DNA of 49,275 bases from Clostridia bacterium (GTDB lineage: Bacteria; Bacillota; Clostridia; Oscillospirales; CAG-272). The position numbers were made by a program, and so were the translations under genes. The stretch covers positions 1 to 49,275 of the forward strand of contig JAFTOI010000016.1 in the NCBI GenBank assembly GCA_017463865.1, read 5' to 3'. Within the stretch, counting starts at the first letter, position 1. Each line of letters starts with the position of its first letter. The notes below the pieces were generated by a model. That model was not told the origin of the DNA. It saw only the letters and a list, made by a program, of their open reading frames with translations, and made no database searches. This document shows, in pieces, positions 1-49,275 of the stretch.

Positions 1-2893
1 CCAGCTTGGCAGGGAGGTCGGTCAGGTGCGCGTCGGGGTAGACAAAATCGAAACGGGCGCGCAGGGTGTCGAGCAGTGCGTCGTCGGCGACGGCCGGCGC
101 AGGCGCCGGCTCGGCGGGGGCCTGCGCGAACGGCTCGGCGGCCGCATCGGCGGGGATGACGATCCGGTAATGATCCTCCGGCGTGCCGGCAAGGGCGGTC
201 AGCACCCAGTCGAGATAGCAGGAGCAGCGCATCAGCGAATCCTGCCCGGCCAGCGCGCGGCGGTGTTCGGCTTCGAGCAGAACATCGTCCGGCGATTTTT
301 TCTTTTTGCACTGCGCCGTCAGATAGAGCCGCTCGCGGGCGCGAGTGAGGGCGACGTAGAGGACGCGCATCTCCTCCTCGATCTGCCCGTCGGCGATATG
401 CGCGGCAACGGCCTCGCGGATGGGGGTCGTGCGCCGGGCGAAGCCGGTCTCGTCGCGCAGGCGGAGCGCGACGCCGGCGTCGTGGTCGAAGAGCAGATTC
501 TCGCCCGTGTCCCGCAGATTGAAGCGCCGCCCGAGACCGCAGACAAAGCAGACCGGGAACTCGAGGCCCTTCGACTGGTGGATGGTCAGGATCCGTACGG
601 CGTCGCCGGGCGCTGACGCGGGTGCTTCAATTTTCGTCCCCTCGGCAATGATGTCGTCCAGATAGCGGATGAAGTTGTAGAGCCCCTTGTAGGAGCTGGC
701 CTCAAAGCGGCGGGCGTAGTCGTAGAGCAGATGCAGGTTGGCGCGCTTCTGCTCGGGGGTGCGCTGCTCGTCGTCGCCCGCACCGGCGTAGGCCAGCACG
801 GCGGTGTCGCGGTAGAGCTGATCGAGCAGCCGGTCGACCGGCGTGCCCTCGGCCATGGCGCGGTAGTCAGCGAGCCGGTCAAGGAACTGCCGCCCCTTCG
901 CCCAGCCATGCTCGTCGGTGTAGCGGACGAGGGCGGCGTAAAGCGGCTCCTTCGGCTCAGGCGAGGCCTGGCGGACGGCAATCAGCTCGTCGAGGGTGAA
1001 GCCGAAGAGGGGGGAGCGCAGGGTGCCGGCGAGGTAGACGTCGCGGTTGGGGTTGTCGATGGTGTTGAGCAGACAGAGCATCATCAGCACCTCGGGGTTC
1101 TCGAAAAAGTCGTCCGCGCCCCCTGACTCGCAGGGGATGCCGGCGTCCTCGAGGGCCAGCGTGAGCTGATCGGCGCCGGTCTTGGCGCGCATGAGAATGG
1201 CAATGTCGGAGGCTTTGATCGGCGAGCCGTCGTCGAGGCGGCCGTCGTACAGCAGGCGTGCGATCTCGGCGGCGATGTAGCGGTATTCGGGGGTGAGATC
1301 GTCCTCCTCGTCCTCGTCATCGCCGGCGTCGGGCGGGCAGAGGGCGACAGTGACGGGAACAGGCTCCGCGCCGTCGGGCGCACCTTTGCCGCAGACGAGA
1401 TCGTCGGCGGGAACATAGCCGATCGACTGGCCGCAGCGGCCGAAGAGGTAGGCGAAGATGCGGTTGGAGACGTCGATGACCGGACGGTCACAGCGGAAGT
1501 TGTTCGACATGAAGATAGAGGCGCAGTCGCAGTCGTCGTCCTCACCGAGGGCGGGGAAGGCGCGGCGGTAGTCGGCGAAGATGGCGGGCTCGGCGCCGCG
1601 GAAGCGGTAGATGCTCTGCTTGATATCGCCGACCATGAAGCGGGTGCGCGGACGGGCGAGCGCCCGGAAAATGCGGTCCTGCACGGCGTTGACGTCCTGA
1701 TATTCGTCGATGCAGATGACATCGAACCCATCCGCCAGCGCCCGCGCAATGTCGCTGTCCTCACCGTTCTCGTCGACCAGCAGGGCAAGGGTATACCGCT
1801 CAATATCGGAAAAATCGCAAATGCCGCGGCGTTTTTTCTCGGCGGTGAGGCGGTCATCGTAGTCGGCAAGGAGACTGTGCAGCTGTTCGATAACGCCGGC
1901 GGTCTCGTCAATGACGGCAGTCAGCGCGTCGGGCGGGAGGGAGAAGAAGTCGTCGGCGAGCGCGGCGCGGGCCTCTTTGAATTCGTCGCGGGCCAGCTTC
2001 CATCGCTCGCTCTCCTCGCTCTTGGCCTCGCCGCGCAGTGAGCCGAGGCGGAGCGGGGCATAGGCGCAGACGGCATCGCGCAGGGCAGTGTAGTCGCGGG
2101 TCTCGAGGGCGGCGAGAACGGCGGCAATGTGGTCGCGGTCGGCTGAGAAGGCGGGGAGATAGGCCTTCGCCATGCCGGCGTCGTCGGCCATGTCGTCAAG
2201 GGCGCGGGTGTATGTATCTGCGGCGTCGGCGTAGAGACGGCGGGTACGGTCTGCGACGATCTTCCCCCACCCCGTCTCGAGTGACAGGCCGCCCTCACGC
2301 AGAGCAGCGGCGCTCTGCGCGAGGTAACCGATCCCCTCGGGATAGGCGGCCAGCTTGTTGTAGAGGCCGAGAAAGGTGTCGGCGAGGGAGGCGTCACTGC
2401 GCGCGCCGGTGAAGTGGTCGGCCAGGTCGCCGAAGGCAGGATCGGCGGCGTAGCGCTGGCCGATCAGCTCGTCCATCAGCGAACGGGAGAGCACGCCGGC
2501 CTCGGCCTCGTCGGCGACGCGGAACTGCGCGGGCAGGCCAAGACGCTGGAAGTTGGCACGGATGAGCTCAAGGCAGTAGGCGTGGATGGTGCTGATCTTG
2601 GCCGAGCTGAGGGCGAGCAGCTGACGGTGCAGGTGCTTGTTCTGCGGGTCGGCGGCAAGGGCGTCGCCCAGCGCTCGTGAGATGCGCTGGCGCAGCTCGG
2701 CCGCGGCGGCGCGGGTGAAGGTGACGATCAGCATCCGCTCGAGCGAAGCCGGCTCGGCCGGGTCGGTCAGCAGGCGGATGATGCGCTCGGTCAGGACAGT
2801 CGTCTTACCCGAGCCGGCCGCCGCCGAGACGAGCAGGGTCTTCCCCCGGGTCTCGATGGCGGCAAGCTGCTCGGTCGTCCAATTGCGTGGCAT
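1..2893 (-). CDS. addA: AddA helicase-nuclease subunit (partial, C-terminus off the window)
   Basis: ATP-dependent 3'-5' helicase and nuclease subunit of AddAB, which resects double-strand breaks for RecA loading. About 964 codons are visible. Seen: Walker A GSGKT at residues 27-31, the UvrD-type motifs IDEYQD and GDIKQSIYRFRG, SKGLEFPV, and VALTRARERLYL near the left edge. The C-terminal RecB-type nuclease domain must lie beyond base 1, since the family is usually about 1,150-1,250 residues. The ATG at 2893 is preceded by a GGAGG site. It follows addB by 58 bases on the same strand, as in other Firmicutes, so it is almost certainly the last visible gene of the operon starting near 8200. Confidence 0.96.
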   Translation of the reverse strand, partial: MPRNWTTEQLAAIETRGKTLLVSAAAGSGKTTVLTERIIRLLTDPAEPASLERMLIVTFTRAAAAELRQRISRALGDALAADPQNKHLHRQLLALSSAKISTIHAYCLELIRANFQRLGLPAQFRVADEAEAGVLSRSLMDELIGQRYAADPAFGDLADHFTGARSDASLADTFLGLYNKLAAYPEGIGYLAQSAAALREGGLSLETGWGKIVADRTRRLYADAADTYTRALDDMADDAGMAKAYLPAFSADRDHIAAVLAALETRDYTALRDAVCAYAPLRLGSLRGEAKSEESERWKLARDEFKEARAALADDFFSLPPDALTAVIDETAGVIEQLHSLLADYDDRLTAEKKRRGICDFSDIERYTLALLVDENGEDSDIARALADGFDVICIDEYQDVNAVQDRIFRALARPRTRFMVGDIKQSIYRFRGAEPAIFADYRRAFPALGEDDDCDCASIFMSNNFRCDRPVIDVSNRIFAYLFGRCGQSIGYVPADDLVCGKGAPDGAEPVPVTVALCPPDAGDDEDEEDDLTPEYRYIAAEIARLLYDGRLDDGSPIKASDIAILMRAKTGADQLTLALEDAGIPCESGGADDFFENPEVLMMLCLLNTIDNPNRDVYLAGTLRSPLFGFTLDELIAVRQASPEPKEPLYAALVRYTDEHGWAKGRQFLDRLADYRAMAEGTPVDRLLDQLYRDTAVLAYAGAGDDEQRTPEQKRANLHLLYDYARRFEASSYKGLYNFIRYLDDIIAEGTKIEAPASAPGDAVRILTIHQSKGLEFPVCFVCGLGRRFNLRDTGENLLFDHDAGVALRLRDETGFARRTTPIREAVAAHIADGQIEEEMRVLYVALTRARERLYLTAQCKKKKSPDDVLLEAEHRRALAGQDSLMRCSCYLDWVLTALAGTPEDHYRIVIPADAAAEPFAQAPAEPAPAPAVADDALLDTLRARFDFVYPDAHLTDLPAKL

Positions 2894-2951
2894 TGAGGAA
2901 CCTCCAAAGTTTGCACTGCGCTGTGGTTCACAGCGGGAATTTACAATTTGT

Positions 2952-5900
2952 TCATCGCTTTGCGGCGCGGCAGATCGGCTTGGCGGAGCAGGTCTGGCAC
3001 GGGTAGGTGCCGGTGTGACGCTTCGGCCGGGCGTGGGCTTGTCCAGCGCGGAGCTCGCCGGCGACGCGGCGGATGGTGCTGCCCAGCTTGCGGTAGAGGT
3101 CGTCAAACTCCTCGGCCGACGCGCGCGACTCGGGGGAATTGAGCCCCTTTTTGAGCAGCTTGCAGGGGATGTACTTGCCCGACAGCTCACTGTCCATGGC
3201 GCGCAGGACCTCCTCGTCGTCGAGGACGATGCCCCGGCGGGTCAGGCGGGCGTCGGCCTGTGCGACGATCTCATCGGCGGTCGTGTCTGCCTCGACGGCG
3301 AGGTCGGGGGCGAGGGCGGTGCAGTAGAGCATGCCGGCCGGGGTCAGCTCAGCGTCGGGCGGGAGGCCGAGGCGCTCGCGCAGCTGGGGCGAGCGGCTGC
3401 GGCAGAGGGTGAAGAGGTAGAGCAGCAGCTGAAGATTGTAGCCGATCTCGATGTCGCCCCGGTCGAAGGGCTTGCTGCCGGTCTTGTAGTCGACGACGCG
3501 CAGATAATAGCGGCCGTTCTCGGCCTGCCAGAGGTCGACGCGGTCGATGATGCCGCCCAGCCACACCGGCGTGCCGTCAGGCAGGTCGAAGACCAGCGGC
3601 TCGGGGGAGCCGGGCGCGCCGCGCCGGATGGGCAGCTCGAAGAGGACGGGGACGAAGCGGCTCTGGCGGAACTCGGTGAGCAGGTTGTCGATGAGCAGCC
3701 GCGACAGGCGGCGGAGGCGGGTGAAGAGGTGTGCTGTCCGCGCTGAGGCGGGGATACCGGTGAAGAGGTCGTGCAGATAGGATTCGATCACGGTATCGAG
3801 CTGCGCGGTCAGCTCGGCTTCGGTCTCGGGCAGGTGCAGGACGCCGTCGACGGTCAGGGCGGCGAAGAAGCGCTCGAGGACGGCGTGAACGTAGGTGCCC
3901 ACGCTGTCGTAGCCGATCTGCGCCGGGCGCTCGTCGCGCAGGGCGAGCAGATATCGGCAGAAGTAGGCAAAGGGACAACCGACGTAGCAGTCGAGCCGCG
4001 ACTGGCTCAGCTGCATTCGCGCGCCGAAGAGGGCGTCGGCTGTCTCGGGGGAGAGGGTGCAGTCACGCTCGGTGATGGGGATATCGAGGGCGGCAGTGCG
4101 GGCGGCGTAGTCGGGATCGGCGGCAAAAAGGCGGCGCAGGGCGTCGCCCTCGGGCGTGCCGCCAAGCAGGGCGGTGTAGGGGAAGGCGGTTTCGCGCGCC
4201 CAGAGGCGGTCGAGGGCGGGCTGTTCCTCCCAGACGGCCGGCCTGCGGCCGAGCAGCAGGGTGATGCGGCTCATGGCGAGGGAGGGAAGTACCTCGCGCC
4301 CGTCGGTGCCGGTGCGGTGGCAGAGGCAGATGAGCCGTTCGCGGGGCGTGGTCACGGCGCGGTAGACGAAAAAGAGCTCCTGTGCGGCGCGGCGGTCGCC
4401 GCCCGGCGAGAGGTCGAGGCCGAGTGTCTCGAGGGTGCGCTTGTCCTGGTCGGTAAAGAAGCCGCCGTCGGCCAGCGCCTGCGGGAATTCGGCCTCGTTG
4501 AGGCCGAGCAGGATGGCGCAGCGGGGGGAATCGGCGCGGAGCATCGAGGCCGAGCCGATGGTGACCTGGTCGGCGGCGGTGGGAATGGTGCCGATGTCGG
4601 TCTCGGCGAGGATCAGCCGGAGGGCATCGGCAAACTCAGCGGCGGTGCAGGGCTCGTCCCCGAAGGCGGTGACCAGTTGATCGAGAGCATCGAGCAGGAT
4701 GTTCCAGAGCTGGATCAGCTCGGCCGCCTCGGCGGCGCGGCCCCGTTCGGTCTCGTGCGCGGCGCGGGTCTGGAGCTGGCCGGGCAGGTCGATGCGGGTG
4801 AGGTAGGCGTAGACGGCGGTCGCGCAGTCGGTGGCTGTAGCAGCTTCGTCAAGGGCGGCGAAGAGGTCGAGCAGGGGGGCGGTGAGTGCCTCGCGCAGGT
4901 CGTTGAGGCGGGCCAGCTGGGCGGCGGCGCGGTCGGTGTGTTCGGTGACGTAGCCGTCGGGATCCATCGTCCAGCCGCCGGGGGCGGTGATGGCGCTGCC
5001 CTGCAGCTGCCAGCGGGTGATGTAGTCCTCGAGCCGGTCGACATCGGCACGGTCGAGGCCGGTACAGCCGGTCTTGAGGTAGGTGAGCAGATCGCTCTGC
5101 CGCCAGTTCCAGGCGCGCAGGGCGAGGGCCGAGAGCAGCAGCTTGATCACCGGCTTGGTGGTGACATCGGTGCGCTGGCTGAGGAAGAAGGGGATGCCCG
5201 CCCGCTCCAGTTCGGCGTCAAGGATGCCCCGCCAGCGGTCGGTGTCGCGGACGATGAGGACGATATCGCGGTATCGCATGCCCCCCTGCACCAGTGCCGC
5301 GATGCGGGAGGCGGCGCACTCTGCCTCGGCGAAGGGATCGGCGCAGGTGAAGAGCTCGACGGCGTCGCTGTCGGGGATGGCGGCCGCGTCCTCCATGCGC
5401 CAGAGCTGCCGGCCGAGGGCGGCGAGGGTAGCGTTGTCGGTGCGGCGCACTGTCTCGAGCCGCTCGAGCTTGACCGGGCAGTCGATCTGCGCCGCCATGC
5501 GGCGCAGGACGGCGACGGTACGGGTGATCTCGGCAAAATGGAGAGCGTCGGTGGCGGGGCTGTCGCAGCAGAGGGCGACGGTCAGTTCCTCGGCTTGCCG
5601 GGCAAGGCGGGTGAGGACGGCCAGCTCGCTTGCCGGAAAGCTGGTGAAGGAGTCCACGAAGATATGCGCGCCCCGGAAGAGGGGATGCTCGTCGAGCAGA
5701 GCGGCGAGGCGGCAGAGGTCATCCTCGCTGTCGTCCCAGCGCTCGCCGAGGCGGGCGTCGTAGCCCCCCAGCACAAGCGACAGATCGCGCAGCTTGCGCG
5801 ACAGCGCGCTGTCGGCGGGCAGGCTGTCGGCGGCCTGCTCGAGCCGGTCGGGGGTGATGGCGTAGGCCTTGCACTCGGAGACGGCCGCGCGCATCAGCGA

Positions 5901-6251
5901 CGTCAGCGCGGCGTCGTTTTTGGCCCGCTCGCCGTACTCGCCGAGGAAGGGCGAGAGGGCGCGCAGGGTCTGCCACATGACCAGCGACCGTCCGCCCGGC
6001 GTGATGCCGCGGTAGGAGAGGCCGCCGACCTGTCGGAAGACGTGATTGGCCAGCCGCGAGAAGTTGAAGACCTCGAAGCGCAGCTGGGCAGAGGGAGGCA
6101 GGGCGGCCATGATCTCGCGCTCGCGCGCGACGGCCTCCTGCTCGGGGACGAGCAGGTAGGCATGTCCCCCGGCAGCCAGCACGTCGGCCATGCGTGCGAG
6201 GATGGCGGTCGATTTACCACTCCCGGCCTCGCCGCAGAGGAGGCGGATCAC
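2952..6251 (-). CDS. addB: AddB helicase-nuclease subunit
   Basis: Second subunit of AddAB, with an inactive helicase fold plus a RecB-type nuclease domain and an iron-sulfur staple. The protein is 1,099 residues, close to the family norm. Seen: Walker A GSGKST at 10-15; nuclease motif VVDYKTGS after an IIDRVD stretch in the last third; Cys755/759 in CYVGC; and Cys1085, 1088 and 1094 at the C-terminus, with the spacing known for the 4Fe-4S ligands of Bacillus AddB. The start codon is GTG at 6251 and overlaps the mgsA stop by four bases (GTGA), implying translational coupling. The gap to addA is 58 bases. Confidence 0.97.
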   Translation of the reverse strand: MIRLLCGEAGSGKSTAILARMADVLAAGGHAYLLVPEQEAVAREREIMAALPPSAQLRFEVFNFSRLANHVFRQVGGLSYRGITPGGRSLVMWQTLRALSPFLGEYGERAKNDAALTSLMRAAVSECKAYAITPDRLEQAADSLPADSALSRKLRDLSLVLGGYDARLGERWDDSEDDLCRLAALLDEHPLFRGAHIFVDSFTSFPASELAVLTRLARQAEELTVALCCDSPATDALHFAEITRTVAVLRRMAAQIDCPVKLERLETVRRTDNATLAALGRQLWRMEDAAAIPDSDAVELFTCADPFAEAECAASRIAALVQGGMRYRDIVLIVRDTDRWRGILDAELERAGIPFFLSQRTDVTTKPVIKLLLSALALRAWNWRQSDLLTYLKTGCTGLDRADVDRLEDYITRWQLQGSAITAPGGWTMDPDGYVTEHTDRAAAQLARLNDLREALTAPLLDLFAALDEAATATDCATAVYAYLTRIDLPGQLQTRAAHETERGRAAEAAELIQLWNILLDALDQLVTAFGDEPCTAAEFADALRLILAETDIGTIPTAADQVTIGSASMLRADSPRCAILLGLNEAEFPQALADGGFFTDQDKRTLETLGLDLSPGGDRRAAQELFFVYRAVTTPRERLICLCHRTGTDGREVLPSLAMSRITLLLGRRPAVWEEQPALDRLWARETAFPYTALLGGTPEGDALRRLFAADPDYAARTAALDIPITERDCTLSPETADALFGARMQLSQSRLDCYVGCPFAYFCRYLLALRDERPAQIGYDSVGTYVHAVLERFFAALTVDGVLHLPETEAELTAQLDTVIESYLHDLFTGIPASARTAHLFTRLRRLSRLLIDNLLTEFRQSRFVPVLFELPIRRGAPGSPEPLVFDLPDGTPVWLGGIIDRVDLWQAENGRYYLRVVDYKTGSKPFDRGDIEIGYNLQLLLYLFTLCRSRSPQLRERLGLPPDAELTPAGMLYCTALAPDLAVEADTTADEIVAQADARLTRRGIVLDDEEVLRAMDSELSGKYIPCKLLKKGLNSPESRASAEEFDDLYRKLGSTIRRVAGELRAGQAHARPKRHTGTYPCQTCSAKPICRAAKR

Positions 6252-6733
6252 AGCTGCTCACCTGCCGCGAAGGCGGCGGCGCGGCTGTCGGCGGCGGCCT
6301 TGAAGTTGGTGATGGGGCGGGTGTACTCGCTGTCCATCAGGGGGGAGCGGATCATGAAATCGGCGGTGGCGGGGTTATTGGCGATCGGGATATCGTAGAC
6401 GAGGGCGATGCGCAGCAGGGCCTTGACGTCGGGGTCGTGTGGCTGGGCGGTCAGCGGGTCCCAGAAGAAGATGACGCAGTCGATCTGCCCCTCGGCGATG
6501 CGGGAGCCGATCTGCTGGTCGCCGCCGAGGGGGCCGGAGTTGTAGGCGCGGACGGGCAGGCCGGTCTCGTCGGCGATGATGCGGGCGGTGGTGCCGGTGC
6601 CGCAGAGGCGGTGATGGGCGAGGCGGTCGCGGTTGGCCTTGACCCATGCGAGCATGGCGGATTTTTTGTTGTCGTGGGCGATGAGAGCGATGGTCTTCTG
6701 GGCGGGCAGGGTGAGTTCGACGGTCTGGTACAT
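6248..6733 (-). CDS. mgsA: Methylglyoxal synthase
   Basis: Converts dihydroxyacetone phosphate to methylglyoxal and phosphate, a bypass of lower glycolysis used under phosphate limitation or sugar-phosphate stress; cytosolic. The 161-residue protein has the full family signature: His20, the catalytic Asp72 in GPLGGDQQIG, and His99 and Asp102 in DPLTAQPHDPDVKAL. These match His19/Asp71/His98/Asp101 of the E. coli enzyme. The ATG at 6733 has an AGGAAA ribosome site. It sits between a membrane protein gene (22 bases upstream) and addB (4-base overlap). The association with addAB looks like operon convenience, not a shared pathway. Confidence 0.96.
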   Translation of the reverse strand: MYQTVELTLPAQKTIALIAHDNKKSAMLAWVKANRDRLAHHRLCGTGTTARIIADETGLPVRAYNSGPLGGDQQIGSRIAEGQIDCVIFFWDPLTAQPHDPDVKALLRIALVYDIPIANNPATADFMIRSPLMDSEYTRPITNFKAAADSRAAAFAAGEQL

Positions 6734-6755
6734 GGCGGGTTTCCTTTCTCGGACA

Positions 6756-7361
6756 TCAGTAGAGTATCGTCACGCGGGCGCTGTTCGGGCGCAGGACGCG
6801 GCGGCGGAGCGAAAAAAAGTAGTGGCGGCGGATGAGATAGAGGTTCTCACCGTCGCGTCGCATGGTCACATAGGCGCGCCCGTGGCTGCGCCAGAAATAG
6901 GGCGAGACGACGATGACGGCGCTGTCGGCACGGTCGGCGAGCGCGCGCACCATGCCGTGAAAGTAGCTGTCCGGCTCGAGCGCGCCGCGTGCGGCGACGC
7001 AGACGTAGATGTGCCGCCCGGCCAGGTGCGCAGACAGCGCGGCATTGCAGCGGCGGTGCTGGAGGAGGCCGACTGACAGCATCACGCCTGCGCCGACCAG
7101 CAGTGGCAGCCCGGCGGCCAGCAGGGCGGTCACGGCCAGCAGGAAGACAGCGGAGGTCTCAAGCCAGGTCAGGATGATCGTCGACCAGCGCAGGATAGCC
7201 GACAGCAGCCGCCAGCGGCGCACGGCGGTGAGCAGCTGCTGCCACAGCCCCCACAGCGAGGTCGCGCGCAAGCTGGCCAGCAGATAGGCAAAATAGCTGT
7301 TTTGGCCGAGCCGAGCCGCCTCGGCGCTCCGGCGGTCAAGCTGTTCGCGGCGGTCACACAC
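6756..7361 (-). CDS. Hypothetical membrane protein, no family recognised
   Basis: I do not recognise this 201-residue protein. It has a basic, cytosolic-looking N-terminus, two adjacent hydrophobic segments at about residues 60-100 (a likely helical hairpin), and an Arg-rich C-terminal half. The C-terminal half contains VIVVSPYFWRSHGRAY and ends close to VTILY, which could form a small alpha/beta domain. The GTG start at 7361 overlaps the end of the upstream Fe-S protein gene by eight bases, and mgsA follows 22 bases later, so translation is coupled within the operon. The conserved-looking tail suggests a real protein. No function can be assigned from sequence alone. Confidence 0.7.
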   Translation of the reverse strand: MCDRREQLDRRSAEAARLGQNSYFAYLLASLRATSLWGLWQQLLTAVRRWRLLSAILRWSTIILTWLETSAVFLLAVTALLAAGLPLLVGAGVMLSVGLLQHRRCNAALSAHLAGRHIYVCVAARGALEPDSYFHGMVRALADRADSAVIVVSPYFWRSHGRAYVTMRRDGENLYLIRRHYFFSLRRRVLRPNSARVTILY

Positions 7362-8175
7362 GGCTGGTCTCCTCCATCAGGCGCAGGTTGCGCAGGATCA
7401 CGGCGCGGCCGCGCCAGGCGTAGGCGCGGCGGGCGAAGGTATCATCGTCCATGGCTTCGACGATGGCGGCGGTCAGGTGCGGGATGCGGTCAGCGGTGAA
7501 GGCGGGGAGGGGGGCGCAGACGGCGGCGCGGTTGTGGGGGCAGGCGTTCTGGCAGATGTCGCAGCCCCAGACCGAGCCGTGGGCGATGAGAGCGGCTGCC
7601 TCGTCGGCGGTCAGCTCGCCCTTTTTCTGGGTCAGCGCCGACAGGCAGCGCGACCAGTCCAGCCCGACCGGGCAGGCGGCGCGGCAGGCGCCGCAGTGGG
7701 CGCAGGTGCCGATCTCGCCGGGTGAGGCGTCGGTGGGCAGGTCGGTGATGAGCTCGGCGAGGAAGACGTAGGTGCCGTAGCGTTTTGTGATGATGAGGCC
7801 ATTGTCACCGATGACGCCGAGACCGGCGATGGCGGCGGCGTGGCGCTCGTCGATGGGGGAATGGTCGGCGAAACCGGCAAATTTCGCGCCTGGGAAGTGC
7901 GCCTCGAGCGCCGGGATGAGGCGGGCGAAGAGGGCGGCGGCGATGTGATGATAGTCTGGTGGGATGGCGTAGGCGGAGAGGTTTGCGTCGGTCTCGCCGG
8001 CGGCACGGTAGGGCAGGGCGAGCATGATGACGCTGCCGGCTCCGGCCGGCAGGCCGGCGCGGGCGAGCAGATATGCCCGTGTGACGCGGCAGGCGGCGAG
8101 GGGAACGAGCCCCGCGCAGTCGATCCCCTCGGCGGCGAGCAGGGGGCGGACGGCGTCGAGCGTGAGGTTGGCCAT
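7354..8175 (-). CDS. QueG-like double 4Fe-4S cluster protein (short epoxyqueuosine reductase homologue)
   Basis: Related to epoxyqueuosine reductase QueG, the cobalamin and Fe-S enzyme of the last step of queuosine synthesis. Seen: an Asp-containing ADHSPIDER segment followed by GLGVIGDNGLIIT, matching the QueG active-site region, then two ferredoxin-type clusters, CAHCGACRAACP and CDICQNACPHN. At 273 residues it is about 100 shorter than QueG and lacks a HEAT-repeat tail, which binds tRNA in QueG. It may be a compact QueG or a different corrinoid/Fe-S reductase. queA, the preceding pathway step, is elsewhere in this window (41766). ATG at 8175 with an AGGAGA site; first gene of the operon. 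Confidence 0.82.
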   Translation of the reverse strand: MANLTLDAVRPLLAAEGIDCAGLVPLAACRVTRAYLLARAGLPAGAGSVIMLALPYRAAGETDANLSAYAIPPDYHHIAAALFARLIPALEAHFPGAKFAGFADHSPIDERHAAAIAGLGVIGDNGLIITKRYGTYVFLAELITDLPTDASPGEIGTCAHCGACRAACPVGLDWSRCLSALTQKKGELTADEAAALIAHGSVWGCDICQNACPHNRAAVCAPLPAFTADRIPHLTAAIVEAMDDDTFARRAYAWRGRAVILRNLRLMEETSRV

Positions 8176-8205
8176 GTGCTTCTCCTTTCGGCGGATTCTT
8201 TCTAT

Positions 8206-8234
8206 AGTATACCAGATTTGCGGTCGGAAAACAA
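8206..8234 (-). promoter_or_regulatory. SigA-type promoter of the QueG-like/mgsA/addBA operon
   Basis: On the minus strand TTGTTT (8229-8234) is separated by 17 bases from TATACT (8206-8211), about 30 bases ahead of the ATG at 8175. It is divergent from the htrA promoter in the same 255-base spacer, and no other feature is seen there. Confidence 0.75.
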
Positions 8235-8349
8235 GAGCGGGGGGAGATTTGTGGTGATTTATCTTTTCTTCGACCGACCGTAACCTGACGATGTTTCAAA
8301 ATTCAGCGATTTTTGCTGCCGCCATCATAAAACTGTCACATAAGCGAAT

Positions 8350-8355
8350 TATAAT
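8350..8355 (+). promoter_or_regulatory. Probable -10 element of htrA
   Basis: A perfect TATAAT lies 75 bases ahead of the htrA ATG. No good -35 hexamer is found 16-18 bases upstream (the region reads CATCATAAAAC), which would fit a promoter that depends on an activator such as the neighbouring response regulator. That last point is inference. Confidence 0.5.
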
Positions 8356-8430
8356 ATGGCCGTACCAAAAAAACGAGCGCAGCCTCCGCCGCGCACCACA
8401 TATTGCAGAATTCCAGAAGGAGGAAGTACC

Positions 8431-9918
8431 ATGAGCGAATACCTCAACAACGAAAACCAAACCAACAACCAGACCGGCGAGCAGAACGCCGCGCAGTCCG
8501 CGCCGCAGGCACAGCCTCAGCAGCAGAGCTGGAGCAACACCGGCAGCTGGACGACCGGCAGTCAGCAGACGCAGTATCAGAATCAGACCCAAAATCAGTC
8601 TTATCAGAATCAGGCCTACAACCCCTATGGTCAGGGCTACAGTGCTTACACCGCGCCGCAGCCTCAGCAGAAGCCGAAGAAGGAGAAAAAGGCCGGTATC
8701 AGCGCCGCGCTTGTGGCCTGCCTGCTGGTCGGATGCCTTGTCCTCGGCGCCGGCGCCGGTGTGGGCGGTGCGCTGCTGGTCAGCAGCTTTGACCGTACCA
8801 TTGCGCAAACCGATCAGGCCGACCCGTCTGTCGTCGGCGATCCCGCCGAGACCACGAACCAGACGGTCACGACGCCAGACGGCGGCGTCGCGACCTTCAA
8901 CAAGAGCGAGGGCACGACGGTCGTCATCGACCGCACCGGCATTGGCTCGGCCAACGGTGTGACCAAGAGCTTCACCGAGGTGGTTGCGGCTGTCAAGGAT
9001 TCGGTCGTGGAGATCACCACCGAGACGGTCGTCCGCGGCAGCCGTTTCTCGCAGTATGTTACCAGCGGTGCGGGCTCGGGCGTCATCATCGCCAAGGAAG
9101 GCTATGTGATCACCAATCACCACGTCATCAGCGATGCAGACAACATCATCGTCCGTACGACTGACGGCACCGAGTACACGGCGACGCTTGTTGGTTCCGA
9201 CGCGGCCAGCGATGTCGCTGTCCTCAAGATCGATCCCGCCGGCGCGGCGCTGACGGTTGCAACCCTCGGCGACAGCTCCAAGCTGCTGGTCGGTGAGGAC
9301 GCCATCGCCATCGGCAACCCGCTCGGCTCGCTGGGCGGCACGGTGACCAACGGCATCATCAGCGCTCTTGACCGTGAGATCACCATCGACGGCGAGTCGA
9401 TGCGCCTGCTGCAGACCAATGCGGCCGTCAACCCCGGCAACTCGGGCGGCGGTCTGTTCAACCTTGCCGGCGAGCTGATCGGCATTGTCAATGCAAAGTC
9501 CTCGGGCGAGGATGTGGAGGGCCTCGGCTTTGCTATCCCGATCAACACCGCTGAAGAGATCGCCGCACAGCTGATCGAGTACGGCTACGTCCGCGGCCGT
9601 GTTGACATTGGACTCAGCCTGATCGACATCACCAACATGTTCGATCTCTTTGCCTACGGCCTCAGCACCCCCGGCGTCTATGTCTATGAGTCGCCCTACA
9701 ACGACCAGATCAAGTCCGGCGACCGCATCCAGGCCGTCAACGGCGTCGCCGTCACCAGCGCCGCCGAGGTCAAGGCCGCTTACCGCGACTGCGCTGTCGG
9801 CGATGTGATCAAGGTCAGCATCGTCCGCGGCAACAAGGTCATCGAGGTCGATGTCACCCTGCGTGAGCTCGTCCCCACCTCCACCGGTGTCGAGTTCGAG
9901 ACCGACGCGAACAAGTAA
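8431..9918 (+). CDS. HtrA/DegP-family membrane-anchored serine protease
   Basis: Surface quality-control protease of 495 residues. Order: an unusual N/Q/Y/G-rich cytosolic segment (about 1-78), a Lys cluster, one membrane segment (about 86-112), a trypsin-like domain with the triad His231 (TNHHV), Asp261 (ASDVAVLKID) and Ser338 (NPGNSGGG), and a C-terminal PDZ domain. The ATG at 8431 follows a strong AAGGAGGA; an upstream in-frame ATG at 8356 lacks a ribosome site and would overlap the -10. An OmpR-type regulator and kinase follow, as with B. subtilis htrA and CssRS, suggesting envelope-stress control. Degradation of misfolded exported proteins is known for the family; specific targets here are unknown. 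Confidence 0.95.
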   Translation: MSEYLNNENQTNNQTGEQNAAQSAPQAQPQQQSWSNTGSWTTGSQQTQYQNQTQNQSYQNQAYNPYGQGYSAYTAPQPQQKPKKEKKAGISAALVACLLVGCLVLGAGAGVGGALLVSSFDRTIAQTDQADPSVVGDPAETTNQTVTTPDGGVATFNKSEGTTVVIDRTGIGSANGVTKSFTEVVAAVKDSVVEITTETVVRGSRFSQYVTSGAGSGVIIAKEGYVITNHHVISDADNIIVRTTDGTEYTATLVGSDAASDVAVLKIDPAGAALTVATLGDSSKLLVGEDAIAIGNPLGSLGGTVTNGIISALDREITIDGESMRLLQTNAAVNPGNSGGGLFNLAGELIGIVNAKSSGEDVEGLGFAIPINTAEEIAAQLIEYGYVRGRVDIGLSLIDITNMFDLFAYGLSTPGVYVYESPYNDQIKSGDRIQAVNGVAVTSAAEVKAAYRDCAVGDVIKVSIVRGNKVIEVDVTLRELVPTSTGVEFETDANK

Positions 9919-9950
9919 ACCAATATCCATTCGCGCAAGCTAAACAAAGC

Positions 9951-10020
9951 TGTCATTCTGAGCGCAGCGAAGAATCTTTTCCTCAACAAAGATGCTTCGC
10001 CCGGCGGCTCAGCATGATAC
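9951..10020. repeat. Palindromic intergenic repeat, TCATTCTGAGCG family, copy 1
   Basis: Starts with TGTCATTCTGAGCGCAGCG and ends with an imperfect reverse complement (GGCTCAGCATGAT). The centre is GAATCTTTTCCTCAACAAAGATGC. A second copy is at 39297-39370. Both lie just downstream of genes. MITE- or REP-like; no coding capacity. Confidence 0.8.
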
Positions 10021-10040
10021 GCCCGTTCGGCAGCGCCAAA

Positions 10041-10075
10041 AAGGGGCGTTTTTGCAAACGCCCCTTGCATTTTTC
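10041..10075 (+). terminator. Rho-independent terminator of htrA
   Basis: Stem AAGGGGCGTTT / AAACGCCCCTT (11 base pairs, loop TTGC) followed by GCATTTTT. Its 3' arm overlaps the -35 of the next promoter. Confidence 0.8.
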
Positions 10076-10093
10076 GGCGAGATTCGTTATAAT
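10065..10093 (+). promoter_or_regulatory. SigA-type promoter of the two-component operon
   Basis: TTGCAT (10065-10070), 17-base spacer, TATAAT (10088-10093), 30 bases ahead of the response regulator ATG. The -35 lies inside the 3' arm and tail of the htrA terminator. Confidence 0.8.
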
Positions 10094-10123
10094 AAAAACA
10101 GATCCCATCACAGGAGGAACACC

Positions 10124-10819
10124 ATGTACCACATCCTGATCGTTGACGACGAGGAACACATCCGTGCCATCGTCCGCAAATACGCCGAGTTCGAGGGGCA
10201 CACCGTCACCGAGGCGGCAGACGGCATGGAGGCCGTCCGTCTCTGCCGGCGGGAGCAGTTCGACATCATTATCATGGACGTGATGATGCCGGAGCTGGAC
10301 GGCTTCTCGGCCTGCAGCGAGATCCGCAAGTTTTCGCAGACGCCGATCATCATGCTCTCGGCCCGCGGCGAGGAGTATGATAAGATCAACGGCTTCCAGC
10401 TGGGGGTCGACGACTATGTTGTCAAGCCTTTCTCCCCCAAGGAGCTGATGCTGCGGGTGGGGGCTGTCATGGCCCGTGCTTCGCGGCAGAGCGCTGTGCC
10501 CGAGCGGCCCCGGAACGAGGTCATCGAGTTCGACGGAGGCGGACTGCGGGCTGACGTGACCGCCCGGCTGGTCTACATCGACGGCCAGCGGGTCGACATG
10601 TCCCCGAAGGAGTACGACCTCTTCTTCTACATGCTCAAGAACCGCAACATTGCCCTCTCCCGCGAGAAGCTGATCTGCGAGGTCTGGGGCTACGATTTCT
10701 ACGGCGACGCGCGGACGCTGGACACGCACATCAAGCTGCTGCGCAAGAGCCTGGGCCGCTACAGCAGCTATATCGCAACGCTGCGGGGCGTGGGGTATCG
10801 CTTTGAAGCAGACGCATAA
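10124..10819 (+). CDS. OmpR/PhoB-family response regulator
   Basis: DNA-binding half of a two-component system, 231 residues. The receiver domain (about 1-120) has acidic Asp8/Asp9, phospho-acceptor Asp52 in IIIMDVMMPE, and the conserved Lys in VKPFSPKEL. The C-terminal winged helix (about 130-230) includes SPKEYDLFFYMLKN and RTLDTHIKLLRKSL. The ATG at 10124 has a GGAGG site seven bases upstream. The kinase gene overlaps its end by 17 bases. It lies between htrA and a sortase, so envelope or surface genes are likely targets (inference). The exact orthologue is not clear, so no gene symbol is given. Confidence 0.95.
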   Translation: MYHILIVDDEEHIRAIVRKYAEFEGHTVTEAADGMEAVRLCRREQFDIIIMDVMMPELDGFSACSEIRKFSQTPIIMLSARGEEYDKINGFQLGVDDYVVKPFSPKELMLRVGAVMARASRQSAVPERPRNEVIEFDGGGLRADVTARLVYIDGQRVDMSPKEYDLFFYMLKNRNIALSREKLICEVWGYDFYGDARTLDTHIKLLRKSLGRYSSYIATLRGVGYRFEADA

Positions 10820-12305
10820 GCACCGCCGCGCCGGGATCAAGTGGAAGCTGTTCGGCTTTTTTGCGCTGTTCGTAGCTGTTGTGGTGGCGCTGATCTGGAT
10901 TTTTCAGATTTTGCTGCTCGATGATTTCTATGAGTCGATCAAGCGCCGCGAGCTGACCTCGACTGCCGACGCGCTGGCTGAGGCGGTGGCCGATCCTGCG
11001 CGGGTCGGCCAGCTGGACGAGCTGCTGGCCTATTACGCTGTCCACTATGACCTTTGCGCCGATATCTACCGCGTCGAGGGCACCCGCGCCCGGGTGGTCG
11101 CCAGTGCCGATGTTATCACCGGCTGTGTCCTGCACAACATCACCGACCGCGAGCGCAGTCAGCTCTACGAGGCCGCCGTGCAGGCGGGGGGCAGCTACAT
11201 GGAGGCGGTCTCCTTCGACTCCTTCAACCGTTATGTGGGTGAGGGCTACAAGGTTGCTGAGCCCTCTGGCAACATCGCGGGGACGATCTATGTGCAGCTG
11301 GCCGAGGCGGCTGACGGGACGGCGTATATTATCATGCTCAACGCCGCGCTGGCGCCTGTGTCGGCGACAGTCGACACGCTGCGCGTGCAGCTGATCGTAC
11401 TGTCGGCCATTCTGCTGACCTTCGCCCTGCTGCTGGCTTTTGTTATCTCGCGCGCCATCACCCGGCCGATTACCCGCATTGGCGACGCGGCGAAGCGCTT
11501 CGCCGCCGGGCAGTACGACACCGACTTCGTCGGGGGCGGCTACCGCGAGGTCGACGACCTTGCCGACACGCTCAACTACGCTTCGGCCGAGGTGTCGAAA
11601 TCCGACCGCCTGCAGAAGGAGCTGATTGCCAACATCTCCCACGACCTGCGCACGCCGCTGACCATGATCCGCGGCTACGCCGAGGTCATGCGCGACATTC
11701 CCGGCGAGAACACGCCTGAGAATGTGCAGGTCATCATCGATGAGTCCAACCGCCTCACGGAGCTGGTCGGCGATCTGCTCGACCTCTCCCGCATCGAGGC
11801 CGGCACCCGCGCGCCTAAACCCGAGTGCTTCAACCTCACCCAGACGGTGCATGATGTGATGGGGCGCTACACCAAGCTGACCGAAAAGGACGGCTACACC
11901 ATCACCTTTGCTGCCGAGCGCGATGTTTACGTCACCGCCGACCGCACCATGCTGCTGCAGGTGGTCTACAACCTCATCAACAACGCCATCAACTACAGCG
12001 GCGAGGCGCGTACCGTTCGTGTCGTGCAGGAGACGCAGGCCGGCCGCGTCCGCATCGCCGTCACCGACAACGGCGCGGGCATCGCCCCCGACCAGCTGCC
12101 GCTGATCTGGGATCGCTACTACAAGGTCGACCGCGTCCACCGCCGTGCCATGGTTGGCACGGGGCTTGGGTTGTCGATCGTCAAACACATCCTCGATGCG
12201 CACGGCGCGGCCTACGGCGTCGACAGTACGCTGGGGGTGGGGAGCACCTTCTGGTTCGCGCTGGACGAGACGCCGCCGGCTGACCCTGACGCGGCCGAAT
12301 TGTAA
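10803..12305 (+). CDS. Sensor histidine kinase
   Basis: Membrane partner of the preceding regulator, 500 residues. Seen: membrane segment about 13-38, an extracytoplasmic sensor region to about 195, a second membrane segment about 195-217, HAMP (RPITRIGDAAKRFAAG), the phospho-acceptor His280 in NISHDLRTPLTMIRGY, and an ATPase domain with NLINNAINYS, DNGAGI and GTGLGLSIVK. The start is probably TTG at 10803, inside the end of the regulator gene; a later GTG at about 10841 would trim the tail ahead of the first membrane helix. The signal it senses is unknown. Confidence 0.93.
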   Translation: MKQTHKHRRAGIKWKLFGFFALFVAVVVALIWIFQILLLDDFYESIKRRELTSTADALAEAVADPARVGQLDELLAYYAVHYDLCADIYRVEGTRARVVASADVITGCVLHNITDRERSQLYEAAVQAGGSYMEAVSFDSFNRYVGEGYKVAEPSGNIAGTIYVQLAEAADGTAYIIMLNAALAPVSATVDTLRVQLIVLSAILLTFALLLAFVISRAITRPITRIGDAAKRFAAGQYDTDFVGGGYREVDDLADTLNYASAEVSKSDRLQKELIANISHDLRTPLTMIRGYAEVMRDIPGENTPENVQVIIDESNRLTELVGDLLDLSRIEAGTRAPKPECFNLTQTVHDVMGRYTKLTEKDGYTITFAAERDVYVTADRTMLLQVVYNLINNAINYSGEARTVRVVQETQAGRVRIAVTDNGAGIAPDQLPLIWDRYYKVDRVHRRAMVGTGLGLSIVKHILDAHGAAYGVDSTLGVGSTFWFALDETPPADPDAAEL

Positions 12306-12333
12306 CAATTCGGAGAATATTCGCGCAAGCCTC

Positions 12334-12362
12334 TTGTTTTTGCCGCCGGAATTCGGTATAAT
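12334..12362 (+). promoter_or_regulatory. SigA-type promoter of the sortase operon
   Basis: TTGTTT (12334-12339), 17-base spacer, TATAAT (12357-12362), 43 bases before the sortase ATG. It makes sortase, rlmA-like, glycosyltransferase and methyltransferase a transcription unit separable from the two-component genes. Confidence 0.75.
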
Positions 12363-12405
12363 AAAAAAGAAGTAATGCAACCACCACCGAAAGGGATCCG
12401 ATTCT

Positions 12406-13422
12406 ATGCCTTTATTCAAGCGAAGGGCGGCTGAGCCGCCGGCCGACGAGGATGTATTCCTCGACGAAGCCCTTGACGCGCACAACAGTATATTTCTCAG
12501 CTCGCTGGAAGAGCTGACGCCCGATGACCTCGCACCCGCAAAAAAGCCGACGCTGTATGACCGTGTCTACAACGGCATTCGCACGCTGCTGATGGTGGTC
12601 TGCGCCTGCGTTTTCTGCTACTGCCTCTGGATGCTGGTGGATACGCAGGTGCAGAGCGCGGCCACCGGCAGCTTCTACGAGGATCTTGCCGGGCAGATCT
12701 TCGCCGATGAGGCCGATCTGCCGGGCACCGGCATTACCCGCATGATCCAGCCGACGTCCGAGTCGGCACTGCCCGTCTTCGCCGACGCGCAGCTGGCCGA
12801 GGACACCGCCGATCTGCCCGGCGTGACGGCCACCAAAACCTACAACCTCGAGCTCGAGCGCATGAAGGCCTTCCTCTCTGACTTGTGCGCCGAGAACCCC
12901 GACGTCTTCGGCTACATCCGCATCGACGGGACGGCCATCTCCTATCCGCTGGTCAAGGGGCGGGATGACGAGTATTATCTCCACCACCAGTCGAACGGCC
13001 AGCCCAGTGTTTCCGGCGCCATCTACGCCGACACGCGCTGCAATACGAACCTGCTCGAGGACCGCAACCTCATCCTCTACGGCCACAACATGACCAACGG
13101 GACGATGTTCAACAATGTCACCAAGTTCTTCGACAGCAATGTTTTCTACAACACGAAGATCGTCATCTACACCTTTGACGGCATCTACACCTACGAGCCC
13201 TTCGCTATCTTCAGCACCAACGCGCGCTACCCCTATTTCACGACCTATTTTCCCGAGCCGCAGACGATGATCGACTTCTGCAATCAGATGCAGGCCAACT
13301 CCCGCCACAACCGCGGGCTGACCTTCACCGGTGACGAGCAGCTGCTGACCCTGTCGACCTGCACCAACCTCGGCGACGGGCGGTACGCGCTCCACGCGCG
13401 GCTGATCAAGGTCGAGCAGTGA
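12406..13422 (+). CDS. Class B sortase
   Basis: Membrane transpeptidase that cuts a sorting signal on exported proteins and links them to the cell wall or builds pili. 338 residues: a cytosolic N-terminus of about 55, one membrane segment (about 57-77), an extracytoplasmic linker, then the catalytic domain with His227 (LYGHNM), Cys319 (TLSTCTN) and Arg326 (DGRYALHARL). The YxxY/DDEYYLHHQ region and the spacing fit class B. No substrate with a sorting signal is in the window, so its target is unknown. ATG at 12406 with a GAAAGGGA site. The long acidic N-terminus is a mild oddity. Confidence 0.92.
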   Translation: MPLFKRRAAEPPADEDVFLDEALDAHNSIFLSSLEELTPDDLAPAKKPTLYDRVYNGIRTLLMVVCACVFCYCLWMLVDTQVQSAATGSFYEDLAGQIFADEADLPGTGITRMIQPTSESALPVFADAQLAEDTADLPGVTATKTYNLELERMKAFLSDLCAENPDVFGYIRIDGTAISYPLVKGRDDEYYLHHQSNGQPSVSGAIYADTRCNTNLLEDRNLILYGHNMTNGTMFNNVTKFFDSNVFYNTKIVIYTFDGIYTYEPFAIFSTNARYPYFTTYFPEPQTMIDFCNQMQANSRHNRGLTFTGDEQLLTLSTCTNLGDGRYALHARLIKVEQ

Positions 13423-13432
13423 GGACATTCCG

Positions 13433-14275
13433 ATGATACACGACACCATTCTGGCCGCCCTTCGCTGTCCCAAATGCGGGGAGGCCGTGAGCTTTGACGG
13501 GCGCAGCCTCTTCTGTGCCGGCGCGCGCCGGCACTGCTACGACGCGGCTGCGTCGGGCTACGTCAACCTTGCCCCCGAGCACCGCGCCGGCGGCGACAGC
13601 CGCGAGGCGGTGCGGGCCCGCACTGCCTTCCTCGGGCGGGGCTATTATGCGCCGGTGGCCGAGGCCATCGAGGCACTGGCGGGCGAATACGCCCGGCCGG
13701 GCGCCCAACGGGAGCGGCCGCTCCTCTGCGACGCCGGCTGTGGGGAAGGATACTACACCGGGCGGCTGGCCAAATACGGTCCGGTCTGCGGGTTCGATCT
13801 CTCCCGCGCCGCTGTTGAGGCGGGCGCGAAGGCGGCCCGGCGAGAGGGGCTTGACGCTTTCTACGCCGTTGCCGGGCTCTACAGCCTGCCGCTTCGGGAT
13901 GGGAGCGTTGATTTTATGCTCAACCACTTCGCCCCCTGCGCTGAGGCTGAGTTCTGCCGTGTCCTGCAGCCTGGCGGTGTGCTGGTGGTCGGCGCGGCGG
14001 GGGAGGATCATCTCCTCGGCCTCAAGCGTGCGATCTACGACACCCCCGTGCGCAACGAGGTCCGCGCCGACCTGCCGGCCGGCATGGCGCTGATCGAGCG
14101 CCGCACCGTCCGCGAGAACATCCGCATCGAGGGCCAGGCCGACATTGCCGCCCTCTTTGCCATGACCCCCTACTATTACCGAACAAGCGAAGCCGACCGC
14201 GCCAAGCTGGCCGCGCTGGATACGCTCGAGACTGAAATCGAGGTCGACCTGACGGTGTACCGCCGGGACGCCTGA
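13433..14275 (+). CDS. rlmA: RlmA-like 23S rRNA (guanine-N1) methyltransferase
   Basis: SAM-dependent methyltransferase with an N-terminal zinc finger, 280 residues. Seen: Cys12, Cys15, Cys28 and His34/Cys35 form the zinc site; then YDAAASGYVNLA; the SAM motif LCDAGCGEGYYTG; DGSVDFMLNHFAP; and a C-terminal MTPYYYRTSEAD. These are typical of RlmA(I)/RlmA(II), which methylate G745 or G748 in helix 35 of 23S rRNA; RlmA(II) type affects tylosin response in Gram-positives. Which base is modified here cannot be told. It starts 10 bases after the sortase stop, behind GAGGA. Confidence 0.88.
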   Translation: MIHDTILAALRCPKCGEAVSFDGRSLFCAGARRHCYDAAASGYVNLAPEHRAGGDSREAVRARTAFLGRGYYAPVAEAIEALAGEYARPGAQRERPLLCDAGCGEGYYTGRLAKYGPVCGFDLSRAAVEAGAKAARREGLDAFYAVAGLYSLPLRDGSVDFMLNHFAPCAEAEFCRVLQPGGVLVVGAAGEDHLLGLKRAIYDTPVRNEVRADLPAGMALIERRTVRENIRIEGQADIAALFAMTPYYYRTSEADRAKLAALDTLETEIEVDLTVYRRDA

Positions 14276-14288
14276 AAGGACTGACACC

Positions 14289-15005
14289 ATGAAAATTTCG
14301 CTCTGCATCCCCATGTACAACGAGACGTCGATCATCGCCGACACTGCGCGGACGCTGGTCGACTACATGACTGCCCATTTCCCGGGCGACTATGAGATTC
14401 TCTTCTCGGACGACGGCTCGACTGATAGCTCGGCCGACGTTGTGCGCGGGCTTGATCTGCCCGGCGTGCGCGTGGTCGGCTACGAAAAGAATCGCGGCAA
14501 GGGCTGCGCCGTCCGCACTGCGCTGCTGGCCGCCGAGGGGGACATCGTCATGTTCACCGACGCCGATCTTGCCTACGGCACTGACGTGATCGCGCGCGTC
14601 GTCGAGACTTTTGAGAAGAATCCCGCGTCGGGCATGGTCATCGGCTCGCGCAATCTCTCAGCGGACGGTTACGAGGGCTACACCCCTCTGCGCCGCCTGA
14701 TGTCGAAGGTCTACATCCGCGTGCTGTGCTTTGTCGGCGGCTTCAAGCTTAGCGATTCGCAGTGCGGCTGCAAGGCTTTCCGCCGCGACGCTGTCCACGC
14801 CATCTTCCCGCACTGTGAGGTCGACGGCTTTGCGTTTGATTTTGAGGCTATCCTCTGGGCGCAGAAGCTGGGCATCAGGATCACCGAGATGCCGGTCAAG
14901 ATCATCAACCACCGCGAGTCGAAGGTGCGCGTCCTGCGTGACACCGTCAAGATGCTGGGCGACCTGCGCAGGATGCGGAAGCGCATCGCGAAGGCGAAGG
15001 TGTGA
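14289..15005 (+). CDS. Family 2 glycosyltransferase, polyprenyl-phosphate hexose synthase type
   Basis: 238 residues, a soluble GT-A glycosyltransferase that transfers a sugar from a nucleotide donor, most likely to a polyprenyl phosphate. Seen: SLCIPMYNE at the N-terminus, SDDGSTDSS, the nucleotide-binding TDADLAYGTD, and FRRDAVHAIFP with DGFAFDFE. These match the dolichyl-phosphate beta-glucosyltransferase/DPM-like group. There is no C-terminal membrane domain. Its place after a sortase suggests cell-envelope glycosylation, but the acceptor is not shown by the sequence. ATG at 14289 behind AAAGGA, 13 bases after the previous gene. Confidence 0.87.
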   Translation: MKISLCIPMYNETSIIADTARTLVDYMTAHFPGDYEILFSDDGSTDSSADVVRGLDLPGVRVVGYEKNRGKGCAVRTALLAAEGDIVMFTDADLAYGTDVIARVVETFEKNPASGMVIGSRNLSADGYEGYTPLRRLMSKVYIRVLCFVGGFKLSDSQCGCKAFRRDAVHAIFPHCEVDGFAFDFEAILWAQKLGIRITEMPVKIINHRESKVRVLRDTVKMLGDLRRMRKRIAKAKV

Positions 15006-15007
15006 GC

Positions 15008-15760
15008 ATGACCGCGAACGACAACACAACCCGCTTCGGCGACCGTGCCGATGCGTATGCGAAGGGCCGCGCCGGATACGCCGACGCGGCCATCGACTAT
15101 CTGGCGGCCATGCTCCCCGAGGGTGGCAAGGCCGCCGACATTGGCGCGGGGACGGGATTGGTCGCCGAGGCCCTGCTGGCGCGCGGCATCGAGGTCGCTG
15201 CAGTCGAGCCGAACGACGCCATGCGCGCCAAAGCTGCCGCGCGGCTTGGGCATGATCATCGCTTCGCCGCCGTCAGCGGCAGCGCCGAGGCGACCGGGCT
15301 GGCTGATGATTCGGTCGATCTGATCGTCGCCGGTTCCGCTTTCCACTGGTTCGACGCCGATGCTTTCCGGCGCGAATGTGCCCGTATCGGTAAGCCGAGC
15401 GTGGGCGTCGCGCTGCTCTATCACGTTCGCGGCGACGACGAATTTACCCGCCGCCAGTGCGAGATCTGCCGGGAATATTGCATCGGATTTTCCTCCCTTT
15501 GCAACGGCTTTACCAAGACTCTCCCCCGTCTCGACAGCTTTTTCCCCGATGGCTGGCAGCGCCTCGATTTTGATTGCCCGCTGCTCTATACACGCGACAG
15601 CTTCGTTGCGCGCAGCTTGTCCTCGTCCTACGCGCCGCCTGTTGACGATCCGCGCCACGCGAAATACCGCGCTGCCCTCGAGGCGCTGATGGACGAATTT
15701 GCCCTGCCCGAGCGATTTACCGTGTCCAATCAGACCATGCTCCTGTGGGGGCGGATCTGA
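15008..15760 (+). CDS. Class I SAM-dependent methyltransferase
   Basis: 250 residues. N-terminal TTRFGDRADAYAKGRAGY, SAM motif AADIGAGTGLVAEAL, acidic loop VEPND, and DLIVAGSAFHWFDADAFRRE mark the type-11 methyltransferase group common as a stand-alone gene in Firmicutes; small-molecule substrates are typical but unassigned here. I chose the ATG at 15008; a GTG six bases earlier overlaps the glycosyltransferase stop. Last gene before a terminator. Confidence 0.88.
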   Translation: MTANDNTTRFGDRADAYAKGRAGYADAAIDYLAAMLPEGGKAADIGAGTGLVAEALLARGIEVAAVEPNDAMRAKAAARLGHDHRFAAVSGSAEATGLADDSVDLIVAGSAFHWFDADAFRRECARIGKPSVGVALLYHVRGDDEFTRRQCEICREYCIGFSSLCNGFTKTLPRLDSFFPDGWQRLDFDCPLLYTRDSFVARSLSSSYAPPVDDPRHAKYRAALEALMDEFALPERFTVSNQTMLLWGRI

Positions 15761-15786
15761 GTCTGAATATGCCCAATTTTGCCAAG

Positions 15787-15827
15787 TCCGCGTGTCCTGC
15801 CTTTGTGCAGTTCACGCGGATATTTTT
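15787..15827 (+). terminator. Rho-independent terminator after the sortase operon
   Basis: TCCGCGTG (15787-15794) pairs with CACGCGGA (15813-15820), enclosing a small CTGC/GCAG inner stem, and is followed by TATTTTTG. It converges with the uvrA terminator. The rest of 15761-15950 is unusually AT-rich for this window and holds no gene that I can support. Confidence 0.65.
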
Positions 15828-15954
15828 GCGTTCGTGCGGGTGTTCATCAGAAGACATTCGAATGACAATCCCGACTTAATATCAAAACTATCGAATTGGC
15901 GCATTGAGTTAGATGAAGGTCGAACAAAAACAGGGTGCGCATTAGAACAAAAAC

Positions 15955-15978
15955 AGCCCATCCGAGAACGGATGGGCT
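15955..15978 (-). terminator. Rho-independent terminator of uvrA
   Basis: Perfect 10-base-pair stem AGCCCATCCG / CGGATGGGCT with an AGAA loop on the plus strand. On the minus strand it is followed by GTTTTTGTTCT. Confidence 0.9.
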
Positions 15979-15991
15979 GAATGGAGCAGAC

Positions 15992-18820
15992 TTATTTTTT
16001 TGCCAGCCACTTCTTCAGATACTGGCCGGTGAAGGAGCCAGGCACCTCGGCGACCTCCTCGGGCGTGCCTTTGGCGATGATCTCGCCGCCGCGGTCGCCG
16101 CCTTCGGGACCGAGGTCGAGGATGTAGTCAGCGGTCTTGATGACGTCAAGGTTGTGCTCGATGACGAGCAGGGTGTTGCCGCCCTCGCAGAGCCGGTTGA
16201 GCACCTCGAGGAGCTTGGCCACGTCGGCGGTGTGCAGGCCGGTGGTCGGCTCGTCGAGAATGTAGATGGTGCGGCCGGTTGAGCGGCGGGCAAGCTCGGT
16301 GGCCAGCTTGACGCGCTGCGCCTCGCCGCCCGACAGTTCGGTCGACGACTGGCCGATCTTGATATAGCCCAGGCCGACGTCGTAGAGGGTCTGCAGCTTG
16401 CGGGTGATCTTCGGCAGTCCGTCAAAGAAAGCCAGACCTTCCTCGACTGTCATCTCGAGCACCTCGTAGATGTTTTTGCCCTTGTAGCGCACCTCCAGCG
16501 TGTCGCGGTTGTAGCGCTTGCCGTGGCAGACATCGCAGGCGATGTAGACGTCGGGCAGAAAGTGCATCTCGATCTTTTTGACGCCGTCTCCCTCGCAGGC
16601 CTCACAGCGGCCGCCCTTGATGTTGAAGGAGAAGCGGCCCGACTTGTACCCGCGCGCTTTGGCGTCGGGGGTCTGGGCGAAGAGCTCGCGGATGTCGGTG
16701 AAGAGGCCAGTGTAGGTCGCCGGGTTCGAGCGCGGTGTGCGGCCGATGGGTGACTGGTCAATGTCGATAACCTTGTCGAGATGCTCGATGCCCTCCACCT
16801 TCTTGTGCGGGCCGGGGAAGGTGTTGGCGCGGTTGAGCTTGGCCGCCAGCACCGGGTAGAGGATGCCGTTGACCAGCGACGATTTACCCGAGCCCGACAC
16901 ACCGGTGACGCAGACGAAGCAGCCGAGCGGGATGTCGACATCGAGGTTCTTGAGGTTGTTCATCTTCGCGCCCTTGATGCGCAGAAATTCGCCGTTGCCG
17001 GGGCGGCGGGTGGCGGGGACGGGGATGCGTTTGCGGCCTGAGAGATAGTCGCCGGTCAGCGAGCTTTTGGCCTGCATCACCTCAGCCGGTGTACCAGCGG
17101 CGACCACCTGCCCGCCGTGGACACCCGCGCCGGGGCCGATGTCCACGATGTAGTCGGCCGCTTCCATCGTTTCCTCGTCGTGCTCGACCACGATGACCGA
17201 GTTGCCGAGGTCGCGCAGCTGCTTGAGCGTCGCAATCAGCCGCCCGTTGTCGCGCTGGTGCAGGCCGATGCTGGGCTCGTCGAGAATGTAGAGCACCCCG
17301 ACCAGCGACGACCCGATCTGGGTCGCGAGGCGGATGCGCTGTGCCTCGCCGCCCGAGAGCGAGCCGGCGCGGCGGGAGAGTGTGAGGTAGTCGAGGCCGA
17401 CGCTGACCAGGAAGCGCAGGCGGGCGCGAATTTCTTTCAGAATTTCGCGCGCAATCATCGCCTCGCTCTCGGTCAGGGTCAGCTTTTCGGCAAAATCGAG
17501 GGCGTTCGCGACCGACAGCTGGCAGAAATCATCTATCCCCAGCCCGCCGACCGTCACGGCCAGCACGTTGTCGTTGAGGCGTTTGCCGTGGCACTTGGGG
17601 CAGGGCGCTTCCTCGAGGAAGGCCTCGTAGTAATCGTTGCCCGATTGATTCAGGCGCTGCTCCATCATGGCCATCAGGCCGGGGAAGGTCACTGTCTGGT
17701 GGTGTGCAACGCCGCCGAAATAGCGGGTGATGGTGTAGGTTTCGTCGCCCGAGCCCTCGAACAGCACGCGGCGCGCTTCCTTGGAGAAGTCGCAGACCGG
17801 CGTATCCATGGTGAAGCCGAAGCGCTCGCCCACCGCCTCGAACAGCGGGCCGTTCCAGCTCTCCTCCTCGAGGGTCTTGAAGCCGTTGACGGCGATGGCT
17901 CCCTCGCGCAGCGACAGGGTATCATCGGGCAAAATTTTAGCCCGTGAGATGCGGCGCAGTACACCCAGACCGGCGCAGTGCGGGCAGGCGCCTGCAGGGT
18001 TGTTAAAGGAGAACATGCGCGGTTCGAGCTCGGTGAAGGAGATGCCGTGCTCCTCGCAGGCGTACTTCTGCGAGAAGGCGAGCTCCTCGCCCTCTCCCTC
18101 GCGCGGCACCGTCGCGATGATGACATTGCCGTCGGTCAGCCCCAGCGCCGTCTCGACCGAGTCGGCCAGACGCGAATGCAGGTCGGCGCGCATCACAAGG
18201 CGGTCGACGACGATCTCGACGGTGTGTTTTTTGTTTTTGTCGAGCGTGATCGTCTCGCTCAGCTCCCACATGCTGCCGTCGACGCGGACGCGGACATAGC
18301 CCGACTTGCGGGCGCTCTCGAACACCTTCTCGTGGCGCCCCTTCTCGGCCCGTACAACGGGGGCCAGTACCATGAACCGCGTCCCCTCGGGCAGGGTCAT
18401 GATGCGGTCAATGATCTGGTCGATCGACTGCTGGCGGATCTCCTTGCCGCAGATCGGGCAGTGTGGGATGCCGACGCGGGCGTAGAGCAGACGAAGGTAG
18501 TCGTAGATCTCGGTTACCGTGCCCACCGTCGAGCGCGGGTTTTTCGAGGTCGTCTTCTGGTCGATCGAGATGGCAGGCGAAAGCCCCTCGATGGAGTCGA
18601 GGTCAGGCTTGTCCAGCTGCCCCAAGAACATCCGCGCGTAGGAGGACAGCGATTCGACAAAGCGGCGGTGTCCCTCGGCGTAGATGGTGTCAAAGGCCAG
18701 CGACGACTTGCCCGAGCCCGACAGGCCGGTGAAGACCACCAGCTTGTCGCGCGGGATGGTCACATCGATATTTTTGAGGTTGTTGACGCGCACACCGCGC
18801 AGGGTAAGATTGGTCGGCAT
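15992..18820 (-). CDS. uvrA: UvrABC excinuclease subunit A
   Basis: Damage-sensing ATPase of nucleotide excision repair, 942 residues (family norm about 940-960). Seen: first Walker [16 protein letters not shown], zinc module CPICGKEI, first ABC signature [14 protein letters not shown], second Walker [14 protein letters not shown], second zinc finger CEACEGDG...CDVCHGKRY, second signature [15 protein letters not shown], and both LDEPS/TTGLH Walker B regions. ATG at 18820 behind GGAG. It follows the CPBP protease gene by 33 bases and is near uvrB; its strong terminator is at 15955-15978. No clear LexA box was found upstream. Confidence 0.98.
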
Positions 18821-18853
18821 AATTTTCTCCGTTATCGTAAAATTTCGGCAGCC

Positions 18854-19540
18854 TCACGCCGCCGCGAACAGAATAAATCCAATGGTGTTGATGGCCAGAT
18901 TGGCGCAGAGATGCACCAGCCACGACGGCCAGATGCAGCGGCTGGCCTCATTGAGCCGATTGAAGATCCACCCGCCCACAAAAAGTGCCGCAAGGATAAG
19001 CAAAATCAGCGCCGGCGAGCCCCAGCCCAGCATCATCGCAATGTGATAGAGCGCGAACAGCCCGGCACTGAGCACATGCGCAACCCAGCGCGGTGCGCCG
19101 TCCAGCAGGCCGAGAAAGAGGAACCCGCGGAAGAAAAATTCCTCGAGCAGCGAGTTCACGAACGAAATGTAGATGGAGACAAACAGAAAATTGTCGCCCG
19201 TGACCCCTACGCCCGACGTCAGCGCGCCGGTGATGGCGGTCAGATCAAAGAACTGCCCCAGCGTAAAGTAGCCGCCCAAGATCACGGCCAACACGCCCAG
19301 CCCCAGCCCGACCGCACGGATCAGCGCCCGTCTGTCCGGGCGAAACAGCTTCGGCAGCGCCCGCAGAGCATCCCGCGCACCCAAAGCCGCAGCCGCCACC
19401 GGCAGCGCCAGAAACAGCACCATCTTAACCGCAGACTTGACCCAGTAGCCGGGCTGCCACAGCCCGTCCACCAAAGCCATCGCCCCGCAGCCAATGAGGC
19501 CGGCAAGGATAATCACCCAATGTCTCTTTGTTATCTTCAT
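18854..19540 (-). CDS. CPBP-family intramembrane metalloprotease
   Basis: Polytopic membrane protein of 228 residues, of the CAAX-protease/Abi (CPBP) family. Seen: several hydrophobic helices, the glutamate pair and arginine motif [12 protein letters not shown], a His in ALYHIAMM, and His/Asn in [12 protein letters not shown], the three conserved family motifs. Members cleave prenylated or other membrane substrates and include bacteriocin-immunity proteins; this one's role is unknown. It lies between uvrB (110 bases upstream, separated by hairpins) and uvrA (33 bases downstream), so it may be co-transcribed with uvrA. ATG at 19540 with AAGGG close to it. Confidence 0.88.
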
Positions 19541-19589
19541 CCCTTAGTTTACCTAAATCAAAGCATTTGTTGGAAAGTTTTTGCGGGGC

Positions 19590-19645
19590 CCGGGGGGCTT
19601 TTTTCAAAAAGCCCCCCGGTAGGGGTTTGGGGACAAAGTCCCCAA
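19590..19645. repeat. Double hairpin between uvrB and the CPBP gene
   Basis: Hairpin 1 (19590-19619): CCGGGGGGCTTTTT against AAAAAGCCCCCCGG. Hairpin 2 (19627-19645): TTGGGGAC, AAA loop, GTCCCCAA. It probably ends uvrB transcription, though no separate U-tract follows on the minus strand. It also looks like a dispersed palindromic repeat. Confidence 0.7.
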
Positions 19646-19650
19646 GACCT

Positions 19651-21654
19651 TTACCCCCTCAGCACCTTAATCCTGTCACGCAGGAATGCCGCCTGCTCGA
19701 ATTCGAGCTTTCGTGCCGCTTCCTTCATTTCGGCGGTCAGCTGCTCGATCAGCTTCTCGCGCTCAGCGGCGGTCAGCTTGCTCTCGGGCTTGGCGGCAAG
19801 CGACGGCGTGGGCGCCTTGCCCTTGCCTTTGCCCTTCTTTTTCTTGTCGTCCTCGCCGCGGCCGATGTCGATCACGTCGCGGACACCCTTGATGATGGTC
19901 TTGGGCACGATGCCGTGGGCTTCGTTGTAGGCCGCCTGGATCGAGCGGCGGCGGTTGGTCTCGTCGATTGCCGCCTGCATCGAGCGGGTCACCACGTCAC
20001 CGTAGAGGATAACGCGCCCCTCGGCGTTGCGCGCCGCGCGGCCGATGGTCTGGATCAGCGACGTCTCGGAGCGCAGCAGGCCCTCCTTGTCGGCGTCCAG
20101 CACCGCCACCAGCGATACCTCGGGGATGTCCAGACCCTCGCGCAGCAGGTTGATGCCCACCAGCACGTCGAAAACACCCAAGCGCAGATCGCGGATGATC
20201 TCCATGCGCTCCATCGTGTCCACATTGAAGTGAATGTACCGCACCCGAATGCCGTTGTTCTCGAGGTATTCGGTCAGATCCTCGGCCATCTTCTTGGTCA
20301 GCGTCGTCACCAGCACGCGCTCCTGCTTCTCGACGCGGATGCGGATCTCGCCGAGCAGATCGTCCACCTGCCCGTCGACCGGGCGCACCTCCACCTCGGG
20401 ATCGAGCAGGCCGGTCGGGCGGATGATCTGCTCCACCGTCTGCTCGCCGTGCTCCTTCTCGTAGACAGCGGGTGTCGCGCTGACGAAGATGGCCTGGTTG
20501 ATCTTCGACTCGAACTCCTCAAAATAAAGCGGCCGGTTGTCGTAGGCTGAGGGCAGACGGAAGCCGAAGTCGATCAGGTTCTTTTTTCGCGCCGTGTCGC
20601 CGCCGCTCATGCCCCGCACCTGCGGGAGGGTGACGTGCGACTCGTCCACAAAGAGCAGCCAGTCGTCGGGGAAATAGTCGAGCAGGGTGTAGGGCGTCGA
20701 GCCGACAGGCCGGCCCGAGAGTACGCGGGAGTAGTTCTCGACCCCCGAGCAGAAGCCGATCTCGCGCAGCATCTCGAGGTCGTACTTTGTCCGTTCCTCG
20801 ATGCGCTGGGCCTCAAGCAGCTTGTCGTTGGCCTTGAAGTAGGCCACCCGCTCCTCCATCTCGCGCTCAATTTCCTCCAGTGCCGCCTCACGCTTTTCGT
20901 CCGATACGGCATAGTGGGTTGCAGGGTAGATGGCGGCGTAGTTCAGCTCGCGGATCAGCTCGCCGGTCAGGGTGTTGATTTCGCTGACCCGGTCGATCTC
21001 GTCGCCGAAAAATTCGACGCGGATGGCGTTCTCGCCCGACGATGCGGGGAAGATCTCGACGGTGTCCCCCCGCACGCGGAACTTGTCGCGCACGAAGTTG
21101 ATGTCGTTGCGCTCATAGCTGATGGCGATCAGCCGGCGCACCAGCGTGTCGCGGCTCATGGCCATGCCCGGGCGCACCGCCAGCACCAGCGCGCGGTATT
21201 CCTCGGGGTCGCCGAGCGAATAAATGCAGGACACCGACGCAACGATAATGACGTCCCGCCGCTCGAATAGGGCGGAGGTGGCGCTGTGACGCAGCTTGTC
21301 GATCTCGTCGTTGATCAGCGCGTCCTTCTCAATATACATATCCTTGCCCGGAATATACGCCTCGGGTTGGTAATAGTCATAGTAGGACACAAAATACTCC
21401 ACCGCGTTGTCGGGGAAGAACTCGCGGAACTCGGAGCAGAGCTGAGCGGCCAGCGTCTTGTTGTGGGCCAGCACAAGCGTCGGGCGGTTGAGCCGCGCGA
21501 TGACGTTAGCCATGGTGAAGGTCTTGCCCGAGCCGGTGACGCCCAACAGATTCTGGACGTGCATGCCCGCCTCGATGCCCGCAACGAGGGCGTCGATGGC
21601 TTCGGGCTGGTCGCCGGTGGGCTTGTAATCGCTTTTGAGGTGGAATTGGTTCAT
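19651..21654 (-). CDS. uvrB: UvrABC excinuclease subunit B
   Basis: Helicase-like damage-verification subunit of excision repair, 667 residues. Seen: Walker A GVTGSGKT (38-45); the beta-hairpin region [21 protein letters not shown] used to probe damage; motifs [15 protein letters not shown] and QTIGR; and a C-terminal UvrB/UvrC interaction motif ([24 protein letters not shown]). ATG at 21654 overlaps the radC stop by four bases (ATGA), so the two are co-translated. A Lys/Gly-rich linker precedes the C-terminal motif. Confidence 0.98.
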
Positions 21655-22403
21655 CGGGTTTCCTCCGCAGCTTCGTGAGAATAAAAGCGCTGGGCATCGA
21701 ACGGTTCAAGCGCCGACAGGCGGCCCCGGCAGTTGTCGCGCATCAGCAGCGGCAGGGCGCGGCTGCCGGCCACCACAAAATGCTCGACCAGCGGGATGCC
21801 GATCATCTCCAGCGCGGCGGCCAGCTGTTGGGTGGTGTAGAGATCGTCGCCCGACGGCACGGCCAAGCCGCCTGGGTGATTGTGCGCCAGCACGACGCAG
21901 GCGGCGTTCAGCTTGACGGCACGCTCGACGATGGCGCGGGCCGAGACGGCGACCGAGCTGACCGAGCCGCGGTGCAGCTCCTCCAGCGCCAGAAGCTCCA
22001 TCTTCCCGCCGAAGAGCAGCAGTGTGACCGATTCTTCCGTTACGCCGGTGTAGCGGCGGATCAGCAGATCCTCAAGCTTTGCCGCGCTGTCGTAGCACGC
22101 GACCGGCGCGGCCTCAGCCATGAGATAAGCCTGCACCAGCCCGGGGACGAGGGAGAGGAAAAGCGCGGTGTGCGCACCGACGCCGTCGATCTCCATCAGT
22201 TCCTCCCGCGAGGCTCGGCAAACGCCCGGGAGCGAGCCGAAATGGTCGAGGAGCCAGTGGGCGAGGGGATTGACATCGCCCTGGGGAATGGCGAAGCAGA
22301 GCAGCAGCTCGAGCTGTTCATGCGGCGCGAGGCTGGCGAAGCCGTATGTGGCGGCGCGGGCCTTCAGCCGTTTGCGGTGACCGAGATGGGGATTGTCTGC
22401 CAT
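21651..22403 (-). CDS. radC: RadC-family JAB-domain protein
   Basis: 250 residues. N-terminal helix-hairpin-helix-like stretch ([14 protein letters not shown], about 68-81), then a JAB/MPN domain whose zinc site is intact: His174, His176, Ser184 and Asp187 in [16 protein letters not shown]. The historic link to repair is disputed, and the family's true role is unknown. Pairing with uvrB in one overlapping operon is notable. I chose ATG 22403, behind AGGAGA, over an upstream in-frame ATG at 22433 that would lie in the promoter -10 region. Confidence 0.9.
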
Positions 22404-22436
22404 GCGTGTTTCTCCTCGACGAAAATCATTCAATCT

Positions 22437-22465
22437 ATTATATCACGTTCGATTTATTATGTCAA
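22437..22465 (-). promoter_or_regulatory. Consensus SigA promoter of radC-uvrB
   Basis: On the minus strand TTGACA (22460-22465), 17-base spacer, TATAAT (22437-22442): both hexamers are perfect, 33 bases ahead of radC. No palindromic LexA site overlaps it that I can recognise, only a lone CGAAC half-site in the spacer. Confidence 0.9.
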
Positions 22466-22615
22466 GCCAAGAATGTTCCGAAACAGGAATATTTTGCGTG
22501 AAAAATTGAGTAATGAGCAGATGAAGAATTTCAAATTCGGAATCAATTTGGCGTTTTGCACAGCGTTTCCCGTCTTGGAGATTGTAAACTTTTTCTCAAA
22601 CTTCGCGCCGCCCTC

Positions 22616-22644
22616 TTGATTCCCGGGGAAAAATTGGGTATACT
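22616..22644 (+). promoter_or_regulatory. SigA-type promoter of gpmI
   Basis: TTGATT (22616-22621), 17-base spacer, TATACT (22639-22644), 49 bases before the gpmI ATG. The leader has a U-rich stretch and then CGGAGGA. Confidence 0.8.
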
Positions 22645-22693
22645 ATATATTGTATGCAAATTTCGCTAATTTTTTTCGGAGGATAACATTCCC

Positions 22694-24346
22694 ATGAACA
22701 ACAAACTCACCCCGCTCTCCTCGTTCGCCGGGATCGAAGGTCCCGTGCTGACCATCGTCATGGATGGCATCGGCATCGCTCCCGCCTGTGTCGGCAACGC
22801 CGTCACCGAGGCCTACACCCCCACCCTTGACCGCCTGATGAAGGACTACCCCATGGTCGCCCTCAAGGCACACGGCACCGCCGTCGGTCTGCCCTCTGAC
22901 GACGACATGGGCAACTCCGAGGTCGGCCACAACGCCCTCGGCGCCGGCCAGGTCTTCGCGCAGGGCGCGAAGCTGGTTACGCAGTCCATCGAGACCGGCA
23001 AGATGTTCGCGTCCGACACCTGGAAGACCCTCATCGCCAACGTCAAGGACAATGGCTCTACTCTGCATTTCCTCGGCCTCTTCTCGGACGGCAACGTCCA
23101 CTCTCACCTCGACCACCTCAAGGCTATGCTGAAGCAGGCCAAGGCTGAGGGCGTCGCCAAGGTTCGCGTCCACATCCTGCTCGACGGCCGTGACGTCGGC
23201 GAGACCTCGGCGCTCGATTATGTTGAGCCCTTCGAGGCATTCCTCGCTGAGCTGCGCGACGGCAGCTTTGACATCAAGATCGCCTCTGGCGGCGGCCGTA
23301 TGAAGATCACCATGGACCGCTACGAGGCCGACTGGAGCATGGTCGAGCTGGGCTGGAAGACCCACGTCCTGGGTGAGGGCCGACAGTTCGCCTGTGCGAC
23401 CGACGCCATCAATACCTACCGCGCTGAGTACGGCGTCATCGACCAGGATCTGCCTCCCTTTGTCATTGCAGAGGACGGTAAGCCGGTGGGCACCGTCGAG
23501 GACGGCGACAGCTTCATCTTCTACAACTTCCGGGGCGACCGCTCCATCGAGATCTCCAAGGCCTTTGACGACGCCGACTTCACCAAGTTCGACCGCGTCC
23601 GTTACCCCAAGGTCGTCTATGCCGGTATGCTCGAGTATGACGGCGACCTGCACATCCCCTCCCGCTACCTGGTCAATCCGCCTGAGATCACCAACACCAT
23701 GGGCGAGTATCTGGCCAACACCGGCGTCAGCCAGCTGGCTATCTCTGAGACCCAGAAGTACGGCCACGTGACCTATTTCTGGAACGGCAACAAGTCGGGC
23801 AAGTTCTCCGAGGAGCTCGAGACCTACATCGAGATTCCCTCCGATGTCGTTCCCTTCGAGCAGCGCCCCTGGATGAAGTGCGCCGAGATCACCGACAAGC
23901 TGATCGAGTGCTTGGAGAGCGGCAAGTACCGCTATCTGCGCGTCAACTTCCCGAACGGCGACATGGTCGGCCACACCGGTTCGCTGGCCGCTACCCGCTG
24001 CTCGGTCGAGGCGCTTGACCTGCAGCTGGCCCGCATCCTCGCTGTCGTCGATAAGCTGAAGGGCGCTGCCCTCATCACCGCCGACCACGGCAACGCAGAC
24101 GAGATGTGCGAGATGGATAAGAAGACCGGCCAGCCCAAGGTTGACAAGGCCGGCCATCTCAAGGCCAAGACCAGCCACACCCTCAATGCTGTTCCCTGCA
24201 TCATTTATGACAACTATTCCGCCGATCGTTACACGCTGAAAACCGAGGGTTCCTACGGCCTCTCCAACGTTGCTGCGACCATGGTCAATCTGCTTGGTTA
24301 TGAGGCGCCCGCCATGTGGGATGCGTCCATGATCGAGGTGAAGTAA
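22694..24346 (+). CDS. gpmI: 2,3-bisphosphoglycerate-independent phosphoglycerate mutase
   Basis: Manganese-dependent mutase interconverting 3- and 2-phosphoglycerate in glycolysis; cytosolic. 550 residues of the alkaline-phosphatase fold. Seen: metal ligand Asp24 (VMDGIG), catalytic Ser75 in DDDMGNSEVGHN, HSHLDHL and LLDGRDVGETSA of the transferase domain, FRGDRSIEIS, FPNGDMVGHTG, and metal site TADHGNADEM. It is somewhat longer than the roughly 510-residue norm and of a subtype seen in Clostridia. ATG at 22694 behind CGGAGGA. The transporter gene begins immediately after its TAA stop. Confidence 0.97.
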   Translation: MNNKLTPLSSFAGIEGPVLTIVMDGIGIAPACVGNAVTEAYTPTLDRLMKDYPMVALKAHGTAVGLPSDDDMGNSEVGHNALGAGQVFAQGAKLVTQSIETGKMFASDTWKTLIANVKDNGSTLHFLGLFSDGNVHSHLDHLKAMLKQAKAEGVAKVRVHILLDGRDVGETSALDYVEPFEAFLAELRDGSFDIKIASGGGRMKITMDRYEADWSMVELGWKTHVLGEGRQFACATDAINTYRAEYGVIDQDLPPFVIAEDGKPVGTVEDGDSFIFYNFRGDRSIEISKAFDDADFTKFDRVRYPKVVYAGMLEYDGDLHIPSRYLVNPPEITNTMGEYLANTGVSQLAISETQKYGHVTYFWNGNKSGKFSEELETYIEIPSDVVPFEQRPWMKCAEITDKLIECLESGKYRYLRVNFPNGDMVGHTGSLAATRCSVEALDLQLARILAVVDKLKGAALITADHGNADEMCEMDKKTGQPKVDKAGHLKAKTSHTLNAVPCIIYDNYSADRYTLKTEGSYGLSNVAATMVNLLGYEAPAMWDASMIEVK

Positions 24347-25621
24347 TTGACAACTGCGATTGTTCTTTTTGCCCTGACCTATGTCCTGATGCTGACCTTC
24401 AGCCGCTGGCGCCCGTATATTGCGCTGGCGTCGGGCCTGATCTTCATCGTGACCGGGATGCTGCCTCTGGACGGCATCCTGGGCGCGATCGACTTCAACG
24501 TCCTGCTGATGATCGCCGGAACCATGGGCCTCGTTGCGCTCTTCATTGAGAGCAAAATGCCCTCCCTGCTGGCTGATCTCATCATGGAGAAGGTGCCCAC
24601 CGTGCAGATCGCGGCCGTTGCGCTTGCGCTGTTTGCCGGCGTCATCTCGGCCTTCGTCGACAACGTCGCCACCGTCCTCATGATCGCGCCGGTTGCACTG
24701 GAGATCTGCAAAAAGCTCAAGACCAATCCGGTGCCCTTCATCATCGCCATCGCCGTCTCCTCCAACCTGCAGGGCGCGGCGACGCTCGTCGGCGATACGA
24801 CGGCAATCATGCTCGGTTCGTATGCCGAGATGAGCTTCCTCGATTTCTTCTGGTATCAGGGCAAGCCGTCCATCTTCTTTGCCGTCGAGCTGGGCGCTGT
24901 CCTCTCGGCGCTGATCCTCGCCTGGCTCTTCCGCCGCGAGAAAAAGCCGATCGAGAAAGCCACCGCTCGCACCAAGGTCACTGACTATGTGCCCACCGTT
25001 CTGCTGGTCGGTACCATCGTCCTGCTGATTGCCGCCTCCTTCATCCCGGAGAAGCCCGCGATCACCAACGGCCTCATCTGCTGCGGCATGATGACGATCG
25101 GCCTTGTCTATAACTTCGCCAAGAAGAAGACAGCTGATGCCATCCTCGCCCCGCTGAAGGAGATCGACTTCCAGACCATCGGCCTGCTGCTCGGCCTTTT
25201 CCTCATGATCGGCGGCATCTCGGCCAGGGGCGTCATCGACGCTGCGGCCAACCTGCTGGCCGAACTTGGCGGCGGCAATGTCTTCCTGCTCTATACCGTC
25301 ATCGTCTGGGCGTCGGTGCTGATCTCGGCCTTCATCGACAACATCCCCTACGTCGCGACCATGCTGCCGGTCATCGCCGGCCTTGCCGCCAACCTCGGTA
25401 TCGACCCGACCGTGCTCTACTTCGGGCTGCTCTCGGGCGCGACCCTCGGCGGCAACTGTACCCCCATCGGTGCATCGGCCAACATCACCGGCATCGGCAT
25501 CCTCCGCCGTGAAGGCTACGAGGTCAAGAACAGCGATTTCTTCCGCATCGGTATCCCCTTTACGCTGGCCGCGATCGTGCCTGCGTACATCTACATCTGG
25601 CTCGTGTATGGGCCGAAATAA
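24347..25621 (+). CDS. ArsB/NhaD-type (ion transporter superfamily) permease
   Basis: Membrane transporter of 424 residues with about 11 hydrophobic helices in two related halves. Each half has an Asp/Asn re-entrant motif: FVDNVATVLMIAP in the first and FIDNIPYVATMLP in the second. GATLGGNCTPIGASANI also matches the arsenite/anion permease and NhaD Na+/H+ antiporter superfamily. The transported ion cannot be told from sequence. Start is a TTG immediately after the gpmI stop, preceded by GAGGTG, so translation is likely coupled to gpmI. A strong terminator follows. Confidence 0.87.
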   Translation: MTTAIVLFALTYVLMLTFSRWRPYIALASGLIFIVTGMLPLDGILGAIDFNVLLMIAGTMGLVALFIESKMPSLLADLIMEKVPTVQIAAVALALFAGVISAFVDNVATVLMIAPVALEICKKLKTNPVPFIIAIAVSSNLQGAATLVGDTTAIMLGSYAEMSFLDFFWYQGKPSIFFAVELGAVLSALILAWLFRREKKPIEKATARTKVTDYVPTVLLVGTIVLLIAASFIPEKPAITNGLICCGMMTIGLVYNFAKKKTADAILAPLKEIDFQTIGLLLGLFLMIGGISARGVIDAAANLLAELGGGNVFLLYTVIVWASVLISAFIDNIPYVATMLPVIAGLAANLGIDPTVLYFGLLSGATLGGNCTPIGASANITGIGILRREGYEVKNSDFFRIGIPFTLAAIVPAYIYIWLVYGPK

Positions 25622-25632
25622 GCGAACATAAC

Positions 25633-25666
25633 AAAAAAGCCTATCGGGTGACCGATAGGCTTTTTT
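25633..25666. terminator. Bidirectional Rho-independent terminator
   Basis: AAAAAAGCCTATCGG, GTGA loop, CCGATAGGCTTTTTT: a perfect 15-base-pair stem with A and T tracts on both sides. It serves the gpmI unit on plus and the ABC transporter unit on minus. Confidence 0.92.
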
Positions 25667-25680
25667 GTTGCGCAGCGGGG

Positions 25681-25786
25681 GACTCCCTCCGTCACGACTT
25701 ACGCCGTGCCACTTTCCTCGGAGAGGGAGGCTTGTTGATGCCAAGGCTCCCTCTCCGAGGGAGCTGTCGCGAAGCGACTGAGGGAG

Positions 25787-25788
<2 letters not shown>
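25681..25788. repeat. Long palindromic repeat element abutting the ABC ATPase stop codon
   Basis: Ends are GACTCCCTC (25681-25689) and GAGGGAGTT (25780-25788). The inner arms CTCGGAGAGGGAG-CTTG pair over about 19 bases with one mismatch around a TTGATG centre. Small side hairpins (CACG...CGTG and GTCGC-GAA-GCGAC) lie between. It resembles a dispersed MITE-like element common in gut Clostridia (from memory, unverified). Its last base overlaps the TAA stop of the ATPase gene on the minus strand. Confidence 0.8.
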
Positions 25789-26479
<691 letters not shown>

Positions 26480-26498
26480 GATAAGTTCCTTTCTATGC

Positions 26499-28817
26499 TC
26501 AGTGTGCGCCGTCAAGGGCGTCGGCCTGGGCCGCCAGCTTTTTCTGGCGGGCGATGAATTGGTGATAGGGGATCTCGCAGGAGAGGTAGCCGCAGGCGAC
26601 CGACACCGCGAGGCAGAGGATCAGCATCAAGGGCGAGATGCCGTACTGATAGCGCACCGCCGTCTCGACGATGCCGAAGGAGGGCAGCCAGGTGTTCATG
26701 GCCGAATAGACCAGCCAGTTGAAGAGGAAGCTCAGTCCCAGGGTCAGCACGAAATTGACGGCTGAGACGAGGACGCCGTCGATGCGGTGCAGACGGTGGA
26801 TCTCGTCATTGATCCCGCCGATGGCGAGCAGGATCGAGAACTCCTTGTTTCGCTTGAAGTAGAAGAGAAACTGCGAGAAGAAGCAGACCAGCGGGAAGAA
26901 GATCAGCACCATGACGGCGACGATGGTCAGCAGCGGCTCGATGCCCATGCGGCGCTCGAGGTCGGCCTCCTCATAGACGCGGTCGGTGGTGACGACGTAT
27001 TGGTCGTAGTAGGCAAAGAGAGCGTCCATCTGCGTGTCGATATTGGCGAGGGCGGCGCCATCCAGCGTCGGGTCGGTGACGACGTCGATGCGGGTGATGG
27101 CCGGCGTCAGGCCGAGGATGGATTCGCAGTCGCTGTAGGACATGCCGAGCATGATGTTGCGCGCGGACGGCAGACCGTGGACGACGGCGCCGACGGTCAG
27201 CTCGACATAGTCGAAGTTGTACCAGCGCAGCTGCTGGCGCAGGACGTCCTTCTCGCGGGTGAGGTTGTCGTCGATCTTGCGGGTGTAGCTTTGGTAGAGG
27301 GCCAGCTGCAGCTTGTCGCCCGGCTGGAGGGTGAAGCGCTGGGCGTTGTAGATCGAGTCGCTGACCACCACCGTGCCCGGCGTGGTCAGGGCGGCGCGGA
27401 GATCGCCCTCGATGGTGATGGTACCGCCCGATGCAGCGGCCTGCTGCTCAAGCGAGGCGATGGTCGCCTCGTCAATGAGGGTGTACTCGGCGTTGTTGGT
27501 GGCGCGGTAGCCCTCCATGACGGTGGCGGAGGAGCTGGAGCCCTGCACCTCGTTGCGGACGTAGTAGCGGCTGGCGTTCAGCTTGACGCGGTTGGTCGGG
27601 ATCAGCAGGTGATCCTCACGCGAGGGCAGGCCGCCGAGGTTGTATGTGTAATCGACCCGGTCGACACCCTCGATCCCGGCCACCGAAAGGGCAAAATCCT
27701 CGGCGATGGTCTGCTTTTTGTTCGCGATCTCGATGGTATAAGGCACCAGATCGGCGTCGCGGTCGTCGGCGTACATGGTGCCGACATAGAGCACCGAAAT
27801 GCTGATGGCGGCGAAGATGACCGACGAGCAGAGCAGGCGGATGTAGTAGGTGCGGAAGCGCCAGATCGAGCAGAGCGCATACCGGTCGGGGAAGCGCTGG
27901 CCGAAGAGGCGGAAGGAGCGGCGGGGGGAGGAGACGAGATTGCTGTTGTCCTCGGCGGCCAGCAGGTCGACCGGACGGTTCATCGAGACGACGCGCATGG
28001 GAAGCGCCACGGCGGCGAAGATGACCACCAGATTGAGGACGAAGACGATGGGGATGGTCCAGAGCGAGATGGCGAAGACGCCGTCCAGCGTCAGACAGAG
28101 GATGAGGCGCACCAGCGCCGCGAAGATCAGCGCAGGGCCAAGGGTGAGCAGCGAGACGGTGATCAGCTCCCACGCGGCGGTGTAAAGCAGCTTTTTGTAG
28201 TCGGCACCGAAGGACATGTAGATGCCGTAGAGAAATTTGAAGTGGTTGATGCGGATGTTGTAGAGCAGCATCAGCACCAGCACAGCCACCAGCGCGAAGA
28301 TCGCGGTGATGACGAGGTAGGGGGTGCGCTGCTCGGCGATGTCATCCCCGAGGGTGAGCAGGGGGGAGTAGTCGACCCGGATCAGGGCAGGGGAGTCGGC
28401 GTTTTCCAGGATGGGGTTCAGGTACTTGCGCTCGAAGGTATTGATCTTCTGCGCGAGCGGCTCGGCGGTGATGCGGCAGTAAACGGTGTAGGATTTGCCG
28501 CCGTAGGCGTTGGGCTGCTCCTCAACGTGCGCGATCTCGTAGAGCTGGTCGCTGAGGAAGACGACGAAGGCGCCGTTCTGCAGCTGGATGGCCTGATCCT
28601 GATTCAAGCCGCCGACGGCAACGTGATAGTCGTAGTTCTCCTCCGCGTTGCGGCGAAGCTGCTCGGCCTGCGCGTCCTGCGTCAGCAGGATGAGCCAGAA
28701 AAAGGACTGCATGAGGAAAATGGCGGCGAAAAAGCTGGCGTACTGCCTCCAGTTGAAGCGGATGCTTTTGTAGGAACGTGCGAGGTTGCGTTTAAGTTTG
28801 TACCAGAGTTCTTCCAT
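26499..28817 (-). CDS. FtsX-like ABC transporter permease
   Basis: 772-residue membrane subunit. A first helix (about 27-47) leads to a roughly 120-residue outside domain, followed by three or four helices (about 165-280), another helix near 330, a second large outside domain (about 350-610), and three final helices (about 620-750). The two-extracytoplasmic-domain layout is that of peptide-sensing or antimicrobial-peptide-resistance exporters (BceB-like or MacB-like, FtsX domain). No kinase partner lies next to it, but an ECF sigma/anti-sigma pair is just upstream. Substrate unknown. ATG 28817 with a GGAGG site. Confidence 0.9.
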   Translation of the reverse strand: MEELWYKLKRNLARSYKSIRFNWRQYASFFAAIFLMQSFFWLILLTQDAQAEQLRRNAEENYDYHVAVGGLNQDQAIQLQNGAFVVFLSDQLYEIAHVEEQPNAYGGKSYTVYCRITAEPLAQKINTFERKYLNPILENADSPALIRVDYSPLLTLGDDIAEQRTPYLVITAIFALVAVLVLMLLYNIRINHFKFLYGIYMSFGADYKKLLYTAAWELITVSLLTLGPALIFAALVRLILCLTLDGVFAISLWTIPIVFVLNLVVIFAAVALPMRVVSMNRPVDLLAAEDNSNLVSSPRRSFRLFGQRFPDRYALCSIWRFRTYYIRLLCSSVIFAAISISVLYVGTMYADDRDADLVPYTIEIANKKQTIAEDFALSVAGIEGVDRVDYTYNLGGLPSREDHLLIPTNRVKLNASRYYVRNEVQGSSSSATVMEGYRATNNAEYTLIDEATIASLEQQAAASGGTITIEGDLRAALTTPGTVVVSDSIYNAQRFTLQPGDKLQLALYQSYTRKIDDNLTREKDVLRQQLRWYNFDYVELTVGAVVHGLPSARNIMLGMSYSDCESILGLTPAITRIDVVTDPTLDGAALANIDTQMDALFAYYDQYVVTTDRVYEEADLERRMGIEPLLTIVAVMVLIFFPLVCFFSQFLFYFKRNKEFSILLAIGGINDEIHRLHRIDGVLVSAVNFVLTLGLSFLFNWLVYSAMNTWLPSFGIVETAVRYQYGISPLMLILCLAVSVACGYLSCEIPYHQFIARQKKLAAQADALDGAH

Positions 28818-28882
28818 CCGGGCCTCCCTGTGGTTAGTTTTTGCATTAAATCAACAAAAATGGGGTCGAGTGTGATAAAAAT

Positions 28883-28912
28883 ATTATAGCATATTTGCGA
28901 AAATTTTGTGAA
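28883..28912 (-). promoter_or_regulatory. Promoter of the ABC transporter operon with short direct repeats
   Basis: Minus-strand TTCACA (28907-28912), 18-base spacer, TATAAT (28883-28888). Overlapping and upstream on the plus strand are ATTTTGTGAAAC (28903-28914) and ATTTTGTGAAC (28915-28925), then AAATTTGTG, spaced about 12 bases, which could be a regulator site. Confidence 0.65.
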
Positions 28913-28959
28913 ACATTTTGTGAACAAATTTGTGTGGAATTGCAAACACATGGCGATAT

Positions 28960-29721
28960 TCAGGGATTGAGCAGGCCCAGCTCACGGCAGAATGCCTCAA
29001 CACGCCGCAAATAGGCTGCTTCTTCCTCGGGCGAGAGGGTGAGCGCACCGCTTTGTCGCAGGGCGCGCGCCTCGTTCCAGCTGTAGGCCCGCCCGTTTAC
29101 ATAGAGGGCGAAGGGGTGGAGCAGTGCCTGTATCGCTTCCTCCTCGGTGTCGGCGAAAAGGGCATCGATGAAGGCGGCGTCGAGCACCATGCTTTTGCCT
29201 GCTGCCCGGCGAAGATCGTTGACGGCGACGAAGGCGTCGCGGGACACGCCAAGCTCGTGGATGGCCCGGTAGAGGGCGGGGAGGCGATTCTGCTCGTCTG
29301 GCGGGAGGGCGAGGTAGACCTCATCGACCCATGTCTCCAGCTCGCCCTCGGCCAGCAGGGCCGGCTCACCGGGAAATTGATACAGATAGGCCAGATTGCC
29401 TGCGTCCTCGAGGAAATGCATGCTGCGCAGATCGGTGCCGCCGACCGCAGGCGTCAGCTCCTCCCAGCCGAGGGGCGGAGCGGTGGTGTCGGGGGGCGCG
29501 GTGACTGGAGCGGGTGCGGTGGTGGTCAGCGCCGGCGTGGTGACATCGGGCAGCGCAGGACGCCGCAGCAGGGACAGGGGAAGCACAGCGCCCAGCACAA
29601 GACAGGCCGCGGCAGCCGCGGCGATGCGGGGGGCGGCCATACCGCGGTGATGCTTTTCGCTTTCGATGAGATAGCGTGGATCGACATCGCCGATCACCGT
29701 GAACAGTTCATCTGCCGTCAT
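28960..29721 (-). CDS. Putative anti-sigma factor / membrane-anchored partner of the ECF sigma factor
   Basis: 253 residues: a short cytosolic N-terminus (about 1-30, MTADELFTVIGDVDPRYLIE), one membrane segment (about 31-50), a Pro/Thr-rich linker (about 55-85) and an outside domain of about 165 residues with no family I recognise. It starts inside the sigma gene stop (ATGA overlap), which is the usual arrangement for a sigma/anti-sigma pair. The sequence supports this topology and coupling; the anti-sigma role is inference, because no zinc-finger anti-sigma motif is visible. Confidence 0.75.
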   Translation of the reverse strand: MTADELFTVIGDVDPRYLIESEKHHRGMAAPRIAAAAAACLVLGAVLPLSLLRRPALPDVTTPALTTTAPAPVTAPPDTTAPPLGWEELTPAVGGTDLRSMHFLEDAGNLAYLYQFPGEPALLAEGELETWVDEVYLALPPDEQNRLPALYRAIHELGVSRDAFVAVNDLRRAAGKSMVLDAAFIDALFADTEEEAIQALLHPFALYVNGRAYSWNEARALRQSGALTLSPEEEAAYLRRVEAFCRELGLLNP

Positions 29722-30278
29722 GGCGTGTACCCCTCCTTCTCCAGCGCCTGCTTCAGCTTCTGCCGCGTGCGTGAGAGCACGACCAGCACGGTCTGGGGCT
29801 GAACGTGGTAGCGTGCGGCGATCTGTGCGGTCGATTCGGCGAAGAAGTAGCGGCGCAGAAAGATATCGCGGTCGCGGGCCGGCAGCCCGGCGATCAGCTG
29901 ATTGACCGCGCGCAGGGTCTCCCGGGCGGCGACAGCCGCCTCGACCTCGTCCGCGGCGGGCAGGCATTCCCGCAGCTCGTCCAGCACGAGCGCGATCTCG
30001 CCGCCGCCCCGCCGCTCAGCGTGCTGGGCGCGCCAGCGGCTGATGGCGAGATTTCGGGTGATGCGGGCGAAAAACATTTGCAGGATGCGCGGCCTCTCTG
30101 GCGGCATGGCCTGCCATGCGCGCAGCCAGGTATCGTTGACGCACTCCTCCGCGTCCTCGCGCTGGGGCAGAATGTTGCCGGCGACGGTAAAGCAGTAGCG
30201 GCCGTATTTCGCGTCCGACGCGAGGATAGCCGCCTCGTCGCGCCGCCAGTACAGCTCGATGATGGCGTGGTCTGTCAT
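29718..30278 (-). CDS. ECF-family RNA polymerase sigma factor
   Basis: 186 residues. Region 2 includes DAEECVNDTWLRAWQAMPP and FFARITRNLAISRWR; region 4 includes LPARDRDIFLRRYFFAESTAQIAARYHVQPQTVLVVLSRTRQKL. This is the standard layout for extracytoplasmic-function sigma factors. ATG 30278 sits behind AAGGAGG. The anti-sigma-like gene overlaps by four bases. A small dyad GAAATC-CTC-GATTTC (30321-30335) sits upstream and may be part of the promoter region. The regulon is unknown; the ABC exporter downstream is a candidate target. Confidence 0.93.
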   Translation of the reverse strand: MTDHAIIELYWRRDEAAILASDAKYGRYCFTVAGNILPQREDAEECVNDTWLRAWQAMPPERPRILQMFFARITRNLAISRWRAQHAERRGGGEIALVLDELRECLPAADEVEAAVAARETLRAVNQLIAGLPARDRDIFLRRYFFAESTAQIAARYHVQPQTVLVVLSRTRQKLKQALEKEGYTP

Positions 30279-30342
30279 TCGGCTGACCTCCTTGATGTGG
30301 ATTTCACCCCTATAGACGCAGAAATCCTCGATTTCTAACCAA

Positions 30343-30368
30343 AACGGATGCCTTTTTCGGCATCCGTT
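30343..30368 (-). terminator. Rho-independent terminator after the Lhr-like helicase
   Basis: AACGGATGCC / GGCATCCGTT, ten base pairs with a six-base loop. On the minus strand it is followed by TTGG, a short U-run. Confidence 0.7.
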
Positions 30369-30389
30369 GGCAAATATTTTGGGAATGGC

Positions 30390-32621
30390 TCAATACTCCG
30401 CCAAAATCTCACGCAGGCGCGCCTCGACCTCGTCGGTGCGCAGTTTGTCCTCGGCGTAGGCGTGGCGCAGGAGCTCGATGGGCACAAAGTCATCGTACTT
30501 CTCAAACACCGGCGCGTCACCCATGGCGGCGAGCGCGTCGCGGTCGATGCCCTCGCGCTCGACCCGGCTGACGAGTTGGGCGATGAAGTCGTAGTCGCTC
30601 GGCTGCTCCATCTTAAAGGTCATGTAGCAGCAGCCCTCGAACTCCAGCCCCGAGATGCGGAACTGCTTTGCGTTGGCGGCGATGTACTTGCGCAGGGTGC
30701 GGAAGGAGCGCGTCCCCAGCCACGGGAAGAGGCACCACGAGTAACCCCCAAGATGCACCAGCGAATGCTTGAGCATCCCCGTGTTGGCCGCCAGCTTGCG
30801 GGCAACGTCGAGCCGCTGGCGGGCGTTCTCCTTGAGGTAGGGATAAACCATGTCCTCGGCCAGCACCTGGCGCATCCGTTTGAGAATGCGGGTGTTGATC
30901 TCGCCGTAGTCGCCCGGCCAGGAGATCTCCATTTTGCCCGGCACCTGCTTGACGTAGATCAGCTTGCGCGGGATGTCCAGCTCCTCGACCTCCCAGACGC
31001 GGCCGGCCAGCGCGAAGCGGTCGCCGACAGGCGGCGGGGTGGTGATGGTGCCGATCTCGTCCGACTCACAGCGGACGGTGTAGTCCTCGCTGTCCTTGAA
31101 GACGGCGTAAAATTTGAAGCTGTTCAGCAAGCGCTCACCCGCTAAGCCTACAATGATCTCCCGCTCGTCGGTGAACTGCAGGAACTCGTTCTGGATCATC
31201 GACAACATCAGCGTGCGGTAGTCCTCCTTCGGCATCTGTGCGAAGGGCGGGAGCGCCAGCACCCGCTCGGCCAGCGCGCGCGGGGACAAGCCTCCCGAGG
31301 CGGCCGAGATGCTCAGCGTCTGCTGGAAGGCCAGCGAGAAGGGCAGCTTGCGCACCGGGGGCGGTTCAATGAAGCGGTCTTCAATGTAAAGCTGCACAAT
31401 GGCGATGGCGCGGATCAGTCCCCACGGGATCAGTTGGGGCAGGGGGGTGTTGGGGAGCGGGTTTTCCTCGCGGAAAACCATCATCATCTCGGGCGGCTGT
31501 CCGCGCCGCCCCGAGCGGCCGAGGCGCTGGAGGAAGGAGGAGACCGAGTTGGGCGAATCGCTCTGCAGAACGCGCTCTAACTTGCCGATATCGATGCCCA
31601 GCTCCATCGTCACCGTGGCGCAGGTGACGGCGCGGACGTCCCCATCTTTCATCTTCAGCTCGGCCTCCTCGCGAATCGAGGCAGAGAGGTTGCCGTGGTG
31701 GATGAGGAAGATGTCGGGCTCACTGCGGCGGTCGGCGATCTGGCGGAAGGTGGCGGTCAGGTACTCGGTCTCCTCGCGTGAGTTGGCGAAGACCAGCGCC
31801 TTTTTGTCGCGCACGCAGTCGTACATGTACTCGTACCCCGCGTCAAGCGAAGCCAGCGGCGAGGGATCCTCGGCGGGCGCCGTCTCGCCCGCCTGCACGA
31901 AGCGGGGGTTCTGGATGTAGAAATGCTCCATTCCCAGCCGCCAGCGCAGCTTTTCGGGCGGGAACTGCGGGATGTCGACCTCGATGCCCGTCCCGCCGGC
32001 CAGCCATGCCGCCGCGATGGCGGGATCGCCGATCGTCGCCGACAGGCCGATGCGGCGGGGATTTCGTCCGATGGCGCGCCCCAGCCGGGCGAGCTGGCAG
32101 AGAATCTGATTGCCCCGGTCGGTGCCGGTGAGGGTGTGCACCTCGTCGATAACGATGAAGCGCAGGTCATAGAAAAGCCGCACGATGTCGTTGGAGCGGT
32201 TGATGAGCATCGACTCCAGCGACTCGGGCGTGATCTGCAGGATGCCGCGCGGCTTCTCGAGCAGCTTGCGCTTGTGCGACTGCGCCACGTCGCCGTGCCA
32301 GTGCGTGACGGGGATGTGGCTCTCGTCCAGCAGCTCCTCGATGCGGCCAAACTGGTCGTTGATGAGGCTCTTGAGCGGCGCGATGTAGAGCACGCCGACG
32401 CTCTCAGGCGGGGCGTCGCAGAGCTGGGTGAGGATGGGGAAAAATGCCGCCTCGGTCTTGCCCGACGCGGTGGAGGAGGTCAGCAGCAGATGGTGGTCGG
32501 TCTCAAAGATGGTCTTAGCCGCAGCCATCTGCACGGCGCGGAGATTCTCCCAGCCGTGGGCGTAGATGTATTCCTGAATGAAGGGCGGAAAGCGGGAAAA
32601 AATGCGGTCGGCTTCGGTCAT
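30390..32621 (-). CDS. Lhr-like DEAD/DEAH-box helicase, BrxHI type
   Basis: 743-residue superfamily 2 helicase. Seen: motif I TASGKTE (51-57), motif Ia APLKSLIND, motif II DEVH (159-162), motif III LSAT (193-196), LVFANSREETEYL, motif V ATVTMELGIDIG, and motif VI QRLGRSGRRGQ. The size and motifs fit the Lhr-like helicase BrxHI of BREX type 2 loci and related stand-alone helicases. I chose ATG 32621 behind AGGAG; the longer open frame upstream is shadow of the preceding methyltransferase. It is the last gene of a seven-gene operon. A BrxD-like ATPase is encoded about 3.7 kb upstream. Confidence 0.92.
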   Translation of the reverse strand: MTEADRIFSRFPPFIQEYIYAHGWENLRAVQMAAAKTIFETDHHLLLTSSTASGKTEAAFFPILTQLCDAPPESVGVLYIAPLKSLINDQFGRIEELLDESHIPVTHWHGDVAQSHKRKLLEKPRGILQITPESLESMLINRSNDIVRLFYDLRFIVIDEVHTLTGTDRGNQILCQLARLGRAIGRNPRRIGLSATIGDPAIAAAWLAGGTGIEVDIPQFPPEKLRWRLGMEHFYIQNPRFVQAGETAPAEDPSPLASLDAGYEYMYDCVRDKKALVFANSREETEYLTATFRQIADRRSEPDIFLIHHGNLSASIREEAELKMKDGDVRAVTCATVTMELGIDIGKLERVLQSDSPNSVSSFLQRLGRSGRRGQPPEMMMVFREENPLPNTPLPQLIPWGLIRAIAIVQLYIEDRFIEPPPVRKLPFSLAFQQTLSISAASGGLSPRALAERVLALPPFAQMPKEDYRTLMLSMIQNEFLQFTDEREIIVGLAGERLLNSFKFYAVFKDSEDYTVRCESDEIGTITTPPPVGDRFALAGRVWEVEELDIPRKLIYVKQVPGKMEISWPGDYGEINTRILKRMRQVLAEDMVYPYLKENARQRLDVARKLAANTGMLKHSLVHLGGYSWCLFPWLGTRSFRTLRKYIAANAKQFRISGLEFEGCCYMTFKMEQPSDYDFIAQLVSRVEREGIDRDALAAMGDAPVFEKYDDFVPIELLRHAYAEDKLRTDEVEARLREILAEY

Positions 32622-32638
32622 GGTCGGCTCCTTTCGGT

Positions 32639-33106
32639 TCAGGGGTTGCGTACCTGTACCCAGATGTACGGCTCGTCTATCGACAGGCGATAGCGGATGC
32701 CGCGCGTCTCGATCAGGGGCATGAGGGTGTCGGTGAGCACCGGCTTGTCGAGGCTCCATGTGCTGATGACGGCCAGCAGACCACCCGGGCGCAGGACGCG
32801 CAGGCATTCGTCAAGCACGGCGGGGAGCTGATCGGCGAGGTGGAAGACGGCGTTGTAGAGCACAATGGTATCAAAGGTTTCGCTGCCGAAGCGCATGGCG
32901 GCTGCGTCCATTTTGCGAAAGCGAAGGTTTTCACATTCGCCCGCCTCGGGCAGAAGGCGGCTGTCGTCGAGGTCGATGCAGGTGACAGAGGCGGCGAGTT
33001 CGGCTGCGACCAGCGAAAATTCCGCCGTCCCGCAGGCCACCTCGAGCACCTCGCGGCCGTCGATGGCGGGCGCAATCAGCTCGACCGCCTGCTCAGCGCG
33101 GGTCAT
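32639..33106 (-). CDS. Small SAM-dependent methyltransferase
   Basis: 155 residues. SAM motif VLEVACGTAEFSLVAAEL, acidic IDLDDSRLLPE, then FDTIVLYNAVFHLADQLP and LRPGGLLAVISTW; a minimal type-11 methyltransferase. ATG 33106 overlaps the previous gene stop (ATGA) and has GGGAGG upstream; the helicase follows 17 bases later. A small-molecule methylase is most likely; a DNA-modifying role is not supported, as no DPPY/NPPY motif is present. Confidence 0.85.
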   Translation of the reverse strand: MTRAEQAVELIAPAIDGREVLEVACGTAEFSLVAAELAASVTCIDLDDSRLLPEAGECENLRFRKMDAAAMRFGSETFDTIVLYNAVFHLADQLPAVLDECLRVLRPGGLLAVISTWSLDKPVLTDTLMPLIETRGIRYRLSIDEPYIWVQVRNP

Positions 33107-33483
33107 GGCCGCACCTCCCGGATCGGGCGGCCAAGGTTCATCCCGCGCCGCCAGTCGGGCGCGGGGCCGTCGTCGCCCCAGTATTCGTCGATGGCGGTGA
33201 TGAGGTCGTCCTGCACCTCGATGAAGGAGGTGACGTGGAAGGACAGCGCGCCGTCGCGGCTATGGACGTGGGTGGCGGTGACGATGAGGCTCCCGACGGT
33301 GTGGCAGCGCTCGATCTCGCCCGCCCAGTCGCCGGGATAGGCGCAGTTGGCGGCGATGAACTCGGCGGCGGTGAAATGCTCGTTCGTGTTGTGCCAGTTG
33401 ACGGAAGCGCCGTCGGCGAAGAAGGCGGCGAGGGCGTCGGCGTCCTGTGCGAGGACGGCGCGCCAGTAGGCGTGAATATCCAT
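33103..33483 (-). CDS. SnoaL/NTF2-like protein
   Basis: 126 residues with the NTF2-like fold pattern: N-terminal helix MDIHAYWRAVLAQDADALAAFF, then DGASVNWHNTNEHFTAAEF, VTATHVHS and FIEVQDDLITAIDEYWGDDG. This is characteristic of the SnoaL-like polyketide-cyclase superfamily, often of unknown function when single. ATG at 33483 behind AGGAGG, overlapping the following methyltransferase by four bases. Function not assignable. Confidence 0.8.
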   Translation of the reverse strand: MDIHAYWRAVLAQDADALAAFFADGASVNWHNTNEHFTAAEFIAANCAYPGDWAGEIERCHTVGSLIVTATHVHSRDGALSFHVTSFIEVQDDLITAIDEYWGDDGPAPDWRRGMNLGRPIREVRP

Positions 33484-33498
33484 ATTGCCTCCTGTCGT

Positions 33499-33948
33499 TC
33501 AGGTGTCGATCCGCGTCATCTCGGTCAGGCTGAGGTTGCGGTAGACCAGATCGTCGCGGCAGGTGAAGCCCAGCTTCTCCCAAAAGGCGTTGCCGCCATC
33601 GTTGCGGGCGAAGACGACCAGCGCGGCCTTGTGGGTGCCGCAGGCGCGCAGTGCCTGCAGGGCGGTGTCGACCAGCCGGCGGCCGATGCCCTGCTTCTGG
33701 CAGTGCGGCGCGACGGCGGTGTGGTAGATATACCCCCTGCGCCCGTCATTGCCGACCATGATCGCGCCGACGATGGCATCGCCCTGCGCGGCGACAAAGC
33801 ACGTGTCGGGGTTGCGCGCAAGGAAGCGGGTGATGCCCTCGCGCGAGTCATCGAGGTTGTTCAGCCCCATCCCGGGGCAGGAGAGCCAGAGGGCGTAGAC
33901 GCCGTCGTAGTCGGCTGGGGTCATGGGGCGGATGGTCAGCTCAGGCAT
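33499..33948 (-). CDS. GNAT-family acetyltransferase (first of two)
   Basis: 149 residues. The acetyl-CoA site HTAVAPHCQKQGIGRRLVDTAL is clear, as is the C-terminal NDGGNAFWEKLGF. It resembles the YpeA/RimI-like group of small N-acetyltransferases. ATG 33948 has a GGAGGAG site and overlaps the upstream acetyltransferase gene by eight bases. Substrate unknown. Confidence 0.88.
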   Translation of the reverse strand: MPELTIRPMTPADYDGVYALWLSCPGMGLNNLDDSREGITRFLARNPDTCFVAAQGDAIVGAIMVGNDGRRGYIYHTAVAPHCQKQGIGRRLVDTALQALRACGTHKAALVVFARNDGGNAFWEKLGFTCRDDLVYRNLSLTEMTRIDT

Positions 33949-34429
33949 GGTTCTCCTCCGCCAGGGTCTCAAGCGCGTCGCCGGTGAGGCGATAGGTTGT
34001 CCACTCGTCCATCGAGACGGCGCCGAGGGCGCGGTAGAACCCGATCGAGGGAGTGTTCCAGTCGAGGCAGGCCCATTCGAGGCGGCCGCAGCCCCGCTCG
34101 ACGGTCAGCGCGGCGAGGCGTGCAAGCAGTGCCTTGCCGTAGCCGCGCCCGCGATAATTGGGCTTGACATAGAGATCTTCAAGGTAGATGCCCGCCTTGC
34201 CCAGCCAGGTCGAATAGTTGTGGAAGAAGAGCGCCATGCCGACCGGCACGCCGTCCTCCTCGGCGATCAGCGCCTCGGCGACGCGGCGCTCGAACATCCA
34301 CGACGCCATCACGTCGGGGTCAGCCACAACAGCGTCGGGCATGTGCTCGTAGTCGGCGAGCTCCTGGATGAAGGTCAGGAGGGTGGGGATATCTTCGCGG
34401 GCGGCGAAGCGGATGGTGAAGGTCGGCAT
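33941..34429 (-). CDS. GNAT-family acetyltransferase (second of two, diamine type)
   Basis: 162 residues. Similar to spermidine/spermine or diamine N-acetyltransferases: IRFAAREDIPTLLTFIQELADYE, the central FFHNYSTWLGKAGIYLEDLYV, the acetyl-CoA site YRGRGYGKALLARLAAL, and ECGRLEW/LDWNTPSIGFY near the end. That pattern is characteristic of SAT-like enzymes. ATG 34429 behind AGGAG, 13 bases after the P1 peptidase stop. The substrate is a prediction from family resemblance. Confidence 0.87.
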   Translation of the reverse strand: MPTFTIRFAAREDIPTLLTFIQELADYEHMPDAVVADPDVMASWMFERRVAEALIAEEDGVPVGMALFFHNYSTWLGKAGIYLEDLYVKPNYRGRGYGKALLARLAALTVERGCGRLEWACLDWNTPSIGFYRALGAVSMDEWTTYRLTGDALETLAEENHA

Positions 34430-34442
34430 AAAGGGACTCCTT

Positions 34443-35486
34443 TCATTGGCATGCTTGTGCCTTGTCAAGATATTCTGCCAGACTGTGTACCGCCTTGCCG
34501 CTCAGCTCGCGACCCGGCGACGCACAGACCATGGAGTTGAGAATGGCTTCCTCAGTGGCTTCACCCGCCGCGCGGAACACCTTGTCGATGCTGCCTTCGC
34601 TGATGCAGCGGATGGAGATGATCTCATCCTTCGGCGCAATGACATTTGCGGTGGAGAAGCCGATGAACACCTCGCCGCTGCCGTGCCCGATGTAGGAGCC
34701 GAGACGGGCAATGCCAACCGAGCATCTTCGGATGACGCGGCGCAGCTGTCTTGCGGTCAGGGGAATATCGCAGGCAAGGACGACGATGATCGAGCCCTGG
34801 TCACATTCCGCACCGCTGAGCTTGCCCAATATCGCGTCGTCAATGTGACGTCCGTCAAGCATCAGGTCGCGGGCGGCGCCGTAATTGGACTGTACAAGAA
34901 CGCCCACGGTGTAGGGTTTGCCATCCAGGCTGATGATCCGCGAAGCGGATCCGATGCCGCCCTTGAAGCCGTAGCAGCGTGTCCCCGTGCCGGCACCCAC
35001 ATCCCCTTCCGCAAAATCAGGCGAGGCGCAGGCGATCGCGTCAAGGACATGGTGCAGTTTCACGGGGCGGTCGGCGATGGTGTTCATCCTCGCATCGTTG
35101 CATTCGCCCACGACGGGATTGACACTGCTCGCACGCACACCGTCTGCCTGACAGCGCGCAAGGGTGTATTCGACCAAAGCATCTGCCACAAGGCCGACGT
35201 TGAGGGTGTTGGTCAGCGCAATGGGCGTTTCCAGTGTGCCCAGCTCGTCGATCTGAATGGTGCCGATCGTCTTGCCGAAGCCATTGTGGACAAAGGATGC
35301 CGCCACCAGTTTGTGGGTGAACACATTCTGTTCCGACGGAAGGATGACCGTACAGCCCGTGCGGTACTGCGCTGTCCGGATGGTGCTGTGCCCGACACGC
35401 ACCCCCTCGACGTCTGTGATCTTGTTGCGCGGACCGGGCGGCAGCGTGCCGATCCGGAACCCGTAATCTGTGATTCTTTTCTGCAT
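34443..35486 (-). CDS. P1/DmpA-family self-processing peptidase
   Basis: 347 residues, in the family of DmpA and BapA: enzymes that cleave themselves into two chains and act as aminopeptidases or beta-peptidases. Seen: NKITDVEGVRVGHSTI near the start, GTGTRCYGFKGGIGSASR (167-183), and Gly231-Ser232 in QGSIIVVLACD, which aligns with the DmpA cleavage site, so Ser232 would be the nucleophile. HGSGEVFIGFSTAN follows. ATG 35486 behind AGGAGG. Base use looks somewhat less GC-extreme than its neighbours, hinting at later arrival (impression only). Confidence 0.92.
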   Translation of the reverse strand: MQKRITDYGFRIGTLPPGPRNKITDVEGVRVGHSTIRTAQYRTGCTVILPSEQNVFTHKLVAASFVHNGFGKTIGTIQIDELGTLETPIALTNTLNVGLVADALVEYTLARCQADGVRASSVNPVVGECNDARMNTIADRPVKLHHVLDAIACASPDFAEGDVGAGTGTRCYGFKGGIGSASRIISLDGKPYTVGVLVQSNYGAARDLMLDGRHIDDAILGKLSGAECDQGSIIVVLACDIPLTARQLRRVIRRCSVGIARLGSYIGHGSGEVFIGFSTANVIAPKDEIISIRCISEGSIDKVFRAAGEATEEAILNSMVCASPGRELSGKAVHSLAEYLDKAQACQ

Positions 35487-35497
35487 GGAAAGCCTCC

Positions 35498-36142
35498 TTA
35501 ATTCGGCGATTCGAGGGTGTGGGTGGGTACCGTCCAGACGGTGTACTTTCCCCAGTAGATTTCGCTCGAGAGGGTGAGGCGGGTCACGTCGTTGGCGAAC
35601 AGATACCCGCTTCCGGCTTGTTCGACGAAGCTGACGTCCCACTTTTCTTCGACCATGGCGAAGAGGGCGGGGCAGTCGCCGCGGCGGGCGATGTAGGTGC
35701 CGGGCATGACTTCGATATAGGTCTGCTCGTCACTCAGCCGCGCGGCGGCGGTGAGGTAGGGCAGGGGATTGCCCCGTTGGAAGATCGCTGGGGCATAGCT
35801 GACGAAGATGTGGATGAAGAGCAGTGCGACAGCGGCCATGGCGGCGAGGCCGATCACGATACGCGACCGCTGGCGTGTGCGTTCGGCGGCTGTCAGGGTG
35901 TCGATGACGACGGCCTCGACCTGCGGCGGTTCGACGATTTCGCCGGCCAGCAGATCCATGACGGTGACGCCGAGGGTGTCGGCGAGGGGGATGAGCAGAT
36001 CGACCCCGGGAAAGCTGAGGCCGCGCTCCCATTTGGAGACGGCCTTGCCGGTGACGTGCAGTTGTTCGGCAAGCTCGTCCTGCGTCAGGCCGAGTGTGCG
36101 GCGGCGCGCCGCGATGAGTGCGCCGGTTTTTGTGTTGTCCAT
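35498..36142 (-). CDS. XRE-family regulator with a membrane segment
   Basis: 214 residues. N-terminal Cro/C1-type HTH (about 5-62, ARRRTLGLTQDELAEQLHVTGKAVSKWERG), then DLLAGE, a basic linker, a membrane segment (about 95-116, IVIGLAAMAAVALLFIHIF) and an outside C-terminal domain of about 95 residues. It could sense an external signal and control its own operon, which it heads. ATG 36142 behind GGAGGTGA; the P1 peptidase starts 11 bases after its stop. Confidence 0.9.
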   Translation of the reverse strand: MDNTKTGALIAARRRTLGLTQDELAEQLHVTGKAVSKWERGLSFPGVDLLIPLADTLGVTVMDLLAGEIVEPPQVEAVVIDTLTAAERTRQRSRIVIGLAAMAAVALLFIHIFVSYAPAIFQRGNPLPYLTAAARLSDEQTYIEVMPGTYIARRGDCPALFAMVEEKWDVSFVEQAGSGYLFANDVTRLTLSSEIYWGKYTVWTVPTHTLESPN

Positions 36143-36161
36143 GTGGATCACCTCCGGGGTG

Positions 36162-36190
36162 ATTGTAGCATGGTGGGGCGGGTTTGTCAA
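36162..36190 (-). promoter_or_regulatory. SigA-type promoter of the XRE-to-helicase operon
   Basis: On the minus strand TTGACA (36185-36190), 17-base spacer, TACAAT (36162-36167), about 20 bases ahead of the XRE ATG. It sits directly beside conserved-loop hairpin copy A. Confidence 0.8.
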
Positions 36191-36211
36191 TCGACTGTTG
36201 GTCGAGGGGGG

Positions 36212-36330
36212 ATTTTTCCGCCCTTCCGGGCGGGGGGAGGGGGCGAGAACCATCTCAAACGCCGAAGTTTCTTGCCCCCTCCCGAGGTCGCCGCAGGCGA
36301 CCTCTCCCACCCCCACTCTCCTTGGCTGAG
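36212..36330. repeat. Conserved-loop/variable-stem hairpin element, copy A
   Basis: Main hairpin 36235-36283: 15-base-pair purine/pyrimidine stem GGGAGGGGGCGAGAA against TTCTTGCCCCCTCCC (one G-U pair) around the 19-base loop CCATCTCAAACGCCGAAGT. It is flanked by a small hairpin CCGCCC-TTCC-GGGCGG (36218-36233), a second hairpin GAGGTCGCC-GCA-GGCGACCTC (36284-36304) and the end motif CTCTCCTTGGCT (36316-36327). Located between the BrxD-like and XRE genes. Confidence 0.9.
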
Positions 36331-36341
36331 GCCGCTGTTGC

Positions 36342-37706
36342 TTAGAATTCCAAGTCGTCCATCGTGACGGTTGCTGCCGTTGGAGCGGGCGGGGCTTCTT
36401 CGGCTTCGGCGGAATCGGTGTGTGCCGCGAGGGTGACGGTGCCGACGATGTCGGCGAAGCGGGCGTTCTCGTTCTGCATGAGAATGTTGAGCACTGTCAT
36501 GTAGTCGCGCAGCATTTCGCGGGGGGTGATCATGGCGTCGGCGCCGGCGCGGTCGAGGCAGAGGTTCATGAACTGCACCATCTCGTCCTCGGTGATGCGG
36601 GGCGTCCAGTTATAGTTCTGTGCGTACAGGCCGGTGATGCGCTTGATGAGGGCGAACAGCTCGTCGTTGGAGAGTCGGCGCAGGCGGATGACCGGACCGA
36701 TGAGATTTTTGAAGCCGTCCAGCGCAAAGCGGCTGTCGCAGAGGCGGGAGCGCAGGGCCTCATAGCTGAAGAGGCCGCGGCGGCTGTCCTCGAGGAACTG
36801 CGGCGTACCGCCGAGGATCAGCGCCAGTCCCGGCGCGCGGCCCTGGAGTGTATCGTTGAACATGGCGAGGATCTTCTCGTAGTTGTTCTCGCGCGAGACG
36901 CGGTGGGTGATCTTATAGAGATTGACGCATTCGTCGATGAAGACCACCAGCCCACGGTAGCCCATCTGTCGCACCAGTGATGCCCAGAGCTTGAGGTAGT
37001 CGTACCAGTTGTCGTCGTCGATGATGGTCGAGACCGGCATGCCGAGGGCGGCGCGGGCTTCGGTCTTGGTCGAATATTCGCCGCGCAGCCAGCGCAGGCA
37101 GGCGCTCATACGGGTGTCGTCGCCGTCGAGGTAGGCGCGGTAGTAGGCGGTGACGACCGACGCGAAGTCGAAGCCGCCGACGAGAAACTCCATCTCGCGC
37201 AGAACGGCGTTGATCTTTGCGCCGAGCGCCGAGCGGAAGCGCTCGTCCTCGGGGGAGAGGCCCTCGGCGCCGAGCTCGGTCTGCAGCTCGCCGATCCAGC
37301 GGGCGATGAGGCGGGGCATGGCGCCGCCGTCGGGGGAGGCCTTGGAGGCGAGGTTCTTCATCAGCTCGCGGTAGGTGGCGACGCCGCTGCCGCCCGAGCC
37401 GTAGAGTCTCCGCTCGGGGGAGAGGTCGGCGTCAGCGGTGATGAAGTCGCGCTCGAGGGCGTAGCCGCGGATGAGCTGCATGAGGAAGCTTTTGCCGCTG
37501 CCGTAGCGGCCGATGAGGAAGCGCATCGACCCGCCGCCGTCGTTGACAGCCTCAAGGTCGCCGAGCAGGGCGGCGATCTCGTCGGTGCGGCCGATGGCGA
37601 TATAGGGAGCACCGGCGCGGGGGACGACCCCCGCCGACACCGACGCCAGCAGCGAGGTGAGGATCCGTTTGGGGACGCGAACCGTATCGTGAGTTTGTTC
37701 GGGCAT
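36342..37706 (-). CDS. BrxD-like P-loop ATPase (DUF2791 type)
   Basis: 454 residues. N-terminal VPKRILTSLLASVSAGVVPR, then GRTDEIAALLGDLEAV, Walker A GRYGSGKS (66-73), a long middle region, Walker B GLVVFIDECVN (about 252-262) and RLCDSRFALDGFKNLIGPVIRL. This architecture is that of the BREX ATP-binding protein BrxD and related stand-alone ATPases that are usually encoded with an Lhr-like helicase and, often, a TerB-like protein. I chose ATG 37706 because AAGGA lies eight bases upstream; another ATG at 37712 is too close. No TerB, PglX, PglZ or methylase is nearby. Confidence 0.87.
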   Translation of the reverse strand: MPEQTHDTVRVPKRILTSLLASVSAGVVPRAGAPYIAIGRTDEIAALLGDLEAVNDGGGSMRFLIGRYGSGKSFLMQLIRGYALERDFITADADLSPERRLYGSGGSGVATYRELMKNLASKASPDGGAMPRLIARWIGELQTELGAEGLSPEDERFRSALGAKINAVLREMEFLVGGFDFASVVTAYYRAYLDGDDTRMSACLRWLRGEYSTKTEARAALGMPVSTIIDDDNWYDYLKLWASLVRQMGYRGLVVFIDECVNLYKITHRVSRENNYEKILAMFNDTLQGRAPGLALILGGTPQFLEDSRRGLFSYEALRSRLCDSRFALDGFKNLIGPVIRLRRLSNDELFALIKRITGLYAQNYNWTPRITEDEMVQFMNLCLDRAGADAMITPREMLRDYMTVLNILMQNENARFADIVGTVTLAAHTDSAEAEEAPPAPTAATVTMDDLEF

Positions 37707-37738
37707 AGTCATCGTCCTTTCGTGGTTTGTATCATACT

Positions 37739-37767
37739 ATTATAGCATGGTTTTCGTGCGGATGCAA
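37739..37767 (-). promoter_or_regulatory. SigA-type promoter of the BrxD-like gene
   Basis: On the minus strand TTGCAT (37762-37767), 17-base spacer, TATAAT (37739-37744), 33 bases ahead of the ATG. Confidence 0.85.
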
Positions 37768-37808
37768 GGCGTATTTTGTGCAAAGGCGGCGGTTTTCGCA
37801 GACTTTTT

Positions 37809-37890
37809 TCGCCCTCCCGGGCGACCAGAGGGAGGGAACCATCTCAAACGCCGAAGTTTCCCTCCCTCTGGACTCCCACCTTCCTTGGCT
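37809..37890. repeat. Conserved-loop/variable-stem hairpin element, copy B
   Basis: Main hairpin 37825-37871: perfect 14-base-pair stem CCAGAGGGAGGGAA against TTCCCTCCCTCTGG around CCATCTCAAACGCCGAAGT. It is preceded by TCGCCC-TCCC-GGGCGA (37809-37824) and ends with TTCCTTGGCT (37881-37890), the same layout as copy A but without the GCA hairpin. Confidence 0.9.
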
Positions 37891-37899
37891 GGGGGCTTT

Positions 37900-37954
37900 G
37901 CCACCCCTCCGGGGTGGCGCCCCTCAAGCAGCCGTGCCCCCCGCAGGGGGGCAC
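37900..37954. repeat. Two GC-rich hairpins between copies B and C
   Basis: GCCACCCC-TCC-GGGGTGGC (37900-37918) and GTGCCCCCC-GCA-GGGGGGCAC (37934-37954), each a perfect stem with a three-base loop, like the side hairpins of the neighbouring elements. Confidence 0.85.
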
Positions 37955-37959
37955 ATGTT

Positions 37960-38066
37960 AGCCAAGGAAGTGGAGAGGGTGAATTGCCGCGCAGCGGCAA
38001 GAGGGGGAGGAGGGAACTTCGGCGTTTGAGATGGTCCCTCCTCCCCCTCCCCGCCTAGGAGGGCGG
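37960..38066. repeat. Conserved-loop/variable-stem hairpin element, copy C (inverted)
   Basis: Reads as the reverse of copy B. Start motif AGCCAAGGAA (37960-37969), side hairpin TTGCCGC-GCA-GCGGCAA (37984-38000), main hairpin 38001-38049 with a perfect 15-base-pair stem GAGGGGGAGGAGGGA against TCCCTCCTCCCCCTC around ACTTCGGCGTTTGAGATGG, then CCGCC-TAGGAG-GGCGG (38051-38066). Confidence 0.9.
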
Positions 38067-38084
38067 AAAATATTCAAAAATCCC

Positions 38085-38113
38085 TTTACAAACGGGGAAA
38101 AATATGCTAAACT
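38085..38113 (+). promoter_or_regulatory. SigA-type promoter of nrdR
   Basis: TTTACA (38085-38090), 17-base spacer, TAAACT (38108-38113), 39 bases before the ATG. It begins 19 bases after hairpin element C. Confidence 0.7.
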
Positions 38114-38152
38114 ATCCCTAACGAATCCCGCGAAAGAAAGGATACCCACACC

Positions 38153-38623
38153 ATGAAATGTCCGAGCTGCGGTTACCCAGAGAGCAAGGTCGTCGACTCC
38201 CGTCCCATTGAGGAGGGCTCCAGCATCCGCCGCCGCCGCGAGTGCATGGCCTGCGGCAAGCGCTTCACTACCTTCGAGGTCATCGACCACATCCAGGTCA
38301 TCGTCCGCAAGAAGGGGGGCGGCAAGGAGTTCTTCGACCGCGCGAAGCTCCTCTCCGGCCTGATGAAGGCCTGCCAGAAGCGTCCTGTCGACGCTGAGGC
38401 CATCGCCGCCGAGATCGAGACCGAGCTGCAGAACTCGCTCCGTTCCGAGGTCACCACTGCCGAGATCGGCGAGATGGCCATGGAGAAGCTGAAGGCTGTC
38501 GACGAGGTCGCCTACGTTCGCTTCGCCTCGGTCTACCGCGAGTTCCGCGACGTCGAATCCTTCATGGCCGAGCTGCGCGAGCTCCAGCAGACCAAGCAGG
38601 ACACACAGGAGGTGGAGGTGTGA
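38153..38623 (+). CDS. nrdR: Transcriptional repressor NrdR
   Basis: Zinc-ribbon/ATP-cone repressor of ribonucleotide reductase genes, 156 residues. Zinc ligands Cys3, Cys6, Cys31 and Cys34; the DSRP motif and RRRRECMACGKRFTTFE follow, then an ATP-cone (about 46-136) with VRKKGGGKEFFDRAKL. ATG 38153 is preceded by AAAGGA. The next gene starts inside its stop codon region with GTG, implying coupled translation. Confidence 0.97.
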   Translation: MKCPSCGYPESKVVDSRPIEEGSSIRRRRECMACGKRFTTFEVIDHIQVIVRKKGGGKEFFDRAKLLSGLMKACQKRPVDAEAIAAEIETELQNSLRSEVTTAEIGEMAMEKLKAVDEVAYVRFASVYREFRDVESFMAELRELQQTKQDTQEVEV

Positions 38624-39180
38624 AGCAGCTGAAAATGCGCCGCCCATCGGCGCCTGCGGCCGCGCATGCGCTCCCCGACGGCTATCGCATCATCCCCTTC
38701 GCGGGGACGCAGGGCGAGATCACCGACTGGCTTGCCATCGTTGCCGAGGGGCTTGTCCCGGTCGAGGACGGCGAGGCTGTGTTCGACCGCTACATCCGGA
38801 ACTGGAAGGATCTGACCCCCGGGGAGGATCTCTTCTTCGTTACCGATTCCGCCGGTAAACGGGTTGCCACCATCGCCGCCGTGCGGCATTCCGATGAGAG
38901 CGGCTATATCCACATGGTCGGCTCGCTGCCCGAATGCCGCGGAAAAGGCGTCGGCCGCGCCATGCTTGCCCATGCGCTGTGCGTGATCGAATCGCGCGGC
39001 GTGAACCACACTATCCTTACCACCGACGATTACCGCCTGCCCGCCATCAAGCAGTACCTCGACGCCGGCTTCCGCCCCGTTCTCTGGCAGGATCCCGACA
39101 GCGATATGCGCGCCCGCTGGGACAAGGTCATCGAGACGCTGGGCTATCGCCCGGTCGAGTATCTGGATGAGCTGAATTAA
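38620..39180 (+). CDS. GNAT-family acetyltransferase
   Basis: 186 residues. The N-terminal part LPDGYRIIPFAGTQGEITDWLAI and acetyl-CoA site SLPECRGKGVGRAMLAHAL, then YLDAGFRPVLWQD and RARWDKVIETLGY, identify a single-domain GNAT; substrate unknown. Start is a GTG at 38620 overlapping the nrdR stop, behind GGAGGTGGAGG. It ends with a hairpin terminator. Confidence 0.85.
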   Translation: MKQLKMRRPSAPAAAHALPDGYRIIPFAGTQGEITDWLAIVAEGLVPVEDGEAVFDRYIRNWKDLTPGEDLFFVTDSAGKRVATIAAVRHSDESGYIHMVGSLPECRGKGVGRAMLAHALCVIESRGVNHTILTTDDYRLPAIKQYLDAGFRPVLWQDPDSDMRARWDKVIETLGYRPVEYLDELN

Positions 39181-39188
39181 ATCCAAAA

Positions 39189-39218
39189 CGCCGTGCCATT
39201 CGGAAGAATGACACGGCG
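39189..39218 (+). terminator. Rho-independent terminator of nrdR-acetyltransferase unit
   Basis: CGCCGTGCCATTC, GGAA loop, GAATGACACGGCG: 12 of 13 positions pair, followed by CTTTCTCTGCTTTTC. Confidence 0.75.
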
Positions 39219-39296
39219 CTTTCTCTGCTTTTCGGCGGGACTATTATAATTTCAAAATAAATCAAACGAAACATTGGACAGATGAACGGTTCACCG

Positions 39297-39370
39297 TGTC
39301 ATCCTGAGCGAAGCGAAGGATCTTTTCCTCCGTCAAAGATTCTTCGTCGCGTTGCTCCTCAGAATGACAG
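39297..39370. repeat. Palindromic intergenic repeat, TCATTCTGAGCG family, copy 2
   Basis: GTGTCATCCTGAGCGAAGCG near the left end and CTCCTCAGAATGACA near the right end are near-perfect reverse complements, with AAGATTCTTCGTCGCG in the right arm. Same family as 9951-10020. Confidence 0.85.
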
Positions 39371-39444
39371 ACATGTTTCGTCCGTGCGCAGAAATTTGCG
39401 AATGGTTTAATCATAATTCTAATTATTATAATTAGTTTCGCATA

Positions 39445-39472
39445 ATCAGTGGGTCATTTTTGACCCACTGAT
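39445..39472. other. Perfect 12-base-pair hairpin downstream of dapB
   Basis: ATCAGTGGGTCA, TTTT, TGACCCACTGAT. It lies 18 bases after the dapB stop on the minus strand; no U-tract follows on either strand. Part of the arm, with its TTTTTGA, is repeated once more toward dapB (GGCTCATTTTTGA). Confidence 0.8.
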
Positions 39473-39489
39473 GGCTCATTTTTGATTCC

Positions 39490-40248
39490 TCACATCTCGG
39501 CGACCATATCCTGCATGGCGTACATGCCGGCGGTCTTGCCGGGCAGCCAGACGGCGGCAGCAAGCGCGCCGGTGGCGAAGACCTCGCGGGAGGCCGCGCT
39601 GTGGGAGAGGGTCACGACCTCGTCGCGGCCGGCGAACATGACCTCGTGCTCACCCACAATGGTGCCGCCCCGGACGGCGTGGATGCCGATCTCGTGCGGG
39701 TCGCGCTGGCGGCGGACGGTGTGGCGGTCGTAGACGTATTCGCTGTCCTCCCGCACCTCGGCGATGGCGTCGGCCAGCATCAGGGCTGTGCCGCTGGGGG
39801 CATCGAGCTTGCGGTTATGGTGGCGCTCGATGATCTCGACATCAAATCCTGTGCCCAGCGTTGCCGCGGCGCGGCGGCAGAGCTCGATGAGCAGATTGAT
39901 GCCCAGAGACATGTTGCGCGAGTAGAAGACTGGGATCTTCTTTGCGGCCTCGCGCATGGCGGAAAGCTCGCTTTCGTCGTGGCCGGTAGTGGCGACGACA
40001 ACAGGAAGGCCGCGCGCGATGGCAAAGTCGAGCAGGGCAGGGAGGGCGGTGTGGTGCGAGAAGTCGATAATGGCATCGGCTGCGCAGTCAGCCGGGATGG
40101 CGGCGGGAGAGGCGTAGAGCGGATAGTCGGCTGCGCCGCCCATCGGGTCGATGCCGGCCGTGATGGTGACGTCGCCGCGCTCGGCGGCGGCCGCCGTGAC
40201 GGCGCTCCCCATGCGGCCCAGCGCGCCGGAAAGGATGATATTGGTCAT
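39490..40248 (-). CDS. dapB: 4-hydroxy-tetrahydrodipicolinate reductase
   Basis: Second step of the lysine/diaminopimelate branch, NAD(P)H-dependent; cytosolic. 252 residues. Seen: nucleotide site LSGALGRMGSA (6-16), FSHHTA, and the substrate-binding and catalytic EIIERHHNRKLDAPSGTA with His143/His144 and Lys147. ATG 40248 follows dapA by 39 bases; an AAGGA is ten bases upstream. Operon dapA-dapB, under the lysine riboswitch. Confidence 0.97.
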   Translation of the reverse strand: MTNIILSGALGRMGSAVTAAAAERGDVTITAGIDPMGGAADYPLYASPAAIPADCAADAIIDFSHHTALPALLDFAIARGLPVVVATTGHDESELSAMREAAKKIPVFYSRNMSLGINLLIELCRRAAATLGTGFDVEIIERHHNRKLDAPSGTALMLADAIAEVREDSEYVYDRHTVRRQRDPHEIGIHAVRGGTIVGEHEVMFAGRDEVVTLSHSAASREVFATGALAAAVWLPGKTAGMYAMQDMVAEM

Positions 40249-40287
40249 GGTTTATACGTCCTTGATTTGGTGAAAATTTGGATTCGA

Positions 40288-41181
40288 TCAGATCAGCCCG
40301 TGCTTCTTCATGGCTGCCTCGAGACGGGCGCGGTTGGCGTCCTCCATCTCGCACAGCGGCAGACGGAACTCCTCGGTGCAGAAGCCCATCATGGCCATCG
40401 CAGTCTTGGCCGGGACGGGGTTGACCTCGCAGAAGAGGGCGTTAATCAGGTCGAGCAGTTCAAGCTGCTTCTCGGTGGCGCGAGCGGTATTGCCGCTCAG
40501 ATAGTCGGCGACGATGTCGTGGGTCTCTTTGGGCATGACGTTGGAGAGTACCGAGATGACGCCCTTGCCGCCCAGCGAGAGGATGGGCACGATCTGGTCA
40601 TCGTTGCCCGAGTAGATGTCGAGGTCACGGCCGCACTCAGCCGCAATGGCCGCGACGGCGCTGATGTTGCCCGAGGCCTCCTTGACGGCGACGATGCGCT
40701 CGTGCTTGGCCAGCTCCTTGTACACCGACAGCGGGATGTTCACGCCGGTGCGGGAGGGGACGTTGTAGAGGATAATCGGCTTGTTGGTGGCGTCGGCCGT
40801 CTCGAGGAAACTCTTGATGAGGCCCTTGGGGGTGGCCTTGTTGTAGTAGGGGGTGACGAGCAGCAGCGCGTCGGCGCCCGCGTCGCAGGCGGCCTTCGAG
40901 AGCTCGATGCCGTAGGCGGTGTCGTTGGAGCCGGTGCCGGCGATGACCGGAACGCGGCCGGCAACCGTCTCGACCGCGTGGGCGACGAGGTCACAGTGCT
41001 CCTCATGGGTGAGGGTTGCCGCCTCACCGGTGGTGCCGGCGACGACGATGGCGTCGGTGCCGCGCGCGATCTGATCCTCGAGGATGCGGTCAAAGGCAGG
41101 GTAGTCGATCTGTCCGTTCTTGAAAGGGGTGACGACGGCGACAGCCGCACCAGTAAAAATGGTAGGTTTTGTCATAGACAT
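40288..41181 (-). CDS. dapA: 4-hydroxy-tetrahydrodipicolinate synthase
   Basis: Condenses pyruvate with aspartate semialdehyde, the committed step to diaminopimelate and lysine. 297 residues, TIM barrel. Seen: GTTGEAATL (49-57), catalytic Tyr139 in YNVPSRTGVN, and Schiff-base Lys167 in VAVKEASGN. ATG 41181 has AGGAAA upstream; a second ATG six bases later is less well placed. It is preceded by a long leader holding a lysine riboswitch and its terminator. dapB follows. Confidence 0.97.
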   Translation of the reverse strand: MSMTKPTIFTGAAVAVVTPFKNGQIDYPAFDRILEDQIARGTDAIVVAGTTGEAATLTHEEHCDLVAHAVETVAGRVPVIAGTGSNDTAYGIELSKAACDAGADALLLVTPYYNKATPKGLIKSFLETADATNKPIILYNVPSRTGVNIPLSVYKELAKHERIVAVKEASGNISAVAAIAAECGRDLDIYSGNDDQIVPILSLGGKGVISVLSNVMPKETHDIVADYLSGNTARATEKQLELLDLINALFCEVNPVPAKTAMAMMGFCTEEFRLPLCEMEDANRARLEAAMKKHGLI

Positions 41182-41248
41182 GGCAGGTTTTCCTTTCGGT
41201 TAGGTAAAAATTTGCCGTTTGGGGCGCGGAAAAGCGGCAAAACCGCAG

Positions 41249-41278
41249 AAAAAATAAAAAACCGGTTGAAAACCAGCT
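41249..41278 (-). terminator. Riboswitch-linked terminator ahead of dapA
   Basis: Minus-strand AGCTGGTT, TTC loop, AACCGGTT (eight pairs with two G-U), then TTTTATTTTTTC. It sits between the lysine aptamer and the dapA ribosome site, so read-through would be controlled by lysine. Confidence 0.7.
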
Positions 41279-41340
41279 GTACTTGTAATATAATAGTGCT
41301 GTTCAGGGCCGAGAAAGCCGAACGACTCATTACCAATACA

Positions 41341-41505
41341 GATAGCTCTCCATCAAATGAATTGACGACAGTCCGTCAGCTGTTGACCGAACGAACCAGC
41401 GGCCGCCCGGCTGCCGGGAAACCACTTCGGCGGTCCGCGCTCCCACGCCACCTCAGACGGCCGCAGCGGCCTCGGTGACGCGCGGTCACAGCCCGCGCCT
41501 CTATC
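41341..41505 (-). ncRNA. Lysine riboswitch (L box) aptamer
   Basis: In the dapA leader (minus strand), GATAGAGGCGCG (41505 to 41494) opens the structure and TGGAGAGCTATC (41352 to 41341) closes it, so P1 is GATAG/CTATC. Inside are GCCGAAG (41431-41425) and GGACTGTC (41374-41367), the landmark conserved segments of lysine riboswitches. It ends about 60 bases ahead of a terminator and regulates dapA-dapB, which are typical targets. The start lies about 40 bases after the promoter -10. Confidence 0.87.
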
Positions 41506-41544
41506 AATAAGTATATGTGTCGCACCGCAAATGGGTACGCTGTT

Positions 41545-41573
41545 ATGGTATCACAGATTTGGCCGCTTGTCAA
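41545..41573 (-). promoter_or_regulatory. SigA-type promoter of dapA-dapB
   Basis: On the minus strand TTGACA (41568-41573), 17-base spacer, TACCAT (41545-41550). Transcription would begin near 41538 and give a leader of about 355 bases that carries the lysine riboswitch. Confidence 0.85.
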
Positions 41574-41619
41574 TCGTTTTTTCGACTTTTTGCAAAAATT
41601 CTTCCGCAGCGCCGCCGTC

Positions 41620-41694
41620 AGCCAAGGAGAGGGGTGGTGTCGGAGGGGAGGAACTTCGGCGTTTGAGATGGTCCTCCCCTCCGGCCCGTGCGGG
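41620..41694. repeat. Conserved-loop/variable-stem hairpin element, copy D
   Basis: Start motif AGCCAAGGAGAG (41620-41631), then main hairpin 41641-41683: perfect 12-base-pair stem CGGAGGGGAGGA against TCCTCCCCTCCG around ACTTCGGCGTTTGAGATGG, then a short CCCG-TG-CGGG hairpin (41685-41694). It lies between the dapA promoter and queA. Confidence 0.9.
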
Positions 41695-41765
41695 AGCGCG
41701 AAAACCCTCAGCGGAAACGAATATCCTAACACAATTACGAAAATAATTCCCACGGAGTGAAAAAT

Positions 41766-42842
41766 ATGCCCCCCATCATCAACGAAAAGCCACATACCGA
41801 CCTGCGCACCGCAGACTTCGCCTACGACCTCCCCCCCGAACTCATCGCCCAGCACCCCGCCGCCCGCCGCGACGAATCCCGCCTGCTGGTCGTCGACCGC
41901 GCCTCGGGCGAGCTGACCCACAAGCATTTCTACGACATCCTCGACTACCTCACCCCCGGCGATACCCTCGTTGTCAATAATTCCAAGGTCATCCCCGCCC
42001 GCCTCTACGGCCACGCCGAGGGCCGCCCCGAGGCCGCCATTGAGCTGCTTCTCCTCCGCGCCCGCGGCCTCGACCGCTGGGAAACCCTCGTCCGCCCCGG
42101 CAAACGCGCACGCCTCGGCATGCGCATGACCTTCGGCGAAGGCATCCTCACCGCTGAGGTCGAGGACATCGTCGAGGAGGGCAATCGCATCGTCCGTTTC
42201 GACTACGACCACAGCCGCTATGCCAACGTCTACGAGATCCTCCACGAGATCGGCCTCATGCCCCTCCCCCCCTACATCACCGAGCAACTGGGCGATAACT
42301 CCCGCTACCAGACCGTCTACGCCCGCGAGGAAGGCTCCGCCGCCGCCCCCACTGCCGGCCTGCACTTCACCCCCGAGCTGCTGGCCAGGATCGAGCAGAA
42401 GGGCATCGCCGTCGCGCCGGTCATGCTGCATGTCGGCCTCGGCACCTTCCGCCCGGTCAAGGCCGACCGCGTCGACGAGCACATCATGCACACCGAATAT
42501 TTCAGTGTGAGCGAAGAGACGGCTGACCTCATCAATACCCGCCGCGCCGCCGGCGGCCGCGTCATCGCCGTCGGCACCACCTCCTGCCGCACCCTTGAGA
42601 GCGTCACCGACGACCAGGGCATCGTCCACGCCATGTCGGGTGACACCGGTATCTTCATCTTTCCCGGCTACCGCTTCAAGGCGGTCGATGCCCTCATCAC
42701 CAACTTCCACCTGCCCGAGAGCACCCTGCTCATGCTCGTCTCCGCCTTCTACGACCGTGAAAAGATGCTCGAGGTCTACCGCACGGCGGTGGAGGAGAAG
42801 TATCGGTTCTTCTCGTTCGGGGATGCGATGCTGATTAAGTGA
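41766..42842 (+). CDS. queA: S-adenosylmethionine:tRNA ribosyltransferase-isomerase
   Basis: Forms epoxyqueuosine on tRNA from the preQ1 base, using SAM as ribose donor. 358 residues. Seen: [74 protein letters not shown] and [14 protein letters not shown]-type motifs, and the C-terminal [17 protein letters not shown] chose ATG 41766, nine bases after GGAG; GTG 41757 is too close to it. No queuosine-type riboswitch was found in its short leader. A QueG-like gene lies at 7354-8175. Confidence 0.97.
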
Positions 42843-42851
42843 CGCGCATAA

Positions 42852-42884
42852 ATTGTTGACAATATGTGCATTGTATGCTATACT
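42852..42884 (+). promoter_or_regulatory. Promoter and likely operator of the dinJ/yafQ-like pair
   Basis: TTGACA (42856-42861), 17-base spacer, TATACT (42879-42884). ATTGT-TG-ACAAT (42852-42863) is a perfect dyad over the -35, and another ATTGT (42870-42874) lies in the spacer, so ACAAT/ATTGT half-sites could bind the antitoxin complex. Confidence 0.75.
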
Positions 42885-42906
42885 ATCCTTGAAAGGAGGG
42901 AGCAAT

Positions 42907-43173
42907 ATGGCAAAGGTATCGACCAATATCAGCATTGACGCGGAGATCAAAGCGCAGGCACAGGAGCTGTTTGCCGATTTCGGCATGGATCTGTCAACTG
43001 CAATCAATATTTTTCTGCGGCAGGCTGTGCGCGAAAATGCCATCCCGTTTGCGATCTCGCGTGATGTGCCGAACGCTGTGACACAGGACGCAATCGAGGC
43101 GGCAGAACGGGGTGAGGAAACATTTGGCCCGTTTGACAGCGTATCTGCACTGATGGAGGCGCTTAATGCTTAA
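42907..43173 (+). CDS. RelB/DinJ-family antitoxin
   Basis: 88 residues. The N-terminal ribbon-helix-helix motif (about 1-45, VSTNISIDAEIKAQAQELFADFGMDLSTAINIFLRQA) and the C-terminal toxin-binding tail (PNAVTQDAIEAAERGE...FDSVSALMEALNA) are typical of DinJ. It binds and neutralises the YafQ-like toxin and autorepresses. ATG 42907 follows GAAAGGAGGG; the toxin gene overlaps its end by eight bases. Confidence 0.93.
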   Translation: MAKVSTNISIDAEIKAQAQELFADFGMDLSTAINIFLRQAVRENAIPFAISRDVPNAVTQDAIEAAERGEETFGPFDSVSALMEALNA

Positions 43174-43444
43174 GCTCGAATTCGGCGCGCAGTTCAAGAA
43201 GGACTATAAGCTGGCATTGAAGCGCGGCTGCGATCCAAAAAAGTTGGAAACGGTTATTACCATGCTGGCAAACGAGCAGCCTCTTCCGGAGATGTATCGT
43301 GACCACGCATTGGTCAATTCGCGCAATTACAAGGATGTGCGGGAATGTCACATCGAGCCGTATTGGCTGCTGGTGTATCAGGTGGTTCGGAATACGCTGA
43401 TCCTGAGACTGATCCGTACCGGTACGCACAGCGACCTGTTTTGA
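43166..43444 (+). CDS. YafQ-family mRNA interferase toxin (altered active site)
   Basis: 92 residues. Fits YafQ/RelE: FGAQFKKDYKLALKRG at the start, RDHALVNSRNYKDVRECHIEPYWLLVYQV and the end RTGTHSDLF. His47 (for YafQ His50), His62 (His63), His87 and Phe92 (Phe91) are kept, but the family Asp67 in HIEPDW is Tyr66 here. This Asp is a catalytic residue of E. coli YafQ, so the toxin may be weakened. ATG overlaps dinJ. Target mRNA cleavage at the ribosome is family knowledge. Confidence 0.9.
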   Translation: MLKLEFGAQFKKDYKLALKRGCDPKKLETVITMLANEQPLPEMYRDHALVNSRNYKDVRECHIEPYWLLVYQVVRNTLILRLIRTGTHSDLF

Positions 43445-43463
43445 CGCATAAAGGAGACGACCT

Positions 43464-43730
43464 ATGACCATTCGCTATACCAAAGATGCGCTGAAGTTCC
43501 TCAGCAAGCTCGATAAAAGACCGTCGGACGTATCCGCGCTGCAATCGATGGACTGACAAAGACGCCGCCGGAAGGGGACATCAAGCCATTGCAAGGATCG
43601 GCGGATGGCCGTAAACGGCTGCGTGTCGGGGCATATCGTGTGATTTACAAGTATGATGTTGATACGGGAATGAACATTGAGATCCTGCTTATTCTTTATA
43701 TTTGGAAATCGCGGAGATATTTACAAATAA
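43464..43730 (+). pseudogene. RelE/ParE-type toxin, broken by two frameshifts
   Basis: Begins MTIRYTKDALKFLSKLDK behind AGGAGA, then stops early. One base is missing near 43515-43518: restoring it gives LDKQTVGRIRAAIDGLTK. Then TPPEGDIKPLQGSADGRKRLRVGAYRVIYKYD continues in another frame, with a second change near 43701-43703 (one extra T) that, undone, gives ILLILYIGNRGDIYK and a stop at 43728-43730. An intact ancestor of about 88 residues is clear. Two lesions with opposite sign imply decay, not a single read error. Confidence 0.85.
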
Positions 43731-43748
43731 ACGAAAGGAGTCGCAATT

Positions 43749-43967
43749 ATGTCGGAAATCGCAATGGAAGCGGCACGTTTGCTCAATCTTCTGCCTGAGG
43801 CGGATCAGACGTTTGCCTATGAATTCATCAAAAAACTTGTTTTGGCCTGGGATCCTGATTACACCAAGCTGACAGCAGCTGAGGCAGCGCATTTGGATGC
43901 GGCTGAGGCGAGCGGTTTCGTTGACGCGGCTGACATCGACTGGGATAATCTGGACAAAATCGATTGA
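43749..43967 (+). CDS. Small protein, likely partner antitoxin of the broken RelE-type toxin
   Basis: 72 residues, acidic, with an N-terminal helix IAMEAARLLNLLPEADQTFAYEFIKKLVLAWDPDYTKLTAAE and a C-terminal ASGFVDAADIDWDNL. I recall this pattern from antitoxins encoded beside RelE/ParE toxins in Clostridia, but this is recognition only. ATG 43749 is preceded by AAAGGAG and lies 18 bases after the toxin stop. It is intact while its toxin is not. Confidence 0.7.
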   Translation: MSEIAMEAARLLNLLPEADQTFAYEFIKKLVLAWDPDYTKLTAAEAAHLDAAEASGFVDAADIDWDNLDKID

Positions 43968-43984
43968 CCTCAAGGAGCCTCCAC

Positions 43985-44935
43985 ATGAAACCACGCATTC
44001 TCTGCGTCGTCGGCCCGACGGCGAGCGGCAAGAGCGGCCTCGCCATTGCACTCGCGGTTCGGCTCGGCGGCGAGATCATTTCCTGCGACTCGATGCAGAT
44101 CTATCGCGCGATGGACATCGGCACGGCGAAGGCGACCGAGGCTGAGCGGGCGGCGGTGCCGCATCATCTGCTCGACCTCGTCACGCCTGATGTGCCCTTT
44201 TCGGCCGCCGATTTTGTCACGGCGGCGCAGGCGGCCATCGCCGACATCACGGCGCGTGGGCGTCTGCCCATCCTCTGCGGTGGGACGGGGCTGTATCTCG
44301 ACAGCCTGCTCCGCCCCACTGCCTATGCCGCGCCGCCCCCAGATCCGGCGCTGCGCGCCGCGCTGGCGGCAGACCTTGCTGCCGAGGGCGCCGAGGCGAT
44401 GCACGCCCGGCTGGCCGCCCTCGATCCGGCGGCGGCTGAGGCCATCCACCCCAACAACACCAAGCGCGTCCTGCGCGCCATCGAGATCTGCCTCAGCGCC
44501 GGCACGACCAAGAGTGCGCTCGATGCCGCGTCGGTGGTGGGCGAGTGCCCCTACGACGCCTGTGTGATCGGCCTGCGCTGGCCGCGCGAGCAGCTCAATG
44601 CTCGTATCGACGAGCGGGTGGATGCCATGCTGGCCGAGGGGCTTGTCGAGGAGACGGCACGGCTGCTCGAAGCCGGTTACCTCGCCCCCGGCACGACGGC
44701 GGGACAGGCCATCGGCTACAAGGAGATCGTCCCCTATCTGCGGGGCGAGGAGCCGCTGGCCGTCTCGGCCGAGCGGCTGAAGATCGCGACCCACCGTTAC
44801 GCCAAGCGGCAGATGACCTGGTTCGGTGCGAAGGATTATGTCGAATGGATCGACTGCGCCGGGCGAAAATTTGAAGAGATTGTAAACATTGCCGCCGAGT
44901 GCTACACCGGCAGGGCAGAATGTGGTATAATATAA
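43985..44935 (+). CDS. miaA: tRNA dimethylallyltransferase
   Basis: Adds the dimethylallyl group to A37 of tRNAs reading UNN codons. 316 residues. Seen: P-loop GPTASGKS (10-17), DSMQIYRAMDIGTAKAT, GGTGLYLDSLL, HPNNTKRVLRAIEI, QAIGYKEIVPYL, and YAKRQMTWFGAK. ATG 43985 follows AAGGAG; an in-frame ATG at 43964 lacks a ribosome site and would overlap the upstream gene. Confidence 0.97.
   Translation: MKPRILCVVGPTASGKSGLAIALAVRLGGEIISCDSMQIYRAMDIGTAKATEAERAAVPHHLLDLVTPDVPFSAADFVTAAQAAIADITARGRLPILCGGTGLYLDSLLRPTAYAAPPPDPALRAALAADLAAEGAEAMHARLAALDPAAAEAIHPNNTKRVLRAIEICLSAGTTKSALDAASVVGECPYDACVIGLRWPREQLNARIDERVDAMLAEGLVEETARLLEAGYLAPGTTAGQAIGYKEIVPYLRGEEPLAVSAERLKIATHRYAKRQMTWFGAKDYVEWIDCAGRKFEEIVNIAAECYTGRAECGII
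44923..44931 (+). promoter_or_regulatory. Extended -10 promoter of the adaptor/sepF cluster
   Basis: TGGTATAAT inside the last codons of miaA; the -35 region is weak. It lies about 32 bases ahead of the HlyD-like ATG. Confidence 0.55.
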
Positions 44936-44962
44936 AGAAATCACGGCAGGGGAGGGCAGGGC

Positions 44963-46216
44963 ATGAAGATCGGACTTGACACCAAATATCTGCGTACCGT
45001 GCTGGCCTATTTTCTCACCGCCTGCGCGGCGCTTCTGCTCATTTTCTACTTCTGCTATCACCTCTTCAACGGCTTTTCCGCCGGGGTGCAGACCCAGCTG
45101 GCGACCTCGGCCGCCGAGAATGACGTTGTCTCCCTCGAGGGCTACCTGCTGCGCGACGAGACGGTCATCCGCTCGAGCCAGAGCGGGGTGGTCGACTACG
45201 CGGTCGCCGACGGCGAGCGCGTGGGCAAGGGGGCGCTGCTGGCGCAGGTCTATGCTGCCTCCGACGACGGAAGTGTCCGCCGCCGGGTCATGGCCATCGA
45301 CGAGGAACTGGCACTGCTCGACGCCTCGGCCATCGGCGAGGGTGTGGTCAGCTCCGACACCTCGGCCACCGATGAACAGATCGACGATCTTCTCTATACC
45401 ATCCGCGACAACCTCATCGACGGGCGCTATGATTACGCCCGCCGCGAGACCGACAGCCTGCTGGTGCAGCTGAACCGGCGCGAGATCATCACCGGGCAGG
45501 TGCAGAACTATACCAGCCGCATCGCGGCGCTGACTGCCGAGCGCGCGGCGCTGACAGCACGGCTGGCCGGCGGCGCGCAGACGATCCGATCGACGACGTC
45601 GGGTTACTTCTTCTACGGCGTCGACGGCTATGAGAGCATCTTCGATGCCGATCCCGGGACGCTGACTCTTGACGCCTTCGACGCCATGCGGGCCGCCGAG
45701 CCGACTGCGTCGGACGCGGCGGTGGGCAAGCTGGTGAACGGCTATGTCTGGTATCTGGCCGTGCCGGTCGGGAAGGCGGAGCTTGACCCCTTCACTGAGG
45801 GCGAGACCTATACGGTCGCCTTCCCCTACAATTACGACATCACGCTCGACATGACGTTGGAGCGCGTGCTGACCGAGATTGACCGCGAGGACGCTTTGCT
45901 GATCCTCTCGGCCGGGGCGATGCCCGAGGGCTTCTCCTATCTGCGCGTGCAGAATATCGAGATTACTACCCGCGTCCGGGACGGCCTGCGGGTGCCGGCT
46001 GAGGCCATCCGCGTCATCGACGGCCAGACCTGCGTCTACATCGTGCGGGGCGGCATGGTCGAGCTGCGCCGGGTCGAGATCCTGCTCGAGCGGGAGGGCG
46101 ACTGCATCGTCGCCGCCGGCCTTGAAGCCGGCGAGGACGAGACTCCCTACCTCGCGCTCTACGACGAGGTCATCACGGCGGGGAAGGGGCTTTACGAGGG
46201 AAAGGTACTCACTTAA
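44963..46216 (+). CDS. HlyD-like membrane-fusion/adaptor protein
   Basis: 417 residues: one N-terminal membrane segment (about 12-34), then an outside half with a biotinyl-lipoyl-like half motif (SSQSGVVDYAVADGERVGKGALLAQVYA), a helical stretch (about 110-200) and a second half motif ending IRVIDGQTCVYIVRGGMVELRRVEILL. This is the periplasmic-adaptor layout, although the cell has one membrane. No pump gene is beside it. In Clostridia this gene type sits ahead of yggS-sepF (recollection), suggesting a link to cell division or envelope. ATG 44963 behind GGAGG. Confidence 0.85.
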   Translation: MKIGLDTKYLRTVLAYFLTACAALLLIFYFCYHLFNGFSAGVQTQLATSAAENDVVSLEGYLLRDETVIRSSQSGVVDYAVADGERVGKGALLAQVYAASDDGSVRRRVMAIDEELALLDASAIGEGVVSSDTSATDEQIDDLLYTIRDNLIDGRYDYARRETDSLLVQLNRREIITGQVQNYTSRIAALTAERAALTARLAGGAQTIRSTTSGYFFYGVDGYESIFDADPGTLTLDAFDAMRAAEPTASDAAVGKLVNGYVWYLAVPVGKAELDPFTEGETYTVAFPYNYDITLDMTLERVLTEIDREDALLILSAGAMPEGFSYLRVQNIEITTRVRDGLRVPAEAIRVIDGQTCVYIVRGGMVELRRVEILLEREGDCIVAAGLEAGEDETPYLALYDEVITAGKGLYEGKVLT

Positions 46217-46229
46217 AGAGGATACACAT

Positions 46230-46937
46230 ATGGATTATACCTATCTGGAAGAAAATTTCAACGCCGTCTATGCCGAGATGGCGGCGGCGAAGTCCGTGGC
46301 CGATCGGGCGGATGACATCCTGCTTGTGGCGGCGGCAAAGTCGGCGACGGCAGATCAGCTCACCTACGCGCACGAGCACCTCGGCCTGACCGACATCGGC
46401 GAGAATCGGGTGCAGCAGCTGCTCGAGCACTGGGAGGCTGTACCCCGCAGCCTGCGCTTTCATTTCATCGGCTCGCTGCAGACCAACAAGGTCAAATACA
46501 TCATCGACAAGGTGACCATGATCCACTCGCTGGACAGTGACCGCCTCGCGGCCGAGATCGAGCGGCAGGCGGCAAAACGGGACATCTCGATGGACGTTCT
46601 GGTCGAGATCAACTCGGGCCGTGAGCCGAACAAGACCGGCATCTGGCCGGAGGAGGCGGCGGATTTTTGCCAGCATTTGGATGCTTACCCCCACCTCAGA
46701 CTGCGCGGATTCATGACAATGGCCCCAAAATGCGAAAAAAATGAAGAATTTTGCAAATATTTTGAAGAAACTTCGGCTTTGGCGCTTGACATTTGGCAAA
46801 AAAAATTAGATAATATAGATAAGCCTGTTTTATCGATGGGCATGAGCGAGAGCTTTGCGGCCGCGATCACGTCGGGCGCGACGATCGTCCGCGTCGGCCG
46901 GCGGCTCTTCGCACAACCTGACACCGTTACACATTGA
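46230..46937 (+). CDS. YggS-family PLP homeostasis protein
   Basis: 235 residues, alanine-racemase-like TIM barrel that binds pyridoxal phosphate and buffers its level. Lys37 in LLVAAAKSA is the PLP lysine; DIGENRVQQ, FHFIGSLQTNKVKYI, INSGREPNKTGI, GFMTMAPK and SMGMSESFAAAITSGATIVRVGRRLF are the family motifs. ATG 46230 behind AGAGGA. The gene contains an AT-rich patch (46725-46835) unlike the rest. Confidence 0.95.
   Translation: MDYTYLEENFNAVYAEMAAAKSVADRADDILLVAAAKSATADQLTYAHEHLGLTDIGENRVQQLLEHWEAVPRSLRFHFIGSLQTNKVKYIIDKVTMIHSLDSDRLAAEIERQAAKRDISMDVLVEINSGREPNKTGIWPEEAADFCQHLDAYPHLRLRGFMTMAPKCEKNEEFCKYFEETSALALDIWQKKLDNIDKPVLSMGMSESFAAAITSGATIVRVGRRLFAQPDTVTH
46786..46814 (+). promoter_or_regulatory. 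Internal promoter in yggS, probably for sepF
   Basis: TTGACA (46786-46791), 17-base spacer, GATAAT (46809-46814) within an AT-rich patch of yggS, 154 bases ahead of sepF. Confidence 0.6.
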
Positions 46938-46967
46938 ATTGATTTAGAATAAACCGGAGGATACAAC

Positions 46968-47525
46968 ATGGGAATGTTTGATAAGCTCAAGAACAAGGTG
47001 ACTAACAACAACGACTATAACGAGGGCTACGACGACGATTACTACGGCGGCTTCGATCAGGGCTATGACGAGCCGCAGCAGCAGCCGCAGCCCGAGCAGA
47101 ACATGGGCTACGATCAGCAGGGCTACGGCATGGGCCAGCAGATGAACGCACAGCCGATGGGCAATCCCGCGCCCATGGGCGGCGGCATGGCACTGTCCGG
47201 CTCGGCCATCGAGCTGAAGGTCGTCAAGCCCACCGAGTTCAAGAACGCCTCGCAGATCGCCGACCACCTGCTCAACCGCCGCACCGTCGTCCTCAACCTC
47301 GAGGCGACCGACAAGGAGAATGCCCGCCGCCTCATCGACTTCCTGACCGGCGTTGCCTACTCCATCGACGGCCAGATCAAGCGCGTCGCCAACAATGCCT
47401 ATGTCATCACCCCCAACAATGTTGACATCAGCGGCGACCAGATGCGCCGCCCGCAGCAGCAGGCACAGCCTCAGCCCCAGCCTCAGCAGGCCCAGGGCGA
47501 GGAGTACTACTCCGACCTCGCGTAA
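46968..47525 (+). CDS. sepF: Cell division protein SepF
   Basis: 185 residues. N-terminal amphipathic MGMFDKLKNKV membrane helix, an acidic Tyr/Gln/Gly-rich linker (about 16-75), the SepF core (about 80-150, IELKVVKPTEFKNASQIADHLLNRRTVVLNLEATDKENARRLIDFLTG), then a Pro/Gln-rich tail of about 25 residues that is unusual for the family. SepF tethers FtsZ to the membrane. ATG 46968 behind GGAGG. Confidence 0.96.
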   Translation: MGMFDKLKNKVTNNNDYNEGYDDDYYGGFDQGYDEPQQQPQPEQNMGYDQQGYGMGQQMNAQPMGNPAPMGGGMALSGSAIELKVVKPTEFKNASQIADHLLNRRTVVLNLEATDKENARRLIDFLTGVAYSIDGQIKRVANNAYVITPNNVDISGDQMRRPQQQAQPQPQPQQAQGEEYYSDLA

Positions 47526-47613
47526 GCGCTGTCGACCCATCCATTACGATGTCGGTTACGCCCGAATTTTGGGTGTAGCTTTGTTTGGTGTGCCATTCGA
47601 CCGATCGACAAAA

Positions 47614-47652
47614 CCGGCAGCCGCAGCCGACACATGCCGCTGCCGGCCTTTT
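47614..47652 (+). terminator. Possible terminator between sepF and yggT
   Basis: CCGGCAGC (47614-47621) pairs with GCTGCCGG (47639-47646) and is followed by CCTTTTG. The U-run is short, so it may be an attenuator rather than a full stop. Confidence 0.5.
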
Positions 47653-47689
47653 GCCGTCCGTGCGCGCGCACCCCGGAAAGGATCTTTTC

Positions 47690-47968
47690 TTGTCTGAATT
47701 TTTCTATGTTCTGGCCACCTTCGTCGACGTGCTGCTGGCGGTGCTCTATTTCGCGATCTTTGTTCGCGTGATCCTGTCCTGGCTGCCGCTGGACGAGGAC
47801 GGCCCCTTCGTTTCGTTTGTTTATCTGGTCACCGACCCGATTATTCTGCCTATCCGCGCGCTGCTCGACCGCACGGGGCTCTTCGAGAACTCGCCCCTCG
47901 ATTTCTCGACCCTCATCGCGATGGTCGTGCTGATGCTGCTGCAGGCCGTGGTCGGCATGTTCAGCTGA
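47690..47968 (+). CDS. yggT: YggT-family membrane protein
   Basis: 92 residues with two hydrophobic segments (about 5-30 and 65-90), FVRVILSWLP and FVYLVTDPIILPIRALLDRTG, the characteristic YggT signature. The family is linked to division and envelope clusters, role unclear. TTG start at 47690 behind AAAGGA; no ATG is usable. The ylmH ATG overlaps its stop codon (TGATG). Confidence 0.88.
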   Translation: MSEFFYVLATFVDVLLAVLYFAIFVRVILSWLPLDEDGPFVSFVYLVTDPIILPIRALLDRTGLFENSPLDFSTLIAMVVLMLLQAVVGMFS

Positions 47969-48765
47969 TGGAGGCGCGCGACGAGGCGCTCTTCCGCGCC
48001 CGACTGGCCGAGCTTGACGGGCGGGCCGGGCAGGGAAGCCTCAGCTTCACCCGCTACCTCACCCCGCATGAGTTGGCCGTCGCCCGCACCATCCCCGGGC
48101 GTTCCACCCGCTTTGTCTGGGGCGGCTGGCCGGACGCTGAGCGGAAGCGCATCTTCTTCGTTCCCGATTACGCCGGCGAGCCGGAGGCCGACACGGCCGA
48201 GGGCTGGCTCGAGCTGCTCGCGCCCTTCTTCGGGGACGAGATCGCCGACGCCGTCACCCGCGTGCGCATCACGGGCAGCGGATACCGCGTGCTGAACCAT
48301 CGCGATTACCTCGGCTCGATCCTCGCGCTGGGGCTTGAGCGGTCGGCGCTGGGGGACATCGTCATCATTGACGACTACTCCGCCGCCCTTTTCTGCGACG
48401 CCCGCATCGCCGATTACCTCTCCACCACCCTCGAGCGCATCGGCGCCGACAAGGTGAAGATCGTGCGGGACGACAGCGGCGCGCCCCTGCCGCTGCGGGC
48501 CACGCGGCCCATTCACGATACCATCGCCTCCCCCCGCCTCGACTGCGTGGTGGCGGCGCTGACCAACCTTGCCCGGGAGAAGGCGCAGACGATGATCCGC
48601 GCCGGTGAGGTGGAGGTCAATTTTTTCCCCGAGACACGCACCGACGCCGAGGTGCGCGAGGGCGACATGCTCTCGCTGCGCGGCTGCGGGCGCTTCGTGG
48701 TCCGCGCCTTTGACGGCGAGACCCGGCGCGGGCGGCTGCGGCTGCTTGCCGAACAGTATGTATAA
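47968..48765 (+). CDS. ylmH: YlmH-family S4-domain RNA-binding protein
   Basis: 265 residues. N-terminal region with FTRYLTPHELAVARTI, YRVLNHRDYLGSILALGLERSALGDIVI, and C-terminal S4 domain (about 185-255, RLDCVVAALTNLAREKAQTMIRAGEVEVNF...VREGDMLSLRGCGRFVV). YlmH-type proteins bind rRNA/tRNA on stalled 50S subunits in ribosome quality control (known for the family). It overlaps yggT and precedes divIVA. Confidence 0.93.
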   Translation: MEARDEALFRARLAELDGRAGQGSLSFTRYLTPHELAVARTIPGRSTRFVWGGWPDAERKRIFFVPDYAGEPEADTAEGWLELLAPFFGDEIADAVTRVRITGSGYRVLNHRDYLGSILALGLERSALGDIVIIDDYSAALFCDARIADYLSTTLERIGADKVKIVRDDSGAPLPLRATRPIHDTIASPRLDCVVAALTNLAREKAQTMIRAGEVEVNFFPETRTDAEVREGDMLSLRGCGRFVVRAFDGETRRGRLRLLAEQYV

Positions 48766-48789
48766 ACCAAGAGGAAGGAAGGTGCTCGT

Positions 48790-49275
48790 GTGAACAGCAT
48801 TACCGAGTTCAAGCGCGAATTTTCGCGCACCATGCGCGGATACACCCCCGAGGAGGTCGACGCGGCCATTGAGATGCTGGTCTCGTACGGCGCGGAGCTG
48901 GAGTCGGCCAACGCCGAGTTCGCCGAGGTCAACGACGAGCTGATCGCCGAAAATGATAAGCTGGCTGCCGAAAACGCGCAGCTGACCGCCGATCTGACTG
49001 CCGCGCAGAACGAGCTGGCCGCCTTCCGCGAAAAGGTGGGCGAGGCCAAGAGCCTCATCGCCGAGGCCCGCCGCGCCGCTGAACAGCTGCGCACCGAAGC
49101 CGAGGCCGAGGCCGCCCAGATCCGTGACGACCGCGCCGCCGATATCGAGCGCGCGCTGGCCGAGCAGACCGCCCGTTGCGCAGCCGAGGAGAAGCGCTAT
49201 GCCGCCCTCTGCCGCAAAACAAGCACGCTTGTCGGGGCCGTCCGCGCACTTTACACCGAGCAGATGCCCGCCATC
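48790..49275 (+). CDS. divIVA: DivIVA-family protein (partial, right end off the window)
   Basis: 162 codons are visible. Start is a GTG at 48790 behind AAGGAAGG. The N-terminal module FKREFSRTMRGYTPEEVDAAIEML carries the membrane-curvature-sensing motif, and a long Ala/Glu-rich coiled coil follows (about 40-150). DivIVA marks poles and septa and recruits division and wall factors. It closes the yggS-sepF-yggT-ylmH cluster, as in other Firmicutes; the C-terminus is missing. Confidence 0.9.
   Translation, partial: MNSITEFKREFSRTMRGYTPEEVDAAIEMLVSYGAELESANAEFAEVNDELIAENDKLAAENAQLTADLTAAQNELAAFREKVGEAKSLIAEARRAAEQLRTEAEAEAAQIRDDRAADIERALAEQTARCAAEEKRYAALCRKTSTLVGAVRALYTEQMPAI

Follow-up and report, generated by a model that had tools for sequence, protein, structure and literature searches.

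A short dispersed repeat of gut Clostridia with one constant loop and three co-varying segments suggests a three-stranded, self-clasping fold

A short repeat is scattered in the genomes of some gut bacteria (Clostridia), and its one constant loop, together with three segments that co-vary, suggests a three-stranded, self-clasping fold. Four copies (A to D) were found in the window, the whole stretch of 49,275 nucleotides analyzed here. Each contained the 19-base loop CCATCTCAAACGCCGAAGT in exact form, at 36250-36268 and 37839-37857 on the plus strand and at 38016-38034 and 41653-41671 on the minus strand, and the window held 4 loop matches at up to 3 mismatches versus 0.01 expected from 100 shuffles. 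The 1.9-Mb draft genome of the window (labeled G000, 67% complete) contained 82 loop copies at up to 3 mismatches, 29 of which were exact, as well as 17 doublets. Matches to the loop family were present in at least 54 of the 295 genomes sampled from the family of the host. A search of Rfam gave no match to the module at a family cut-off, the one gathering-level match in the window being a lysine riboswitch, and eight loci of the repeat gave four sub-threshold matches and none higher. The sequence CATCTCAAACGCCGAAG was absent from the texts of the open-licence PMC literature searched, and the repeat was undescribed in the titles and abstract openings of the papers that matched related topics there.

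Copy A, on the plus strand, began with a small flanking hairpin (CCGCCC-TTCC-GGGCGG, 36218-36233), the loop of which reads as the GNRA-like GGAA on the opposite strand. The purine-rich stem arm P (36235-36249) and the pyrimidine arm (36269-36283) enclosed the loop and paired with one G-T. They were followed by an extra hairpin between the stem base and the third strand (36284-36305), which defined a type 2 module, then by the third-strand segment (36306-36320) and by CTTGGCT (36321-36327), the proposed pseudoknot partner of GCC(G)AAG in the loop. Copy B, on the same strand, was of type 1, with a small hairpin (TCGCCC-TCCC-GGGCGA, 37809-37824), arm P (37825-37838), the pyrimidine arm (37858-37871), the third-strand segment immediately 3' of the stem (37872-37883) and CTTGGCT (37884-37890). 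Copy C, on the minus strand, formed an inverted doublet with copy B and comprised CTTGGCT (37960-37966), the third-strand segment (37967-37983), an extra hairpin at the stem base (37984-37998), the pyrimidine arm (37999-38015) and arm P (38035-38051). Copy D, also on the minus strand, comprised CTTGGCT (41620-41626), the third-strand segment (41627-41638), the pyrimidine arm (41641-41652), arm P (41672-41683) and an imperfect small hairpin (41686-41701). The original prediction of four hairpins with an exact common loop and different, yet self-complementary stems was borne out at all four places, with stems of 15, 14, 15 and 12 bp in A to D. The 5' arms, described there as all purine, were only purine-rich, with C present in A, B and D, and the single G-U pair claimed for the set was indeed found as the G-T of copy A, although extending the stem of copy C from 15 Watson-Crick pairs to 17 added two outer G-T pairs. 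The extra hairpin was optional as proposed, being present in A and C and absent from B and D. In the conserved tail of the proposed fixed module, CTTGGCT was constant, whereas the part before it was variable.

Among 154 distinct copies with an exact loop in the DNA sampled, 118 had a stem score of at least 8 and 36 did not, compared with 2 of 5000 random positions, so the stems were not due to chance, and the loop was not mostly stemless as ordinary repeat decay had been expected to leave it. The stems reached 24 bp across the family, and pairing was kept in each of the orthologous copies whose stems were 16 and 20 bp long. The spacer before CTTGGCT, the third strand that the original prediction had not noticed, matched the purine arm position for position, in parallel orientation and in a register fixed at the loop end, and it changed when the stem changed. 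In related copies, the third segment differed in 1751 of 2032 comparisons in which P was different and in 1372 of 6125 in which P was identical, the comparisons not being independent of one another. A plain complement test on 77 copies gave a match of 0.679 versus 0.558 ± 0.011 when segments were permuted within stem length; the permutations here and below corrected only partly for relatedness among copies. Sliding the register in this test gave at best 0.557, versus 0.691 at offset 0. Of 166 copies in which the third segment was fitted without an anchor, 134 had a best fit that ended at CTTGGC.

Counting the matched positions revealed a code in which G was matched with C in 786 of 864 cases, and A was matched in 354 of 368, with T in 192 of these and with A in 162; about 7-10% of the positions broke the code. 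Under this code, the match was 0.92 versus 0.573 ± 0.016 permuted in type 1 (n=100) and 0.895 versus 0.583 ± 0.022 in type 2 (n=44); the A/T and A/G alternatives of the code were fitted on these same data, whereas the plain complement test was independent of them. The result was similar in the 51 copies of the window's genome (0.934 versus 0.614) and in the 93 copies of other genomes (0.901 versus 0.575). In the window, with the count started at the third arm base, the fit was 13/13 in A, 9/10 in B, 11/15 in C, the poorest of the four, and 10/10 in D; over all positions it was 14/15, 10/12, 11/17 and 10/12, respectively, and the two positions adjacent to the loop fitted less well.

Ordinary decay of a MITE or REP repeat, in which the pairing would come from young inverted repeats and the likeness of the spacer from purine/pyrimidine composition, would suit a dispersed and mobile family, a congeneric IS1182-family element with the ends of some units, and the 36 exact loops that have no long stem. 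However, the match was lost when spacers were permuted among stems, even at equal stem length, the register was exact to one base, and the differing stems of orthologous copies still paired. This reading was already disfavored, and we consider it improbable. The third segment is a mirror (parallel-complement) copy of the arm, which neither copying nor fold-back synthesis can produce; the palindrome-repairing mechanism of the original prediction therefore cannot account for this segment, and selection on a fold of the module is implied. The conserved structure that had been proposed is thus supported, with a third strand added to the stem and loop. The claim that the copies do not reflect plain repeat copying is wrong in part: the family is dispersed and mobile, and some copies outside the window's genome lie within IS1182-family MITEs with target duplications.

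Read on the opposite strand, the code corresponds, at the level of sequence, to a class I purine-motif intrastrand DNA triplex. Such a triplex has G on G:C and A or T on A:T (PMC4666352), and the module agreed both with these triplets (G.GC and A(T).AT) and with the reverse-Hoogsteen strand order R, R, Y in matching register. Both A and T were accepted on A:T, which fits class I; the pyrimidine motif would require T only. The modeled strand would run 5'-AGCCAAG, third strand R3, an optional hairpin, purine arm P, ACTTCGGCGTTTGAGATGG and the pyrimidine arm, and would fold back twice into R3.P:Y, while GCCAAG would reach up and pair with the loop as an H-type pseudoknot. The complementarity of GCC(G)AAG in the loop and CTTGGC in the 3' tail was near-invariant and hints at such a pseudoknot. 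A compensatory GGC/GCC double change was found only in two copies (L082 and L135) from one MAG (SIG701), in the second of which the freely fitted third segment ended elsewhere than at the tail, and four copies carried single uncompensated changes in this pairing. A G-quadruplex formed by the mirror-arranged G tracts of R3 and P is very improbable. The modeled strand is G-rich and had a G2+ motif in 98 of 144 copies, but a G3+ motif in only 15 of 144; moreover, A/T positions were matched too, and the pairing of the pyrimidine arm, needless for a quadruplex, was kept.

The triplex may form in the cell, probably not as RNA but in DNA that becomes single-stranded during replication, transcription or the extrusion of cruciforms. 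The module could instead be transcribed, often in a 3' UTR before a second terminator hairpin, as a pseudoknotted RNA that stabilizes or terminates transcripts. Outside the window's genome, the modeled strand was sense to the upstream gene in 71 cases versus 25, a T-run hairpin lay 3' of the module in most MITE copies inspected, and 56 of the 88 small hairpins found had GNRA-like loops (GGGA 47, GGAA 5, GAGA 3 and GAAA 1; the others were ATTC 4, GGGC 2, AGGA 2 and 24 more). Nevertheless, purine-motif triplexes cannot form in RNA (PMC4666352), G-U was not favored among stem mismatches (A.C 25 versus G.T 15, which is not decisive as a strand test), and orientation was balanced in the window's genome (32 versus 30). 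By eye, copies B, C and D seemed to precede the promoters of the flanking genes, and the lack of a module match above any Rfam family cut-off also counts against an RNA element, which we regard as rather unlikely.

Mobility was most evident in related genomes. Within the G121 genus and in two further MAGs, RGIG6466 and SIG672, a subset of modules was located inside units of about 145 bp with IS1182-family ends and duplicated terminator hairpins. Direct repeats of at least 12 nt surrounded 21 of 108 copies outside the window's genome, versus 0 of 80 permuted pairs, and contained a complete hairpin in 11 of the 21; by pattern, IS1182 ends were present on both sides of 14 of the 108, the other 94 having no two-sided match. 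The G121-type units had both the terminal inverted repeats and the hairpin insertion and duplication of an IS1182-family MITE, and an empty site was found in two congeners. An autonomous IS1182-family element in a congener had 15-base ends identical to those of the units, and four related transposase loci had similar ends with the same hairpin on either side. The module was not seen in these elements (L371 and the four related loci, of which mainly the ends were inspected). As a possible lead on the origin of the repeat loop, it matched the 3' end of the IS1182 gene at 12 of 13 bases in one element (G061), among 30 comparisons over five elements.

In the window's genome, the module was carried with other ends. 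None of 66 copies there had flanking repeats of at least 12 nt, no locus was among the matches of the IS1182-type end scan, and flanking duplications around its copies and 17 doublets were not in excess over permuted ones; the window copies shared neither the ends nor the hairpin duplication of the MITEs. The congener sites for B and C held about 1.2 kb of other DNA, hence no clean empty site, and the site of copy A was alignable only in G001. Among 12 genomes with at least 11 copies (including G000 and G121), the PF13751 transposase was above cut-off only in G306, with a weak match in G174. No shared mobilizer beside the modules was apparent among the 25 largest ORF clusters; the biggest were syntenic, and one contained the Y1 loci that had been collected as such. 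Inverted doublets and high copy number would suit a REPIN-like element mobilized by a Y1 (RAYT/IS200-type) transposase, but Y1_Tnp was not found in the 67% complete window genome. Of the 11 other carriers with at least 11 copies, 6 likewise gave no Y1_Tnp, among them the 99%-complete G121, and 5 had it; of 14 genomes with 0-1 copies, 5 had it as well. Y1 presence was not associated with copy number and a Y1/RAYT mobilizer was rejected; for the family as a whole this reading was already disfavored and is hardly credible.

We favor, with some confidence, the module as a structured core around which small non-autonomous mobile repeats are built. It could fold into a triplex-pseudoknot, and in the G121 genus and the two further MAGs a subset of modules is carried by IS1182-family MITEs, which target intrinsic terminators and leave the terminator hairpin duplicated. 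Whether bacterial intrastrand DNA triplexes form or act is a long-standing open question, and no in vivo footprint was found for the E. coli elements (PMC4666352). The chances appear about even that selection maintains, in dozens of copies per genome, a natural fold in the form of a pseudoknot-clamped class I intrastrand triplex 12-20 triplets long, as a portable domain that different non-autonomous elements use, possibly to help themselves move; the fold would be selected since folded copies are those that spread. If this is true, the three-strand covariation is evidence from sequence evolution for such triplexes in living cells. More than 100 natural variants with co-changing strands are natural compensatory mutants that make the triplex question testable, and a structured cargo is revealed within terminator-seeking IS1182-family MITEs.

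RNA triplexes of the SAM-V type are short and mostly of the pyrimidine motif. The SAM-V H-type pseudoknot with its major-groove triplex resembles the module in its stem, loop helix and third strand beside the stem, but is a ligand-binding RNA (PMC6061858). YPAL/RU-2 of Yersinia is likewise a small mobile repeat with internal inverted repeats and 3-26 bp duplications at or beside dyad symmetry, but differs in length and host, and no three-strand rule was found in the available part of its description (PMC2229807). The ends CAGACTGAAGACAAAG are common to the G121-type units and an IS1182-family element, and the units are located at terminator hairpins, as in the IS1182/IS1272 group (PMC5678879, PMC4923244), for which a model has the target stem-loop either lost or duplicated (PMC5678879); the window copies, in contrast, lack CAGACTGAAGACAAAG ends and duplications. 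PIT/BoxC/TM_ECO are also high-copy bacterial repeats in which one strand can fold into a purine-motif triplex and an inverted configuration occurs (PMC4666352). TM_ECO is class II (Y-R-R), with 9 triplets and loops of 3-6 and 3 nt (PMC4666352), whereas the present family is class I (R-R-Y), has mostly 12-20 triplets and a fixed 19-nt loop, adds a CTTGGC clamp and an optional basal hairpin, and does not follow the PIT/BoxC/TM_ECO consensus given in that paper. The ITxF search used there accepted only loops of 1-6 nt, with stems of 6-15 (PMC4666352); the module, with a 19-nt loop and stems of up to 24 bp, falls outside these limits, and its loop alone means that the search would have missed it. 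PIT/BoxC triplex repeats and IS1182 MITEs are thus known kinds, and what is new here is the proposed pseudoknotted class I design with its three-way covariation, which the present family adds to PIT/BoxC.

The window, contig C7 of a 1.91-Mb draft genome (G000, 67% complete), carries copies A to D of the repeat. The original prediction that these four share an identical loop on pairing stems was borne out, since loops were exact in 4/4 and stems paired in 4/4. A scan of G000 revealed 29 exact loops and 82 with three or fewer mismatches, compared with 1 for a reversed control pattern. Copies were found in all four congeners tested (2-12 each, two mismatches), and the 17-base core (one mismatch) was matched in 54 of 295 sampled genomes of the family, with counts that varied widely between genomes, from 0 to 77. 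Among named genomes at least 107 stretches matched; almost every title among the matches listed was that of a Clostridia or Oscillospiraceae MAG, and the gut sources, among the matches listed that name one, were mostly sheep, deer, goat, buffalo, and horse. One Tannerella match among those listed was without the long stem. Copies often lay at contig ends in several MAGs (e.g. L067, L068, L082, L099), so assemblies seem to break at the repeat and real copy numbers may be higher. Of 269 distinct copies compared, allowing up to 4 mismatches in the loop, 180 reached a stem score of at least 8, as did 118/154 exact loops, versus 2/5000 random positions. Mismatches in the 2685 stem positions were A.C (25), C.T (18), G.T (15), and others (24). 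The motif C[CT]TG[GC]C lay within 100 bases of the loop in 139/154 exact-loop copies, and some exact-loop copies had a stem of only 3-6 bp, several of them keeping the CTTGGC tail. At L078, L085, L096, L101, and L110 the loop was exact and the stem just 3-5 bp, yet the CCTTGGCT tail was present; such copies are either degenerate or a distinct subtype.

Analysis of the spacer between the pyrimidine arm and CTTGGCT revealed a third strand that followed the stem. Its length was about that of the stem (1-3 shorter in 60/77 copies), and its sequence was the parallel complement of the purine arm, i.e. the mirror of the pyrimidine arm, with the register fixed at the loop end. Plain complementarity in 77 non-redundant copies was 0.679, compared with 0.558±0.011 when spacers were permuted among equal-length stems, and sliding the register gave 0.691 at offset 0 and 0.557 at the best other offset. 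Under a code in which G of the purine arm calls for C, A for A or T, and C for A or G, 144 copies scored 0.92 for type 1 (n=100, spacer directly after the stem) and 0.895 for type 2 (n=44, extra sequence, in many cases a hairpin, before the spacer), whereas 5000 permutations averaged 0.573 (type 1) and 0.583 (type 2) and never exceeded 0.639 and 0.665, respectively. The match persisted with G000 alone and with the other genomes alone, and with the spacer end left free, the best fit terminated at CTTGGC in 134/166 copies. Between copies differing at 1-3 arm positions, in comparisons that share copies, the spacer differed at 1751/2032 changed and 1372/6125 unchanged positions. These results strongly indicate three co-varying strands. 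Neither DNA copying nor fold-back repair can generate a mirror repeat, so selection on a fold would be the simplest reading.

The spacer carried C opposite 786 of 864 arm G residues, T (192) or A (162) opposite arm A (n=368), and mostly A opposite arm C (63/85). In the purine motif, T would be tolerated opposite C:G. On the strand as originally read, the spacer would make a class III pyrimidine triplex, requiring T at every A. The opposite strand gives a predicted class I triplex, whose third strand places G against G:C pairs and either A or T against A:T pairs, the combinations described for the purine motif in PMC4666352. The same paper states that RNA cannot form purine-motif triplexes, which favors single-stranded DNA. 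Some results pulled towards a module acting as RNA: on this opposite strand, the small flanking hairpin had a GNRA-like loop in 56 of the 88 copies where it was found, and outside G000 this strand was sense rather than antisense to the upstream gene in 71 versus 25 cases, although in G000 the split was 32 versus 30. Of the copies, 12/232 lay inside a called gene. Triplex formation in the cell, the choice between DNA and RNA, and the function are inferred.

The loop segment GCC(G)AAG was complementary to CTTGGC just past the third strand, and both sites were nearly invariant; with such pairing, the third strand would ascend along the stem, leaving the tail to clasp the loop. A double change (loop GGC with tail GCC) appeared in two copies, L082 and L135, both of MAG SIG701; that of L135 was read by eye, and its free spacer fit ended elsewhere than the tail. 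Uncompensated single changes were ACC in two copies, GTC in one, and TCC in one. Since the double change came from one MAG and uncompensated changes occurred, the sequences point only weakly to a pseudoknot. In the divergent G000 doublet partners L001 and L009, the loop ended in GCCGAGAG or GCCAAGAG and large hairpins were inserted; GCCAAG is a perfect partner of CTTGGC.

A subset of copies outside G000 showed signs of mobility. Direct repeats of at least 12 bases flanked 21 of 108 stemmed full-flank copies outside G000, versus 0/80 permuted pairs, and 0/66 copies in G000. A complete hairpin (17-33 bp) lay within 11 of the 21 repeats, its distance from the module being almost constant, and several of the remaining repeats were parts of longer, imperfectly matching hairpins. 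At site L326 of G121 (99% complete), the order was a terminator hairpin, CAGACTGAAGACAAAG, the module, TTTTGTCTACACTTTG, the same hairpin, and a T-rich run. In both G205 and G239, the orthologous site had a single hairpin of other stem sequence and lacked the element. At a second G121 site (L223) the element was absent in G205, and G239 held other sequence there. G205 held a near copy of the L326 element (94% over 135 bases) in a different context.

A search for PF13751 in 25 genomes matched four, two of them above the cut-off. One of these, G061, carried an element of about 1580 bp with perfect 15-base ends CAGACTGAAGACAAA, end hairpins that differed from each other, and an IS1182-family transposase of 505 aa (469 bits, cut-off 270). 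The 17-base-core scan found no module in G061, a congener of G121, and the PF13751 search of G121 gave no match. Related transposases with related ends were found at L374, L378, L379, and L380, where by eye either flank carried the same hairpin; at a fifth locus with a related transposase, L377, no such ends were found. PMC5678879 and PMC4923244 describe the IS1182-family element IS1272 as targeting stem-loops and terminators, and model loss or duplication of these targets. Taking the G061 ends, the hairpin-flanked relatives, and this targeting as reported there together, the ~145-bp units holding some modules outside G000 are most plausibly IS1182-family MITEs that carry the module as cargo, which makes an IS1182-family element the likely mobiliser of this subset. 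When the window copies were tested, they did not qualify as such MITEs. The 3′ end of an IS1182 gene (L371:1337-2916), TTGGGCGTTTGAG, matched the module loop TTCGGCGTTTGAG at 12/13 bases, and may be its origin.

Orthologous sites of sister genomes showed that stems can differ wholly yet pair (L105/L132, 16 and 20 bp; L123/L159, type 2 versus type 1). Copy D was missing at the aligned site in G001, G003, and G004, and copy A at that in G001, in alignments that were not clean insertions. Inverted doublets within 300 bp and with CTTGGCT inward numbered 16 by eye and 17 by script in G000, with 0 outward-facing by eye. Some doublets (L009, L198, L192) lay within a larger palindromic unit, whose outer parts in L009 and L198 resembled AATGTCATGAACTTAAG; this unit is possibly a second MITE type carrying the module.

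In the window, protein families placed copy A between the BrxC/BrxD gene (-) and an HTH gene (-), and copies B and C between BrxC/D and nrdR (+). The BREX-type ATPase gene between copies A and B (36342-37712, -; PF10923 BrxC/D, 527 bits) had DNA matches over most of its length in 4/4 congeners. Copy D lay between dapA, preceded by a lysine riboswitch (41335-41511, -; Rfam RF00168, 72 bits), and a queuosine-synthesis gene (+). Another repeat, apparently, occupied 39296-39370 (GTCATCCTGAGCGAAGCGAAGGATC...TTCGTCGCGTTGCTCCTCAGAATGAC), parts of which resembled the spacer that short-stem modules have in MAG RGIG6494 (L085).

Intrastrand triplex repeats and MITEs are already known kinds of element; as far as the literature search could show, neither the module design nor the evolutionary evidence has been described before.
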